DNA from: Anaerofustis stercorihominis
Lineage (GTDB): Bacteria; Bacillota; Clostridia; Eubacteriales; Anaerofustaceae
Assembly (NCBI RefSeq): GCF_024623185.1
Contig: NZ_JANJZK010000006.1
Location: 1-64,000, forward strand
DNA: 64,000 nucleotides
Reading direction: 5' to 3'
Under the pieces are notes generated by a model that made no database searches, had not been told where the DNA came from, and saw only the letters and a program-made list of their open reading frames with translations. Below, piece after piece: positions 1-64,000 of the stretch (its first letter is position 1; each line of letters opens with the position of its first letter). Made by a program: the position numbers and the translations under genes.

Positions 1-13
1 GCGTTATAAGCCA

Positions 14-115
14 CCGCGGCTTGAGCGGCGTCCTTTAATCCAAAAATTTGGACGAGCAAATTTTTGGTGGGGTGCGGGGCGAAACCCCGCAGAGGGTTTT
101 AGGGGCAGAGCCCCT
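14..115. repeat. Cluster of GC-rich hairpins
   Basis: Successive inverted repeats stand out in an AT-rich background: CCGC/GCGG (14-28), GTCC/GGAC (30-53), TGCGGGG-cgaa-CCCCGCA-like arms (73-91) and AGGGGCAGAGCCCCT (101-115). The first resembles part of the repeat near 58156 (CCGCGGCTTGAGCGG is identical). They lie upstream of the gene starting at 181 and may belong to the end of a gene outside the window or to a dispersed repeat. The function is unknown. Confidence 0.6.
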
Positions 116-180
116 GATATTTGTTTCTTTGAAAAAGAAAACGAATTATGATATACTAAAATAGATTTTTAGGAGGAAAT

Positions 181-885
181 ATGAACAAATTTACATTGAT
201 CGTACTCACTGCACTGTTAATGATTCTGATTGCTGTGATATTGTATTTTTCATTATCATCATTATGGAGCAAAATCAGAAATGCAATTTTTAATATCAAG
301 ATAAAAAAATTTATCATAGCTGTCACGGAAAGCTTCGATAATCTCTCTCACGGGAAATTCCCTCAAAGCGAAAACATAGAATTCATATGCTTAAACATGA
401 ATAAAGATGAAGCTATGAAGAGTTTATTTTATAAAAAGGCTGAAGAAGTACTTACGGATACCGACCATGAAACCATTACAAGAAAATTTATGGAAGAAAT
501 AAATACTAAAACAAATCAAAATATTGACTTCCTATATGAAGATGATTATTCCGATAAGCTTAATGATTTGATAACACTTACCGCTTCGTACGACATAAAA
601 GATGAAAAGGCAAACGAGTTCCTGCTTAACTGTTTAAAAAATAACTCCAAAAGAATAAGGGCTCATGCTTTTTCAGTAATATCCTTAAGAGGAGATATAA
701 ACACTTTCGCTAAAGCAATAGTGATTTCGTGCGATAAACTTGCAGACTATTCTTTTGAAGAAATTAAGACCGCACTGAGTAAATTCAAAGAAAAAAAAAT
801 ACTTCTTCCGGTACTTAAAAGACTTAAAGACGAAACCGACAATATAAAACTAAAACTCACTTTAAGAGATTATCTGGAAAATTAG
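181..885 (+). CDS. Membrane-anchored HEAT-like repeat protein, unknown function
   Basis: I do not recognise a specific family. The 234-residue product has one N-terminal hydrophobic segment (about residues 5-28), then a soluble helical region. Its C-terminal half (about 125-230) reads like degenerate HEAT-type helical pairs (for example around RAHAFSVISLRGD). A strong ribosome binding site (AGGAGG) lies just before the ATG. The stop is 8 bases before the next ATG, whose ribosome binding site overlaps this stop, so the two genes are almost certainly co-translated. By association it may be a partner of the glycosyltransferase-like membrane protein that follows. Confidence 0.6.
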   Translation: MNKFTLIVLTALLMILIAVILYFSLSSLWSKIRNAIFNIKIKKFIIAVTESFDNLSHGKFPQSENIEFICLNMNKDEAMKSLFYKKAEEVLTDTDHETITRKFMEEINTKTNQNIDFLYEDDYSDKLNDLITLTASYDIKDEKANEFLLNCLKNNSKRIRAHAFSVISLRGDINTFAKAIVISCDKLADYSFEEIKTALSKFKEKKILLPVLKRLKDETDNIKLKLTLRDYLEN

Positions 886-893
886 GAGGATAT

Positions 894-2933
894 ATGAACA
901 CTTTATACATAATTTTTATAATAATGACCATATATATCCTGATGTACGGGATAATATCTCTTTTTGCGGGAGTTATCCCCTCCGTTCTGGTATTCAGACA
1001 AATACATAAAAACAACAAAAGATATAAAGACTTGATCGAGGATAAAAAATCAAAGAAAATATCCATAATATTAAGTGCCGAGCCTAACATAAATAAGTTT
1101 ATGGCAAAGGTAAAAAATCTTTTATATTTGGATTATGATAACTTCGACATATATATAATAAATACTTCAGGGGATTTGAAATTCGCTAGAAAGATAATAA
1201 ATTTCTTCAATTTAAAGAAAGACTCAGGCAGTATCAAATATAAAATCAATAAGAGCGAAATAATCTCAATATATAAAAACGGCAAAATAAACCTTTTAAA
1301 TACGGAAAAAACAAATAAGTGGAACGGTATCAATGCAGCGGCGGATAACACAAATGCCGATTTGATACTCGATCTCGAGAAAAATATCTTTATTGAAAAA
1401 AACGCACTTAAAAAGCTTACAAGTGAATTCCTCATTGACGACGACACTCTTTTTACTTCGGGGATAATCAAAGATGACAGCTATATACAAAGAGATGATC
1501 TTGAGTATAAAGGCATAAAGACGCATAATTTTTTCGCATGTTTTTCCATTCTAAGAAACATCAAAAATAAATTATTTGAAAAGAGTTATAATTTTGAATT
1601 CTTAAACGGTGAGGAAATAGGAAACGACTTTACTTTATATAACTTGGAAAAAATACGTGAGGTCGGAGGTTTCAACTCTGAAACATCAAATCCAAACAAC
1701 GATTTGAAACAAAGACTTACTAAAATATATAAAGATGACTTCAGATTAAATTATGATGCTTTGGCTTTTGAAGAAATAGATGATATACATGAATACGTCA
1801 CCTACGACATTATAGACAGATATATAATAAAGAAAAACATAAATAATGCAAATCCATTTAACACCATAAGAGGATTATATGATTTATTCACGGGGATTAT
1901 AAATCCAATACTGGAATTCCCTATAATCATTTTATCCATATTACTCACGATAATAAAAGTGATTTCACCACTTACTTTACTTTGTTTTATACTTTTATAT
2001 ATAAGTTTTGATACGGTGAAGAATATCCTCCTTCATATTACCGACAAAATATCACTGAGAGAAAACATAAATATATCACAAAGTTTGGAATTTATAGGAT
2101 TTACGATTATTTATAACCTTGGGTTCAGACAGCTTTATAACTTAAACATATTATTATCAAGGTTTAACTTTAAAAATAAAAGAGAAGCTTATTACAAAGA
2201 AAAAGAAATCTACGGGTATATAAATGAATTTGAATTGATAGAGGATAAAAGATATGAAAAGGAACTTACGGAGTATCCTGAAAAAACTAAAATCAATGAT
2301 ACTGCTCGGGCAGATGATATAAAAGAAGAAAACAAAACCTCACATACCGAACTCAATGAAATAGGATTTATCTTAGAAGAGGAAAATGAGGAAGAAATAA
2401 CTCAAATCATAGAAGAAATAAAAGATATCAAAGCGGAAGAAATAGCAGTAGAAACAGAAGAAAAGGCTGAGAACCAAAAAGAAATAATTAATGAAACAGT
2501 AATCGAAGAAAATTCAGAGAATGAAGAGACACTAATAAAAGAACTTGAAAATTTTGATATAGAAGAAGTGGCGAAATCGGAACCCTTTAAAAAAGAAGAA
2601 GTATTTAAAGAAAAGAAACCTGAAAGCGAACTGGACAGAATAATGAGAGAACTTGCAAAAACGACGAGCAAGATAGAACAGCTTGAAGCAGAGGTTCAAA
2701 AGGAACTATCGAATATAGAAAGAAGAGCAAGAGATAAAGATATCGACGAAGAACTAAACAAATTAAAAGAAGAAGTCCTAAAAGTCGAAGAAAACATAGA
2801 TACAATAAAGGATAATAAACATCACGAAGCCGAAGCACTAAAAGAAATCGCGTCGGTCAAGGATAAAGAAGATGATGAACTTAACTTCAGCGACGACGAA
2901 ATGGACGAAGAATTCAGTAATATCACGATTTAA
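894..2933 (+). CDS. GT2-like membrane protein with long acidic coiled tail
   Basis: The 679-residue product begins with a hydrophobic segment (about 5-35). A region that follows the family 2 glycosyltransferase pattern comes next: a beta-strand start KKISIILSA near residue 53, a degenerate site ILDLEKN where DxD is expected, and NNDLKQRL near 280, which resembles the ED..R motif. One or two membrane segments follow (about 335-390). The last 230 residues are highly charged and Glu/Lys-rich, probably coiled coil or disordered. The missing clear DxD makes catalytic activity doubtful. It is coupled to the upstream HEAT-like gene and ends at a hairpin terminator. Family assignment is by pattern only. 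Confidence 0.6.
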   Translation: MNTLYIIFIIMTIYILMYGIISLFAGVIPSVLVFRQIHKNNKRYKDLIEDKKSKKISIILSAEPNINKFMAKVKNLLYLDYDNFDIYIINTSGDLKFARKIINFFNLKKDSGSIKYKINKSEIISIYKNGKINLLNTEKTNKWNGINAAADNTNADLILDLEKNIFIEKNALKKLTSEFLIDDDTLFTSGIIKDDSYIQRDDLEYKGIKTHNFFACFSILRNIKNKLFEKSYNFEFLNGEEIGNDFTLYNLEKIREVGGFNSETSNPNNDLKQRLTKIYKDDFRLNYDALAFEEIDDIHEYVTYDIIDRYIIKKNINNANPFNTIRGLYDLFTGIINPILEFPIIILSILLTIIKVISPLTLLCFILLYISFDTVKNILLHITDKISLRENINISQSLEFIGFTIIYNLGFRQLYNLNILLSRFNFKNKREAYYKEKEIYGYINEFELIEDKRYEKELTEYPEKTKINDTARADDIKEENKTSHTELNEIGFILEEENEEEITQIIEEIKDIKAEEIAVETEEKAENQKEIINETVIEENSENEETLIKELENFDIEEVAKSEPFKKEEVFKEKKPESELDRIMRELAKTTSKIEQLEAEVQKELSNIERRARDKDIDEELNKLKEEVLKVEENIDTIKDNKHHEAEALKEIASVKDKEDDELNFSDDEMDEEFSNITI

Positions 2934-2958
2934 AAAAGACACCAAATAGGTGTCTTTT
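2934..2958. terminator. Bidirectional terminator between convergent genes
   Basis: A 10-bp stem AAAAGACACC / GGTGTCTTTT with loop AAATA. It has A- and T-runs on both sides, so it can serve the plus-strand GT2-like gene and the minus-strand E2-like gene. Confidence 0.85.
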
Positions 2959-2960
2959 TA

Positions 2961-4304
2961 TTATACAAGCATCAAGCTCGGATTGTTTATCACAGATTTG
3001 ATATTTGAAAGGACTTTCGCACATTCATTGAAATTCATCAAATCTTCGCATGCACTCAAGTATACTTTTACATGCTCGTCCTGAATAAGGACTGTTATAT
3101 CTACTTTATCTTCACATGCCTTAGGATAATAATAATCTATCTTTAATGGACTTATATCGGTTATCCTAAAATCGATATCCTCCCCTTCGATTATGTATTT
3201 CATCCTCTTATCCATCTGGCTTACAGTAAGCTCGTTTATACCGCTTAGCTTTCTTCCCGTAAAGCCTTCTTCACTGTCATATTTATATATCGCAACATCT
3301 CCCTTGAAGGAAGCTATTTTATTTTTTTCCAAAGCAAAAACTATGGATTTAACAACGGTATTGAAAATCTTTCTCTCGCTTAAATCACTGTATGAAACAA
3401 GCATTTCCTTTACAAGCTCAAGACTTGCTTTTATACCCATGGTAACTACGTTATGAGTATGAGTCTCAATAACTAATTGACTTTGGTCGCTTACGGTTTT
3501 TTCTTCACTGCTTTTACCGTCTTTATTGATAACTACGCTTCTGCTGGTATCATCATTCAAAGTTATAACGACTCTTTTTCCGTAGCTTTCATTTACTTCT
3601 CTATCCGTGTCCGGATATTCTTCGGCTACCTCGGAATGTTCCACAGGGACTATTACCTGATGAGTGACACTGTTTTCAACGGGAACGACAGGTATCTCGT
3701 TGCCTTCATCATCGTATTCTTTGGATATCACTTCTTCGATAACGGGAGTATACACTTCTTTCGCATTCTCTGCCTTGTTCATCTTTTCTATAGTATCTTT
3801 TGTATCGTGGATTTCTTCGTTTTCTTCTTTATCATTAGCTTCTTCTTTTACTTCGCTTGTAATGATACTTGAAGTCTGGTCATAATTTACGATGATATCC
3901 TTTGAAGAATTATCTTCATCATAAATATCATTTTGATGTTTTATCATAAACTGAATTATATCGGAGTCTGCATTATTTAACTCCTCCATTTCCTCATCGG
4001 TCTCACTGCTTGAATATATCTTCGTATTATCAGCTGTCTTATCTTCGACTTCATCGTTTATCATATTTATCCTTTGTTCCAATATCTTCAATTCTTCGTC
4101 TTCTTTGCTTGATTTAATGGAAATATTCTCTATATTATTTTCTTCAAGTCTTTTTCTATCGTTTAGATAACGCTCTAAATCAGCGGCTTCGATACGTCCG
4201 TTTTCGCCGCTTCCTTCTATTTGTGATAAATCTATGCCTAACGCCTTAGCCAGCTTTCTTGTGGCGGGGCTTGCTTTTTGTTTTGAATTCCCTAAGTTTG
4301 TCAT
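2961..4304 (-). CDS. E2-like protein: PSBD plus degenerate acyltransferase domain, no lipoyl domain
   Basis: Residues 11-48 are a clear peripheral subunit-binding domain of 2-oxoacid dehydrogenase E2 proteins (SPATRKLAKALGIDLSQI, GSGENGRI). No lipoyl domain precedes it: the protein starts only ten residues earlier, and no DKA-type lipoylation site is present. A long acidic linker (about 50-270) follows. Residues 278-447 keep the outline of the catalytic acyltransferase domain (FRITDISPLKIDYYYP corresponds to the usual FTISNLG...P segment, and it ends in NNPSLMLV). Where the family has DHRxxDG, this protein has ACEDLMN (418-424), so the catalytic His and Asp are gone. It is the third gene after E1alpha and E1beta, 17 bp downstream. 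It is probably structural or neofunctional; classic acyl transfer is not expected. Confidence 0.75.
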   Translation of the reverse strand: MTNLGNSKQKASPATRKLAKALGIDLSQIEGSGENGRIEAADLERYLNDRKRLEENNIENISIKSSKEDEELKILEQRINMINDEVEDKTADNTKIYSSSETDEEMEELNNADSDIIQFMIKHQNDIYDEDNSSKDIIVNYDQTSSIITSEVKEEANDKEENEEIHDTKDTIEKMNKAENAKEVYTPVIEEVISKEYDDEGNEIPVVPVENSVTHQVIVPVEHSEVAEEYPDTDREVNESYGKRVVITLNDDTSRSVVINKDGKSSEEKTVSDQSQLVIETHTHNVVTMGIKASLELVKEMLVSYSDLSERKIFNTVVKSIVFALEKNKIASFKGDVAIYKYDSEEGFTGRKLSGINELTVSQMDKRMKYIIEGEDIDFRITDISPLKIDYYYPKACEDKVDITVLIQDEHVKVYLSACEDLMNFNECAKVLSNIKSVINNPSLMLV

Positions 4305-4321
4305 GAAATTCTCCTTTCGTC

Positions 4322-5302
4322 TTAATATTCAACCAACTGCATTATTTTTTCTAAAAGTTTACCTGAACTCGGCAGTACTTCCTTAGCCTTTATAGGATTG
4401 AAAGGTGTGAAATTATCATCACTGCACATCCTAGCTACCGGAGCTTCAAGATAATCAAAAGCTTCGCTTTCAACGATTATACTTGCTATTTCGCTTCCGA
4501 CGGAGCATGTTTTATAACCTTCATACACTACAATGGCTCTTCCCGTCTTCTTAACGGATTTGATTATAGTCTCGCTGTCGATTGGTTTTATGGTCCTTAA
4601 ATCTATTACTTCTACTTTTACATCACTCATATATGCTACGTCGCTGGCTTTCATTGCTTCTTTTACCATGCTTCCGTAGGTTATGACTGTAATGTCGCTT
4701 CCTTCTCTTATTATATTGGCTTTTCCCAGAGGTATCCTTTCCTCCGACTTTTCACTTATTTCGCCTTTAACATTATATAAATTCTTGTTTTCAAAGAATA
4801 TTACGGGGTCATGCTCTAAAAATGAGCTTCGCATAAGACCTATAGCGTCTTTCGGTGTCGAAGGATAAACCACTTTTATACCCGGGAAATGTGCCATTAC
4901 AGCCTCAACAGACTCGTTATCCTGCACACTGGAGTAAGGAGTATATCCTATTGGACATCTTATAAGAAGACTCCCCGGTACCTTAGTACCAAAGGCTTTA
5001 AGCTTTGAAGCATAGTTTATTATCGGATCCATAGACCTTATCAAAAACTTAGTTCCAGGTATTTCAGTTATTACGTTGAACCCGTTTAGACTAAGTCCTA
5101 CGCTTGAACCTATATAAGCATTTTCGCTTACCGGTACTTCTATTATCCTCTCTTCAGGTATTTGTACGTCAAATCCCTTGCTTACTTTGTATTCTCCGCC
5201 GAATACCCCTATATCCTGAGAAACGAATACACTGTTCCTGTTCTTTCTCAGTTCGTATAAAAGAGTATTCTTGATTGCCTGTTTAAAAGTTAATTCTATC
5301 AT
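4322..5302 (-). CDS. 2-oxoacid dehydrogenase E1 beta-like subunit
   Basis: The 326 residues are the normal length of pyruvate, acetoin or branched-chain dehydrogenase E1beta. Family landmarks are present: SQDIGVFGG (28-36), PVSENAYIGSSVG with the conserved Glu60, AHFPGIKVVYPSTP (137-150), DPVIFFENKNLY and the C-terminal transketolase domain (VIDLRTIKPID). The active-site His of the usual QHSQS motif is replaced: this protein reads QDNES (127-131). The ATG overlaps the E1alpha stop (TAATG), a sign of translational coupling and a 1:1 complex. The substrate cannot be inferred. Confidence 0.85.
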   Translation of the reverse strand: MIELTFKQAIKNTLLYELRKNRNSVFVSQDIGVFGGEYKVSKGFDVQIPEERIIEVPVSENAYIGSSVGLSLNGFNVITEIPGTKFLIRSMDPIINYASKLKAFGTKVPGSLLIRCPIGYTPYSSVQDNESVEAVMAHFPGIKVVYPSTPKDAIGLMRSSFLEHDPVIFFENKNLYNVKGEISEKSEERIPLGKANIIREGSDITVITYGSMVKEAMKASDVAYMSDVKVEVIDLRTIKPIDSETIIKSVKKTGRAIVVYEGYKTCSVGSEIASIIVESEAFDYLEAPVARMCSDDNFTPFNPIKAKEVLPSSGKLLEKIMQLVEY

Positions 5303-7143
5303 TATCTGCCCTCCCCGAAGATATCAAGGTCAAGTTCCGCTTCATCTTCCATTTCAAGCATATTATGTAAATCAGATACGTCATTGCCGTCACTTACATC
5401 TATAACAGGTGAACTGCCCCTTGATGAGACTGTAAAAGGCTGTTCGCTGTTCATATTCAGACTCTTCATATATTCCTTTATGATATCGTCGTCTTCGTTA
5501 TAATTACTGAACAAATCATCTTTTGTATTGTCATAATAAGGATTTACTTCTTCTATAGGCTCGAAATGTTCTATATTCTGCTTTCTCAAATCATTGTAGT
5601 CTGAACTTTCTTCAACCGACGCATTTACAAAAGTTATCTTATCTTCATCTTCTTTTTCATAACCGTCTACGATGTTCGCTTTCATGCTTATATCGTCATA
5701 AATATCACTGTTTACCACAGTAGTGGTATACTTCTTTTCTTCTTCATCTATTTCTTTAAATATATTTTCAAGCACATTCTCCGCATTTGAAATATATCTT
5801 TTTTCTTCTTCGGTAACTACTTCTTCTTTTTCTTCCTTTTCCGGTCTCTTTCTCATGGTATCCCTGAAATCAACATCCGCAAAACCGTCGGTGTTTGATA
5901 TCAAGGTATGAGTATGACCGTTTCTTAGTATATCCTCTACACTCAGCTCTTCTTTAGGAGTATCGTCTCTTTCCGGGAATATATTTTTAAGCCTCTTTAT
6001 TTCATCGAAAACTTGGTCATTGGCTCTTATTTCTTCTTCACTGCCCCCTACCGCATCTTTTTCGGTAAAAGCGGATTTTAACTTAGGCTCTTCTATCATA
6101 ACCGAAGTGTCAGCCTGTTTCAAAAATTCTTTCTGTTCAAGTAAAGCTTTTAATTCTTCTTCTATCTGAGTCTTCTTTGAAATCTTTTCTTCTTCTTTTT
6201 CTTCAAGTTCTTCTTTAGGAATCTCTTTTTCGTTTAGTATTTTATTTATTATCCTGTCCATTTCAGCCGAAATGGTGTCTTTCATCATTTGAAGGTCATC
6301 ATCTATCCCGACCATATTTTGAAGCATATAGTTACTAAGCAGCTTTATAGGACATTTATCGAACCAAGCCCTAAGTTCCTTTGAACTTCTGTAAAGTGCT
6401 TTATCCGCAAGATGATGTCCGCTGAAGCGATAAGTCTTTGCCTCAAGGATTATAGGACCTTTTCCCCCTCTTACATAGCTTGAAGCCGTAAGCATCGCTT
6501 CGTACATATCGAGTACATTGTTCCCGTCAACTATGATGCCCGGTATGGAATAACTGCTTGCACGGGAAGCTATATCCTTGACCGTAGATGTTTTGGAAAA
6601 GCTCTGTCCTTTTGCATATCCGTTGTTTTCAACCAAGTATATTATTGGAAGCTTAAACATTGAAGCCATATTTACGCTTTCTGAAAACACACCTTCGTTT
6701 ACAGCGCCCTCTCCTATAAAGGAAACTACTATATTGTTCGTATGATGTATCTTCTCTCCCATAGCAACCCCCGTCGCTACGGAAACATTTCCCGCAGGGA
6801 CCGCCGAAGCACCGTAGATATCAGCCTTTGTATCAGCAAAATATCCAGGTCCCGCCATACCGTCGGTATAACCTCCGTCTAACCCCATTATCTCACGAAA
6901 CATCTTTTCTATATCCATTTCCAGACATATGGAAGCCGCAAAGTTCCTATGTGATGTAAAAACTTTGTCCTTGCCGTTTATTGCAGCCATTGCTCCCGCA
7001 CTTACCGCTTCCTGTCCTATGGATAAATATAAGTTTGTATGTATCTTTCCTTCTTCGTATAAAGATGCCAGTTTTTCTTCAAAAACCCTAACTTTGAGCA
7101 TCTTATAAAATAACTCAACGATTTTTTGGTTGTTTATGTTCAT
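5302..7143 (-). CDS. 2-oxoacid dehydrogenase E1 alpha-like subunit with ~300-residue acidic extension
   Basis: Residues 1-300 form a thiamine diphosphate-dependent E1alpha domain: GEGAVNEG (144-151) with ENNGYA (172-177) is the ThDP/Mg motif, and YRFSGHHLAD (238-247) is the phosphorylation-loop segment. Residues 301-613 have no counterpart in ordinary E1alpha (usually about 320-370 residues). They are very rich in Asp/Glu and probably disordered. Two conserved histidines appear replaced: HRNHGH of relatives is HRNFAA here (65-70, Phe68), and GGSMH is AGPGY (97-101, Tyr101). The start has an AGGGGG ribosome binding site and lies 9 bp after ispD. Whether decarboxylation still occurs is open. 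Confidence 0.85.
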   Translation of the reverse strand: MNINNQKIVELFYKMLKVRVFEEKLASLYEEGKIHTNLYLSIGQEAVSAGAMAAINGKDKVFTSHRNFAASICLEMDIEKMFREIMGLDGGYTDGMAGPGYFADTKADIYGASAVPAGNVSVATGVAMGEKIHHTNNIVVSFIGEGAVNEGVFSESVNMASMFKLPIIYLVENNGYAKGQSFSKTSTVKDIASRASSYSIPGIIVDGNNVLDMYEAMLTASSYVRGGKGPIILEAKTYRFSGHHLADKALYRSSKELRAWFDKCPIKLLSNYMLQNMVGIDDDLQMMKDTISAEMDRIINKILNEKEIPKEELEEKEEEKISKKTQIEEELKALLEQKEFLKQADTSVMIEEPKLKSAFTEKDAVGGSEEEIRANDQVFDEIKRLKNIFPERDDTPKEELSVEDILRNGHTHTLISNTDGFADVDFRDTMRKRPEKEEKEEVVTEEEKRYISNAENVLENIFKEIDEEEKKYTTTVVNSDIYDDISMKANIVDGYEKEDEDKITFVNASVEESSDYNDLRKQNIEHFEPIEEVNPYYDNTKDDLFSNYNEDDDIIKEYMKSLNMNSEQPFTVSSRGSSPVIDVSDGNDVSDLHNMLEMEDEAELDLDIFGEGR

Positions 7144-7152
7144 TGTAACCCC

Positions 7153-7851
7153 CTAGTTTCTGCTTGATAAAATCTCTTGAGCGTAGATTAAATCTTCAGG
7201 TGTTGTTATTTTTATATTGTTATAAGAACCTTTTATTATCTTTACTTTTACATTATTTTCTTCCACGAGGTATGAATCGTCTGTTCCGATGATACCTTTC
7301 TCCTCTGCGTTTTTATAAGCTTCTTTTAAGATATCCGCCTTAAAAACCTGAGGTGTTCTTATATTGTAAAGCGTACTTCTTTCCACCGTAGCGGATACAA
7401 ATCCCTCATTGTCCGCTTTCTTGACCGTTTCCTTTACGGGTACCCCAAGCACGCATCCTCCGAACTTCTTTGCTCCGAGAACGGTGTTTATTATCTCCTT
7501 ATTGGAAATAAGAGGTCTCGCACCGTCATGTACGGATATTATAGTACACCTTTCATCAACTTTCTTTACCGCATTATAAACCGATTCCTGTCTTGTGCTT
7601 CCGCCGACTACCAGCTTATAAGGCTTTTTTATCTTATATTCTTTAAGTACCTTATCTTTGAATAACTTTTCTTCATTATCCGCAACGACAATAAGTATTT
7701 CATCTATATAAGGACATTTATCGAAAGCTATGATAGTATGGGTAAGTATCGCTTTTTTGTCTAAAGATATGTACTGCTTATTGATACTCTTACCCATCCT
7801 CGTTCCTCTGCCTGCAGCAGGGATTATTACACTTACAAAATCATCATTCAT
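7153..7851 (-). CDS. ispD: 2-C-methyl-D-erythritol 4-phosphate cytidylyltransferase
   Basis: IspD joins CTP to methylerythritol phosphate in the non-mevalonate isoprenoid pathway. The 232-residue length is typical. The nucleotide-binding start SVIIPAAGRGTRMGKSINKQYI, the HDGARPLI motif and the TDDSYLVE motif are all present. It follows radC by about 37 bp and precedes the E1alpha-like gene by 9 bp on the same strand, so it shares the maf-radC transcript. Its ribosome binding site is AGGAG. Confidence 0.95.
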   Translation of the reverse strand: MNDDFVSVIIPAAGRGTRMGKSINKQYISLDKKAILTHTIIAFDKCPYIDEILIVVADNEEKLFKDKVLKEYKIKKPYKLVVGGSTRQESVYNAVKKVDERCTIISVHDGARPLISNKEIINTVLGAKKFGGCVLGVPVKETVKKADNEGFVSATVERSTLYNIRTPQVFKADILKEAYKNAEEKGIIGTDDSYLVEENNVKVKIIKGSYNNIKITTPEDLIYAQEILSSRN

Positions 7852-7888
7852 ATTTTTACTCCTATTAAAAAGAATAAATAATATATTA

Positions 7889-8563
7889 TTATAACATATT
7901 TTCTTCCATAAATGAAAAGTAATTATCCTTGCCTATGATAACATGGTCGATTACCTTTATTCCTATAAGCTCTCCGGCGTCTTTAAGTCTCTTTGTAAGA
8001 TGTTTATCTTCTATGGAAGGAGTGGAATCTCCGCTTGGATGATTATGAGCCAAGATTATACTGTTGGCATTTTTCTTTATCGCATTCCTGAATACTTCCC
8101 TCACATGAACAAGAGACGTATTTATAGTCCCTATTGAGATAAGCTCTGTTTCTATGACCATATTTTTGGTGTTTAAGAGTATGACTTTAAAATGCTCTTC
8201 ATCCAAAAAGCTCATATCATAGGAAAGCAGATCCACTATATCCATGACGCATGTTATTATCTTTTGCTTCTCTCTTTTCAAATAAGCTCTCCTGCCTATT
8301 TCCAAAGAAGCCAAAATCATATCACATTTTAAATCCGTCATTCCCGGATTATCATTTTTAAGTTCTTCTCTTGTAATCCCTATAAGATCCCTAAGAGAAC
8401 TCCCGTACCTTCTTATGATATTATTACTAAGCTCCAGTACGCTTTTCGTACTGTCCCCTTTTCTTATTATAAGGGCGATAAGCTCACTGTCACTTAGCTC
8501 CCCGACACCTTCGTCAAATAATCTTTGTTCAATGCTCGATAGTATTTCCTTGTCCGATTTCAT
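7889..8563 (-). CDS. radC: RadC family protein (JAB/MPN domain)
   Basis: The N-terminal half has a helix-hairpin-helix-like region (LFDEGVGELSDSELIALIIRKG). The C-terminal half carries the JAMM-type metal motif HNHPSGDSTPSIED and an upstream conserved Glu in VREVFRNAI. The 224-residue length is usual. The family was named for DNA repair, but its biochemical role is uncertain. It starts 6 bp after the maf stop and is cotranscribed with it. Confidence 0.93.
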   Translation of the reverse strand: MKSDKEILSSIEQRLFDEGVGELSDSELIALIIRKGDSTKSVLELSNNIIRRYGSSLRDLIGITREELKNDNPGMTDLKCDMILASLEIGRRAYLKREKQKIITCVMDIVDLLSYDMSFLDEEHFKVILLNTKNMVIETELISIGTINTSLVHVREVFRNAIKKNANSIILAHNHPSGDSTPSIEDKHLTKRLKDAGELIGIKVIDHVIIGKDNYFSFMEENML

Positions 8564-8569
8564 CTTATC

Positions 8570-9127
8570 CTACCTAAATTCTTTTAACATATCGTATAAT
8601 GTGCTTATACTAAGCCCTACAACGTTAAAATAATCGCCTTCGATTTTACTTATGAACTTACCTGCGATACCCTGAACGGCATATCCGCCGGCTTTATCAT
8701 AAGGCTCATTTGTATTTATGTATTCTTCTATCTCTTTATCATCAAGTTCTTTAAATGTTACTTTGGTCTCGACTGCCGTACTGATATTTTTTTCTTTCGT
8801 TATTACAGATATACCGCTTATAACACTGTGAGTTTTTCCCGACAGAAATTTTATCATTTCTCTCGCATCGTCCTTATCTTTTGGCTTCAAAAGAACTCTG
8901 CCGTCTGAGTAAACTACGGTATCGGCACCTATAACAAGTTTATCATTATTATCCTTAAAAACATCATAAGCCTTTAAATAAGCTATATTTTTTAAATTCT
9001 CATAAACGGATAACTCATCATCAAAGACTTCTTCACAATTAGAAACGATAATATCAAAATCTATATCCAGTAATTTTAACAGCTCTTTTCTCCTTGGAGA
9101 AGCCGATGCCAATATAATTTTCTTCAT
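8570..9127 (-). CDS. maf: Maf family nucleoside triphosphate pyrophosphatase
   Basis: Maf proteins hydrolyse non-canonical or modified nucleoside triphosphates to monophosphates and PPi. The signature start ILASASPRRKELL, the GADTVV motif (with catalytic Asp) and YDKAGGYAVQG near the C terminus are present. The 185-residue length is typical. It is the first gene of the minus-strand operon maf-radC-ispD-E1alpha-E1beta-E2-like. Its promoter should lie in the 248-bp divergent spacer shared with dtd. Confidence 0.94.
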   Translation of the reverse strand: MKKIILASASPRRKELLKLLDIDFDIIVSNCEEVFDDELSVYENLKNIAYLKAYDVFKDNNDKLVIGADTVVYSDGRVLLKPKDKDDAREMIKFLSGKTHSVISGISVITKEKNISTAVETKVTFKELDDKEIEEYINTNEPYDKAGGYAVQGIAGKFISKIEGDYFNVVGLSISTLYDMLKEFR

Positions 9128-9259
9128 AAAAACCTCACTTATAGTTACTATACCAAAAAAAGGTTATACTTTCAAGTTTTATAGCTTTTAAAAAGCCCTG
9201 CATTTAAGGACTTCACGGAGTATCGGTTTATATGAAAATCAAATAAAATAAGTGTATAT

Positions 9260-9275
9260 TGTCACATAAATGACA
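9260..9275. promoter_or_regulatory. Candidate operator palindrome TGTCA-N6-TGACA
   Basis: TGTCACATAAATGACA is a perfect 5-bp inverted repeat with a 6-bp spacer in the divergent region between maf and dtd. The regulator is unknown. It could control either transcription unit or be chance. Confidence 0.3.
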
Positions 9276-9375
9276 CAATTTAATATTATAAATATGGACT
9301 TTCATATTTATAGTATGATATAATAAATTTTTGTTAGAAAAGAGAAAAATTTACAAGATAAGGAAATAAATTTTC

Positions 9376-9825
9376 ATGAAAGCTGTTGTTCAGAGAGTAA
9401 AGAGTTCAAAGGTCACTATAAACGGAAAAATAGTCGGAAATATCGACAAAGGTTTTAACGTCCTATTCGGTGCGGAGGGAAATGACACAAAAAAGGACGC
9501 CGATTATCTGGCAAGAAAAATATCAAACCTCAGAGTTTTTGAAGATGAAAACGGCAAAATGAATTTATCCATAAAAGACATAGACGGACAAATGCTTATA
9601 ATATCGCAGTTCACCCTTATTGCGGATACAAAAAAAGGCAACAGACCAAGTTTTGTAAATGCAATGGAACCGAAAGAAGCAAACGAGCTTTATGATTACT
9701 TTATGAAAAAAATAGAAGAAGAAGGTATTTCGGTTAAGCGAGGCATATTCGGAGAAGATATGTTAGTGGATATTGTAAATGACGGTCCCGTTACCATTCT
9801 GTTCGATACCAAAACTAAGGAGTAA
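9376..9825 (+). CDS. dtd: D-aminoacyl-tRNA deacylase
   Basis: Dtd removes D-amino acids wrongly attached to tRNA. The 149-residue protein starts MKAVVQRVKSSKV as usual. It carries the SQFTL motif (SQFTLIADTKKGNRPSF) and a C-terminal NDGPVTI segment corresponding to the NGPVT active-site motif. It is the first gene of a plus-strand group with short gaps: next start at 9831. Confidence 0.95.
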   Translation: MKAVVQRVKSSKVTINGKIVGNIDKGFNVLFGAEGNDTKKDADYLARKISNLRVFEDENGKMNLSIKDIDGQMLIISQFTLIADTKKGNRPSFVNAMEPKEANELYDYFMKKIEEEGISVKRGIFGEDMLVDIVNDGPVTILFDTKTKE

Positions 9826-9830
9826 TCATC

Positions 9831-10358
9831 ATGAGTGAAAAAAGATTAGACGTTCATGAGTTTTTAAAAAATGATTTAATGGTCGAAGACATCTGCAAAA
9901 CCAGAAGGATACTGGGGGTTTTTGAAGATGAAATTTACTGTTATTTCAAAGAGGAAATAGCCAACAACAAATCGGTGACATATTTTATAGATAAGATAAA
10001 TAAAGTACTCCCAATAAAAAAGATAATAGTAAGCGAAATGACCGATGATGATATACAAACATATTTGGTAGACTTCTTTACAAAGCATGATCTGCACTTT
10101 AAATTCGTCACGGATTACAGTGACGAAGACGAAGCCTATATGGTGGTCATATGCAAAGAAGATATACAAAGAGAACCTCTGTTATACGAGACGGACATAC
10201 CGAAGGAGTACCTTAAAAACTTCGGGAAGATATTATGCAAAAAACATACTGCGATACTTAAAGAATTAGACCCCGATATGGTAAACTTCTACAAAAAAGA
10301 AACATTCATATCAAAGGGAAGCTGCTCGGTATGCAGAGAAGAAGAAAGGAATAAATAA
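9831..10358 (+). CDS. Hypothetical protein with C-terminal Cys/His motif
   Basis: I do not recognise this 175-residue soluble protein. It is acidic, with alternating helices and strands. It has a possible zinc site near the end: CKKH (about 140-143) and CSVC (about 165-168). A strong ribosome binding site (AAGGAG) precedes the ATG. It lies 5 bp after dtd and 1 bp before the metallo-hydrolase gene, so it is part of that operon. The position between dtd and a glyoxalase II-like gene gives no firm function. Confidence 0.6.
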   Translation: MSEKRLDVHEFLKNDLMVEDICKTRRILGVFEDEIYCYFKEEIANNKSVTYFIDKINKVLPIKKIIVSEMTDDDIQTYLVDFFTKHDLHFKFVTDYSDEDEAYMVVICKEDIQREPLLYETDIPKEYLKNFGKILCKKHTAILKELDPDMVNFYKKETFISKGSCSVCREEERNK

Positions 10359-10359
10359 T

Positions 10360-10986
10360 ATGGATATAAAATCATTTCAATTAGGTCCGGTCGGAACAAA
10401 CTGTTATATAATAACACAAAACGATAAATCAATAATTATCGACCCGGGTCATAATGACGAAAGACTGCTTGATTATATAAAAAAAGAAAATCTAAACATA
10501 GACAAGATACTCTTAACTCACGGACACTTCGACCATATTGCGGGTGTCGATATGGTAAGAGACGCTACGGGAGCAAAAGTATATATTCATGAGCTGGATA
10601 ATGAAATGCTTCAAAACCCAAATAAAAACGGCTCGGCACTCATGATGGGAATGGGGATAAAAATAAGAGAAGCGGATGAATTCGTATACGAAGGAGAAAA
10701 GATAGACTTCGAAGGAAGTGATATCGAAGTGATATTTACCCCCGGGCATTCTAAAGGCGGAGTGTGCTATAAAATAGACGACGCGGGAGTAATATTCTGC
10801 GGAGATACTCTGTTCTTACGCTCCATAGGAAGGACAGACCTTTACGGAGGCAGTATAGAAGTTCTCGAAAGTTCCATAAGAAATAAAATTTATACTCTTG
10901 ATAAAAATTATACTCTTCTTTCCGGTCACGGCGACCCTACGGATATAGAAGGGGAAAAGAAATACAACGGATTTTTCAGAGAATGA
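10360..10986 (+). CDS. MBL-fold metallo-hydrolase (glyoxalase II-like)
   Basis: The 208-residue protein has the metallo-beta-lactamase fold motifs: THGHFDHIAG (HxHxDH), TPGHSKGGVC, FCGDTLF and SGHGDPT. It starts with FQLGPVGTNCYII, as in the short glyoxalase II-like hydrolases of Firmicutes. The substrate is unknown; a thioester such as S-lactoylglutathione or a bacillithiol analogue is possible. Its last codons overlap the start of the next gene by 4 bp. Confidence 0.88.
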   Translation: MDIKSFQLGPVGTNCYIITQNDKSIIIDPGHNDERLLDYIKKENLNIDKILLTHGHFDHIAGVDMVRDATGAKVYIHELDNEMLQNPNKNGSALMMGMGIKIREADEFVYEGEKIDFEGSDIEVIFTPGHSKGGVCYKIDDAGVIFCGDTLFLRSIGRTDLYGGSIEVLESSIRNKIYTLDKNYTLLSGHGDPTDIEGEKKYNGFFRE

Positions 10987-12350
10987 TGAACATTCAAATT
11001 GACAAAACAATAAAAGAAATTCACGTTCGTGAAATACTTCAGCTATTTTACCCTGATAAGTATAAAGACATAAAAATGAAATTATACTCTCAGGGTAATT
11101 TTGTATATTTAGAGTATAAAGATAAAATATATAAAGAAGAGATAAATATATCCTTAAAAAACGCAACAAAAAAAGCGGTCTACAACGCCTTAAAAGAAGA
11201 AACCCATAAAATTTTTCCCTACGGTATACTTACAGGGGTAAAGCCTATAAATATCCTGGATTTATATAAGGATAAAAGCAGAGAAGAACTGATAGATATA
11301 CTTAGAAACGATTATATTATGGACATAAATAAAATAGAACTCCTGCTTAAAACAAAGGAAATTCAAAAAGAGCTTATTGACGATAACAAATCAAGTCTTT
11401 ATATACATATCCCCTTCTGCCCCGCAAAATGTTCTTACTGCTCTTTTCCCTCAAAGATATGCAAAAGTAACGATACCGTTTTAGATAATTATGTAAACTG
11501 CCTTATAAGAGAAATAGAGATGATATCGGAAGTGATAAATAAAAATGATGTCATTTTAGACAGTATCTATATAGGCGGAGGAACTCCCGGGATATTAAAT
11601 GAAGAACTTACACATAAGCTTATAAGCTCCATTTTAAAAAATATAATCAAAGATAAAAATATCGAATTTACTTACGAACTCGGGCGTGCGGATATGTTTA
11701 CAAAAGAAAAGCTCAGTATATTAAATAACAATAAGGTAAACAGGGTCTGCTTAAACCCTCAGTCAATGAGTAAAGACGTCCTTTATAACTTTAACAGAGA
11801 TATATCTCCCGATGTATTCTATAAAGCAGCAGACCTTATAAAACAATATAACTTCACACTAAACTCCGACCTAATAATGGGGCTTAATTCAGACAGTATT
11901 TCGGATTTTATAAATGAAGTAAAGACACTGATAGATTTAGAAGCGGATAATATTACTATCCATACCTTATCTCTTAAAAGGTCGAGTGATATGGATAATA
12001 TAAAATACGAAGATAAAGACTTTTACCAAGTTCAAAAAGGATGTTTTGATATACTTGATAAAAACGGATATTATCCTTATTATCTTTATAAGCAAAAACA
12101 AAGCCTATGTATGGGAGAAAACGTCGGATTTTCAAAAAAAGGCAGAGAATGTATTTATAACATCAAAACAATGAAAAACAAAAGCACCATACTTGCCCTC
12201 GGTGCCGGAGGTGCGGGCAAAGTATTCGATAAAACGAACGATAAGACATACCGAGTAGACACGACTAAGGATACCAATATTTATATAAGAGATATAGATG
12301 AAATAATAAAGAGAAAAACTGAAGAATACAATGAATACTTAAATATTTAA
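10983..12350 (+). CDS. hemZ: Radical SAM protein, HemZ-like coproporphyrinogen dehydrogenase family
   Basis: The protein (455 residues) has the radical SAM cluster motif CPAKCSYC (Cys146, Cys150, Cys153) and the following GGGTPG segment (IYIGGGTPGI), as in HemN/HemZ proteins. The N-terminal region of about 130 residues before the cluster matches the HemZ subgroup. HemZ is annotated as oxygen-independent coproporphyrinogen III oxidase, but members often occur in organisms without heme synthesis, so the real reaction is uncertain. The gene overlaps the MBL hydrolase by 4 bp. Confidence 0.8.
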   Translation: MMNIQIDKTIKEIHVREILQLFYPDKYKDIKMKLYSQGNFVYLEYKDKIYKEEINISLKNATKKAVYNALKEETHKIFPYGILTGVKPINILDLYKDKSREELIDILRNDYIMDINKIELLLKTKEIQKELIDDNKSSLYIHIPFCPAKCSYCSFPSKICKSNDTVLDNYVNCLIREIEMISEVINKNDVILDSIYIGGGTPGILNEELTHKLISSILKNIIKDKNIEFTYELGRADMFTKEKLSILNNNKVNRVCLNPQSMSKDVLYNFNRDISPDVFYKAADLIKQYNFTLNSDLIMGLNSDSISDFINEVKTLIDLEADNITIHTLSLKRSSDMDNIKYEDKDFYQVQKGCFDILDKNGYYPYYLYKQKQSLCMGENVGFSKKGRECIYNIKTMKNKSTILALGAGGAGKVFDKTNDKTYRVDTTKDTNIYIRDIDEIIKRKTEEYNEYLNI

Positions 12351-12393
12351 AACAAGCTTTAATTTATTTAAAAGGATACACAAGGAGAAAACT

Positions 12394-12750
12394 GTGTCAT
12401 ATAAAGATGATATACATAAATTTATAAAAGAAAATTATCATATCGAAGCGGATCATCCGTGGGAGAAGACTCCCGACTACGAAGTTTTCAGGCCTAATCA
12501 TAACAACAAATGGTTTGCTCTGGTAATGAACATCGAAAAAAAGAGACTAAATATCAAAGGGGAAGGCAGTATCGACACAATAAACTTAAAATGTCCTCCC
12601 GAAATCATAGGTTCTCTTAGGAATGAAAAGGGTATCCTTCCCGCTTATCATATGAATAAAGAACACTGGATAACCGTATTATTGGACGGGACTTACCCTT
12701 TGGAAAATATTTATGACTTGATAGAGATAAGTTATGATTTAACCAAATAA
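12394..12750 (+). CDS. MmcQ/YjbR family protein
   Basis: The 118-residue protein has the CyaY-like YjbR layout: a short N-terminal helix, then HPWEKTPDYEVFRP, NNKWFALVM and a C-terminal HWITVLLDG...LIEISYDLT. It uses a GTG start, chosen because AAGGAG lies 7 bases upstream. The family is often called DNA-binding, but its function is not settled. A terminator follows. Confidence 0.8.
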   Translation: MSYKDDIHKFIKENYHIEADHPWEKTPDYEVFRPNHNNKWFALVMNIEKKRLNIKGEGSIDTINLKCPPEIIGSLRNEKGILPAYHMNKEHWITVLLDGTYPLENIYDLIEISYDLTK

Positions 12751-12774
12751 ACTGTTTACATATAAATAACATTA

Positions 12775-12795
12775 AAAAACGCCCTTAGGCGTTTT
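12775..12795. terminator. Bidirectional terminator
   Basis: AAAAACGCC / GGCGTTTT stem with loop CTTA, followed by a T-rich run. It lies between the convergent MmcQ/YjbR and NfeD-like genes. Confidence 0.85.
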
Positions 12796-12798
12796 ATT

Positions 12799-13395
12799 TT
12801 ATTCCACGACTACGCATGTATCGCTGAGAGAATTCGTTATCTTTACTTTAGAACCTTTACGAAGAGTCACTTCAGCATTGGTTACGGCTTCAAACTCGAT
12901 GACTTCATCATTGATAGAAACCCTTACTTTTCCCATAGCTCCTCTTTTAGCTTTTATATCCTTATAAACTAAGGCTTCCAGCCCTACTGTATTTGCGGAA
13001 AATATAGCGTCGTGTTTGACCATAAGGTCTATGGCATACTCAACAAGAGCAAATATAACAAGCCCCGTAAGTCCCAAAAGAAAACTTATCACTACGCTGG
13101 GTTTCATCGTGATATGATTTGCAAGGGTCTGTATACCCATAAACCCGAATACCAGAAGAAATCCCGAAAATGTGAATATCGAAAAATATCTTACAGTAAG
13201 AGATTTACTGAGCTGACTTTGGCTTAAAGTCAGTATCTTAGGAGTATTGTTCTGAACTATATTCTCATCCAAGTTCGGTTTTCCCTTATTATCCATTAAT
13301 TTCTTTATCTTTAGAAGAGCGAAAATAAGTATTCCCGCCAAAGCAAGATACACTGAAAATGTATATATTAATTTCAGTAATTTTGGTGTAATCAT
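12799..13395 (-). CDS. NfeD-like membrane protein with C-terminal OB domain
   Basis: An N-terminal membrane helix (about 5-28), two more central hydrophobic helices (about 70-125) and a C-terminal small beta domain (about 138-198: GLEALVYKDIKAKRGAMGKV) give the arrangement of NfeD-like proteins. The ATG at 13395 is preferred because AGGAAG stands 8 bases before it; an in-frame GTG nine bases further upstream overlaps that site. It is the last gene of recJ-apt-nfeD. The role is probably membrane-associated, linked to proteolysis or membrane microdomains in relatives, but unproven here. Confidence 0.65.
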   Translation of the reverse strand: MITPKLLKLIYTFSVYLALAGILIFALLKIKKLMDNKGKPNLDENIVQNNTPKILTLSQSQLSKSLTVRYFSIFTFSGFLLVFGFMGIQTLANHITMKPSVVISFLLGLTGLVIFALVEYAIDLMVKHDAIFSANTVGLEALVYKDIKAKRGAMGKVRVSINDEVIEFEAVTNAEVTLRKGSKVKITNSLSDTCVVVE

Positions 13396-13412
13396 ATAAA
13401 TCACTTCCTACC

Positions 13413-13928
13413 TTAAAATTCGTATTGAACCAATGTTTTTACATCGTAGCCCTTTAATTTATCTCTTCCGTTCAGACCCGTAAGTTCCATTAAAGATACA
13501 ATGGAAACTATCTCTCCGCCAAGCATTTCTATGGCTTTAGCACTTGCCTGTAAAGTCCCTCCGGTTGCAATAAGGTCATCTATTATTACGACTTTGTCAC
13601 CCTTTTTTATCGCATCCTTATGTATCTCAATAGTGTCAGTCCCGTACTCAAGGTCATAAGTATAGCTTATGGTTTCAGCCGGAAGTTTTCCGGGCTTTCT
13701 TACGGGAACGAAACCCGCTCCTATTTTATAAGCTACAGCGGTACCGAAGATAAATCCTCTAGACTCCGGTCCGACTATCAAATCCACTTCACCGTCTATC
13801 AAATCGCATAACGCATTTATTGTATAATTTAGAGCTTCTTTATCTTTTACAAGAGTCGTTATATCTTTAAAGCTTATACCCTCTTTCGGAAAATCCTCTA
13901 TTACTCTTATCTTTTCTTTTAAATCCAT
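13413..13928 (-). CDS. apt: Adenine phosphoribosyltransferase
   Basis: Apt makes AMP from adenine and PRPP in purine salvage. The PRPP-binding motif [14 protein letters not shown], the [11 protein letters not shown] motif and the start [15 protein letters not shown] are all characteristic; 171 residues is the normal length. It is directly downstream of recJ (10-bp gap), a frequent arrangement in Firmicutes, with a GTAGGGG ribosome binding site. Confidence 0.96.
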
Positions 13929-13938
13929 ATTTAATCCC

Positions 13939-16320
13939 CTACCTGTTATTTAACTTTTTCATTATTTTAGTTTTTTCTATATCGCTTTTTGAATTTACTT
14001 TTTTAAACGACAAGCTTAGTTTATCATTTTCCAAAGAATAATTCAATATATTCATTTCTTTCATTATGTCGAGTGCAAGCCTTACCGTAAAATAATTTAT
14101 CTCGACGTCGCTTTCATTCCTTATATTATTGATAAACTCATATATATTATTACCCGTTATTTTTAAAAGTTTAAATTTCCTGTAAAGATATAAAAAGAAA
14201 GTTCTCGTTATTTTAACGCTTCTCATTGGCTTTGATGTCTTTAAATATTTTATCTTTGCACTCTTATAAACTTCGCTTTCATAATCGTTAAACTCGGGTC
14301 TGTCAAGTATAACGACTTCATCTTCCCCTATCTCACTTACGGGAAGCACCAGTACATTTATTTTGTTTTCCTCTTTTTCAAGTTCATTATAAGATATCTT
14401 ATAATCATAATTTTTAAATCTCAGATATTTTATGAGTCTTAAAAAAGTGTCTCTATTATATATTATTAAGACTTTGTCTTTATATTCTTCGATTATCGTT
14501 TCAAACGAATAAGGAAGCTTTTCTTCTTCGGGATAAAAGTAATCCTCATTATCTAAATTCTTTATAAAATTATTGTAATAAGCCTTGTCATACTCTTTTA
14601 GATCCACATCGTGATAATCCATATCCTTTATTTCAAACTGGAGTTTTTCGTTTCCCTTATAGGAGTTCACTGACATCGTGAAGACTATATCAAATGACTT
14701 AGTAAAATCATAATCTCTAACGTAATGCCCCATGGAAAAACCTATTGCATCATAATAATTTCCGTTATAAAGGACGCTGAATTTAAGATGAGTTCCGTCC
14801 TTACCTATGGCTCTTACATTGGTAAGCTTCACATCTCTTAAACATAATATACTTCTGGAATTGCCTATCCCGAAAGGAGCAAACCTCTCAAGTTCCAAAG
14901 AAGTCTTTACATTTAAGTTTGAAGGGATTGCCGGTGTATCATAGTAAACTCTTTTATAAAATAAGTTTTCTATTTTCCTTTTTTTTGCATATTCGTTTGT
15001 TTCTTCGATCAACCTGCCCAAATTTTCTCTTTCGATACTAAACCCCGCGGCGGCACTGTGACCACCGAATTTAGAAAACAATTCTCTGCTGTTATTAAGA
15101 CATTTAAATATGTCAAATCCCGTTATACTCCTGCATGAAGCTTTTATAAGTCCGTCCTCCGTGTCACTCATTATGACAACGGGACGATTATATTTATCGC
15201 ATATTTTACTTGCCGCAACTCCCATTACCCCCTCATTGAAATCTTCTCCGTAAACATATAGTATCAACGAGGTTTCAAGTAAGTCATTTTCCTTTATGTA
15301 CTCTTCGCTTTTTTTAAATATACTTTCCTCTATATCTTTTCTTTGATTATTGTACTCACATAGCTCATGGGATAAAATATCTATTTCCTTTTCGTCCTCG
15401 CTTAGGAATAACCTGACCGCTTTTTTCGCATCATCAAGCCTCCCCGCGGCATTTATCCTCGGACCTATCTGAAAACCGATGTTACCGCAGCTTAACTTAT
15501 TCTTATCCAAATCGGATTTTTTAATCAGAGCATTCAAGCCCTTGTTATTTGTTTTTTTAATCAGCTCAAGCCCAAGAGACGCTATTGTCCTGTTTTCGCT
15601 TTTTAATGATACTATGTCTGCTATGGTACCTATCATGGCAAAAACGAGTATTTCCGATATATCAAAATCAAGCTCGAAGAATTTTACTGCCGCACAGGCA
15701 ATCTTAAAAGCAACCCCCGCACCGCATAACTCGCTGAAAGGGTAATTATCGCCCTCTACCTTAGGATTTATGATTGCATAAGCCTCAGGCAGCACTTCGG
15801 GGGGAGTATGGTGGTCGGTGATTATTATATCTATACCGCTATCTTTTAATATCTCCACTTCTTCCACGGAAGTTATCCCGTTATCCGTAGTTATGACGAG
15901 GGAAGGCTCTTCATCTATTATCATCTCCATGCTTTCGTCACTCAGTCCGTAACCGTTCGTGAACCTGTTTGGTATTATGATTTTTGTATCTATCTTCATG
16001 AAGCTTAAAACTTTATAAAGGATAATGCTTGAAGTCACACCGTCGCAGTCGTAATCGGAAAATATAACGACTTTCTGTTTATATTCCATAACTTCCTTTA
16101 ATCTTTCCATTACCTTTTTCATATCCTTAAACAGAAAAGGGTCGTAAAGGTCGGATATGTTCGGATTTAAGTAAGTCTCAACTTCCCCGAAAGCACTAAA
16201 TCCTTTTATGCTCAAAAGGAGTGCACTCAAATAAGATATATCGAATTGCTTGGTTAAATTATCTATAAAATCATAGTTTATATTGTCTGATGTCTTTTGT
16301 TTAAATATTTTATATTCCAC
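13939..16320 (-). CDS. recJ: Single-stranded-DNA-specific exonuclease RecJ
   Basis: RecJ degrades single-stranded DNA 5'-3' in recombination and repair. The DHH-family motifs are clear: [25 protein letters not shown], and the DHHA1 segment [12 protein letters not shown]. At 793 residues it is longer than the E. coli enzyme, as usual in Firmicutes, because of a C-terminal extension. A GTG start is inferred: AAGGAATG lies just before GTGGAATAT, and no ATG fits. Confidence 0.95.
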
Positions 16321-16448
16321 TATTTACATTCCTTAAAAAAATATATATAGATTTTAACACATAATAATAAAAATTGTAATGAATTGAGTGAGAAAGTAAT
16401 AAATATTTAATATAAGAAATTATAAGAAATAACGAAAGGAATTTTATC

Positions 16449-16823
16449 ATGACGAATAGTAACAATATGAATAGCTTACTTCATGCGGTCATACTTGGAA
16501 GTATTTTCGCAGTCATAAGCGTGTTTATTTTCTCTCTTTTAATGTACTTTTTTGACTTCCCCGTAAGCGTACAGTCGGGAGGTCTTTATATCCTGCTTAA
16601 TTTAAGTCTGTTTATAGCAAGCGTCCATGCGGGAAGAAGAACGAGTGCAAAGGGATATCTCTACGGCTTGTTCAGCGGACTTATATTTATAGTTCTCCTG
16701 CTTTTAATAAATCTTTTGATAAGCGAAGGTACATTCAGCATAATGACATTTTTCTTAAAAATGCCTGTGCTTCTTTTGGTATCTCTCATAGGAGGTATTT
16801 TCGGAGCCAATCTTCGTAAATAA
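16449..16823 (+). CDS. TIGR04086-type small membrane protein
   Basis: The 124-residue protein consists of four hydrophobic helices with little else, and a GRRTSAKGYLYGLFSG loop between helices 2 and 3. This matches the small four-helix membrane proteins (TIGR04086/YrzE type) common in Clostridia, of unknown function. It is a single plus-strand gene between two minus-strand operons with ribosome binding site AAAGGA. A strong hairpin follows. Confidence 0.7.
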   Translation: MTNSNNMNSLLHAVILGSIFAVISVFIFSLLMYFFDFPVSVQSGGLYILLNLSLFIASVHAGRRTSAKGYLYGLFSGLIFIVLLLLINLLISEGTFSIMTFFLKMPVLLLVSLIGGIFGANLRK

Positions 16824-16886
16824 AATATTTTTATCGTCTCCTAAAAATTAATATATTTAATTTTTATTTTTCCATACTCTAAAAAA

Positions 16887-16906
16887 ACCGCGCTCAAAAG
16901 CGCGGT
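16887..16906. terminator. Bidirectional terminator
   Basis: ACCGCGCT / AGCGCGGT stem with loop CAAA and an A-run on the left. It serves the DUF896 gene on minus and probably the membrane protein on plus. Confidence 0.8.
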
Positions 16907-16909
16907 AAT

Positions 16910-17128
16910 TTAGTTTTTATTCTTTTTATTGAATTCTTTAATGGGAACTTTGCTCCCGTCTTCTTTTTCTACGACTATACTGTCTACGGTGCTTTTAAAA
17001 TTTTTCCTAATGTTACCCAGATAGATTTTATACAGTTCCTGCTGTTCTTTTAATTCTTCCTCTGTAAGACCTTCTGCCTTTTTCTTTTTTGCAAGGAAGT
17101 TTATCCTGTCAATATGCTTCTTATCCAT
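16910..17128 (-). CDS. DUF896 (YnzC-like) small protein
   Basis: The 72-residue product starts MDKKHIDRINFLAKKKKAEG, followed by LTEEELKEQQELYKIYLGNIR. This is the two-helix signature of DUF896 proteins; one Bacillus member is an SOS-region protein. The start at 17128 is chosen because GAGGAA lies just upstream and it follows the aspS stop by 2 bp. A longer reading frame running into aspS has no family similarity. The function is unknown. Confidence 0.85.
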   Translation of the reverse strand: MDKKHIDRINFLAKKKKAEGLTEEELKEQQELYKIYLGNIRKNFKSTVDSIVVEKEDGSKVPIKEFNKKNKN

Positions 17129-17130
17129 TT

Positions 17131-18921
17131 TTATTCTTCCTCGTCGGTCACTTCTATCCCAAGCTCTTCCAGCTGTTCTTCGCTTACAATGCTCGGAGCA
17201 TCCGACATAAGGCATGTATGATTTTGTGTCTTAGGGAATGCGATAACGTCTCTGATATTTTCCGTATCTACAAGAAGCATTATCATCCTGTCAAGACCAA
17301 ATGCCAATCCTCCGTGAGGCGGAGTTCCGTACTTAAGTGCTTTAAGCAAGAAACCGAATTTATTTTCCGCTTCTTCATCGCTGAAGCCAAGTACGTTGAA
17401 TACTTTCTGCTGAACTTCTCCCGAGTGTATCCTTATACTTCCGCCTCCCATTTCAACTCCGTTTACAACCAGGTCATAGGCTTTAGCTCTGACTTCTCCG
17501 GGCTCGGTTTCCAATTTATCCAAGTCTTCATCCATAGGAGCGGTGAAAGGATGATGCATTGCTTTATATCTCTTTTCATTTTCGTCGTATTCGAACATAG
17601 GGAAGTTTGTTACCCATAAGAAATTAAATCCTTCATCCATTTTTATTTCGGCTTTTTTAGCTATGTGAAGTCTTAAATTACCCAGTGAATCGTAAACTAC
17701 TTTATTCTTATCCGCAACGATGAATACTATATCACCGTTTTCCGCTTTAGCTCTGTCTAATATACCCTTTGTTTCTTCTTCGCTTAGGAATTTTGTTATC
17801 TGTGATTTTATGGAACCGTCTTCGTTCACCGCTATCCATGCAAGCCCCTTAGCTCCGTAAGTTTTCACATAATCAACCAAAGCATCTATATCTCTTCTTG
17901 AGAAGAAGTTTGCAAGACCTTTTGCATTTATGGCTCTTACGCTTCCGCCGTTTTTGATAGGTCCCGCAAATACATTGAATTTACAGTCTTTAAGAATATC
18001 GCTCAAATCAAAAAGTTCCATTCCAAATCTGGTATCGGGCTTATCTGAACCGAACCTGTCCATTGCTTCGGAGAATTCCATCCTCATAATAGGAGTTTCG
18101 ATATCGTAATCGATGATTTCTTTGAATACTTTCTTAACGAGTCTTTCATTCACGTCGATTACATCATCAACATCCACAAAACTCATTTCAAGGTCTATTT
18201 GAGTAAATTCAGGCTGTCTGTCCTGTCTCAAGTCTTCGTCTCTGAAACACTTTACTATCTGATAATATCTGTCCATTCCCGAAACCATCAATATTTGTTT
18301 AAATAACTGAGGTGATTGAGGAAGCCCGAAGAATTTGCCTTTTCTTATCCTGCTTGGTACAAGGAAGTCTCTCGCTCCTTCGGGTGTAGGTTTACCGAGG
18401 AAAGGTGTTTCTATCTCAAGGAAACCTTCACTGTCCAAAAAGTTTCTTACTACAGAACAAGTCTTTGCTCTTGTGATTAGGTTATTCTTTATCTTATCTT
18501 TTCTTAAATCAAGAAATCTATATTCAAGTCTTGTCGCTTCGTTTGCATTGTCACTTTCGTCTATATAAATCGGAGGAGTGTTTGCACTGTCAAGTACTTC
18601 CATGGTGTCAAGCTTTAGTTCAAGTTCTCCCGTTTTGATGTTTGGATTGAAATTTTCTTCGTCTCTTAGTACGACTTCTCCGCTTACTTTTAAAACATAT
18701 TCATTCCTTACATTTTCAGCAGTCTCAAAAACTTCCTTATTAAGCTCACTGTTGGCTACAAGCTGCATGATACCGCTTCTGTCTCTCAAATGAATGAAAA
18801 TAACTCCGCCAAGGTCTCTTCTTCTTTGTACCCAGCCGGACAGCGTAACTTTCTTTCCTAAATCTTCTTTTGTGATTTCAGCACACATACATGTTCTGAA
18901 GCTTGTTTTACTCTTATCCAT
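17131..18921 (-). CDS. aspS: Aspartyl-tRNA synthetase
   Basis: This is a class II synthetase of bacterial type (596 residues). It has an N-terminal OB anticodon-binding domain (VTLSGWVQRRRDLGGVIFIHLRDRSG), motif 2 FRDEDLRQDRQPEFTQIDLEMSF, a GAD-type insertion in the middle and motif 3 GLAFGLDRMIMLL. It follows hisS by 2 bp and is under the same T-box leader. A non-discriminating enzyme that also charges tRNA-Asn is possible but cannot be told from sequence alone. Confidence 0.97.
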   Translation of the reverse strand: MDKSKTSFRTCMCAEITKEDLGKKVTLSGWVQRRRDLGGVIFIHLRDRSGIMQLVANSELNKEVFETAENVRNEYVLKVSGEVVLRDEENFNPNIKTGELELKLDTMEVLDSANTPPIYIDESDNANEATRLEYRFLDLRKDKIKNNLITRAKTCSVVRNFLDSEGFLEIETPFLGKPTPEGARDFLVPSRIRKGKFFGLPQSPQLFKQILMVSGMDRYYQIVKCFRDEDLRQDRQPEFTQIDLEMSFVDVDDVIDVNERLVKKVFKEIIDYDIETPIMRMEFSEAMDRFGSDKPDTRFGMELFDLSDILKDCKFNVFAGPIKNGGSVRAINAKGLANFFSRRDIDALVDYVKTYGAKGLAWIAVNEDGSIKSQITKFLSEEETKGILDRAKAENGDIVFIVADKNKVVYDSLGNLRLHIAKKAEIKMDEGFNFLWVTNFPMFEYDENEKRYKAMHHPFTAPMDEDLDKLETEPGEVRAKAYDLVVNGVEMGGGSIRIHSGEVQQKVFNVLGFSDEEAENKFGFLLKALKYGTPPHGGLAFGLDRMIMLLVDTENIRDVIAFPKTQNHTCLMSDAPSIVSEEQLEELGIEVTDEEE

Positions 18922-18923
18922 AT

Positions 18924-20198
18924 TTACTCTCCTAAACTCCCTTTTATATAATCCGTTAAATCTTCTATTTTGATTTCTTCCTGCTCTTTTGTTGACATGT
19001 TTCTTAGAGTATAAACCCCTTTAGTTAGTTCATCTTCACCCAAAATGGCAGTATATTTCGTATTTACTTTATTTGCGTATTTCATCTGAGCCTTGAGACT
19101 TCTGTCCATTACATCTATGCCGGACTTTATACCGCTCTTTGTAAGCTCTCTGAAAGAATTGAAGGCTATCTTTAATGCGTCTTTTCCCACAGGCGCCAAG
19201 TATATATCCATAATGTCTTCTTCTAAATCGTCTAAAAGTCCCTGCTCTTCCATGATCAGCATAAGTCTTTCAAGTCCCAGTCCGAAACCAACACCCGGAG
19301 TATCGCTTCCGCCTATCATCTTAACAAGACCGTTATACCTTCCGCCTCCGCATACGGTCCCCTGTGAACCCAAATCCGTAGAAACGAATTCAAAAGCGGT
19401 CTGCGTATAATAATCAAGTCCTCTTACTATTTTGGGATCCACGACGAAATCTATACCTGCAGATTTCAAATATTCTTTGACACTTTCAAAATGTTCGCTG
19501 CAGTCCTCGCACAGATAATCCACCATCAACGGTGCATCTTTCAGTAAAGTCTTGCAGTGCTCGTTTTTGCAGTCTAAGATCCTCATAGGATTTTTATTAA
19601 GTCTGTCCTGACAATCTTCACAGAGTTCATTTTTAAAAGGCTCTACAAAATTTTTAAGTCTTTCGTAATAGTCGCTCCTGCACTTCGGACATCCAACGCT
19701 GTTTATCCTAAGTTCCAGTCCTTTTATTTTAAGTTCGCTGAACAAAGTATCAACTAGCATTATAACTTCCGCGTCCATGCTTGCGGAGTATGAGCCTATG
19801 GCTTCGATACCGAATTGGTGAAACTGACGCTGTCTGCCCTTTTGAGGTCTTTCGCTTCTGAAACATGAAGTGATGTAATATAGCTTCGTCGGAGTGATAC
19901 CGCTATTCATACCATGTTCTATAAATGCCCTTATAACAGAGCTTGTCCCTTCGGGTTTTAGAGCGAAAACATCGCTTCCCCTGTGGTTTAGAGTGTACAT
20001 TTCCTTGCTTACTATATCCGTAGACTCTCCTACCCCCCTGTCAAACAGTGCATAATGTTCAAAATCAGGCACCCTTATTTGTTTATAATTAAAGACAGAA
20101 CATATTTCCTTTATTTTTCCTTCCACCATTTCCCAGGCTTTTACTTCACTCGGAAGGATATCTCTTGTTCCCTTTGGCGCAAATATTTTATTTCCCAT
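18924..20198 (-). CDS. hisS: Histidyl-tRNA synthetase
   Basis: This is a class II synthetase of 424 residues. It has the N-terminal GTRDILPSE, motif 2 CFRSERPQKGRQRQFHQFG, the His motifs LDYYTQTAFEF and GGGRYNGLV, and GLGLERL. A Cys-rich insertion (CPKCRSDY, CEDCQD, CKNEHC, CEDCSEH) may bind zinc. It is the first structural gene after the T-box leader at 20222-20450. Confidence 0.97.
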   Translation of the reverse strand: MGNKIFAPKGTRDILPSEVKAWEMVEGKIKEICSVFNYKQIRVPDFEHYALFDRGVGESTDIVSKEMYTLNHRGSDVFALKPEGTSSVIRAFIEHGMNSGITPTKLYYITSCFRSERPQKGRQRQFHQFGIEAIGSYSASMDAEVIMLVDTLFSELKIKGLELRINSVGCPKCRSDYYERLKNFVEPFKNELCEDCQDRLNKNPMRILDCKNEHCKTLLKDAPLMVDYLCEDCSEHFESVKEYLKSAGIDFVVDPKIVRGLDYYTQTAFEFVSTDLGSQGTVCGGGRYNGLVKMIGGSDTPGVGFGLGLERLMLIMEEQGLLDDLEEDIMDIYLAPVGKDALKIAFNSFRELTKSGIKSGIDVMDRSLKAQMKYANKVNTKYTAILGEDELTKGVYTLRNMSTKEQEEIKIEDLTDYIKGSLGE

Positions 20199-20221
20199 TT
20201 TTTATCCTTTCTATATAAAAA

Positions 20222-20450
20222 TAAGTCCCCGACATTAATAAAAATGTCAGGGACGAGAATTCATTTTCCCGCGGTGCCACCCTAATTGGTATAATACCCG
20301 CTTTATTTAAATTCAAAAGTAATTTACGTAAGTTGTTATTCAGAGTTACAGAGCATAAAAAATGCTTCCAGTCACGGCATTTTCTCCCTTGTATGATGTA
20401 AAACCTACTCCTCTTACTTACTTTTAAATCAAGTAGTATTATTATAAGTT
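20222..20450 (-). promoter_or_regulatory. T-box riboswitch leader of hisS-aspS
   Basis: Read on the minus strand, the leader has the T-box sequence AGGGTGGCACCGCGG. A terminator follows (GTCCCTGACAT / ATGTCGGGGAC, 20225-20254, then a T-run) ending just before hisS. An AGGGAG element and a stem closed by GTAAGT/ACTTAC lie upstream. The best specifier candidate by position (after GAAU, followed by A) is AAC at 20335-20337, an Asn codon. I am not certain of that register. Confidence 0.88.
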
Positions 20451-20552
20451 TAAAATAATGGATTGTCAATATTTAAAAGGATTTAAATATATTAAAAGTA
20501 CACTTTTTCAAGTGCACTTTTAACAATTTTAATTTTTTGGAGGAGGAGAAAT

Positions 20553-21464
20553 TTACACCGAAAATATCCTTGATGGATTATCAATGAATATTTTGTCCGT
20601 ATCCTCTTTATTTATTCCTATATCATGCATATAGGGAATAAGCTCTTTTATTATATAACTAAGCCCCGGCTCTCCCGAGTAACTATGCAGATACTTCGTA
20701 TTGCCCATATCTCCGCCTATTAGTATTTGATTTAAATATCCTTTGCCAAGCAGATATTTTACTATATCTACTTTATTTTCATCATGATTAGAATGATCTC
20801 TTCCGAATTTATCCATGGAAACATTGACACCTAAACTCAATAATTTCTCCAAATAAATTTTATCTTCGGGGACATCTACATGACCGAGAATGAGTTTTTC
20901 TTTCACCGCACCGCTGTCTATCAAATACTCTGCGGTTTCTATAGCACAGGTACCGTCTGTAAAATGGACATAAAAAGGCAAATCGGTTTCTCTTTGTACC
21001 GCACACATTATTTTACCGAGTCTGTATTCTTCATCTGTAATAACATTTTTGCTTATACCAATTTTTATCATTCCGGGTCTTATCCCTGTGTAACCTATCC
21101 CGTTATTTATTTCGTTCATAATTAAATCAAAAACTTTACTGTCACTCATGTCTTTTATTACATCGGGAACATACTCATCTCTGTAAAATCCTGTTGTACA
21201 AATAACATTCATTCCTGTCCTTATTGACAACGCCTTTAAAAATTCTGCATTTCTTCCCATACCTATCGCACTGGCATCTACTATACTCCTACACCCCAGC
21301 TCTTTGATTTCATTGAGATCCTTTTCCATATTGTCTATTTGTGTGACCTCATAATCCATACTCCCGTCCTTTTGAGGCAAGTATGTATATAAATGCTCAT
21401 GTTCATAGGTAAATCCCAGTTCACTGTCTTTAATTTTACCTCTTGCTGTCATAATATATTTCAT
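20553..21464 (-). CDS. Phosphotriesterase-family hydrolase, probable sugar-lactone lactonase
   Basis: The 303-residue TIM-barrel amidohydrolase has all metal ligands of the family: HEHLY at the N terminus, the carboxylated Lys in MIKIG, His in FYVHF and LGHVD, and Asp in GGDMGN. It is the last gene after PTS components IIA-IIB-IIC, with ribosome binding site AAGGAG. Family members beside ascorbate-type PTS genes in mycoplasmas hydrolyse phosphorylated pentonolactones, so a lactonase on the PTS product is the favoured role (inference). Confidence 0.82.
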   Translation of the reverse strand: MKYIMTARGKIKDSELGFTYEHEHLYTYLPQKDGSMDYEVTQIDNMEKDLNEIKELGCRSIVDASAIGMGRNAEFLKALSIRTGMNVICTTGFYRDEYVPDVIKDMSDSKVFDLIMNEINNGIGYTGIRPGMIKIGISKNVITDEEYRLGKIMCAVQRETDLPFYVHFTDGTCAIETAEYLIDSGAVKEKLILGHVDVPEDKIYLEKLLSLGVNVSMDKFGRDHSNHDENKVDIVKYLLGKGYLNQILIGGDMGNTKYLHSYSGEPGLSYIIKELIPYMHDIGINKEDTDKIFIDNPSRIFSV

Positions 21465-21482
21465 AACGATTATTCTCCTTAG

Positions 21483-22745
21483 TTAAAACAACATAACGAT
21501 TTTTTGAACAATCAGTGGAAGTATCGCGAATTCAGCACTTTCAAAGAACGCGCCCGCTTCTATAAGAACTCCGCTTGAAGGAGCAATGAATGAAATTAGG
21601 AACAGCGTTATGAACCCATATAAGAAAGATGCAGCCAAGGCTACTCTAAGTCCTCCTATACGATTTCCGAACACACCGACTATCGCACCTTCGAAAAACT
21701 GTCCTTGTATACCCGGAACTACCAATACAGGCATTCCCACAACTACCATAAGTATAGTTGCACATAATGAACCGAGCAAGTTTGCGATAAACCCGAACAT
21801 TACAGCCGTTGGAGAGAACTGGAATGCCGTAGGATAATCTAGACCTACTACCGCATCAGGAAGTATCGCATCCGCTATACCGACAAATGCAGGTATTATT
21901 TCTGCGATAAACATCTTAACTCCGTAAAGTATTACTGCAAGTCCCGCAGAGAATGACAATGATTGTAAGAATAGGAATAACCACCAGAATTGATCTCCTG
22001 CCAATTTTGAAACAAAATCAACGCCTGCAATCATACCAAATATAAAGTAATTTATAAACATCGTTATGGTAATGGCAGTGAAAGTATCTTTTAACCACAT
22101 CAAAGATTCAGGGAAATTGATATCTTCCGCATCTTTGCCTTTACCGATGATTTTAGAAATAAGTTCGGATAATGCCATACCCCAGTTACAGAAAACAAAT
22201 AAACCAAATTCATCGGTCATATCCGTCTTCTTCATATAATAATGAGAAACACCTACTGCTATCCAGTTGTAAATACCACTTCCGATAGTAGATATTATGA
22301 TTATCCATATCGTAGGAAGAGTAGTTACATGAAGGAATGCAACGAACATTGCAGCAACGAATAACTGAAGATGAACCGTTAAAGCAAAACCTTTATGTTT
22401 GGTAAATCTAACCAGAATACCGTTTATTAACATTGCAAGAAGGAAAACTATTGCTATTTCTCCCGCAAAATTTTCGGAGCAGGCTACATAAGCCGGCCAC
22501 ATCTGCTGAAGTACACCTTTAGTGTTAAGTCCTTGGAATATACATTCCTTCAAAGGACCCATAGCATTTAGAAGTAAAGTACTTCCTCCGTCCATTATTG
22601 CGAATCCTAACATACATTTTATAGTCGATAACAGTATTTCGCTTCCCTTTTTCTTAAGAAGGATAGATCCTATAAGAGCAACAAGCCCGAGGACTATCGT
22701 TCCGTTTCCGAAAAACTGTGTAACGACTTTGATTAATAAATCCAT
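21483..22745 (-). CDS. PTS EIIC component, ascorbate (UlaA/SgaT) family
   Basis: The 420-residue polytopic membrane protein has about 10-11 hydrophobic segments. Its start LGLVALIGSILLKKKGSEILLSTIKCMLGF resembles UlaA-type permeases. It lacks fused A or B domains, which are separate upstream genes (22766 and 23079). It forms the sugar channel of the system; the substrate is unknown and may be a lactone or pentose acid. Confidence 0.88.
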   Translation of the reverse strand: MDLLIKVVTQFFGNGTIVLGLVALIGSILLKKKGSEILLSTIKCMLGFAIMDGGSTLLLNAMGPLKECIFQGLNTKGVLQQMWPAYVACSENFAGEIAIVFLLAMLINGILVRFTKHKGFALTVHLQLFVAAMFVAFLHVTTLPTIWIIIISTIGSGIYNWIAVGVSHYYMKKTDMTDEFGLFVFCNWGMALSELISKIIGKGKDAEDINFPESLMWLKDTFTAITITMFINYFIFGMIAGVDFVSKLAGDQFWWLFLFLQSLSFSAGLAVILYGVKMFIAEIIPAFVGIADAILPDAVVGLDYPTAFQFSPTAVMFGFIANLLGSLCATILMVVVGMPVLVVPGIQGQFFEGAIVGVFGNRIGGLRVALAASFLYGFITLFLISFIAPSSGVLIEAGAFFESAEFAILPLIVQKIVMLF

Positions 22746-22765
22746 ATTGTACCCCTTAATTTTAT

Positions 22766-23059
22766 TTAACTATTATTTTTTACATATTCTCCTAACTTTT
22801 CTGCCAATTCTTTTTTGCTTACCATATTGACAAGTTCGATGATAGGCTTCCCGTATTCCCTTACTACAGGCGCCACATCGGAATTTGTTATTATTAGATC
22901 CACACCGTCCATAAGCCCTTTGGCAAGAGAAGCATTACAGCTGTCCACAGTAGCATCAACGCCAAGTTCTTTAACTGCCTTTTGAATATTAAGCTTCAGC
23001 ATAACAGAACTCCCAAGCCCCATTTGGCAAACGCATAAAATCCTGATAGGTAACTTCAT
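22766..23059 (-). CDS. PTS EIIB component, SgaB/UlaB type
   Basis: The 97-residue protein starts MKLPIRILCVCQMGLGSS. The Cys of CQMGLGSS is the phosphorylated residue of EIIB. The ATG at 23059 is chosen because AAAGGAGG stands 8 bases upstream; the in-frame GTG nine bases earlier overlaps that site. It lies 19 bp after EIIA and 20 bp before EIIC. Confidence 0.9.
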   Translation of the reverse strand: MKLPIRILCVCQMGLGSSVMLKLNIQKAVKELGVDATVDSCNASLAKGLMDGVDLIITNSDVAPVVREYGKPIIELVNMVSKKELAEKLGEYVKNNS

Positions 23060-23078
23060 TTTTAACACCTCCTTTGAT

Positions 23079-23516
23079 TTATTTTGATAAAAGTTCTATA
23101 ATCTGCTCCTTACTCTCTGCATTTAATAACTCTTCGACAAAAGCTTCTTCATCCAAAACCTCACATAATTTTGACAAAAGCTCCAAATGGCTGTCATGAC
23201 TTTTCCCGGCAAGTGCAAATACGACTTTTACGGGATCGTGCTCACTGTGACCAAAATCCACGCCGTCTTTTATATAAAGCATAGACATCCCATTTTTTAT
23301 GACCCCGTCTTCCGGTCTTGCATGAGGCATTGCGATATGAGGAGCAATGACAATATACTTTTGCGTCTTAGCTACTTCTATCATTTTTTCTATGTAGCTT
23401 TCTTTGATAATCCCGTTATCCAGTAATATTTCCCCCGCAGACCTAACTGCTTCTTCAAAATTTTCTACACTATCTATAACTTTGATAAAGTTTTCAGGTA
23501 TAAAATCGATTAACAT
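23079..23516 (-). CDS. PTS EIIA component, mannitol/fructose-type (PTS_EIIA_2)
   Basis: The 145-residue protein carries the active-site motif IAPHIAMPHARPEDG, whose second His accepts phosphate from HPr. The start at 23516 (MLIDFIPENF) is chosen because GGGAGG lies just before it; a longer frame begins within the promoter. It is the first gene of the PTS operon, behind a consensus promoter (23542-23570) and a palindromic operator (23597-23624). Confidence 0.9.
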   Translation of the reverse strand: MLIDFIPENFIKVIDSVENFEEAVRSAGEILLDNGIIKESYIEKMIEVAKTQKYIVIAPHIAMPHARPEDGVIKNGMSMLYIKDGVDFGHSEHDPVKVVFALAGKSHDSHLELLSKLCEVLDEEAFVEELLNAESKEQIIELLSK

Positions 23517-23541
23517 GGTTTTTCCTCCCTGTTTTGTAAAA

Positions 23542-23570
23542 ATTATATTATACATGTATTATTATGTCAA
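23542..23570 (-). promoter_or_regulatory. Consensus promoter of the PTS operon
   Basis: On the minus strand TTGACA (23565-23570) and TATAAT (23542-23547) are separated by exactly 17 bp, about 26 bp upstream of the EIIA start. Confidence 0.8.
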
Positions 23571-23596
23571 TAGTTTTTCATTATTTTTGATAATAT

Positions 23597-23624
23597 TTTA
23601 TCATAATTCCGATATTATGATAAA
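23597..23624. promoter_or_regulatory. Candidate DeoR-type operator, perfect 11-bp inverted repeat
   Basis: TTTATCATAAT and ATTATGATAAA are separated by 6 bp, immediately upstream of the -35 of the PTS promoter. The adjacent deoR-family gene is the obvious regulator (inference). Confidence 0.6.
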
Positions 23625-23626
23625 AA

Positions 23627-23653
23627 AATAACATATGCTAAACATATGTTATT
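23627..23653 (-). terminator. Terminator of the deoR-family gene
   Basis: Read on minus, the stem AATAACATATG / CATATGTTATT is followed by a run of T. It ends the regulator transcript just before the PTS operator. Confidence 0.7.
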
Positions 23654-23663
23654 GTACATTCTT

Positions 23664-24437
23664 TTAAACCAAATCTATTTTTACATTATGATTTTTAATT
23701 TTTTGAAGCTCATCTATATCAGAAGCCTCTTTATTTGTGATTATTACATCTATATCATCTATCTCAAGCCCCGTTGCCATGGACTGCTTCCCGATTTTAT
23801 TATAGTCACACATAAGTATTACTTCCTGAGAATTTTTAGCCACTATCTTTTTTATTTGTGCCAATGTCAAATCTATAAACATTGCCCCTTTTTCATTGGT
23901 AAGTCCCAAACAGCCTATAAATGATTTATTAAAATTCAAATTTTTTATTATATCCAAAGAGAACAAAGATACCATGCTTTCATTCTCATTGATAAGGCTT
24001 CCCCCCAGCAGGGTAACATTTACCGAAGGCATTTTAGATACTGTCCTTGCCACATTTACACAGCTGGTGACTATATTCAGATTGTAATCGTATTTGTTAG
24101 AAAGAAGTACTTTTGCAAATTCTATACACGTGCTCCCTCCTCCTATATAAATGATATCATTATCCTCTACATAATCCACCGCCTTTACGGATATTTCAGA
24201 CTTGAAGCTTAAATTTTCCAGTTCTCTTTTGGAAAAATGAGCAAACTCTTCTTTACTAAAAACTATCCCTCCGTAAGCAATGGAAATATTTTCTCTCTCC
24301 TCCAAAACTTTTAAATCTCTTCTGATAGTAAGATGTGATACCCCAAGCATCTCTCCAAGTTCGTTTATGGTAATATGCTTATGTTTTTTTATTATCTCCA
24401 TTATTTTTATTTGTCTTTCTTCAACTTTATTCATCAT
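23664..24437 (-). CDS. DeoR-family transcriptional regulator
   Basis: The N-terminal winged helix has ITINELGEMLGVSHLTIRRDLKVLEE. The C-terminal ligand-binding domain contains YIGGGSTC and the ALGLTNEKG-like CLGLTNEKGAMF, as in DeoR/GlpR sugar-phosphate sensors. The start at 24437 (MMNKVEERQ) follows CGGAGA; the longer frame has no ribosome binding site. It is upstream of the PTS operon on the same strand and is likely its repressor, released by a phosphorylated sugar. A short palindrome (TGTTATA/TATAACA, 24484-24504) upstream suggests self-control. Confidence 0.88.
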   Translation of the reverse strand: MMNKVEERQIKIMEIIKKHKHITINELGEMLGVSHLTIRRDLKVLEERENISIAYGGIVFSKEEFAHFSKRELENLSFKSEISVKAVDYVEDNDIIYIGGGSTCIEFAKVLLSNKYDYNLNIVTSCVNVARTVSKMPSVNVTLLGGSLINENESMVSLFSLDIIKNLNFNKSFIGCLGLTNEKGAMFIDLTLAQIKKIVAKNSQEVILMCDYNKIGKQSMATGLEIDDIDVIITNKEASDIDELQKIKNHNVKIDLV

Positions 24438-24483
24438 TGTTTCTCCGTAACTAAAATTTTTATTGACAATCATATAATATTTA

Positions 24484-24504
24484 TGTTATATATGAATTAT
24501 AACA
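24484..24504. promoter_or_regulatory. Palindrome upstream of deoR-family gene
   Basis: TGTTATA and TATAACA with a 7-bp spacer lie about 47 bp before the regulator start, between it and the divergent gene at 24539. It is a possible auto-operator; it differs from the PTS operator. Confidence 0.35.
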
Positions 24505-24538
24505 AAATGAAAAACTTTTTTCAATAGGAGTAATAAAA

Positions 24539-25303
24539 ATGTATTATTTTGATAAAGATTTTTATTTAATGAATTTAAATTTTAAAAATCTTAATTTAAA
24601 GCTAATTAAAAACACATTTATATTTATAATACTTATCCTTATCAGTATCTTTTTTAAGAGTTATATTTTCTTACCTTTGATACTTATACCTGCCGCTTTG
24701 GATATAATTTTATTTTTGATAAATTTAGGTATATCCGATGACTTATATAAAAAGGTGATGAAAAAGAAACTGGATAGCTTAAATAAAATCAAAGACACTG
24801 ATAAAAACGAAAACTATTATCTAAATGAAATCATCATAAAATACGAACTCAAAGAAATAAGCCTAAATAAAGCTATAAAGGATATCAATAAACTTGATGA
24901 AACATCGGAAGAAATATCTTTTGCAAAAACGAAATTCAACATCATAAATAATCATAATCACAGTATAAAACTAAATAGCGAAGAAAAAGAAGATTATTTA
25001 AATATAATAAGAAATTATGACCCAAAGTCATATATAGGTTTATTTGAAAAATGCAGAATGCTGATGATATTAAATGAATATGAAGAAGTGCTTGATATAT
25101 TAAATAAAGATGATACAAAAATAAATATCTCAAATATGGGATTTATATTCTACAAATACATCTTTTTATATATTATTTACAATAAATATAATGATACAAA
25201 AAAAGACTTATTATATCAAAAACTAAAGAATTTCTTTTTTATAAGTAAATTTAAAGTCTACTTTGACAATGCTGTTTTAAATTATAATAGTACAAATATT
25301 TAG
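24539..25303 (+). CDS. Hypothetical membrane protein, TPR-like C-terminal region
   Basis: I do not recognise a family. The 254-residue product has two hydrophobic helices (about 25-65) and then a long Lys/Glu/Asn-rich helical region. That region resembles tetratricopeptide-like helical pairs (LFEKCRMLMILNEYEEVLDIL). A good AGGAG ribosome binding site precedes the ATG. Its base composition is more AT-rich than neighbouring housekeeping genes. It is alone on this strand between deoR and groESL, with a terminator at 25418. Confidence 0.6.
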   Translation: MYYFDKDFYLMNLNFKNLNLKLIKNTFIFIILILISIFFKSYIFLPLILIPAALDIILFLINLGISDDLYKKVMKKKLDSLNKIKDTDKNENYYLNEIIIKYELKEISLNKAIKDINKLDETSEEISFAKTKFNIINNHNHSIKLNSEEKEDYLNIIRNYDPKSYIGLFEKCRMLMILNEYEEVLDILNKDDTKINISNMGFIFYKYIFLYIIYNKYNDTKKDLLYQKLKNFFFISKFKVYFDNAVLNYNSTNI

Positions 25304-25417
25304 TATAATAATCTTTTTATATTAAAAATCACTATACATTATATAAACAGTATATTATATAATTATTAATAAACAATATAAATCAAAACTATATTAATAA
25401 TTTACCCTTTCATAATA

Positions 25418-25447
25418 AAAAGCTCTCCAATAATTTGGAGAGCTTTT
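25418..25447. terminator. Strong hairpin terminator
   Basis: AAAAGCTCTCCAA / TTGGAGAGCTTTT is a 13-bp perfect stem. It lies about 115 bp after the unknown plus-strand gene and 150 bp past the groEL stop, so it can act for both. Confidence 0.75.
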
Positions 25448-25545
25448 AGTTTTAAATTATTTTATAATTCCCATGTTCCACAAACTATATATCACTCCGT
25501 GAGATTGTTTTAATCGAAGATTAAAAATCCAATCGAACGAAGGCA

Positions 25546-25591
25546 CCGCGCCCAGCGGAGATTTTTGGAACTTTTTATCTCTAAAAAGTTC
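25546..25591. repeat. Dispersed hairpin repeat, family B (copy near groEL)
   Basis: CCGC-GCCCA-GCGG (25546-25558), then GAGATTTTT, then the stem GAACTTTTTA / TAAAAAGTTC (25568-25591). The same arrangement with changed but still paired bases occurs at 58156-58208. It sits just past the groEL stop. Confidence 0.6.
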
Positions 25592-25597
25592 AGATTA

Positions 25598-27217
<1,620 letters not shown>

Positions 27218-27238
27218 TCACCTTTCCTTACTCTCTAA

Positions 27239-27523
27239 TTATTTTACTATAGCTAAAATATCGCTTTGTCTTAAAATAAGATATTCTTCGCCTTCCAATT
27301 TAACTTCAGAACCTGCATATTTGGAATAAATAACAGTGTCGCCTTCTTTTACGTCTAATGCAACTTTTTTACCGTCTACGATTTCACCGGAACCAACCGC
27401 AACGATTTCACCCATTACAGGTTTTTCCTTCGCTGTATCAGGTAAGATGATACCTGTTGCTGTAGTTTTTTCTTCTTCCTTTACTTTAATTACGACTTTG
27501 TCGCCAAGTGGTTGTAATTTCAT
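27239..27523 (-). CDS. groES: Co-chaperonin GroES (10 kDa)
   Basis: The 94-residue lid protein of GroEL has [13 protein letters not shown], the mobile loop [19 protein letters not shown] and [18 protein letters not shown]. It is the first gene of the heat-shock operon; ribosome binding site GGAGGAG. A CIRCE element is 53 bp upstream. Confidence 0.98.
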
Positions 27524-27575
27524 TTTTTACTCACTCCTCCTAATAATTTATATTATTTTCTTACTCTTCTATTCA

Positions 27576-27602
27576 TTAGCACTCATCTTTCCTGAGTGCT
27601 AA
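27576..27602. promoter_or_regulatory. CIRCE element (HrcA operator)
   Basis: Exact TTAGCACTC-N9-GAGTGCTAA. HrcA represses groESL from this site until heat shock. It lies immediately downstream of the predicted -10. Confidence 0.97.
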
Positions 27603-27606
27603 TAGT

Positions 27607-27634
27607 ATTTTAGCACACTTAGATTTATTGTCAA
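27607..27634 (-). promoter_or_regulatory. groESL promoter
   Basis: TTGACA (27629-27634) and TAAAAT (27607-27612) on minus with 16-bp spacing, abutting CIRCE. Confidence 0.75.
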
Positions 27635-27709
27635 TACCATTTAAGAAAAAAATTGCAACTTTTATAAATTTTAATCTTATTTTAATTTTTATATCGACAG
27701 CTCTCTTTC

Positions 27710-27744
27710 GGGCACTACGCCTCGCTTTGCGAGATTCCGCGCCC
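27710..27744. repeat. Dispersed hairpin repeat, family A (variant copy)
   Basis: GGGCACTACGCC, then the inner stem CTCGC-TTT-GCGAG, then ATTCCGCGCCC. Other copies have the inner stem CTGC-TAC-GCAG. The sequence changed while pairing was kept. Confidence 0.75.
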
Positions 27745-27877
27745 TTAAAATAACTAATTCATATCTACTATTAATACCATTTGTCCATTATTTATTCAAA
27801 AGAAAATATATATTCACGATTATATACTTTTAAATATAAACATTTAAGGATATTATGACGATAATGAACATTTATAT

Positions 27878-27909
27878 AAAAAAAGAGCAGATGAAACTGC
27901 TCTTTTTTT
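27878..27909. terminator. Terminator of the metal-efflux operon
   Basis: AAAAGAGCAG / CTGCTCTTTT stem with loop ATGAAA and T-runs, 20 bp after the ATPase stop (minus). Confidence 0.85.
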
Positions 27910-27929
27910 GATATTTTAAAGTGATACCT

Positions 27930-29774
27930 TTATCCTCTGTACCTTAAAACTCTGATAGAATTAAGTATCGCTATAACTGCCACCCCGACGTCCGCGAAAA
28001 TCGCTTCCCACATATTTGCAAGTCCCAATGCACCGAGAGCCATGACTCCGATTTTCACAAATAATGCAATGAATATATTTTCTTTAACGATGGTCAGGGT
28101 CTTCTTGGAAATCTTATATCCCGTCATTATCTTGCTTGGTTCATCTGTCATTATAACAATGTCACTTGCTTCTATAGCCGCATCACTTCCAAGTCCTCCC
28201 ATTGCTATACCTATGTCCGCCATAGTCAAAACGGGCGCATCATTAAGTCCGTCACCGACGAATACAAGTTTTCCGTTTTCCGATCTTTTATCAATGAGTT
28301 CTTTTACTTTATTTACTTTATCTATTGGGAGAAGCTCTGTATACACTTCATCAAGCCCAAGCTCTTTGCCGACATATTCACCGATTTCCTTTTTATCGCC
28401 GGTCAGCATGACCGTCTTTTTTATACCTGCGTCCTTAAGAAGTTTTACAGCATCCTTAGAGTCTTCTTTTATTTCATCCCTTAAAACAAGACTGCCGAGG
28501 AATTTACCGCCTTTACTTACATACAGCACGGTCCCGATACTATCTGCTTCCGATGCGTCAATATTATTTTCTTTCATTAAAGCATATTTACCGACCAAAA
28601 CTTCTTTTTCATCGACAACAGCCTTGACTCCGAAACCAGCCAGCTCTTTTACGTCGTTTACTCTGTTATTATCGATATCCTTACCATATCTTTCCTTTAC
28701 GGATAAAGCTATTGGGTGATTTGAAAAAGCTTCCCCGTAAGCCGTGATTTCTATCAGTTCATCAACATCGACACCGTCTTCATTATTTATTTCTTCTACT
28801 TTGAATACGCCTTTTGTAAGCGTACCTGTTTTATCGAATACCATTATTTCACTTTTAGAGAGTGCTTCCAAGTAGTTTGAACCTTTGACTAAAACCCCGC
28901 TGCTGCTTGCAGCACCTATACCGCCGAAGAAACCGAGAGGTATAGATATAACAAGAGCACAAGGACAAGATATAACAAGGAATATAAGAGCCCTGTATAT
29001 CCATGAGCTGAAAGCTTCACCGAGTATCAAAGGAGGAAGTACTGCAAGAAGCAATGCACATGTAACCACTATAGGTGTATAATATCTCGCAAATACCGTT
29101 ATAAAGTTTTCAGCCTTGGATTTTTCACTGCTCGCATTTTCAATAAGTTCAAGTATTTTAGCCGCAGTGGATTCATCGAATTCTTTGGTTACTTTTATCC
29201 TTAAAATACCATTTAGATTTATACAGCCGCTTAAGATTTCGTCTCCTTCACAGACTTCTCTCGGAACGGATTCTCCGGTCAAAGCCGAAGTATCGAGAGT
29301 TGAATTACCATTTATGATAATACCATCCAACGGAACTTTCTCTCCCGGTTTTACTATAATTTCATTACCGATTTCTATATCATCAGGGTCTACTTGGATT
29401 ATTTGTCCGTCTTTTTCTATATTTGCATAATCAGGGCATATATCCATCAAATCTCCTATGGACTTTCTGGATTTATTTACCGCATAGCTTTGGAAATATT
29501 CCCCTACTTGGTAGAATAGCATAACCGCAGCACCCTCGGCATAGTCGCTTAATACTATAGAGCCGATTGACGCGATAGCCATAAGAAAGTTTTCGTCAAA
29601 TACCTTCCCTTTTGATATATTCTTAACTGCTTTTAATAATACATCATACCCGGCAAGTACATAAGCTGCTAGATACAATACGCTCTGTGCGGTTTCATTT
29701 TTTAGAAAAAAACCGAGAAAGAAAAGTATTAAAGCCACTATGATTTTGTAAAGTTGTTTTTTCTGCTTATCCAT
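27930..29774 (-). CDS. cadA: Heavy-metal P-type ATPase, Zn/Cd/Pb type (CadA/ZntA-like)
   Basis: The 614-residue P1B ATPase exports divalent soft metals. It shows CPC in the transport helix (VISCPCALVISIPLG), the phosphorylation motif DKTGTLTKG, the HP motif SNHPIA, and GDGLNDAPVL. It has no N-terminal HMA domain: the protein begins directly with membrane helices. The metal-binding domain is instead a separate 71-residue gene 23 bp upstream. CPC without a CPH/SPC variant and the ArsR neighbour favour Zn/Cd over copper. Confidence 0.92.
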   Translation of the reverse strand: MDKQKKQLYKIIVALILFFLGFFLKNETAQSVLYLAAYVLAGYDVLLKAVKNISKGKVFDENFLMAIASIGSIVLSDYAEGAAVMLFYQVGEYFQSYAVNKSRKSIGDLMDICPDYANIEKDGQIIQVDPDDIEIGNEIIVKPGEKVPLDGIIINGNSTLDTSALTGESVPREVCEGDEILSGCINLNGILRIKVTKEFDESTAAKILELIENASSEKSKAENFITVFARYYTPIVVTCALLLAVLPPLILGEAFSSWIYRALIFLVISCPCALVISIPLGFFGGIGAASSSGVLVKGSNYLEALSKSEIMVFDKTGTLTKGVFKVEEINNEDGVDVDELIEITAYGEAFSNHPIALSVKERYGKDIDNNRVNDVKELAGFGVKAVVDEKEVLVGKYALMKENNIDASEADSIGTVLYVSKGGKFLGSLVLRDEIKEDSKDAVKLLKDAGIKKTVMLTGDKKEIGEYVGKELGLDEVYTELLPIDKVNKVKELIDKRSENGKLVFVGDGLNDAPVLTMADIGIAMGGLGSDAAIEASDIVIMTDEPSKIMTGYKISKKTLTIVKENIFIALFVKIGVMALGALGLANMWEAIFADVGVAVIAILNSIRVLRYRG

Positions 29775-29797
29775 GTTTTCACCTTTTCCTCTTATGT

Positions 29798-30013
29798 CTA
29801 TAAGATTACTGCGTCTTCATCTACTCCTTTGACAGCCTTTTTTGCCTTTTCTAAAATTTCATCAAATCTTTCATCGTCCGCATCCAAAGTAAGTTTTTGA
29901 AGCATGAAGTTGATGTTTGCACTGTTTACTCCGTCAATCTTTCTTATTTCTTCTTCCATTTCCATTGCACAGTGTGCACAGTCGATATTGTCCATTTTTA
30001 ATTTCTTTTTCAT
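29798..30013 (-). CDS. Stand-alone heavy-metal-associated (HMA) domain protein
   Basis: The 71-residue ferredoxin-like metal-binding domain carries the CxxC motif as DCAHC (MDNIDCAHCAMEMEEEI). The Asp before CAHC is typical of HMA domains that prefer zinc or cadmium. It sits between the ArsR regulator and the ATPase that lacks its own HMA domain, so it probably delivers metal to it. Ribosome binding site AAAGGAG. Confidence 0.9.
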   Translation of the reverse strand: MKKKLKMDNIDCAHCAMEMEEEIRKIDGVNSANINFMLQKLTLDADDERFDEILEKAKKAVKGVDEDAVIL

Positions 30014-30037
30014 TTTTATGTCTCCTTTAAAATTAAA

Positions 30038-30400
30038 TTATTCTTCTATATGGTCTATACCTTGATTTAGTATAGTCATCACATGTTCATCGGCAAGTGA
30101 ATAAAAAACCGTCTTTCCGTCTTTTCTGTTCTTTATAAGCCTTGCATTCTTAAGATTTTTAAGCTGATGAGATACTGCGGACTGCGTCATACTTAGTATA
30201 TTTGCAATATCGCATACACACATTTCGCTTACAAGTAAGGCATTTAAAATCTTTATCCTTGTACTGTCTCCGAACACTTTAAAAAGCTCTGCCAAATCAT
30301 ATAGCTCTTCTTCATCGGGCATTTTATCGTGTACTTGTTTTACTATATCTTTGTGAACATGTTTAAGTTCACATGTTTCAATTTTTGCTGCCATATTCAT
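30038..30400 (-). CDS. ArsR/SmtB-family metal-sensing repressor
   Basis: The winged-helix repressor (120 residues) has helix-turn-helix LSMTQSAVSHQLKNLKNA. Two possible metal sites are visible: MCVCD on the alpha-3 helix (with Cys9 upstream, as in CadC) and DEHVMTILNQGIDHIEE on alpha-5 (Asp-His...His-Glu, as in SmtB/CzrA). It heads the operon. A palindrome over its promoter (30416-30435) is the likely operator. Confidence 0.92.
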   Translation of the reverse strand: MNMAAKIETCELKHVHKDIVKQVHDKMPDEEELYDLAELFKVFGDSTRIKILNALLVSEMCVCDIANILSMTQSAVSHQLKNLKNARLIKNRKDGKTVFYSLADEHVMTILNQGIDHIEE

Positions 30401-30415
30401 CTCTCCTTATTTTAT

Positions 30416-30435
30416 ATATGAATATCTGTTCATAT
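30416..30435. promoter_or_regulatory. ArsR/SmtB operator
   Basis: On minus, ATATGAACAGATATTCATAT has perfect 7-bp arms, like the imperfect 12-2-12 operators of SmtB/CzrA proteins. It lies just downstream of the -10. Confidence 0.75.
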
Positions 30436-30438
30436 GTT

Positions 30439-30466
30439 ATTATATTCATTTATTATATATTGTCAA
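30439..30466 (-). promoter_or_regulatory. Promoter of the metal-efflux operon
   Basis: TTGACA (30461-30466) and TATAAT (30439-30444) on minus with 16-bp spacing. Confidence 0.75.
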
Positions 30467-31542
30467 CACTTTTAACAAAAATATTTAAAGATTTATAAAA
30501 AAAATAAATAGTATTTAAAATCCTATTTACTTCCTTATTAAATACATTAAACCCAATAATTGAAAACACTTAATGATTTTATAATTTATTATATTTTACA
30601 TATACATATTCTTTTTATATATTTAAGCTATTAAAAAAATTTCTAAATTCTTAAAAACGTTCATATTTGATTTAAGTGACAGTTTTATATTCAATACTTA
30701 AACAAACTGATTATACAAATATTTAAAATCAAAAACGAATATGTATTTATATTTCATCAAAAAATATCTATTTAATAAAAATATTTAAACCAACTAAATA
30801 AGTTTATTTATAGAACATAAATTATTCTTTATAGAGAATATCTCAATGAACCAAAACCATATTATGATTTTGAATTTTTACGACCTAATTAATTTTAAAT
30901 ATTTTCTATATAAGAAATTTCGATTTTAATTCTATAAAACAACTTGAAAAAGTTATAATAAGCATAACTTATTTAACAAGATACGAGAAAAATACATATA
31001 TAATTAATAATAAATCAAAATTATAAAGAAAAAAATAACAGGAAAAATACATTTTTTGATTTTCAATCGCTAACATGAGATAAATAAAAAAGCAAAACTT
31101 AATTATTATATAAAAATAATTTTTTTAGATAATAAAAGCTTACTAATAAATATTACCGAACAATAGAAATAATATATTATTACCATTTAAACCATATAAA
31201 AAAACTTTTAAACAAAACTGTTGAAACAATAAAAAACACAGCAGAATAAAAACACTATTGATTTAACATATCTAATAAAATATTTTTAGTAACCGATATA
31301 AATATAAATTAGCATTAATTTATATTTATTTTATATATGAAAATATAATGTATTAGACACTGATTAGTAGGCACGAAAATATCTGACGAAAATATTTGGA
31401 AGACCGTAAATATTGCATTTAATAATAAATTAATACTTCCAATACTATATTTAATAATACAAAAAAGACTATTTATAAATGATTTTATAAATTTATATCA
31501 TCGGTCTAAGAGCATTTAAAACAAAAAAATATCTAAATTTTC
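30467..31542. other. AT-rich gene desert
   Basis: This stretch of about 1.1 kb has very few G or C bases, no reading frame of note, no tRNA, no recognisable riboswitch and no clear decayed gene. It is the longest gap in the window. I see nothing specific in it. Confidence 0.6.
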
Positions 31543-31571
31543 TTGACAATTACAAAAAAATGGATTATGAT
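31543..31571 (+). promoter_or_regulatory. Promoter of the Trp T-box / trpB2 unit
   Basis: TTGACA (31543-31548) and TATGAT (31566-31571) with 17-bp spacing, about 30 bp before the T-box stem I. Confidence 0.75.
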
Positions 31572-31600
31572 GAAAAAAATCAATTATGAACAAACCATAT

Positions 31601-31858
31601 AAGTAAGAGTAGTAAATAAATAATTATATTTCATAGAGAGTCGATGTGTGGTGGAAATCGGCAGATATAAATTTATCGAATGGACTTACTTCGGGCAGCG
31701 AACAAATCAAAATTTGAGAGTATTTGCTGACGGGATCTTCGCCCGTTATAAAGGAAGCATATATGATAGTATATGACAAAGCGGCTTATTTTAAGCAATT
31801 TGGGTGGTACCGCAGGAAATATAACTCTTGTCCCTTACAGGGATAGGAGTTTTTTTTA
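31601..31858 (+). promoter_or_regulatory. T-box riboswitch, tryptophan specific
   Basis: The features in order are AGAGAG, GGTGGAAATCGGC (stem I), the specifier loop GAA-TGG-A (UGG at 31681-31683, Trp), the T-box GGGTGGTACCGC, and a terminator ACTCTTGTCCC / GGGATAGGAGT (31824-31850) followed by T8. Uncharged tRNA-Trp should allow read-through into trpB2. Confidence 0.95.
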
Positions 31859-31881
31859 TAAAAAGAAAAGGAGAAGTAAAA

Positions 31882-33252
31882 ATGAAAAACAAAGAAATAC
31901 CTTACAAAATTTATTTAAGCGAAGACGAGATGCCTAAAAAATGGTATAACATAAAAGCAGACATGAAGGAACAGCATGAACCGTTCCTAAATCCGGGAAC
32001 AGGTCAGCCAATAACAAGAGATGAACTTAGACCTATCTTTTGCGATGAACTTGTAGATCAGGAACTTGATACCACTACGAGATACTTCGATATCCCTCAG
32101 GAAATCAGGGATTTTTATAAGATGTACAGACCGTCCCCATTGGTAAGAGCTTACTTTTTAGAAAAATATTTGGATACACCTGCACATATTTACTATAAAT
32201 ACGAAGGAACAAATACATCTGGCTCACATAAGTTAAATACAGCTATAGCTCAAACATATTATGCAAAGAAACAAGGTGTAAAAGGTCTTACCACAGAAAC
32301 GGGAGCAGGTCAATGGGGTACCGCGATGTCAATGGCGTGTGCATACTTTGACTTACCTTTAAAAGTTTATATGGTAAAAGTATCCAGTGAACAAAAACCA
32401 TACAGAAAAGCAGTTATTCAAACTTACGGAGGAGAAGTTATCCCTTCACCATCAGAAACTACGGAAATCGGAAGAAAGATATTAGCTGAAAATCCGGGAA
32501 CAGGCGGAAGCCTTGGATGTGCTATTTCGGAAGCTGTAGAAGAAGCGGTTAAAAACAATTATAAGTATGTACTGGGTTCTGTTCTTGACCATGTAGTAAT
32601 GCATCAAAGCATTATAGGTTTAGAGACAAAGGCAGCCCTTGAAAAATACGACATCAAACCTGACATCATGATAGGATGTGCGGGAGGAGGCTCTAACCTG
32701 GGTGGACTTATAGGAATATTCGCAGGAGAAAAAATCCAAGGCAAAAACGATATTCACTTTATCGCAGTCGAACCTCAGTCATGTCCTTCAATGACAAGAG
32801 GAAAGTATGCTTATGATTTCTGCGATACGGGAAAAACGACACCTCTTGCAAAGATGTATACACTAGGTGCGGGATTTATCCCTTCACCAAATCATGCAGG
32901 CGGACTGAGATATCATGGTATGAGCCCTATAGTGTCTAAATTATATCATGACGGTATCTTAGACGAAGCAAGAACAGTTTCACAAACGGAAGTATTTAAA
33001 GCCGCAGAAGAATTCGCAAGAGTGGAAGGTATACTTCCCGCTCCGGAATCATCTCATGCTATCAAAGTAGCCATGGATGAAGCCCTTAAATGCAAAGAGA
33101 CGGGAGAAGCAAAGAATATCGTATTCGGACTAACAGGAACAGGTTACTTCGATATGACTGCTTATATGCAGTATAACGCAGGGGAAATGAGCGATACCGA
33201 AATCACTGACGAAATGTTACAAAAAGGTTTTGACAGCTTACCAAAACTATAG
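31882..33252 (+). CDS. trpB2: TrpB2-type tryptophan synthase beta-like enzyme
   Basis: The 456-residue PLP enzyme has the Lys motif TNTSGSHKLNTA, ETGAGQWGTAMSMA and the phosphate loop GCAGGGSNLGG. The length and the N-terminal extension (ITRDELRPIF) are those of the TrpB2 group, which often works without TrpA; no trpA is nearby. It makes Trp from serine and indole, perhaps salvaged indole. The start at 31882 has AAAGGAG; an upstream in-frame start lies inside the T-box terminator and is rejected. Confidence 0.93.
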   Translation: MKNKEIPYKIYLSEDEMPKKWYNIKADMKEQHEPFLNPGTGQPITRDELRPIFCDELVDQELDTTTRYFDIPQEIRDFYKMYRPSPLVRAYFLEKYLDTPAHIYYKYEGTNTSGSHKLNTAIAQTYYAKKQGVKGLTTETGAGQWGTAMSMACAYFDLPLKVYMVKVSSEQKPYRKAVIQTYGGEVIPSPSETTEIGRKILAENPGTGGSLGCAISEAVEEAVKNNYKYVLGSVLDHVVMHQSIIGLETKAALEKYDIKPDIMIGCAGGGSNLGGLIGIFAGEKIQGKNDIHFIAVEPQSCPSMTRGKYAYDFCDTGKTTPLAKMYTLGAGFIPSPNHAGGLRYHGMSPIVSKLYHDGILDEARTVSQTEVFKAAEEFARVEGILPAPESSHAIKVAMDEALKCKETGEAKNIVFGLTGTGYFDMTAYMQYNAGEMSDTEITDEMLQKGFDSLPKL

Positions 33253-33301
33253 AATATAAAATCCTTTAAATAAAATAATTTGTTTATATGTTAATAAAAT
33301 C

Positions 33302-33328
33302 ACAAATAAGATATAAATGTCTTATTTG
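33302..33328 (+). other. Hairpin after trpB2
   Basis: CAAATAAGA / TCTTATTTG stem with an 8-base loop, without a following T-run. It stands just before the real terminator. Confidence 0.4.
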
Positions 33329-33339
33329 CGATAACGAAT

Positions 33340-33364
33340 AAAAGCACCCCTAAAGGGTGCTTTT
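33340..33364 (+). terminator. Terminator of trpB2
   Basis: AAAAGCACCC / GGGTGCTTTT stem, loop CTAAA, followed by T-run. Confidence 0.88.
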
Positions 33365-33448
33365 TTATAATTTAATATGAAATAATAATATATTTAATAG
33401 GATATATTATGTTGAAATAAAAAATATATTATTTATTCTAATTACCTC

Positions 33449-33483
33449 GGGGCACTACGCCTGCTACGCAGATTCCGCGCCCC
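33449..33483. repeat. Dispersed hairpin repeat, family A
   Basis: A 35-bp element: GGGGCACTACGCC, inner stem CTGC-TAC-GCAG, ATTCCGCGCCCC. The outer arms GGGGC/GCCCC also pair. Identical to the copy at 53649 and, inverted, to 37722 except for one base. Confidence 0.85.
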
Positions 33484-33491
33484 TAAACAAA

Positions 33492-33509
33492 AAACGCCAT
33501 ACGGCGTTT
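33492..33509 (-). terminator. Terminator of tatD operon
   Basis: AAACGCC / GGCGTTT stem with loop ATAC; on minus it is followed by T-rich sequence. It overlaps the tatD stop codon. Confidence 0.7.
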
Positions 33510-34275
33510 ATTTTATATCAAATATTTCTTTTGCATTCTTATTTGTTATCTCTATGATTTCTTCATAACTCACCCCTTTTACCTCAGCAAGCATCCTTGC
33601 GGTGTATTCCACATAAGAGGGCTTGTTCCTCTTTCCTCTGAAAGGTACGGGAGTAAGATAAGGACAGTCAGTTTCTATCAAAAGTCTATCGAGAGGTGCC
33701 GCCTTTGCCGCTTCTCTAACATTATTTGCATTTTTAAAAGTAACGCTTCCCGAGAAAGAGATATACATCCCAAGCTTAACATATTCTCTGACCATTTCAG
33801 CTGACGCGGAACATGAATGTATTATTCCCGTGTTACCATTTAAATGTGCCTTTAATATGTCATAGGTATCGCCCGCGGCGTCTCTGGAATGGATTATAAC
33901 AGGTTTATTAAGTTCACTGGCAACTTCCATCTGTCTTATAAATACTTCCTTTTGAATATCTCTGGGAGAATTGTCGTAGTAATAATCAAGACCTATTTCT
34001 CCGTAAGCCACTACCTTTTCGTTCTCTTTCACCAGCTTGATAAATTCATTTTCAAGGATATTATTATAATCTTTACTGTCGTGAGGATGAAGTCCTACCG
34101 CGGCATAGAAAAAATCTTCTTTTTTACTTAATTCAACAGCTCTTAGAGAAGACTCATAATCATATCCTATATTTACGACTCCGTCAAAATGCTTTTCTTT
34201 AAGCTCTTTTATTATATCATACAAATCTTCACTGAATTCTTCGTCATTTAAATGAGCATGAGTATCAAATAGCAT
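33508..34275 (-). CDS. tatD: TatD-family metal-dependent DNase/hydrolase
   Basis: The 255-residue TIM-barrel hydrolase has FDTHAHLND (HxH), the Glu in AYGEIGLDYYYD, His in PVIIHSRDA and IIHSCSA, and Asp in LLIETDCPYLTP. TatD homologues act as 3'-5' exonucleases in DNA quality control. It is the last gene of the yabP-yabQ-divIC-tatD group, 2 bp after divIC. Confidence 0.94.
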   Translation of the reverse strand: MLFDTHAHLNDEEFSEDLYDIIKELKEKHFDGVVNIGYDYESSLRAVELSKKEDFFYAAVGLHPHDSKDYNNILENEFIKLVKENEKVVAYGEIGLDYYYDNSPRDIQKEVFIRQMEVASELNKPVIIHSRDAAGDTYDILKAHLNGNTGIIHSCSASAEMVREYVKLGMYISFSGSVTFKNANNVREAAKAAPLDRLLIETDCPYLTPVPFRGKRNKPSYVEYTARMLAEVKGVSYEEIIEITNKNAKEIFDIK

Positions 34276-34277
34276 AA

Positions 34278-34643
34278 TTATTTTTTGTCCTTTTCGTTTG
34301 TTACATATACTTTTTCGTTTGGATATATAAGTCCGAGATATTTTTTTGCAAGATATTCTATATAAGACTTACTGTCGGAATTATTAAGCTCTTCGTTAAG
34401 TTCCTTTGATTTAAGCTTTTCTTCGCTTATCTGCTGAGTAAGTTCGTTTTTTTGTTTGTTTAAAGAATAATATTTATATTCCATAGTCAGCATCTTGACC
34501 GCAAACAAAGCAAAGACAGCAGTAAGTATCAAGAGAATAACCCTTTTTTTCTTACCTGCTCTCTTTTTTAATCTTTTTTTCTTTCTTTTTCTCGCTTCTA
34601 TGCTGTCCCGGGGATTTAAAAGTTCTAAGTCCTCTCTTCTCAT
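34278..34643 (-). CDS. divIC: FtsB/DivIC-family septum protein
   Basis: The bitopic division protein (121 residues) has a very basic cytoplasmic N terminus (RKRKKKRLKKRAGKKKR), one membrane helix (about 34-52), a coiled coil (YYSLNKQKNELTQQISEEK) and a C-terminal KKYLGLIYPNEKVY segment typical of DivIC. It follows yabQ and its first 92 bp overlap the yabQ 3' end in another frame. Its AAGGAA ribosome binding site lies inside yabQ. Confidence 0.85.
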   Translation of the reverse strand: MRREDLELLNPRDSIEARKRKKKRLKKRAGKKKRVILLILTAVFALFAVKMLTMEYKYYSLNKQKNELTQQISEEKLKSKELNEELNNSDSKSYIEYLAKKYLGLIYPNEKVYVTNEKDKK

Positions 34644-35127
34644 TATCTATTCCTTCTTTTTTAAGATATACTTTAAATTTATTATAACTCATTTTTATTT
34701 TTAATGGAATAGACAAAAATCTTTTTAATAAACTTTTAATTTTGCCGATAGACTTTTGATGTTTTTTAACAAATTTTCTTTTCCTCTTTACTATACCCTT
34801 CTTCGTATTTGTCTTTATAAGACCGAGTTTCCTCGTTATAAACAAAAGAAGACTTTTATAAAAAGGTGATATCAGAAAATAGTACGCCACGAAACCCAAT
34901 ACAAAACTCAGTACACTGTAATATCTTAAATCAAAATATGTAGTCTTAAAAAAGAGATTGACCGTAAAGACTCCCGCTACCAAACAAAAACATAAATCCG
35001 AGAGAGTCACCCTTTTTGTAAGAGCATAAATGATGATCGTTATCGTGTGATATAATATCCCGAGTATACATCCGCCGTAAAAGGTCTCCAGCAGAACTAA
35101 ATACTGCGAATATAAATTATTGTTCAT
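34552..35127 (-). CDS. yabQ: Spore cortex biosynthesis protein YabQ
   Basis: The 191-residue protein has three to four membrane helices in its first 100 residues (LVLLETFYGGCILGILYH opens the first) and then a long, strongly basic tail. YabQ is needed for cortex formation in Bacillus spores. It follows yabP, the standard order, and shares the stop/start nucleotide with yabP (35127). The last ~30 codons overlap divIC. Confidence 0.85.
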   Translation of the reverse strand: MNNNLYSQYLVLLETFYGGCILGILYHTITIIIYALTKRVTLSDLCFCLVAGVFTVNLFFKTTYFDLRYYSVLSFVLGFVAYYFLISPFYKSLLLFITRKLGLIKTNTKKGIVKRKRKFVKKHQKSIGKIKSLLKRFLSIPLKIKMSYNKFKVYLKKEGIDNEKRGLRTFKSPGQHRSEKKKEKKIKKESR

Positions 35128-35408
35128 TATTTAAATATTTTAGAAAAGAATCCCGATGATTTTTCCATAAAGTCTATATCGTCATCATAATTAATAGCAT
35201 AGATATTTCCGTTAAGAGCGATTTCTCCGTCTTCAAGATTAAGTTTTTCTATTTTTAAGTCTTCCCCGTTTATCGTAAGCATACCAAGAGAAGTTTCCAA
35301 AACTACCGTTTCATCATTAAAGTTATGCACATCTAAACAATCATTTATTTTAAGGTTTCCTCTGTTATATAGTTCGAGTCTTTGATCCGTTACACTTTTG
35401 TTGTCCAT
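35127..35408 (-). CDS. yabP: Sporulation protein YabP
   Basis: The 93-residue protein shows the YabP pattern: RLELYNRGNLKINDCLDVHNFNDETVVLETSLGMLTINGEDLKIEKLNLEDGEI shortened here to RLELYNRGNL and NDETVVLETSLG. It has a small all-beta fold. It heads yabP-yabQ-divIC-tatD, an endospore-former marker, and is separated from uvrB by a terminator. Confidence 0.9.
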   Translation of the reverse strand: MDNKSVTDQRLELYNRGNLKINDCLDVHNFNDETVVLETSLGMLTINGEDLKIEKLNLEDGEIALNGNIYAINYDDDIDFMEKSSGFFSKIFK

Positions 35409-35481
35409 AATTTTTCTCCTAACAATATATTTAATAATATATATTTTATATGGAGATAAAAAAGAACAATAAAAATAAAAA

Positions 35482-35499
35482 ACCTCCTTTTTGGGAGGT
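35482..35499 (-). terminator. Terminator between uvrB and yabP
   Basis: ACCTCC / GGAGGT stem with a 6-base loop, followed on the minus strand by a T-rich stretch. Confidence 0.65.
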
Positions 35500-35505
35500 A
35501 AAACT

Positions 35506-37497
35506 TTATTGTTTTGTTTTTAGTTTTTTTAGTTTATCTATCTCATCTCTGAGTTTTGCCGCAAGTTCGAATTCCAAATTCTTTGCATATATTTTCATTT
35601 GCGTAGTTAGTAATTCGATTTCCTTATCCACATCATGCTCGAATTCTTCTTTGTTTGAAGTTATCTTCTTAACTACATCTTCTGCATCCACATCTTCTAT
35701 AGAAAGCGCTGACATTGCATTTTCCGTAGATTTGACAATACCCTTTGGAGTGATATGATGCTCCTGGTTGTACTCTGACTGTATCTTTCTTCTTCTGTCG
35801 GTTTCACCTATAGCACGTTCCATCGACGGAGTCATCTTATCGGCATACATAACTACTTCACCGCCTAAATGTCTCGCCGCCCTGCCTATCGTCTGGATAA
35901 GTGAAGTTTCACTTCTTAGGAACCCTTCCTTGTCGGCGTCGAGTATGGCTACGAGAGATACTTCAGGTATATCAAGACCTTCTCTTAAAAGATTTATACC
36001 AACGAGCACGTCGAATACATCATCTCTTAAATCTTTTATAAGCTTCATTCTCTCTATGGTATCCACATCAGAATGAAGATATTCTACCCTTATACCTACT
36101 TCACTGAGATAATTTGTTAAATCCTCTGCCATACGCTTCGTAAGAGTGGTAACGAGGACTTTTTCATTTTTCTCGGTTTTTTCCTTGATCCTGCCTATCA
36201 AATCTTCTATCTGTCCCTTTGTTTCCTTTACAGTTATCTTAGGGTCTATAAGTCCCGTAGGTCTTACTATACACTCTGCGATCTCGGCAGAACGTTCTTT
36301 TTCATAGTCGTTAGGTGTAGCGGATACATATACGAGCTGATTCATCCTCTCTTCAAACTCTTCGAAATTAAGAGGTCTGTTATCGAGAGCCGAAGGAAGC
36401 CTGAAACCGTAATCTACAAGGTTCATCTTTCTGGCTCTGTCCCCTGCATACATACCTCTTATCTGCGGTACGCTTACATGAGATTCATCTATGAAAGTAA
36501 CAAAATCTTTTGGAAAATAATCCAGCAGCGTATAAGGAGGAGCTCCCGGAGGAAGGTCATTGAGATGTCTGGAATAATTTTCTATACCCTTACAGCTGCC
36601 TATTTCTCTAAGCATTTCTATATCATAATTAGTTCTTTCTCTTATTCTCTGGGCTTCCAAAAGCTTCCCGTTCTTTTCAAACTCTTCTGCCGTGACTTTT
36701 AACTCTTCGCTTATTGATTTCAGTGATCTCTGTATACTGACTTCATCGGTAACATAATGACTGGCAGGATAAATAAAAGTATGCTTTATACTCCTGATTA
36801 TCTCTCCGGTCAAAGAGTTTATTTCCAGTATCCTGTCTATTTCATCATCAAAAAACTCTATCCTTATAGCTTCTTCACTGCTGTTGGCAGGAAATACCTC
36901 TACGCTGTCGCCTCTTACTCTGAAAGTCCCTCTGTGGAAATCTATATCGTTTCTCGTATACTGTATATCTATAAGTTTCCTTATCACATCATCTCTTTCT
37001 TTTATCATTCCCGGACGAAGAGATAAGACTTGTTCTTTATAGTGAAAAGGACTACCCAGTCCGTAAATACAGCTTACCGACGCTATTATTATGACGTCTT
37101 TACGCTCGAATAATGCCGAGGTCGCAGAGTGACGAAGCTTATCTATATCATCGTTTATGCTGGAGTCCTTGGCTATATATAAGTCTCTTCCCGGAACATA
37201 TGCTTCCGGCTGATAATAATCATAGTAAGACACAAAATATTCCACCGCATTATCGGGAAAGAAACTTCGAAACTCATTCGCCAGCTGAGCCGCCAAAGTT
37301 TTGTTATGAGCCATGATGAGAGCGGGTCTTTGAACTTTTTCTATTATTTTAGCCATTATATACGTCTTACCGCAGCCTGTTACACCTAAGAGCGTCTGAT
37401 CTCTGTTTCCGGCAAGGATACTCTTCGATAACTTATCTATTACTTCAGGCTGTCCTCCCGAGGGTTCATAGGGAGAATGCACTTTAAATTCAGGCAT
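35506..37497 (-). CDS. uvrB: Excinuclease ABC subunit B
   Basis: UvrB is the damage-verifying helicase-like subunit of nucleotide excision repair. The 663-residue protein has Walker A GVTGCGKT (38-45; Cys42 replaces the usual Ser), the beta-hairpin region [12 protein letters not shown], helicase motifs DESHV and QTIGRAARH, and a C-terminal UVR domain ([14 protein letters not shown]). uvrA is not in the window. A LexA-type box lies 140 bp upstream of its start. Confidence 0.97.
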
Positions 37498-37636
37498 GTA
37501 AATACCTCCTTAATAATCATATTTTATTTTTTCTAACCAATATAATTCCTATACACTTTATACTTCACATTAAACACATTATTATAAGATTTAATTTAAT
37601 TTTACTACAAAATATTTTAAATGTACATAGAAATAT

Positions 37637-37648
37637 GAACATTTGTTC
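37637..37648. promoter_or_regulatory. Candidate LexA (SOS) box of uvrB
   Basis: GAACATTTGTTC fits the Firmicute LexA box core GAAC-N4-GTTC. uvrB is a standard SOS gene, but the site is 140 bp from its start codon, so a long leader would be needed. Confidence 0.6.
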
Positions 37649-37721
37649 TTGTTTTTATGGGGGAATTTGATTTAATATAAAATATCCTTTAGTGACAAAA
37701 ACGAAATACTGAATATATTAA

Positions 37722-37756
37722 GGGGCGCGGAATCTGCGTAGCAGGCGTAATGCCCC
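37722..37756. repeat. Dispersed hairpin repeat, family A (inverted copy)
   Basis: GGGGCGCGGAAT, inner stem CTGC-GTA-GCAG, GCGTAATGCCCC: the reverse complement of the copies at 33449 and 53649 with a single base change. Confidence 0.85.
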
Positions 37757-37792
37757 GAAAAAACAAGCTGAAAAATTAAAATACATAAAAAA

Positions 37793-37809
37793 GACCGCCC
37801 AAAGCGGTC
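37793..37809 (-). terminator. Terminator of glpK
   Basis: GACCGC / GCGGTC stem; on minus followed by T6. Confidence 0.8.
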
Positions 37810-37815
37810 CTCATA

Positions 37816-39318
37816 TCATACATAAGCTTCTTCTTTTTTGGTCAAGCACATATTGACGGATTTTTTCCACCCTGAATATAACTCTTCTCTCTTTTCATCT
37901 GTTATCTCACTAATAAAAATCTTCTTTGTCGTTCTTACTTTTTTAAGCTCAGCTTTATCTTTCCATACTCCCGTGGCAAGTCCCGCAAGGAATGCCGCAC
38001 CTAAAGCAGTGGATTCAATACAGTTCGGTTTATTTACAGGACAGTTCAGCATATTTGCCTGAAACTGCATTATAAAATCATTTTCGCAGGCTCCCCCGTC
38101 TACCATCAATTCTTTTAAAGGTGCATTGCTGTCTTCCGTTATCGCATCCAGCAAATCTTTTGTCTGATATGCGATACTTTCAAGCGCCGCCCTTACTATA
38201 TGCGCTTTTTTAGCGCCTCTGGTAAGTCCGGTCATTATCCCTTTTGCATACATATCCCAGTAAGGAGCCCCCATTCCCGTGAATGCGGGAACGATATATA
38301 CTCCGTTTGTATCTTCAACGCTCATGGCTATGTCATAGGTTTCTTTTGCTGTTTGAATAAGTCCCAGCTCATCTCTTAACCACTGAACCACCGCACCTCC
38401 GATAAACACGCTTCCTTCCAACGCATAATTTACTTTGCCGTCTATACCATACGCTATAGTAGTTAGAAGTCCATTTTTTGATTTTATAGGTTCTTCTCCT
38501 GTATTCATAAGAAGGAATAATCCTGTTCCGTAAGTATTCTTTGCTTCTCCCACTTCATAGCACCCCTGACCGAAAAGTGCAGACTGCTGGTCTCCCGCAA
38601 CCCCGGCTATAGGTATCTCTTCTCCGATGATTTCCTTATCCATATTTCCTATAACTCCGCTGCTGTCCACTACTTCAGGCAGCATTGATTTAGGTATGTC
38701 TAAAGCTTCAAGTATATTTTCGTCCCATTTCAATTCTTTTATATTGTATAACATTGTTCTCGAAGCATTGGTATAGTCGCTTACATGATACTTACCCTTT
38801 GTGAGGTTATATATAAGCCAGGTATCTATCGTTCCGAACAATAACTTTCCCTCTTCTGCTTTTTCTTTCGCACCATCTACATTATCAAGTATCCATTTGA
38901 TTTTCGTCCCCGAAAAATAAGCGTCTATTTCAAGCCCCGTAGCGTTCATTATGTATTCGCCGAAACCCCTATCCTTTAAGTCTTCGCATATGTCCGCAGT
39001 CCTTCTGCACTGCCATACGATAGCATTATATATAGGATATCCGGTATCTCTATCCCAAACCACGGTAGTTTCCCTTTGATTTGTTATACCTACTCCTTTT
39101 ATATCTTTTACATCAACTCCCGATTTTTGTACGCACTGCTTCAAAGTAAACAGCTGTGTCATCCATATTTCCATAGCGTCATGCTCCACATACCCCGCCT
39201 TAGGATAGATTTGTTTGAATTCTCTCTGCTCAACGCTCACGATATTAGCTTCGTCATCAAATAAAATCGTCCTGCAGCTCGTCGTTCCCGAGTCAATAGC
39301 TAAAATATATTTTTTCAT
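37816..39318 (-). CDS. glpK: Glycerol kinase
   Basis: GlpK phosphorylates glycerol to sn-glycerol 3-phosphate. The 500-residue FGGY-family kinase has [15 protein letters not shown], the [20 protein letters not shown] segment, [26 protein letters not shown] and [14 protein letters not shown]. The length is standard. It is a single gene with its own promoter and terminator; no glpF or glpD is adjacent. Confidence 0.97.
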
Positions 39319-39347
39319 ACGACCACCTCTTTAATGTTTATAAATAT

Positions 39348-39376
39348 ATTATAATATTTATGTATACGTTTATCAA
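39348..39376 (-). promoter_or_regulatory. glpK promoter
   Basis: On minus TTGATA (39371-39376) and TATAAT (39348-39353), spacing 17 bp, about 30 bp before the start codon. Confidence 0.7.
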
Positions 39377-39783
39377 TGTTTATTTACCTGAGATATAGTA
39401 CTAAAACCCATATCATTTTTATAAAACCATTATTTAAATAAAATATATACAAATTTCTTCAATCATAAATTAAAATCATATTATTAAATAATTATCAATC
39501 AAAATGAATTAAATGACTGAAACACACAAAGAAGTACTTGTAAATTTTCAGTTTTTTTAAAACTAAAAATAATGTTTTATATAATAATTAAATTTAGATA
39601 TTATTGTATAATCAAATCTTAAATGACACCATTTATTTTCTATTAAATAATTCTCAAATAATCTTTTGCACAATAAAAATTTTATCTTTGTACTTAATTG
39701 ATAATGTATACGACTTTTTACTTTATTTACTATAAAATTTTATACTATATTAATTTATCATTTAATTCTTACCTAAAAATAAA
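39377..39783. other. AT-rich intergenic stretch
   Basis: About 400 bp between the glpK promoter and the deoD terminator. No supported gene, RNA or repeat is visible. Confidence 0.5.
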
Positions 39784-39810
39784 AAGACACCGCATTTTAT
39801 GCAATGTCTT
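39784..39810 (-). terminator. Terminator of deoD
   Basis: AAGACA/TGTCTT plus inner GCAT/ATGC stem, followed on minus by T5-A-T5. Confidence 0.75.
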
Positions 39811-39841
39811 ATTATTTCTATGGATATTTAAGCGTCCTTCC

Positions 39842-40558
39842 TTACTCCGCAAAAGTCTCAAGAGCCAAAGTTATCATATCATTTAGCTTAGTTTCTCTTT
39901 CCTTGCTTGAAAGTATCGTATCTGTATATATGAAATGGTCGCTTACAGTAAATATACTGAGAGCCTTTTTATTCAGGCTTGCCGCTTCCGCATAAAGTCC
40001 CGCGGTTTCCATTTCCACCGCAAGCACTCCCATATCTTTCCACTTTTTCCAGCCTTCACTTCCCTGTGCATAAAAGTTATCGCTGGATAGAACATTCCCT
40101 ACTTTAGTATCGATACCAAGCTCTTTTGCTTTATTAAAAGTATTTAATAACAACTCAAAGTCCGCTATGGGAGCATAAGTCCCTTCCAAATGAAACTGGG
40201 ACATAAAATTGGAATTCGTACATGCACCCTGTGCTATAATAACATCATTTACATTTACGTCTTCGCTGTACCCTCCGCAGCTTCCAATCCTTACTATATT
40301 CTCGACTCCGTAAAAACTGTATAATTCATGAGAATAAATACTTATTGAAGGTATCCCCATTCCCGAACCCATTACGGAAATACTTTTACCCTTATACTTT
40401 CCGCTGTATCCAAGCATACCTCTTACGTTGGTTACTTCCACCGCTTCACTTAAAAAGTTTTCGGCAATATATTTTGCTCTTAAAGGATCCCCCGGCATTA
40501 AAACCGTCTTATAAAAATCCCCTTCTTTTGCATTTATATGAGGTGTTGGTACTGTCAT
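39842..40558 (-). CDS. deoD: Purine-nucleoside phosphorylase, DeoD type
   Basis: DeoD cleaves purine (deoxy)nucleosides with phosphate to base and (deoxy)ribose 1-phosphate. The 238-residue protein has MPGDPLRAKYIAENFL, GMGIPSISIYSHEL, RIGSCGGY, the nucleoside-binding VEMETAGLY and TVSDHF. This is the hexameric bacterial type. Ribosome binding site GGGAGG. It lies 57 bp after the relA/spoT gene and may be cotranscribed. Confidence 0.96.
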   Translation of the reverse strand: MTVPTPHINAKEGDFYKTVLMPGDPLRAKYIAENFLSEAVEVTNVRGMLGYSGKYKGKSISVMGSGMGIPSISIYSHELYSFYGVENIVRIGSCGGYSEDVNVNDVIIAQGACTNSNFMSQFHLEGTYAPIADFELLLNTFNKAKELGIDTKVGNVLSSDNFYAQGSEGWKKWKDMGVLAVEMETAGLYAEAASLNKKALSIFTVSDHFIYTDTILSSKERETKLNDMITLALETFAE

Positions 40559-40615
40559 GATATCCTCCCTTTATATTGATTAAATTCGTAGTATCTTATA
40601 AATCACAGTAAGATA

Positions 40616-42775
40616 CTACACTCTGTAAACATCTTTAACGCCCTGAACATTTTTTATTTTTCTAAATAAATCTTCAAGTTCTTTTGTATTATGAACGTTT
40701 AAACTTATATTTACTGTCGAACCGTGCTTATTATCCGAGCATGCGGAAAAATTAGACATACTGAAACCTTCATTGCTGACTATGGTGGTTATCTCTGCCG
40801 CAAGCCCTATCCTATCCGCTGCGGTAATCCTTACATCGGCTTCAAAAGTCTTATTTTCGTTTAAAACATCACTGTTCCATGATACGTTTATAAGTCTCTC
40901 CTGATTTATCGTATTGCTTACGTTTATGCAGTCTGCCCTATGGATAGATACCCCCCTGTTTTTTGTAATGTATCCTACTATATTGTCTCCCGGTACGGGA
41001 TTACAGCAGTTTGAAAAGAACACAGCTAGGTCGGTATACCCCTGAACGTTTATTGCATTGCTGTTTTTACTCTTCTTATTTTTAACAAGTTTGACTTCTT
41101 TTTCTTTTTCTTCGTTTTCAAATTCGTCCTTAAAGTTATCCTTTATCCTTTGAAAAATAAGTCCGCTTTTAAGCCCTCCGTAACCTATTGCGGAATATAA
41201 GTCGTCCCATGTATTTACATTAAATCTCTTTTTGACAAATTCAAGATGTCCGTTTGTGGCAATGGTACTTAAGGAATAGCCCTCTTTTTTTACTTCTTTT
41301 TCCAAGGCTTCTTTTCCTCTTATGATATTTTCTTCTCTGTCTGCCTTTTTAAAGAACGCCTTTATCTTTGTCTTTGCATGAGAACTCTTTACGATACCAA
41401 GCCAGTCCCTGCTTGGACCCTTTGAGTTGGGAGAAGTTATTATATTTACGATATCCCCGTTTTGGAGTTTATAAGTAAGAGGAGCCATTTTTCCGTTTAC
41501 TTTTGCACCTACGCACTGATTACCGATGTCAGAATGAATTCGATAAGCAAAATCAATCGGACAAGCTCCGCTCGGAAGCTGTATTACTTTTGAATTCGGA
41601 GTGAATACGAAAACTTCGTCTGTAAATAAATCGAATTTGACTCCTTCCATGAACTCATCTGCATTTTCAAGCTCATTTTCCATTTCCATAAGTTCTCTTA
41701 TCCAAATAAGCCTTTTCTCAAAATTATCATCTTTTTTATTTATGGAACCTTCTTTATATTTCCAATGTGCCGCGATACCGTACTCGGCTGTCCTGTGCAT
41801 TTCATAAGTCCTTATCTGTATCTCAAAAGGTTCGGAACCCTTTGTAAATACTGTCGTATGCAAAGACTGATACATATTAGGTTTAGGCATTGCTATATAA
41901 TCTTTAAACCTTCCCGGCATGGGGTTCCAAAGAGTATGTGCCATACCGAGGACACCGTAACAATCCTTTACGGTATCCACAAGGACCCTTATTGCAAATA
42001 AATCATATATTTCTTCAAAGGCTTTGCCTTTTTTCATCTTTCTGTAAATGGAATAAAAGTGTTTCGGACGCCCTTCTATCTTTGCTTCTATCCCCGACTC
42101 TTTCAAAACTTTACCCAGCATATATTTTACATTGTCTATAAAGGCTTCTCTTTCTTCCCTCTTAAGAGCTACTTTTCTTGCTATATCGTGATATGCTTCA
42201 GGGTCAAGATATAATAAAGCCAAATCTTCAAGTTCCCATTTTATTTTTGAAATCCCCAGCCTATGAGCGATTGGAGCGTATATATCCAAGGTCTCCCTTG
42301 CTTTCTGCCTTTGTTTATCGGGTCTCATTGCGGAAAGGGTCCTCATATTATGAAGTCTGTCGGCTAATTTTATGATTATAACTCTGACGTCATTTGCCAT
42401 GGCTATAACCATTTTTCTCAAATTTTCCGCTTCTCTCTGCTCTTTTGTTACAAACTGTAGTTTACCTATTTTAGTGACACCGTCTACGAGATTTGCTATA
42501 TTTTCGTTAAAATTACTTTTTATCATATCATAGCTTGCGGATGTATCTTCGATAACGTCGTGTAAAATCGCAGCGCATATGGTATCTGTATCCATGTGCA
42601 GGTCCGTCAAAATAAATGCTACTTCCAGAGGGTGTGATATATAAGGCTCTCCTGAGTAACGCGTCTGGTTTTTATGAGCGTCTTTTGCAAGAAGATAAGC
42701 ACGTTCTATTATCTCCAGATTTGCATCCTTCGAATATTCTTTTATTCTTTCCTCAAGTCTTTTTAGCATTTCCAT
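40616..42775 (-). CDS. relA: Bifunctional (p)ppGpp synthetase/hydrolase
   Basis: The RelA/SpoT homologue (Rel, 719 residues) has an intact HD hydrolase domain (YISHPLEVAF, LHDVIEDT), a synthetase domain with RFKDYIAMPKPNMYQSLHT, a TGS domain (VFVFTPNSKVIQLP) and a C-terminal ACT domain (ITAADRIGLAAEITTIV). It controls the stringent response. The start has GGAGGG before the ATG. Confidence 0.96.
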   Translation of the reverse strand: MEMLKRLEERIKEYSKDANLEIIERAYLLAKDAHKNQTRYSGEPYISHPLEVAFILTDLHMDTDTICAAILHDVIEDTSASYDMIKSNFNENIANLVDGVTKIGKLQFVTKEQREAENLRKMVIAMANDVRVIIIKLADRLHNMRTLSAMRPDKQRQKARETLDIYAPIAHRLGISKIKWELEDLALLYLDPEAYHDIARKVALKREEREAFIDNVKYMLGKVLKESGIEAKIEGRPKHFYSIYRKMKKGKAFEEIYDLFAIRVLVDTVKDCYGVLGMAHTLWNPMPGRFKDYIAMPKPNMYQSLHTTVFTKGSEPFEIQIRTYEMHRTAEYGIAAHWKYKEGSINKKDDNFEKRLIWIRELMEMENELENADEFMEGVKFDLFTDEVFVFTPNSKVIQLPSGACPIDFAYRIHSDIGNQCVGAKVNGKMAPLTYKLQNGDIVNIITSPNSKGPSRDWLGIVKSSHAKTKIKAFFKKADREENIIRGKEALEKEVKKEGYSLSTIATNGHLEFVKKRFNVNTWDDLYSAIGYGGLKSGLIFQRIKDNFKDEFENEEKEKEVKLVKNKKSKNSNAINVQGYTDLAVFFSNCCNPVPGDNIVGYITKNRGVSIHRADCINVSNTINQERLINVSWNSDVLNENKTFEADVRITAADRIGLAAEITTIVSNEGFSMSNFSACSDNKHGSTVNISLNVHNTKELEDLFRKIKNVQGVKDVYRV

Positions 42776-42927
42776 GATTACCCTCCTTTCAGTAAAAAAA
42801 CATTACATAATAAGTCCTTAATTGTTATCTTTTATAATAACATAAACCATTAAATCGTTCAACTTTTTGATAAAATATTATTGATTACAACAATTGTGAT
42901 ATTAATGAAATCCATAGCTATAGTAAA

Positions 42928-43458
42928 TTAAAATATTACATCTTCGGCAAAAAGGTCTTCGGCGGTCGGCAAATCCTTCAACTCGTCATTTATATCCAGA
43001 AAATCCACATATTTTTCCGCTTCCGCTTTGGATTTATAAATCGTTATTTTATCACAAGGCATTAGGGAACCTCTCCAGCCCTTCGGCGATTTCATAAATT
43101 TTTTACTGCTTTTATTTATCAAATAACATTTAAGTTCACTTGAAATATAATATATAGGATTTTTGCTTAAAAGGTCAAAGTCAAGTCCTATACCTCCTAT
43201 ATATCCCCCGTCACTGTCCGATGCAATAATATAAAATTCAGGAATTGTAAAGAAATCTATATTTGGGATATCATCATCAAAAATAAAACGGATATCATAT
43301 TCTTCTTTATATTTTCTATAAAACTTTTTATTCTCATCTCTTTCTTCTATGGGCATGGATTCTATTATAACACCTGACATAAGTATCTCGGTATCGTCTT
43401 CCTCAGCTATCCCGAAACCGCCTTTTATCTCCGACATATCCACATATAACTTCTTCAT
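42928..43458 (-). CDS. Hypothetical protein, possibly SMI1/KNR4 (SUKH)-like
   Basis: The 176-residue acidic soluble protein has no membrane segments. The central segment FFTIPEFYIIASDSDGGYIGGIG faintly recalls the SUKH fold, in which a strand leading to DGGG-like turns is typical. That likeness is weak. It is a single gene between relA and metG with no partner that would indicate an immunity role. The AGGAGC ribosome binding site before the ATG supports expression. Confidence 0.55.
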   Translation of the reverse strand: MKKLYVDMSEIKGGFGIAEEDDTEILMSGVIIESMPIEERDENKKFYRKYKEEYDIRFIFDDDIPNIDFFTIPEFYIIASDSDGGYIGGIGLDFDLLSKNPIYYISSELKCYLINKSSKKFMKSPKGWRGSLMPCDKITIYKSKAEAEKYVDFLDINDELKDLPTAEDLFAEDVIF

Positions 43459-43709
43459 TTACAGCTCCTTATTTTATAAAAACAAATATTTACATGATAT
43501 AAAAATCTTAGTAATCCTTCTTAAATATATAATAACAATTAAATCAGATTTGTTCAAGTGAACAGAAGAAAGTGATTATTTATTATATAAGTAAAATAAT
43601 CAAAGGTTTTGTTATGATTTTTTAGGATAAAATATTAATATAATTGATTTTAAAGGTGATATTTGGTAATATTAAGTTATTATTGCTTTTATTAAGGAGA
43701 GATGAGTAA

Positions 43710-45665
43710 ATGAGTAAAAAACCATATTATATTTCAACCGCAATAGCTTATACTTCGGGAAAACCTCATATAGGAAATACTTACGAAATAGTATTGGCCG
43801 ACAGTATAGCAAGATATAAAAGACTTACAGGATACGACGTATACTTCCAGACAGGGACCGACGAACACGGACAAAAGATAGAAACCGTTGCAAAGGAAGC
43901 AGGGGTAACTCCGCAGGAATTTGTAGACGACGTTTCCACCGAAATCCATAGGATTTGGGATATCATGAACACCAGCTACGATAAATTCGTAAGGACAACA
44001 GACCCATATCATGAAAAAAAGGTACAAAATATATTTAAGAAACTCTATGAACAAGGAGATATCTATAAAGACGAATACGAAGGAATGTACTGCGAACCTT
44101 GCGAATCATTCTTTACGGAAAGTCAGCTAATAGATGGAAAATGTCCCGACTGCGGAAGAGAAGTGACTTATGAAAAAGAAGAAGCATATTTCTTTAAATT
44201 AAGCAAATATGCCGACAGATTAATGGAATATATAGACACTCATCCGGAGTTTATCCAGCCGGAATCAAGAAAGAACGAAATGGTAAACAACTTCTTAAAA
44301 CCGGGACTAAAGGACTTATGCGTATCGAGAACAAGCTTCAAATGGGGTATCCCCGTCGATTTTGACCCTGGACATGTCGTTTATGTTTGGATAGACGCAC
44401 TCTCAAACTATATCACTTTCCTTGGATACGACCCTGAGGGGAACCACGAAGAAAACTATAATAAATACTGGCCCGCAGATGTGCATTTGATAGGTAAAGA
44501 TATCTTAAGATTTCATACCCTGTACTGGCCAATCATGCTCATGGCTCTTGATTTACCTCTTCCAAAGCAAATATTCGGACACCCTTGGCTGCTTCTCGGA
44601 GAAGGAAAAATGAGCAAATCAAAGGGAAATGTCATTTATGCAGACGACCTTGTGGATCTATTCGGAGTAGACAGCGTAAGATATTATCTTTTAAGAGAAA
44701 TGCCTTTTGCACAGGACGGTACCCTTACTTATGAACAGCTTATCGACAGGATAAACGGAGAACTCGTAAATATTTTAGGTAACCTTGTAAACAGGACCAT
44801 CGCAATGAGCAAGAAGTATTTCGATAGCATGGTCTCAAATCCCAAAGCCGAAGAAGATATAGATAAAGAACTTATTGATTTAATAGAAAAAACTCCTCTT
44901 TTGGTAGAGGAAAAGATGAACGAATTAAAAGTTGCCGATGCAATAAACTTGATTATTTCTCTTGCAAGAAGAAGTAATAAATACATCGACGAAACGATGC
45001 CTTGGGCTCTGGCAAAAGAAGAAGACAAACAAGACAGACTAAAAACAGTACTTTATAACCTTCTTGAATCCATAAGAGTCATCGGTGTCCTTATAACTCC
45101 TTTCCTACCTGAAACCGGAGAAAATATAATAAAGATGTTAAATACTAAAAATTCATCTTATGAAAGTATCCTGAAATTCGGAGGACTTGAAGAAGGTATA
45201 ACATTAAACAAAGCCTTCGTTCTGTTCAATAGGCTTGACCCAAAAGAAGTCTTGGCTAAAATAGATAAAGACGATAAAAAAGAACAAAAGACACAAAAGA
45301 AAAAAAATAAGAAAGCTAAAAAAGAAGCAGAAGAAATCGGTGAAATAAGCATAGATGATTTTGCAAAAGTAGACCTTAGGATAGGTAAAATAATAAGTGC
45401 AAAAAAACATCCCGACGCTGATAAATTACTTGTATTCGAAGTAATGGTGGGAAGTGAAAAAAGACAAATCGTTTCGGGCATAGCAAAATACTTTACGCCT
45501 GAAGAGCTTGTCGGTAAAAACGTCGTAGTCGTTGCAAATTTAAAACCGGCAAAACTAAGAGGCGAAATTTCACAGGGAATGATTTTACTTGCTGAAGATA
45601 ATGACGAGAAACTTACATTCATATCTCCCGAAGAAGATATCGAAAGCGGACTTAAAGTAAGATAG
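43710..45665 (+). CDS. metG: Methionyl-tRNA synthetase
   Basis: This is a class I synthetase of 651 residues. It has the HIGN motif (YTSGKPHIGNTYE), a zinc knuckle of CEPCES plus CPDCGR, the KMSKS motif (GEGKMSKSKGN) and a C-terminal tRNA-binding (EMAP/Trbp111-like) domain from about 550 (DFAKVDLRIGKI). It is the first gene of metG-fchA-folD. No T-box or SAM riboswitch is visible in its leader. Ribosome binding site AAGGAGAG. Confidence 0.97.
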   Translation: MSKKPYYISTAIAYTSGKPHIGNTYEIVLADSIARYKRLTGYDVYFQTGTDEHGQKIETVAKEAGVTPQEFVDDVSTEIHRIWDIMNTSYDKFVRTTDPYHEKKVQNIFKKLYEQGDIYKDEYEGMYCEPCESFFTESQLIDGKCPDCGREVTYEKEEAYFFKLSKYADRLMEYIDTHPEFIQPESRKNEMVNNFLKPGLKDLCVSRTSFKWGIPVDFDPGHVVYVWIDALSNYITFLGYDPEGNHEENYNKYWPADVHLIGKDILRFHTLYWPIMLMALDLPLPKQIFGHPWLLLGEGKMSKSKGNVIYADDLVDLFGVDSVRYYLLREMPFAQDGTLTYEQLIDRINGELVNILGNLVNRTIAMSKKYFDSMVSNPKAEEDIDKELIDLIEKTPLLVEEKMNELKVADAINLIISLARRSNKYIDETMPWALAKEEDKQDRLKTVLYNLLESIRVIGVLITPFLPETGENIIKMLNTKNSSYESILKFGGLEEGITLNKAFVLFNRLDPKEVLAKIDKDDKKEQKTQKKKNKKAKKEAEEIGEISIDDFAKVDLRIGKIISAKKHPDADKLLVFEVMVGSEKRQIVSGIAKYFTPEELVGKNVVVVANLKPAKLRGEISQGMILLAEDNDEKLTFISPEEDIESGLKVR

Positions 45666-45673
45666 GTATAGTT

Positions 45674-46315
45674 ATGGCTTATAAAAATAATAAAGTTGAA
45701 GAATTTATTAATAAAACTTACAGCAAGGACCCTGCTCCCGGAGGAGGCGGGGTCTCTTCTTTGTGCGGAGCTCTCGGAACTGCTCTTGCGGGAATGGTTT
45801 CAAATTTTACCACAGGCAAAAAGAAGTATGCGGAATTTGAAGAAGACATAAAAGAAATAATAAACAAATCAGAAAAACTGCAAAACAGATTTCTCGATTT
45901 GATAGACGAAGATGAAGAAAACTTCCTTCCCTTGTCTAAAGCCTATGGCATAAAAGCAGATACTGAAGAAGAAAAAAAACAAAAACAGGAAGAAATATCA
46001 AGATGTTCCATTATTGCATGCAAAGCTCCCATTGATATCATAGACACTTCATATGAAGCGATATTACTTCACAAAGAACTCGTAAAAAAAGGCTCTGTTT
46101 TACTGATAAGCGATGTAGGTGTAGGTATAGAATGTTTAAGGTGCGCCCTAAAAGGCGGATATCTTAATATGATGATAAATATGGGTACTATCACCGATAA
46201 GACTTTTATAGATAAAAATTTAAATGCATATAAGAAAAAAGTAGATGACGGCATAAAATTATGTGATGAAATATATGAAGAAGTATTAAAAAAACTAAAC
46301 ATTGAGGGTATTTAA
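45674..46315 (+). CDS. fchA: Methenyltetrahydrofolate cyclohydrolase (FTCD_C family)
   Basis: The 213-residue helical protein of the formiminotransferase-cyclodeaminase C-domain family has PAPGGGGVSSLCGALGTALAGMV and the later DVGVGIECLRCALKGG. In acetogenic and purinolytic clostridia FchA converts methenyl-THF to formyl-THF. It lies 8 bp after metG and directly abuts folD, so it serves one-carbon metabolism here. Confidence 0.9.
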   Translation: MAYKNNKVEEFINKTYSKDPAPGGGGVSSLCGALGTALAGMVSNFTTGKKKYAEFEEDIKEIINKSEKLQNRFLDLIDEDEENFLPLSKAYGIKADTEEEKKQKQEEISRCSIIACKAPIDIIDTSYEAILLHKELVKKGSVLLISDVGVGIECLRCALKGGYLNMMINMGTITDKTFIDKNLNAYKKKVDDGIKLCDEIYEEVLKKLNIEGI

Positions 46316-47161
46316 ATGACAAAGAGATTACTCGGTAGTACCGTTACCAACGAAATAATATTGAAATGCAGAAAAGAATGTGAAGAATTAAAATCAAAAG
46401 GTATCAAGCCTCAGCTTGCGGTTTTAAGAGTCGGAGAAAACAAAAGTGATATCTCCTATGAGACAAGCATAATAAAGTTAATGGCTAAGGCTGATATATC
46501 CGTAAAATCCGTTGTGCTGAAAGAAGATATATCACAGGAAGATTTTGATAACAACTTAAAGGTTTTGAACGATAATGATAAGATACATGGCATATTGGTT
46601 TTCAGACCTCTTCCCAAACAGCTCGATGAAGACAAAATAAAATATATCATAAACCCAAACAAAGACATTGACTGTTTTTCACCTATCAATTTGGCAAAAG
46701 TATTCATTTCCGACAAGAGCGGATTTTATCCATGCACACCTCTCGGGGTAATGGAAATGCTGGATTATTATAATATTGAGCTGGAAGGAAAAGAAGTCGT
46801 ATTGATAGGAAGGAGCCTGGTAGTAGGAAAACCGCTCAGCATGATGTTACTCGACAGGAATGCCACTGTAACCATTTGTCACTCGAGAACGAAAAACCTT
46901 AAAGAAGTATGCAAAAAAGCAGACGTTCTGATTGCAGCTGTCGGCAGGGGAAATATGGTAAATAAAGAATATATCAAACCGGGAGCCTTAGTAATAGACG
47001 TAGGTATAAACTTTGTAGAGGGAAAAATGTGCGGAGATGTGGATTTTGAGAGTGCTTATGAAACCGCAGGGCTTATTACTCCCGTACCGGGAGGAGTGGG
47101 AAGTGTCACGACTTCATGCTTAATGGTAAACTTGATTAAAGCGTGTAAAATGATTAAATAA
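46316..47161 (+). CDS. folD: Bifunctional methylene-THF dehydrogenase/cyclohydrolase
   Basis: FolD (281 residues) interconverts methylene-, methenyl- and formyl-THF. It has NEIILKCRKECEEL, the catalytic-Lys region SYETSIIKLMAKADI, the NADP segment VVLIGRSLVVGKPLSMMLL and PGGVGSVTTSCLM. The conserved catalytic YxxxK reads YETSI here, with the Lys (IIKL) shifted; alignment would settle it. Its ATG directly follows the fchA stop. Confidence 0.93.
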   Translation: MTKRLLGSTVTNEIILKCRKECEELKSKGIKPQLAVLRVGENKSDISYETSIIKLMAKADISVKSVVLKEDISQEDFDNNLKVLNDNDKIHGILVFRPLPKQLDEDKIKYIINPNKDIDCFSPINLAKVFISDKSGFYPCTPLGVMEMLDYYNIELEGKEVVLIGRSLVVGKPLSMMLLDRNATVTICHSRTKNLKEVCKKADVLIAAVGRGNMVNKEYIKPGALVIDVGINFVEGKMCGDVDFESAYETAGLITPVPGGVGSVTTSCLMVNLIKACKMIK

Positions 47162-47171
47162 ATATAGTTTA

Positions 47172-47203
47172 AAAAAAGAGGATATTTAGATATCCTCTTT
47201 TTT
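47172..47203. terminator. Bidirectional terminator
   Basis: GAGGATAT / ATATCCTC stem with loop TTAG flanked by A- and T-runs. It is convergent between folD and the membrane protein gene; it overlaps the end of the latter. Confidence 0.85.
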
Positions 47204-47986
47204 ATTTGAATTTAAATAATCTTTTATCGGATCTTGCAAATTATTTTCCAATAGGAATTCTTCTTTATAACTAAGAAAAAGATACATTATTAGGTAAATT
47301 ATATTAATAAATAACAATATACCATTAATCGAGATTGTTAATAATTGATTAATGGAATACCCCATTAAATTTAATTCCTGTGAATTTTCAACACTCAATT
47401 TAACAAAATTATAATTATTAGGAAATAATGAAATTATATAATTTATAGTAAAAAATAATGTTGAGGTTATAATAGTCATTCTAGCTGATTTTATTTTTAA
47501 CTTTTCATAATCCAAAAATAAACATAATATAAATAAAATTATTATAAATAGAATAAGAAAAATAAATAATTTACTAATTGCAATTTCTAAATTATTAAAA
47601 ATAGTCAATGAATACTTACTAATAAAATTAGATACGTGTATACTCATTTTTCTTATAATAATATTAGGAACGAAAACTATTAATAAATTAATAAGTCCTA
47701 TAATAAATAAAATCAAATAAAAACTAATTAAATTATTTAAGGACATTATTTTTTCTATATTTTGATAAAAAATACAAAACATTATATAGATAGGTAAAAT
47801 AATCATTAAGATATCATAAAAGTAATTAGGTTCACATTTAATTATATTTGGAGAGAAAAGTAATCCCAAAAAAAGAATAATTAAAAAATAAGGATTTAAG
47901 TATAAATTGCTCCTATTACAATATTTGATTTTATTAACAGCAAAATTTGGTATGTCATAATATAAAAATTTTTTAATCTTATACAT
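47186..47986 (-). CDS. Hypothetical polytopic membrane protein
   Basis: I do not recognise this 266-residue protein. It has about six hydrophobic helices rich in Ile, Leu and Phe and no conserved motif I can name. Its codon use is even more AT-biased than the flanking genes. Its start overlaps the end of prmC by 8 bp, so it is translated with it. It may be a poorly conserved accessory gene; a YIP1-type membrane domain is conceivable but unproven. Confidence 0.6.
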   Translation of the reverse strand: MYKIKKFLYYDIPNFAVNKIKYCNRSNLYLNPYFLIILFLGLLFSPNIIKCEPNYFYDILMIILPIYIMFCIFYQNIEKIMSLNNLISFYLILFIIGLINLLIVFVPNIIIRKMSIHVSNFISKYSLTIFNNLEIAISKLFIFLILFIIILFILCLFLDYEKLKIKSARMTIITSTLFFTINYIISLFPNNYNFVKLSVENSQELNLMGYSINQLLTISINGILLFINIIYLIMYLFLSYKEEFLLENNLQDPIKDYLNSNKKEDI

Positions 47987-48821
47987 TTAACCTCCCCGCA
48001 ACAGTCCTGTCAAATCCCGCTAAATCCTTTATGATTTCGATATCCGCAAAGTTATTTTGAATAAGCAAATCCTTTACTTCCTCACCTTGGTCATAACCGA
48101 TTTCAAAAATAATATGACCGCCTTCATTTAAATACTTTGAAGCATTGTTTATTATTTCTCTGTAAAAGTAAAGTCCGTCTTCTCCGCCGTCCAAAGCTAA
48201 AATAGGTTCATACTTTTTGACATCATCTTCCAAAGTATCAATAATATCTTTTCTTATATACGGCGGATTGGAGATGATAACATCAAACTTACCCTCTACA
48301 TTTTCATATATATCGCTTTTTATAAATTTTACTCTGTCATCTACATTATGTTCTTTTATATTTTTATTTGCCGTAACAAGTGCCTTTTCGTTTATATCCA
48401 CACCTAAAATATTTACATTTTCAAGGTACTTTGCTATGGATATACTTATGCACCCGCTGCCTACACCGATTTCCAATATATCCATAGGAATAGCCTTAAA
48501 ATGCTCAATCATATATTCTACTATGATTTCTGTCTCCGGACGAGGTATAAGTGTTTCTTCATCTACATAAAAATCAAGTCCCATGAATTCTTTTATTCCC
48601 GTTATATAACCAAAAGGGACATGTGAACACCTTTTATTTATAAGTTTTTCATATTCGTTTATCTCTTCACCTGTCAATTCATAATCTAGATTAGTGATAA
48701 AAAAAACATCATCTTTATCAATCAGATATTTTAAAAGATATCTTGCTTCATTGATAGGATTTTCTATATTATTTTCTTTTAATTTTCTACTTGCAGTTTC
48801 AAGAGCTTCTTTTACAGTCAT
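47979..48821 (-). CDS. prmC: Peptide chain release factor N5-glutamine methyltransferase
   Basis: PrmC methylates the GGQ glutamine of release factors. The 280-residue protein has the N-terminal helical domain (ARYLLKYLIDKD), the RPETE segment (ETLIPRPETE), the SAM site DILEIGVGSGCISI and the catalytic NPPY (ISNPPYI). It lies 17 bp after the THUMP methyltransferase. The usual neighbour prfA is absent. Confidence 0.95.
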   Translation of the reverse strand: MTVKEALETASRKLKENNIENPINEARYLLKYLIDKDDVFFITNLDYELTGEEINEYEKLINKRCSHVPFGYITGIKEFMGLDFYVDEETLIPRPETEIIVEYMIEHFKAIPMDILEIGVGSGCISISIAKYLENVNILGVDINEKALVTANKNIKEHNVDDRVKFIKSDIYENVEGKFDVIISNPPYIRKDIIDTLEDDVKKYEPILALDGGEDGLYFYREIINNASKYLNEGGHIIFEIGYDQGEEVKDLLIQNNFADIEIIKDLAGFDRTVAGRLNV

Positions 48822-48838
48822 TAAAACCTCTCTTTAAA

Positions 48839-49966
48839 TTATTTTCTTTTGGGATAATACTGATATAAATAACAAAGCATATTCCCGTTAAACAGCTTTC
48901 TGTTCCTATCCGCTTTTTCACCAAAGTATTTTTGAAACATCGGATGAGCACATAAAACAAACAGTTTCCAGTCCTCCAAATTTTCATACATCTTTCCGAA
49001 ATCTTTGTATAGCTGTATTACTTCCGCTTCATTCCCTATCCTTTCCGCATAAGGCGGATTTACTATCATAAGACCGTTTTTCTTTCTGGAGCGAAATTCT
49101 TTCATGTCCATCTTCTGGAAAGCTACCGCATCTTCGACACCTGCTTTTCTTGCATTTTCGTTTGCCAGCTTTATGGCTCTATAATCTATATCGTTTCCCA
49201 GAAGCCTCACTTCGGCAGGTTTGATATTCTCTCTTGCTTCTTCTTTTAAAAGCTCAAAGTCTTTAATGCTATACTCTTTCCATTTTTCAAAGGCAAATTC
49301 TCTGTTAAGTCCCGGTGCGATATTCTTTGCTTTCATTGCAGCTTCGATAACGATAGTTCCGCTGCCGCACATGACATCGCTGAAAGGTCTGTCGCCTCTG
49401 TACCCGGAAAGTAAGATAATCCCGCTTGCCAAGGTTTCTTTTAAAGGTGCTTTTAATGCATTTTCTCTATACCCTCTTTTATGAAGCCCCTTACCGGATG
49501 TATTTATAAAAATGCTGACCTTATCTTTTTTTATGTTTACTATAAGTTCATAGTATGAACCGCTTTCACTCAGCTTATTTAATTTATATTTTCTCTTAAG
49601 TCTTTCAACTATAGCTTTTTTAACGATTTTTTGAATATCTCTTTTTGAAAATAATTTTGACTTTACACTGCTTATTTTAGTCGCGTTAAAACCCGCATTC
49701 TTTTCAAATATATCCTCCCAAGTATAATTTTCAACGTTATCGAATAGTTCATCGAAAGAGTGAGCGTCGAATGACGTTATAAATATAAGGACTCTTCCCG
49801 CCGTCCTAAGATGAAGATTGACATTCATCACATCTTTTTTGTTTCCTTTAAAATAAACTTTTCCGTCTTCCACCTTACCTATTTCATATCCAAGATCGGT
49901 TATTTCTCTCTTTAGTACTTTTTCAAGTCCGAATGTGCATGTAGCAACTATAGTTAAATTATTCAT
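48839..49966 (-). CDS. THUMP-domain class I SAM-dependent RNA methyltransferase (RlmL/YpsC-like)
   Basis: The 375-residue protein has an N-terminal ferredoxin-like and THUMP part (ATCTFGLEKVLKREI, RTAGRVLIFITSFDAH). A Rossmann methyltransferase follows, with KAPLKETLASGIILLSG, FSDVMCGSGTIVIEAA and the NPPY motif (MIVNPPYAERIG). This group modifies 23S rRNA guanine (RlmL-type). The start at 49966 matches the family start MNNLTIVATC; a longer frame adds 14 residues without a ribosome binding site. Confidence 0.9.
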   Translation of the reverse strand: MNNLTIVATCTFGLEKVLKREITDLGYEIGKVEDGKVYFKGNKKDVMNVNLHLRTAGRVLIFITSFDAHSFDELFDNVENYTWEDIFEKNAGFNATKISSVKSKLFSKRDIQKIVKKAIVERLKRKYKLNKLSESGSYYELIVNIKKDKVSIFINTSGKGLHKRGYRENALKAPLKETLASGIILLSGYRGDRPFSDVMCGSGTIVIEAAMKAKNIAPGLNREFAFEKWKEYSIKDFELLKEEARENIKPAEVRLLGNDIDYRAIKLANENARKAGVEDAVAFQKMDMKEFRSRKKNGLMIVNPPYAERIGNEAEVIQLYKDFGKMYENLEDWKLFVLCAHPMFQKYFGEKADRNRKLFNGNMLCYLYQYYPKRK

Positions 49967-50140
49967 AAAAATTCTCTTTTCTTTATTTGTACTTATAAAG
50001 TTTATCAAAAAAGAGATGTTTTTGAAAGAGAAAAGTTTCTTTTTATATTATATTGTTATATTACTTTATACAAAATCTGAATACTAAAAAAACAGTTGGC
50101 AAAAATCTATGATAAGTGTTAAAATCAAGTAGGTGATATT

Positions 50141-51460
50141 ATGAAACTAGATATATTAAATGAAGCAAAAATCATTTTAGATAAATTTAATAATAACGGC
50201 TTTGAAGCATATATAGTCGGAGGATGTGTACGAGATTTAATTTTAGAAAGAAATCCCAAAGACTACGATATAACAACGAGTGCATCGCCGAAAGAAACCA
50301 TGGAGTTATTCAAAGAATATAAAACCATACCTACAGGTATAAAATACGGGACCGTAACCGTAATAATAAATAATACTCCCATTGAAGTCACGACATTCAG
50401 AAAAGAAGGAAAGTATATAGAAAACAGAAGACCCGAAAGTGTAAAGTTTTTATCAAATATTGAAGAAGATTTAAAAAGAAGAGACTTTACTATCAATGCA
50501 ATGGCTTATAATAAAAAAGTTGGACTTATCGACTTATTCGAGGGAAGACAGGACCTAGAAAAAGGTATCATAAGAGTTGTGAGAGACGGTAAAGAAAGGT
50601 TTAAAGAAGACACCATAAGGATTTTAAGGGCTTACAGATTTGCGGGGAGGTACGATTTTAAAATAGAAGAAGATACTTTAACGGCAATCAAACAAAATAT
50701 GCACTTACTTAACAATGTAGCAAAAGAAAGGATACTTCCCGAGATAAAAGAAATCTTTGAAAGCGGCATGGATATAAATAAAATGGATTTTATAACCACG
50801 CTCTTCCCTATTATAAAAGAATGTTTTCATACTTATCAAAACAATAAATATCATATGCAAAACGTCGGAGAACATACTTACAAAACATTTAATAATATAG
50901 AAAATGTATTCCATTTAAAAATAACTATGCTGTTACATGATGTAGGTAAGGTCAAAACCAAGACAACGGATACAGAAAATATAGACCATTTCTACAATCA
51001 CTCCGATATTTCCAGGGAAATGGCTAAAAATATACTTGATGATTTTAAATTCGACAATGAAACAAAATATAAAATTTTAACTCTTATTAAAAATCATGAT
51101 AAATATATGGCTCCGAAAAATAAATATGTAAAAGAAAAACTTAACGAATTTGGTGAGGAACTATTCTTTGATTTAATAAAAGTTAGGATCGCCGATGACG
51201 AATCAAAAAATCATAAACTCGTAAAGGATAATCTAAAAAGATTTAGGGATACCGAAGAATTTGCAAAAAGAGTAATAAAAAACAAAGAACCTTACAGGAT
51301 AAGCGACTTAAAAATAAACGGAGATGACATTACCTCTTTGGGATATAAGGGAAAAGACGTAGGAAAAATTTTAGAATATCTTTTAAGAGAGGTAATAGAA
51401 GACAAAAATAAAAATGAAAAAAGCAAATTAATTGAGATAGTTAGGGAATATAAAAAATAA
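50141..51460 (+). CDS. cca: CCA tRNA nucleotidyltransferase with HD domain
   Basis: The class II nucleotidyltransferase (439 residues) has GGCVRDLILERNPKDYDITT, the RRDFTINAMA motif, a tRNA-binding helix region with RILRAYRFAGRYDF, and a C-terminal HD phosphohydrolase-like domain (MLLHDVGKVKTKTTD). It repairs or adds the 3' CCA. The tRNA-Lys in this window encodes CCA, so repair may be the main role for such tRNAs. A terminator overlaps the end. Confidence 0.95.
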   Translation: MKLDILNEAKIILDKFNNNGFEAYIVGGCVRDLILERNPKDYDITTSASPKETMELFKEYKTIPTGIKYGTVTVIINNTPIEVTTFRKEGKYIENRRPESVKFLSNIEEDLKRRDFTINAMAYNKKVGLIDLFEGRQDLEKGIIRVVRDGKERFKEDTIRILRAYRFAGRYDFKIEEDTLTAIKQNMHLLNNVAKERILPEIKEIFESGMDINKMDFITTLFPIIKECFHTYQNNKYHMQNVGEHTYKTFNNIENVFHLKITMLLHDVGKVKTKTTDTENIDHFYNHSDISREMAKNILDDFKFDNETKYKILTLIKNHDKYMAPKNKYVKEKLNEFGEELFFDLIKVRIADDESKNHKLVKDNLKRFRDTEEFAKRVIKNKEPYRISDLKINGDDITSLGYKGKDVGKILEYLLREVIEDKNKNEKSKLIEIVREYKK

Positions 51461-51488
51461 AGGCTTATCACTTAGCCTTTATTTTTTT
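51456..51488 (+). terminator. Terminator of cca
   Basis: AATAAAGGCT / AGCCTTTATT stem followed by T7; it begins over the stop codon. Confidence 0.85.
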
Positions 51489-51730
51489 ACTAAGTTTAAA
51501 ACTATGATTATAATATTTTCTCTATTATCTTTTTAACCGATTATTCCTATATATTCTGATTAAATAAAACATTAAAATACAAAGAAAGAATACTTTTAAC
51601 AAATTTATATAAATATGACTATCAATCGTATAAAACGAATTACACATTACATTTAACACTATTATATGATACATACACTTAAAGATATACAATATAATAA
51701 CTCATTATTTTTTATTTCATTACAAAACAA

Positions 51731-51754
51731 AAGAACCTTAAATACAAGGTCCTT
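51731..51754 (-). terminator. Terminator of lspA
   Basis: AAGAACCTT / AAGGTCCTT imperfect stem, followed on minus by TTTTG-TTTTG. The 240 bp between it and the cca terminator hold nothing else I can support. Confidence 0.65.
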
Positions 51755-51832
51755 AATGTTTTCACTGAACATTATAATAATTAAAATAAAGTCATTAATA
51801 AAACTTTAAGTAAACTTTGAATATCTCGCCTA

Positions 51833-52297
51833 TTAAAATATACTCTCATCATCCTTGGAAAATAAGATGCATATACAAAACAAAATCCCGCCTATTGTTA
51901 TAAAAACATCGGCAATATTGAATATAGCAAAATTTATAAGTCTAAAATCAAAGAAGTCGGTTACGAAACCATGAAAAAATCTGTCAATAAAATTACCTAT
52001 TGCTCCGCCCAATATAAAAGATAATCCAAGCAGCAGCATTTTATTATGATTACTCTTTTTTATATTTTTAAATAAAAAGTAAAAAACAACCAATATAAAA
52101 ACAAGACTTACAAGAGTAAGAAGAGCAGTATTTTTAGAAAAAATGCTAAATGCAGCCCCGGTATTCTCGCAGTAAGTAAAATGAAACACATCTTTTATAA
52201 TAGGGATAGTACCGACAGGCTTTAAATTATCAATAACTATTTTTTTACTTATCTGGTCTAAAACCACACTAATAATAACAATCAAATAATATATCAT
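51833..52297 (-). CDS. lspA: Lipoprotein signal peptidase II
   Basis: LspA cleaves prolipoproteins in the membrane. The 154-residue protein has four helices and both catalytic Asp motifs: GGAIGNFIDRFFHGFVTDFFD and FNIADVFITIG. It also has the conserved NTGAAFS. A lipoprotein substrate (the TrpX-type binding protein at 55671) occurs in this window. It is a single gene, divergent from the AI-2E transporter. Confidence 0.95.
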   Translation of the reverse strand: MIYYLIVIISVVLDQISKKIVIDNLKPVGTIPIIKDVFHFTYCENTGAAFSIFSKNTALLTLVSLVFILVVFYFLFKNIKKSNHNKMLLLGLSFILGGAIGNFIDRFFHGFVTDFFDFRLINFAIFNIADVFITIGGILFCICILFSKDDESIF

Positions 52298-52414
52298 ATT
52301 AACCTCATAATTATTAAATTTTAATTAATTATATCATAAATATACTTTCTTTATAGTATTTTAACTTATTAGTATGATATAATTTGAAAATAAATGAAAA
52401 AAGAGAGGGATACA

Positions 52415-53614
52415 ATGAAACAATTCAAAAATATTGAACGGAAGTATATTGAATACCTCGTTTTAATAACGTTTGCGGTATGCTTTATAATAGCCTTTTA
52501 CTTTGGCATTCAAAATTTATCTTCTTTCAGCAATAAACTTGTAGGCATATGGAATGCATTTTATGTTCCTTTAAAGCCAGTACTCATTGGCTTTATAATA
52601 GCGTTCTTCCTATATCAGCCCGTAGATAACCTTTATAATAGAATAAGTAAACACTCCAAATTTAAGGACGGAACAAACCGCGTCCTCTCTTCAGTGGCGG
52701 TGATGATAATAGCTATTTTAATAATAACACTAATAGTATATATCGTCCTTCCGAGTACTATAACGAGTATAACATCCCTTATAACATCAATTCAGGATAA
52801 TATGGGAGCAATAGAAAATTTTGTTACGGACTTGACAAAACATCCTATGGTCGTCAATATCCTAAACTTTTTTAATATAGATATAACCACATCAAGCGGA
52901 GTGAATGCAACTTTGGTGAATATGCTGAGTTTTGCAAAAACTTGGGTCGAAGGAATAGGTACAAACCTTGTTAATGCAACAATGAGTGTAGGTAAAACCG
53001 TCTACAATGTATTCATAGCAATATTCCTTGCACTTTATATGCTCATAGATAAAGATACACTATTAAGTCAAGTTTCAAGAGTTGCAGAAGCAGTATTCTC
53101 GGAGAGGATTTACGGAAGAGTATCCTATGTATTGGACTTAATGAATTATATGTTCTTTAAATTCTTATCAGGAAAGGCTATATGCTCACTTATTGTAGGT
53201 GCAATGGGAATGGCTCTTGCATATATATTTAAAATCAAATATGCTTCGCTCATAGCATTCATCATAACCATAACAAATATGATACCCCTCTTCGGACCTA
53301 TATTCAGCGTTATCCCATGCTCTATATTCGCAATGATTTCGGGCGGACCTATCCAGGGGATTATCATGGTACTCATAATAATATTCATTCAGCAAATCGA
53401 CCAAAATGTACTTGCACCGAAAATACTCGGTGATGTAGTGGGACTAAACGGTTTCTGGGTCATTGTTTCCATAATATTCTGCGGAAGCCTGTTCGGTGTT
53501 GTGGGAATGGTAATAGGAATACCTATATTTGCAGTCCTTAAAATATTGATGGGACAATGGCTTATGGACAGAAAAGATGAAAACAAACCGCCTCTTCTTA
53601 CAAGTAATAAGTAA
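52415..53614 (+). CDS. AI-2E family transporter
   Basis: The 399-residue polytopic protein has about eight membrane helices and the family motifs FLSGKAICSLIVGAMG, NMIPLFGPIFSVIPC, QQIDQNVLAPKILGDVVGL and IPIFAVLKI. Members export diverse small molecules or ions; only some relate to autoinducer-2. The start at 52415 follows GAGAGGG; an upstream ATG adds seven residues and lacks a site. Confidence 0.88.
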   Translation: MKQFKNIERKYIEYLVLITFAVCFIIAFYFGIQNLSSFSNKLVGIWNAFYVPLKPVLIGFIIAFFLYQPVDNLYNRISKHSKFKDGTNRVLSSVAVMIIAILIITLIVYIVLPSTITSITSLITSIQDNMGAIENFVTDLTKHPMVVNILNFFNIDITTSSGVNATLVNMLSFAKTWVEGIGTNLVNATMSVGKTVYNVFIAIFLALYMLIDKDTLLSQVSRVAEAVFSERIYGRVSYVLDLMNYMFFKFLSGKAICSLIVGAMGMALAYIFKIKYASLIAFIITITNMIPLFGPIFSVIPCSIFAMISGGPIQGIIMVLIIIFIQQIDQNVLAPKILGDVVGLNGFWVIVSIIFCGSLFGVVGMVIGIPIFAVLKILMGQWLMDRKDENKPPLLTSNK

Positions 53615-53648
53615 ATTCAAATATAATAAAATCCTTTATCATAGATGC

Positions 53649-53683
53649 GGGGCACTACGCCTGCTACGCAGATTCCGCGCCCC
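53649..53683. repeat. Dispersed hairpin repeat, family A
   Basis: Identical 35-bp copy of the element at 33449-33483, again in an intergenic gap after a gene end. Confidence 0.85.
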
Positions 53684-53711
53684 TTATCCTACACATCTCT
53701 ACAATACAATA

Positions 53712-53740
53712 AAAAAGACCGCACACAGCAGTCTTTTTTT
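53712..53740. terminator. Terminator of the TrpXYZ-type operon
   Basis: AAAAAAGAC...GTCTTTTTTT stem with inner GC/GC pairs around ACACA. It lies between the AI-2E gene and the convergent ABC operon. Confidence 0.75.
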
Positions 53741-53762
53741 AGTTGGAATGTTATTATTTATT

Positions 53763-54542
53763 CTAAAGCGAGTTACCGCTTTCAATGCTTATTTCATTAA
53801 ATCTTTCAAGTAAATCGTCTATCACAACATTATCTTTATCTTTTCCCGACTTATCTATTATCGCCTCTCCGTTATGCATCATAATTATCCTGTTCCCGTA
53901 TTCGACCGCAAAACGAAGATTATGAGTTACCATAACGGTGGTTATGTTCTTCTCCCTTACGATTTCATCGGTAAGTTCCATTATTATTTCAGCCGTCTTA
54001 GGGTCCAGAGCTGCGGTATGTTCATCTAAAATCAAAAACTCTATATCCGCCATTGTAGTCATAAGTAGAGCCATAGCCTGTCTTTGCCCGCCCGATAACG
54101 AACCGACCTTACTTTCAAGCATATCTTCAAGCCCTAAATTAAGCCTCGACAATAATTCTTTATAATGACCTATCCTCTTTTTATTCGTTCCTAGCCCAAG
54201 TCCGTAAGAACTGCCTTTATTATCGGCTAAAGACATATTTTCCAAAATAGTCATACTTGGGCATGTACCCATGGAAGGGTCCTGATACACTCTGCCTATC
54301 TTTCTGCTCCTGACAAATTCTTTCTGCTTTGTTATATCTTCTCCCCCAAGGATTATCTTACCCTTCTCAGGGGATAAACTGCCGCAGATGAGATTGAGCA
54401 TTGAAGTCTTTCCGGAACCGTTACTTCCTATTACGGAAATAAAATCCCCGTCGTTTATATCCAAATTAAAATCTTTGAAAAGGCAAACTTCGTTTATCGT
54501 ACCTATATTATAATATTTATCTATATGTTCTAATCTTATCAT
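53763..54542 (-). CDS. ABC transporter ATP-binding protein, TrpZ-like
   Basis: The 259-residue ATPase has Walker A GSNGSGKTS, signature LSGGQRQAM, Walker B FLILDEHTAALDP and the switch His in MVTHNLRFA. Its start overlaps the permease stop (ATGA). With the permease and lipoprotein it forms an importer predicted for tryptophan because the leader is a Trp T-box. Confidence 0.92.
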   Translation of the reverse strand: MIRLEHIDKYYNIGTINEVCLFKDFNLDINDGDFISVIGSNGSGKTSMLNLICGSLSPEKGKIILGGEDITKQKEFVRSRKIGRVYQDPSMGTCPSMTILENMSLADNKGSSYGLGLGTNKKRIGHYKELLSRLNLGLEDMLESKVGSLSGGQRQAMALLMTTMADIEFLILDEHTAALDPKTAEIIMELTDEIVREKNITTVMVTHNLRFAVEYGNRIIMMHNGEAIIDKSGKDKDNVVIDDLLERFNEISIESGNSL

Positions 54543-55417
54543 TCTTTCACCTTCTTTTTACGGTCCATGCTGAACACCAATATTATAAAGAATAATAAAG
54601 CCGTAATGAGTTTTAAATCAGAAGCTTCCAGTCCGCACTCGATAGCGATAGCTACACACGCCTTATATATAACGGAACCGAATACTACAGCCGTAGTCGC
54701 CTTTATTTTATCCGTCTTAAATACATTCATACCGATTATAACACTGGCAAGACCTATAACGATAGTCCCCGTTCCCATTGTTATTTCAAAGAACCTCTGC
54801 TGCTGACACATCACGCTTCCCGCAAGTGCAACAAGTCCGTTTGCAATAGCTAAGCCTATTATCTTCGTTATCCCGCTGTCTTTTGCGAGAGAAGTAACGA
54901 TTTTTTCATTGTCTCCTACAGCTCTTAGTAAATATCCGGACTTCGTCTTAAGATATAAATCCAAAAGCAGCTTAGATATTATAAGAACTATGAATATCAC
55001 TATCATAGTCTTATAAGGTGCAAGGAATGAAGGAAAGATCCCATTTATAAAATCATTATCGAATATAGTCTTATAATTGAATATGGGTACATTTGCAATT
55101 CCCCCCGCTATACGAAGATTTATCGTATATAAAGCGGTCATCATGATGATACCTGAAAGTAAATCTCTGACTTTGAACTTAACGTGTATGATACCCGTAA
55201 GTACTCCCGATAAAGCCCCCAAACATGTTGCCGCAACGAGTGTCAAATAAGGGTTTACCCCAGCTATGATGAGCATTGCGGTCACCGCAGCTCCCAGAGG
55301 AAATGTCCCGTCAACGGACAAATCCGGGAAGTCCAATATTTTATATGTAATATATACGCCTATTGCCATGATAGCGTATATAAAGCCTTGTTCAAAAACG
55401 CCGATTATCAAATCCAA
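54539..55417 (-). CDS. ABC transporter permease, TrpY-like
   Basis: The 292-residue membrane protein has about nine helices in the arrangement of branched-chain amino acid-type permeases (MAIGVYITYKILDFPDLSVDG, GLANGLVALAGSVMCQQQ). It belongs to the TrpXYZ-like uptake system. It is separated from the binding-protein gene by about 250 bp containing an inverted repeat (55508-55630), which may lower its expression. Confidence 0.9.
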   Translation of the reverse strand: MDLIIGVFEQGFIYAIMAIGVYITYKILDFPDLSVDGTFPLGAAVTAMLIIAGVNPYLTLVAATCLGALSGVLTGIIHVKFKVRDLLSGIIMMTALYTINLRIAGGIANVPIFNYKTIFDNDFINGIFPSFLAPYKTMIVIFIVLIISKLLLDLYLKTKSGYLLRAVGDNEKIVTSLAKDSGITKIIGLAIANGLVALAGSVMCQQQRFFEITMGTGTIVIGLASVIIGMNVFKTDKIKATTAVVFGSVIYKACVAIAIECGLEASDLKLITALLFFIILVFSMDRKKKVKE

Positions 55418-55507
55418 CTTTTTATCTCCTTTTCTTATTTAAATAAATAAGTATATAGTCAAACTTTGATTTAACTATATATTTAATTACTTAATTATTT
55501 AATCCAT

Positions 55508-55630
55508 ACGTCAAAAGTCAAGCTCCGCTAAGTTTTACGAGAATACTATAAGTTTTATAATAAATTTAATAAGGGTTAGATAAATTTCTTTTTGAAATTT
55601 ATGATTTTGGGAGCTCAACTTTTTTGACGT
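55508..55630. repeat. 123-bp inverted-repeat element inside the ABC operon
   Basis: The ends ACGTCAAAAGTCAAGCTCC and GGGAGCTCAACTTTTTTGACGT are imperfect reverse complements. Inside is another stem, ATAAATTTC / GAAATTTAT. It could be a small terminal-repeat element or an RNA structure between trpX- and trpY-like genes. Confidence 0.6.
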
Positions 55631-55670
55631 TTGAATACTTTATTTAAACCCCAAAGGGCTGTAAACTATA

Positions 55671-56702
55671 TTATTTATTTTCTTTTGACTGTTCTATTTT
55701 ATCGAAAGTCTGGCTTGCCTGTTCTTTGACACCGTTACTGATTTCGATACCAAGGTCATTTGCAACTTTAGTATTTATAACGATTTCTCCCGAGTCAAAT
55801 GTTTCAAAAGGCATATCTTGCGCCTTAGCTTCACCTTTTAAAACTTTAGCCGCCATTTTACCCGTTTGATTTCCAAGCTTTACAAAATCGATACCTACAC
55901 ATCCGATACATCCTATTTTAACTTGTTCTATTTCTGAACCGAAAACAGGTTTTTTAGCTTTGTTTGCTTTATCCAAAATCGTAGGAAGATTACTTACTAC
56001 GGTATTATCCGTTAAGTTTGTGATACAGTCTACTTTTTTCAGTAAGCTGTCTGTAGCCATAGGGATGTCAGCCGCACTGCTTGTTCCCTGAGTTACTATT
56101 TTTACTCCATATTTGCTTGCTGCTTTTTCGTAAGCTTCGATACCGGCTTTTGAATTTACTTCGCTTGTACTGTAAAGGATACCTACATTTTTTACTTTTG
56201 GCATCATATCAGTAATCAATTTTAATTGGTCATCTGCAAGTACCAAATCGGATGTTCCTGTGATTTCTCCCACGTTTTTATCATTATCGTCAACAAAACC
56301 CGCAAGTTTAGGAGATGTTACAGCCGTGTAAATTACAGGGATATTTTTATCTTTAGACGCATTATATGCACTTTGTGCACTAGGTGTAGCTATTGCACAA
56401 ATCATATCCATATCTTTTGAAGCGAAGCTTGTTGCGATCTGATTGTCCGTTGCTGCATCAGAACCTGAATTCTTATATGTAACATTTAAATTTTTGCCTT
56501 CTTCGATACCTTCTTCTTTTAAACCTTGTAAAAATCCTTCTCTGCAATTATCAAGTGAACCGTGATTTGCAAACTGCAAGATACCGAGTTCGTATGTTTT
56601 ATCTCCGCCGCTGCCGCTGTCACTGTTTCCGCAGCCTGCAAATAACCCTGCTGCACATACTAAACTAAGTCCGACCATCAATAATTTTTTTGTTCTTTTC
56701 AT
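55671..56702 (-). CDS. trpX: ABC transporter substrate-binding lipoprotein, TrpX-like
   Basis: The 343-residue protein has a lipoprotein signal: basic MKRTKK, a hydrophobic core and lipobox FAGC. It then has a two-lobe binding domain of the ABC_sub_bind (DUF534) type: LGILQFANHGSLDN, ATPSAQSAYNA, NVGILYSTSEVNS. The start at 56702 follows GTGAGG by the usual spacing; the in-frame GTG upstream is part of that site. The Trp T-box leader supports tryptophan as ligand. Confidence 0.9.
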   Translation of the reverse strand: MKRTKKLLMVGLSLVCAAGLFAGCGNSDSGSGGDKTYELGILQFANHGSLDNCREGFLQGLKEEGIEEGKNLNVTYKNSGSDAATDNQIATSFASKDMDMICAIATPSAQSAYNASKDKNIPVIYTAVTSPKLAGFVDDNDKNVGEITGTSDLVLADDQLKLITDMMPKVKNVGILYSTSEVNSKAGIEAYEKAASKYGVKIVTQGTSSAADIPMATDSLLKKVDCITNLTDNTVVSNLPTILDKANKAKKPVFGSEIEQVKIGCIGCVGIDFVKLGNQTGKMAAKVLKGEAKAQDMPFETFDSGEIVINTKVANDLGIEISNGVKEQASQTFDKIEQSKENK

Positions 56703-56745
56703 TTCTTTTTTCCTCACTTTATTAAAAATTTTTTATTTTTAATAT

Positions 56746-57002
56746 AGAAAAAGCCCCAAGCAAATTGCTTTGCTTGAGGCGAAAATATCCGCGGTACCAC
56801 TCAAATTGACATAAAAGTCCACTCTCATACACATACCATCATATGCGCCCGGTCTGATAACGGGTCGGGAACCCGATGACCCCTACTACAGTTCAAAGTC
56901 ACCCTCAAAAGTCCATTCAACAAGGAAATCATGCTATAATCACACCGCCTATAGCTCTCTTTAAATCATTCTGATCTTGCCTACTACTCTTTCTCTACGG
57001 TT
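56746..57002 (-). promoter_or_regulatory. T-box riboswitch, tryptophan specific, of the ABC transporter
   Basis: On minus: AGAGAG and GGCGGTGTGA in stem I, specifier loop GAA-TGG-A (UGG at 56913-56915), T-box GAGTGGTACCGCGG (about 56788-56803), then the terminator GCCTCAAGCAAA / TTTGCTTGGGGC and T5. Uncharged tRNA-Trp should turn on transport. Confidence 0.95.
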
Positions 57003-57024
57003 TTCTATATTAATGTTGTATAGA

Positions 57025-57053
57025 ATAATACACTTTTTTTATTTTGATGTCAA
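57025..57053 (-). promoter_or_regulatory. Promoter of the Trp T-box / ABC operon
   Basis: TTGACA (57048-57053) and TATTAT (57025-57030) on minus, spacing 17 bp. Confidence 0.75.
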
Positions 57054-57095
57054 GAGTTTTCCGTAAATTTCGAAAAATCAATCAAAACTGAAATT

Positions 57096-57527
57096 CTATT
57101 CCTCATCTTCTTCACTCATAAAAACAGGAGGTGTTATAACCGGGACCCTTCCGAATGAAGACAGCACTTGGGATATCAATAAAGACACCCCCGATATGGT
57201 AGAACTTAGAAAAAACTCTTCATTTTCGAGTATCTTATTTTCCAAATCACTGGTCTTTGACATAAGAACTATCGTATCGTTAAAATCCTCTTTAACGCTG
57301 AAATTAGCCGTTGCACTCACCTGCAAGAACGGTTCTACATCATCGTCATTTTCATATACAAGCGTTCTCGTAAAATCTATGATAAGCTCCTTATTGTTTG
57401 CTTCCAGTATCTCTATTTCATCGGCAACACCAAAATCCAAATTCCCCCGAAACTCGGGACTGACAAAACTAACCGACGTTAAATCACATACTTCATCTTC
57501 TTCAAAGTAATCAACAAAATTATGCAT
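57096..57527 (-). CDS. Hypothetical acidic protein, possibly SecB-like
   Basis: The 143-residue soluble, very acidic protein ends with a helix and the proline-rich VPVITPPVFMSEEDEE. The end pattern (helix, G-x-x-PVI-PP) and the beta-rich first half recall SecB-type chaperone folds, but this is weak. It is transcribed away from the small gene at 57711 and stands just upstream of the Trp transporter leader. The function is not known. Confidence 0.5.
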   Translation of the reverse strand: MHNFVDYFEEDEVCDLTSVSFVSPEFRGNLDFGVADEIEILEANNKELIIDFTRTLVYENDDDVEPFLQVSATANFSVKEDFNDTIVLMSKTSDLENKILENEEFFLSSTISGVSLLISQVLSSFGRVPVITPPVFMSEEDEE

Positions 57528-57710
57528 TTTTCGCTCCTTTAATACTTTATAAAAGTATTATATCAAAATTTATCGTAATAACTACATTTATTTTTCAAAT
57601 CTGAAAAATACATCACAGTAAAAATTATTAATTATCAGATATACTACAATTTTTTTACAGTATCAAGTGTTTTTATGATAATACAAAAATTACCAAGGAG
57701 TAGTGATATT

Positions 57711-57935
57711 ATGGATACATATATTAAAGCAACGATAGATGTAAGGAAAAATATCATATTTAAAAACTGCAATAATTACAAACTTATGAAGATTGCTGCA
57801 AATCTATTTGAAAGAATTTATAAGCTCGGCGAACAATGCAGAGACGTAAATGAATTTGAAAACAAATTTTTGGAAAGCTATTTAAGTGAAAAATATAAAT
57901 ATTTATTTGAAAAAGTGGAAGGAGACTTAAAATAA
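57711..57935 (+). CDS. Small hypothetical protein
   Basis: The 74-residue, mostly helical protein is not recognised. The ATG at 57711 is preferred because AAGGAG lies 13 bases upstream, and the earlier in-frame ATG has no site. A strong terminator overlaps its end, so it is probably a real short transcript. It lies upstream of the CRISPR array but is not a known Cas protein. Confidence 0.5.
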   Translation: MDTYIKATIDVRKNIIFKNCNNYKLMKIAANLFERIYKLGEQCRDVNEFENKFLESYLSEKYKYLFEKVEGDLK

Positions 57936-57946
57936 GTCTCCTTTTT
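57917..57946 (+). terminator. Terminator of the small gene
   Basis: AAGGAGACTT / AAGTCTCCTT stem followed by T6. Confidence 0.85.
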
Positions 57947-58155
57947 TATTATACATAATCATTATTTGAAATGTTTCATTTTAATAATATATGTAATTAT
58001 TAGCCTTACAGATAAAATCATATATAAAAGTAAATTAGCGAATTTTAGTGTAACTCTAAATCAATTAAATATGTAACTATATAATGACTTAATAAAATGC
58101 CGCCGCGATGATATGCAAACGTAGCTTTTGCATCCCTTTTAGCAACCGCTTTAGC

Positions 58156-58208
58156 CTCCGCGGCTTGAGCGGAGATTTTTTCGTTCTTTTTTATCTTTAA
58201 AAAAGAAC
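58156..58208. repeat. Dispersed hairpin repeat, family B
   Basis: CTCCGC-GGCTTGA-GCGGAG (58156-58174), ATTTTTTC, then GTTCTTTTTTA / TAAAAAAGAAC (58183-58208). It has the same layout as 25546-25591, with both arms of the second stem changed together. It directly abuts the CRISPR array. Confidence 0.65.
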
Positions 58209-58216
58209 AGCATTAC

Positions 58217-58651
58217 CTTTCAATCCACGCACCCCTTGCGAGGTGCGACCCGGGATGAACTTATAGATATGATAGCTACACGCAGTTTCAATCCACGCAT
58301 CCCGTATGGGATGCGACTTACCTCTAAATGTTCGACCGCTTTAAAAGCGTAGTTTCAATCCACGCATCCCGCATGGGATGCGACTCGGGATTTAACACCT
58401 CAAGTAATGTATATTTAAGTTTCAATCCACGCATCCCGCATGGGATGCGACCCCATTTTCTGCGTACACCTTAGCCCTTGATAGAGTTTCAATCCACGCA
58501 TCCCGCATGGGATGCGACGACGTATTTAACGGTTCTCTTACTTACCTTGAAAGTTTCAATCCACGCATCCCGCATGGGATGCGACTTAAAAGCGGAGGCT
58601 CTTTAGACAATGCGGTAAGTTTCAATCCACGCATCCCGCATGGGATGCGAC
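58217..58651 (-). CRISPR. Orphan CRISPR array, type I-C-like repeat, 7 repeats / 6 spacers
   Basis: 33-bp repeats start at 58217, 58285, 58352, 58419, 58486, 58553 and 58619; spacers are 33-35 bp. Read on minus, the repeat starts GTCGCATCCCATGCGGGATG and ends CGTGGATTGAAAC, the type I-C pattern, which gives the transcription direction. The leftmost repeat is degenerate (ACCCCTTGCGAGGT in the palindrome) and the second has one change, as expected for the leader-distal end. No cas genes lie in the window. Confidence 0.95.
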
Positions 58652-58800
58652 TCTACAAAGCCCTTCAAATAGCCTATTACAGACACTTGATAAAATATAA
58701 TATTTTAAATTACTTTACTGAATCCCGCTATTTAAAAGGATTTAAAAATTATTAAAAAATGTGAGCTTGAGGTTCGCAGTAGTTCTCCTAAGGTATTATC
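58652..58800 (-). promoter_or_regulatory. CRISPR leader region
   Basis: This region lies on the side opposite the degenerate repeat. On minus it contains CTACTGCGAACCTCAAGCTC followed by ACATTTTTTAAT and AT-rich sequence, resembling leaders of type I-C arrays. The 34 bp next to the array do not look leader-like (see findings). Confidence 0.65.
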
Positions 58801-58935
58801 TTTTATTTAATTATAGTATAACTCGGATACTCTTTCAATACAAAATATTTTTACTTCTAAATTATAAAAATTCATGTAGTCTGTTTATAAATAATATCAT
58901 TTAAGTTCATAATTTTTCTAATCTAATGAATATTT

Positions 58936-58952
58936 TATACCCACTGGAAATA
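58936..58952. promoter_or_regulatory. Operator copy 1 for the GntR-family regulator
   Basis: TATACCCACTGGAAATA matches the perfect palindrome at 59011 at 14 of 17 positions and lies 18 bp upstream of the -35. Confidence 0.6.
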
Positions 58953-58969
58953 CATTTTATTAAATACTA

Positions 58970-58998
58970 TTGACAATCTATCAAATAATGCATATTAT
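58970..58998 (+). promoter_or_regulatory. Promoter of the GntR-G1PDH operon
   Basis: TTGACA (58970-58975) and TATTAT (58993-58998), spacing 17 bp, lying between two operator copies. Confidence 0.8.
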
Positions 58999-59010
58999 AG
59001 TATTAAATAA

Positions 59011-59027
59011 TATATCCAGTGGATATA
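59011..59027. promoter_or_regulatory. Operator copy 2 for the GntR-family regulator
   Basis: TATATCCAGTGGATATA is a perfect palindrome (7-3-7) between the -10 and the ribosome binding site of the regulator gene. Confidence 0.75.
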
Positions 59028-59038
59028 AGGAGTCATAT

Positions 59039-59761
59039 ATGAATAAAATCAAACATAAACCTCTATATAAATTGATAGAAGAAAAAATCAAAGAAGACTT
59101 TAAAGAACTTCCTTACTACAGTAATCTTCCGGGAGAGAGAGAACTTTGTATAAAATACGACGTCAGCAGACCAACGATCATATCTGCTTTGAACCTTTTG
59201 GAGGAAGAGGGACTTATTATCAGAAAAGAAAGAAAGGGTGCCTTTTACCTCGGAAACAGTCCTTATACCGACCATCAGCTTACTTCTATAGTCGGGTTTT
59301 TCAATGATGCCAAAATGCAGGGTAAGAAAGTAACAAATAAAATCCTCTCACAAAACATAGAAAAAGCGGATGAAAGGATAGCGGAAAAATTAAATATAAA
59401 TATATCCGATGAGATATTTATTTTAAAAAGACTCAGATATATAGACGGAAGTCTGTTTTCTCTGTCTACGTCATATATACCAATAAAGTATACAGAGTAT
59501 TTATTGCATGAAGATTTTACACAGAAGTCTCTATATGACATACTTTCAAGCAAGGGTATAATACCATACAAAGCCTGTCAAAAAGTATTTATAAAACCAA
59601 GCGATAAATACGAAGCACTATACTTGAAGATAGAAGAAAAAACACCTATATGTGTACTTAAATCTACCACTTTTACAAAAGAAAATGAACTCATAGAATA
59701 CGTCGAAGTCAAATCCGAAGCATACAAAACCGAATACGAAATGGTCGTTTATAATAATTAA
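59039..59761 (+). CDS. GntR-family (HutC/UTRA) transcriptional regulator
   Basis: The 240-residue protein has an N-terminal winged helix with LPGERELCIKYDVSRPTIISALNLLEEEG, cut here as LPGERELCIKYDVSRPT and following residues, and a UTRA ligand-binding domain (LKRLRYIDGSLFSLSTSYIP). The start at 59039 follows AAGGAG; a longer frame starts inside the promoter. Two matching palindromes around its promoter imply autoregulation together with the next gene. The ligand may be a sugar phosphate or polyol phosphate. Confidence 0.9.
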   Translation: MNKIKHKPLYKLIEEKIKEDFKELPYYSNLPGERELCIKYDVSRPTIISALNLLEEEGLIIRKERKGAFYLGNSPYTDHQLTSIVGFFNDAKMQGKKVTNKILSQNIEKADERIAEKLNINISDEIFILKRLRYIDGSLFSLSTSYIPIKYTEYLLHEDFTQKSLYDILSSKGIIPYKACQKVFIKPSDKYEALYLKIEEKTPICVLKSTTFTKENELIEYVEVKSEAYKTEYEMVVYNN

Positions 59762-59775
59762 ACTTTGGAGGAAAT

Positions 59776-60954
59776 ATGAAAAGTATATTAGAAATGAATA
59801 TCAACGAGATGTCAAATTTGGACTTTGAATGTGAATGCGGGAGAAAACATAAACTCCCCATTAAGGAGATATGTATTAAAAATAATGCACTTGATGAACT
59901 CAGAAGAGTATTATCCCCTTTCAAAGATAAAAAAATATTTATGTTCAGCGATGAAAATACCTATAAAGCCGCGGGAGAAAAGACCTCTCGGATATTAAAA
60001 GATAATAATCACACATTTAAAAACTTTGTGATACCAAACAGCAAAGAAATACTTATACCAAACGAAAAAGTCCTCGGACGCCTTTTCATGGAACTTGAAA
60101 ATGATACCGGACTTATAATTGCCGTAGGAAGCGGGACTATTAACGATCTCGGCAAATATTTATCCGTAAAAACAAATATACCCTACATCATAATATGCAC
60201 AGCGCCCTCAATGGACGGTTATGCTTCCGACGGTTCGCCCCTAATATGTGACGGTTTTAAAATTTCATTTGATGCAACACTTCCTTACGCAATAATAGGA
60301 GATGTGAATATAATGAAGAATGCACCGGATGAACTGATACGAGCGGGATTTGGAGATATAGTCGGAAAAATAACGGCTTTGATGGATTGGAAACTGTCAA
60401 ATATGATAACTGGAGAATATATTTGCGAAACCTGCGTTACACTCACTGAGAGAGCGATACAAAGAGTAATAGACAGCGCGGACAAACTAATGGACAGAGA
60501 TGAAAAATCCGTTCAATATCTTCTTGAAGCTCTTACGTTCACAGGTGTGGCAATGGGGCTGGTTGGAGTATCAAGACCGGCTTCCGGTGCGGAGCATATG
60601 ATATCACATTACTGGGAAATGGACTTTATAAAAAGAAACAAATATCCATATCTTCATGGAATAAAAGTCGGGATAGCCACTCCTATAGTATTGGAGCTTT
60701 TTGAACTTATGAAAGAAGAAATACCAAAAGAAGTATTTAAATATAAATACGATAAAGAAGATGTAATAAATTTATTAAAAACCGTAGGTGCACCAACACT
60801 TCCGAGTGAAATAGAAGTGGATAAAGACTTATTCCTCAAAAGCATTCTGGGTGCATATAAGGTGCGAAACAGATACAGTATATTTGAATATGCGGTGGAA
60901 AAAGGAAAGATTGAAGAATATTCTAAAATAATAACGGATGAGATATTTGATTAA
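59776..60954 (+). CDS. sn-Glycerol-1-phosphate dehydrogenase-like (AraM/EgsA family)
   Basis: The 392-residue iron-type alcohol dehydrogenase-fold protein has the NAD motif GSGTINDLGKYLS, TAPSMDGYASDGSP, the metal-ligand Asp in GFGDIVGK, and His in SGAEHMISHYWEM and LHGIKVG. AraM of Bacillus reduces DHAP to glycerol 1-phosphate. It lies 14 bp after the GntR regulator with GGAGG. An N-terminal Cys pair (CECGRKH) precedes the domain. Confidence 0.88.
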   Translation: MKSILEMNINEMSNLDFECECGRKHKLPIKEICIKNNALDELRRVLSPFKDKKIFMFSDENTYKAAGEKTSRILKDNNHTFKNFVIPNSKEILIPNEKVLGRLFMELENDTGLIIAVGSGTINDLGKYLSVKTNIPYIIICTAPSMDGYASDGSPLICDGFKISFDATLPYAIIGDVNIMKNAPDELIRAGFGDIVGKITALMDWKLSNMITGEYICETCVTLTERAIQRVIDSADKLMDRDEKSVQYLLEALTFTGVAMGLVGVSRPASGAEHMISHYWEMDFIKRNKYPYLHGIKVGIATPIVLELFELMKEEIPKEVFKYKYDKEDVINLLKTVGAPTLPSEIEVDKDLFLKSILGAYKVRNRYSIFEYAVEKGKIEEYSKIITDEIFD

Positions 60955-60996
60955 TAAATATATTTAATGTTTATTTACTAAATCTTAAGTAAATTA

Positions 60997-61025
60997 TTGA
61001 CATTTTTATCATGTTTAATTATAAT
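60997..61025 (+). promoter_or_regulatory. tRNA-Lys promoter
   Basis: TTGACA (60997-61002) and TATAAT (61020-61025), spacing 17 bp: both hexamers match consensus. Confidence 0.85.
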
Positions 61026-61042
61026 AATAAAGCACGATAAAT

Positions 61043-61118
61043 GGTCCGTTAGCTCAGCTGGTAGAGCACCTGACTCTTAATCAGGGTGTCCAGGGTTCGA
61101 TCCCCTGACGGATCACCA
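61043..61118 (+). tRNA. tRNA-Lys (CTT anticodon)
   Basis: The full cloverleaf is visible: acceptor GGTCCGT / ACGGATC, D-arm GCTC-AGCTGGTA-GAGC, anticodon stem CCTGA / TCAGG with loop CTCTTAA (anticodon CTT), variable GTGTC, T-arm CAGGG-TTCGATC-CCCTG, and discriminator A with encoded CCA. Confidence 0.98.
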
Positions 61119-61131
61119 TGTTTGAAATTAT

Positions 61132-61153
61132 ACGTCTTTCAATAGAAAGACGT
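61132..61153 (+). terminator. Terminator of tRNA-Lys
   Basis: ACGTCTTTC / GAAAGACGT stem, loop AATA, followed by T7. Confidence 0.88.
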
Positions 61154-61566
61154 TTTTTTATGCAGTTAGCATAAAAAATGAGTGAAATGAATAATTTAAT
61201 ATGAGTAAAAATATCAATGTATTTTTTACGAATAGACCGTTTGTAAACTAGATATTTTAAATATAATATTAAAAACAATAATAAGCAAAATTTATATATT
61301 TAAATGAGTTAAATTAAAAAAGTTGCCAAAATAAATTTTATAATAACTTTTATATCATAAATAAAAATAATATATATTATAGATTTATTCTCATAAAATT
61401 CTTAATTCGTTAATAAAAAATAAATTAAATTATCAAATAAAACTTTATATAAAATGATTGTTGCAAATAATATCTTAAAAACATCATCAAAAATATAAAC
61501 AAATCATTAATTTTACCGAATTAAACTGCATTTATTATTCATGATTTAATTAACTAAAACAAAAAA
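61154..61566. other. AT-rich intergenic stretch
   Basis: About 410 bp between the tRNA terminator and the atpD terminator. I see no gene, RNA or repeat. Confidence 0.5.
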
Positions 61567-61595
61567 ATACATTTATGAAAATTCATAAATGTATT
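61567..61595 (-). terminator. Terminator of the ATP synthase operon
   Basis: AATACATTTATGAA / TTCATAAATGTATT stem, AT-rich, followed on minus by a T-rich run, just after the atpD stop. Confidence 0.75.
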
Positions 61596-61601
61596 TTTAT
61601 A

Positions 61602-63029
<1,428 letters not shown>

Positions 63030-63042
63030 TTATTTGTTCTGA

Positions 63043-63483
63043 CTAATATTTCTTATGTCTAGAAATACCTTCATACGTATTTGCTAAATCTATTCTTACT
63101 AAAGCTTTTCTCAACTTATGTTCGGCTTGAACGAATTCTCGCCTGTTATATTTGGTAGCGTGAAGTTTTTCTTCTGCTCTTCTCTTAGCTTCTTCCGCTC
63201 TTCTTATATCGATTTCTTCCGGCCATAATGCATCATCGGTAACGACCAATATCTTATTGTTTTCAACAAGGACGCTTCCTCCGAATAAAGTAGCTTCTCT
63301 TTTATTGCCCTTTAAATCCGTTATATGCATTATTCCAAGGTCGGCAAGCGTCATAATCGGAACGTGATTTTTCAGTATCGTCATCTCTCCGCTCGTCGCT
63401 TTAAAAGTAAACTTTTCTACTTCATCGTTATAGAAAGTCCTTGTCGGAGTCGCTATTTCTAAATGTAAATTTTGATCATTCAT
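63043..63483 (-). CDS. atpC: F1 ATP synthase epsilon subunit
   Basis: The 146-residue protein has an N-terminal beta-sandwich (LEIATPTRTFYNDEVE, GEMTILKNHVPIMT, GGSVLVENNKILVV) and a C-terminal helical pair (IDIRRAEEAKRRAEEKL). It regulates and couples F1 to Fo. It lies between atpG (13-bp gap) and atpD (28-bp gap), so the operon order is gamma-epsilon-beta. Ribosome binding site AGGAGG. Confidence 0.97.
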   Translation of the reverse strand: MNDQNLHLEIATPTRTFYNDEVEKFTFKATSGEMTILKNHVPIMTLADLGIMHITDLKGNKREATLFGGSVLVENNKILVVTDDALWPEEIDIRRAEEAKRRAEEKLHATKYNRREFVQAEHKLRKALVRIDLANTYEGISRHKKY

Positions 63484-63496
63484 ATCATATCTCCTC

Positions 63497-64000
63497 CTAT
63501 TTTAAAGCTTCCGCACCCGATACTATCTCGATAAGTTCGTTTGTGATGCTTGATTGTCTGGCAGAATTATATCTTATTTCAAGTTCTTCCAAAAGCTCGT
63601 TTGCATTGTCCGTAGCCGCACTCATAGCCATCCTTCTCGAAGCTTCTTCACCTGCATGGTTTTCTATCATAGCTCCGTAAAGAAGACTTGTTATATACTG
63701 CGGTACCAATTCTTCAAGGAGTTCTTCCCCGCCCGGCTCTATAACAAGTTCGCTCGTAACGGGAGTCCCGTCACTGTTATCTGCTTTTCTCGAAATAGGA
63801 AGGACAGTTGCACTAAGTATTCCCTGAGATACTACGGAGTTGAATTTGGAATAAATGATTTTTACTTTCCTTATATCTTCGTCACTGGTATATAAATTTA
63901 TAACAGTACCGATAATTTTCTTGGCAACTCCGTAATTAGGTTCATCGCTTATACCGATGTATTCTCCGACTACGTCATAATCATTTTTCTTAAAGTAATC
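63497..64000 (-). CDS. atpG: F1 ATP synthase gamma subunit, 3' part
   Basis: Reading on minus from the right edge gives an open frame of 167 codons ending at 63497, without an internal stop. The C terminus is clearly gamma: YITSLLYGAMIENHAGEEAS, RRMAMSAATDNANELL and IEIVSGAEALK. The start lies beyond base 64000. A TTG inside the frame at 63709 is not the real start. The upstream part (for example IIYSKFNSVVSQ) also matches gamma. Confidence 0.96.
   Translation of the reverse strand, partial: DYFKKNDYDVVGEYIGISDEPNYGVAKKIIGTVINLYTSDEDIRKVKIIYSKFNSVVSQGILSATVLPISRKADNSDGTPVTSELVIEPGGEELLEELVPQYITSLLYGAMIENHAGEEASRRMAMSAATDNANELLEELEIRYNSARQSSITNELIEIVSGAEALK

Follow-up and report, generated by a model that had tools for sequence, protein, structure and literature searches.

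A relative of the E1alpha subunit of pyruvate dehydrogenase (PDH) is encoded directly after ispD in an Anaerofustis genome, with active-site histidines replaced and a long acidic tail attached, raising the question of what such a protein does in an isoprenoid operon. The gene (5302 to 7143, minus strand, in the window of 64,000 nucleotides analyzed here) is an open frame for a protein of 613 residues, with a core at residues 1 to 300 and the tail at residues 301 to 613. The original prediction named it correctly: residues 14 to 305 match PF00676 (E1_dh; E = 6e-60, 203 bits against a cut-off of 22), and the equivalog TIGR03182 scores it at 275.8 bits, below the cut-off of 393.85.

The E1 pair and its active-site residues

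E1alpha is the second gene in a series of almost abutting minus-strand genes, in the order ispD, E1alpha, E1beta, and E2-like. The ispD gene (7153 to 7851; PF01128, E = 1e-65; TIGR00453 above its cut-off) is upstream across a gap of 9 bp, and the genes that follow code for an E1beta-like protein of 326 residues (4322 to 5302; matches to PF02779 and PF02780) and an E2-like protein of 447 residues (2961 to 4304). The closest named relative, Anaerofustis stercorihominis, matches at 75% across the full-length E1alpha and has the same order, radC-ispD-E1alpha-E1beta-E2-like. Relative to genome G012, against which synonymous sites are unsaturated, the E1alpha core has a dN/dS of 0.017 and E1beta one of 0.012, both lower than those of ispD (0.045) and radC (0.039); the E2-like gene is at 0.051 and the tail at 0.074. 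These values are the pattern of working proteins.

Alignment of E1alpha and E1beta with 44 intact relatives confirms the predicted replacement of two histidines. Phe68 (6940 to 6942) replaces the histidine of the RxH motif and Tyr101 (6841 to 6843) that of GGSMH, positions at which 98% and 100% of the relatives, respectively, have histidine; human PDH-E1alpha gives the same alignment at both. No shifted histidine lies near either position in these alignments, and the histidine loss therefore stands. Its meaning was overstated, however, as solved active E1s lack one or both residues: in Geobacillus PDH-E1alpha (1W85), position 68 is Val and nothing aligns with position 101, and in human branched-chain (BCKDH) E1alpha, position 68 is Ala. 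His68 and His101 are thus not diagnostic of activity, and their loss is ruled out as proof of inactivity. The same is true of D145E in the ThDP/Mg motif G-E-G (residues 144 to 146; 6706 to 6714), since GEGA is present in human BCKDH E1alpha; it reads GDGA in the other two Anaerofustis genomes. The SGHH segment is the GHS loop of the family with Ser replaced by His.

Further replacements, absent from the original prediction, are His39 to Tyr, S99P, and M100G in E1alpha and His128 to Asp in E1beta (4919 to 4921). The last of these, in the neighboring gene, is the stronger loss. This histidine is said to be conserved across all known E1s and is the proposed proton donor in lipoate acylation, and the suggestion is that it does not serve as general acid/base for the first half-reaction (PMC2663715). 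Retained in Anaerofustis are alpha R66, G144-(D/E)145-G146, N174, and His243, the loop histidine near ThDP (6415 to 6417), together with the activating Glu60 of E1beta (5123 to 5125). Of these, R66, G-D/E-G, and N174 (and H243 where covered) are common to all active E1s compared. The pair thus resembles PDH and acetoin dehydrogenase E1 (PF00676, PF02779/PF02780; TIGR03182, NF006667) in sequence family, ThDP/Mg motif, activating Glu, alpha-loop His, and the gene order E1alpha-E1beta-E2, but differs in beta Asp128, in the replaced alpha H39, H68, and H101, in the acidic tail, in having no lipoyl-bearing operon partner, and in its adjacency to ispD.

The E2-like partner and the acidic tail

In the E2-like protein, a peripheral subunit-binding domain (4173 to 4277; PF02817, E = 2e-13) is followed by a long acidic linker, and the C-terminal region by eye reads as an apparent acyltransferase (CAT) remnant (2964 to 3584). 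PF02817 is its sole domain match; neither a lipoyl domain, a PF00198 match, nor a DHRxxDG motif was found in it. The CAT assignment comes from a by-eye alignment of weak statistics, which places CEDLMNF at the expected DHRxxDG, and from a collinear but weak hhalign alignment; AlphaFold models built from two-row alignments are unusable (pLDDT 31, for this region, and 34). The architecture recalls E2 and the mitochondrial E3-binding protein PDHX, itself related to E2 and structural in function, in its subunit-binding domain, linker, and apparent CAT remnant, but differs in having no lipoyl domain whatever, no DHRxxDG, and a long acidic linker. With beta His128 replaced by Asp and both the lipoyl domain and DHRxxDG missing, the E1alpha-E1beta-E2-like trio alone cannot carry out normal PDH complex chemistry, and we are confident that the locus encodes a complex without lipoyl chemistry. 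The same genome has two further, complete-looking E1 systems. One (C22, locus L067) codes for E1alpha, E1beta, E2, and E3 with lipoyl domains, and the other (C63, locus L068, 5037 to 10147) for a lipoyl E2, E3, and an 820-residue fused E1alpha-E1beta.

The acidic E1alpha tail (5305 to 6243) is as described from the sequence: 313 residues in which E, D, and K are the three commonest (D+E 28%, K 10%), with a net charge of -48. By charge and hydropathy it is predicted to be disordered except at about residues 400 to 430. Within the family, all three Anaerofustis genomes have such a tail, and the sister genus G033 has a shorter, dissimilar one; none was found in the eight other family homologues inspected. 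An island at residues 402 to 428 (5860 to 5940) is near-identical in A. stercorihominis and contains NGHTHTLIS (residues 408 to 416). This segment and the ETHTHN of the E2-like protein (residues 280 to 285) both exist as predicted, and both are conserved in A. stercorihominis. The proposal that they are a shared motif is rejected on position and distribution: one THTH is inside the predicted disordered tail and the other at the start of the apparent acyltransferase remnant, and THTH, found neither in the G033 tail nor in E2-like proteins of other genera, is specific to the genus in both proteins. Among the 47 open reading frames of the window, the three most acidic 100-residue stretches are in E1alpha, the E2-like protein, and a convergent gene (894 to 2933, plus strand). 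The last codes for a 679-residue protein that has no Pfam match and the most acidic stretch of all (37% D+E over 100 residues), and its synteny is not kept in G012.

Conservation across the family and order

The trio is kept in 12 genomes of the family, with ispD immediately upstream in eight, and its E1s cluster as a single clade (support 1.0) with a long branch, separate from the intact C22-type E1s. Residues that bind the ThDP diphosphate and Mg are near universal (R66 and G144 in 12/12; D145, G146, and N174 in 11/12). By contrast, H68, H101, and beta H128 are present in none of the 12, and H243 and beta E60 in five each. The five genomes that keep both beta Glu60 and alpha His243 include the three of Anaerofustis; in the other seven, position 60 is K, S, I, I, D, S, or D. 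The intact set has 52 invariant alpha columns; in eight of these (36, 39, 68, 99 to 101, 116, and 244), mostly within or next to known active-site motifs, at least 80% of the family has lost the residue. The shared losses suggest a family ancestor already without the histidines and still with Glu60. The replacement residues common to Anaerofustis and G033 do not exceed background and are discounted as a conserved new site. All of the E2-like proteins of the family keep the subunit-binding domain and none has a lipoyl domain or DHRxxDG.

The Anaerofustis locus belongs to an order-wide pattern of ispD-linked PDH complexes losing the lipoyl lysine, the E2 histidine, or the E3 cysteines. In family f3 the typical order is tsaE-ispD-E1alpha-E1beta-E2-E3-guaA (tsaE and guaA are putative, named from sequence starts). 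There, the lipoyl lysine, DHRxxDG, and the E3 CxxxxC are lost in several genera with the genes kept, and one genome (G040) retains all three. Six E3-like partners in f3 are without CxxxxC, so that loss of chemistry with retention of the gene is a repeated event. We note retained ispD-linked E2- and E3-like proteins without lipoyl lysine, DHRxxDG, or CxxxxC at L098 to L104 and L113, in several genera. Families f2 (G001 and G006) and f4 have the order ispD-E1alpha-E1beta-ispF with no E2 or E3 and with intact E1 sites (loci L056 to L061 and L105).

The DXS gap and what the complex may do

Full-length 1-deoxyxylulose 5-phosphate (DXP) synthase (DXS), defined as a TIGR00204 score above cut-off, was found in 20 of the 61 genomes that represent the order; the family, whose 13 genomes include the three of Anaerofustis, has none. 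The rest of the pathway is widespread. Across the order ispG is universal (61/61), DXR-I is found in 42, and a reductoisomerase candidate (DXR-I or DXR-II type, PF21135) in 59; the family counts are 13/13 for the reductoisomerase candidate and ispG, 12/13 for ispE and ispH, and 11/13 for ispF. HMG-CoA synthase was found in none of the 61, and no mevalonate route was found in the Anaerofustis genome, which has ispD, E, F, G, and H and a DXR-II-type gene. DXR-II has been described as an alternative enzyme (PMC3847144); the gene is a candidate only, since PF21135 also takes in paralogues of other function. The sole DXS-like sequence in this genome besides the E1 proteins is a split transketolase pair. 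The Anaerofustis E1 shares the ThDP superfamily with DXS and is a candidate for its reaction (pyruvate plus glyceraldehyde 3-phosphate to DXP), but consists of two separate subunits, which score only 24 and 69 bits with TIGR00204, where the cut-off is 466.

DXR-II-type genes have other neighborhoods. Two DXS-less genomes carry one divergent from an intact E1alpha-E1beta pair with no E2 or E3 (L077, 6447 to 10010; L078, 5455 to 8868), and these pairs are DXP synthase candidates. G043 may have a split DXS, in that a second gene for a transketolase C-half comes immediately after one of DXR-II type (L082, 1585 to 3866). Many copies (L075, L079 to L081, L085, and L087 to L091) are inside apparent glucitol-type PTS operons, some adjoining complete lipoyl complexes; adjacency to E1 is thus mostly rejected as proof of DXP synthesis, although it is suggestive in G020 and G029.

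Our best guess, held with somewhat less than even confidence, is that the Anaerofustis E1 is a ThDP carboligase that works without lipoyl groups and may be the missing DXP synthase. E1alpha would be the alpha subunit of a PDH/acetoin-type E1 (alpha2beta2) that gave up lipoyl-dependent chemistry and is probably held, through the subunit-binding domain, by a lipoyl-free E2-like scaffold, with the acidic tails perhaps forming a disordered halo. The E1 most likely would still bind and activate ThDP, decarboxylate a 2-oxo acid, probably pyruvate, and hand the two-carbon unit to an aldehyde rather than to lipoate. Since the operon includes ispD and the search for DXS came up empty, DXP would be the most likely product. 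The loss of beta His128 along with the lipoyl domain, the retention of the ThDP-activating residues common to active E1s, the operon, and the missing DXS together favor this reading, and the low dN/dS, the otherwise present MEP pathway, and the absence of HMG-CoA synthase count in its favor. So do the ispD-E1alpha-E1beta-ispF operons of f2 and f4, in particular that of G001, a 100% complete genome with one E1alpha match, no E2 match, and no DXS. There is also a precedent, in that aceE (PDH E1) mutants restore DXP to dxs-null E. coli (PMC3424233), where Yokota and Sasajima (1986) are cited for the ability of PDH and acetoin dehydrogenase to form 1-deoxyketoses. Those mutants provide a PDH E1 giving DXP, as proposed for the Anaerofustis E1, but are laboratory suppressors of a complete PDH and not natural and lipoyl-free. 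Against this reading, seven of the 12 family genomes have lost the activating beta Glu and are still without DXS, and no active E1 in which beta 128 is Asp is known to us. Moreover, in G025 and G043 the ispD-linked E1 is degenerate, DXS is missing, and the matches listed include no further strong E1alpha, and the ispD-E1 linkage also occurs in DXS-bearing genomes, such that the ispD-linked E1 is ruled out as a universal DXS substitute. Alternative sources of DXP could be the split transketolase or the genome's two other E1 systems. The chances that the Anaerofustis E1 is still an active ThDP enzyme appear evenly balanced; that it is a DXP synthase is a more tentative proposal, its product being a guess.

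It is also possible, although we would not call it probable, that the E1-E2 assembly is catalytically dead and is a ThDP-binding structural or regulatory hub of the isoprenoid operon, perhaps a sensor of ThDP, for which DXP is likewise a biosynthetic precursor. The family-wide retention of diphosphate and Mg residues amid losses of H68, H101, H243, beta H128, and beta E60, the E2-like proteins with a binding domain and neither lipoyl domain nor DHRxxDG, and the E3-like partners without CxxxxC all fit such a role, which is favored by the decay of beta Glu60 in several sister genera. Anaerofustis itself, however, keeps beta Glu60 and alpha His243, with the core under very strong purifying selection, and no positive evidence points to a scaffold or sensing function; the pseudoenzyme residue pattern thus appears supported in the sister genera and not clearly in Anaerofustis. 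An active ThDP enzyme of other specificity (carboligation of the acetoin or acetolactate type, for instance, or a non-oxidative decarboxylation) that has no tie to isoprenoids and is beside ispD by inheritance is unlikely. The linkage is old and spans full E1-E2-E3 complexes and DXS-bearing genomes, as expected of an inherited neighborhood, but that to ispD/ispF outlasts the loss of E2 and E3 in f2 and f4. That the locus is the relic of a PDH complex heading for loss, as the anaerobic host and the stepwise loss of catalytic parts might suggest, is very improbable given the selection analysis, with dN/dS of 0.012 to 0.017 in Anaerofustis, every frame open, and the trio kept in 12 genomes.

A literature search of partial coverage found no description of this locus, nor of any natural PDH-derived DXS. 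Repeated shedding of the lipoyl lysine, E2 histidine, E3 cysteines, or E1 residues with the genes kept would be an unusual fate for so well studied an assembly as the PDH-type complex. More broadly, we consider it a rather doubtful idea that an order largely without DXS makes DXP with a PDH-derived E1 alpha-beta linked to ispD/ispF, the remodeled, lipoate-free Anaerofustis E1 on its E2-derived scaffold being a natural non-orthologous DXS replacement. That 41 of 61 genomes are without a full-length DXS, with ispG universal and HMG-CoA synthase absent, makes an alternative DXP route directly testable, and such a route bears on antibacterial work on DXS and on isoprenoid engineering in acetogens.
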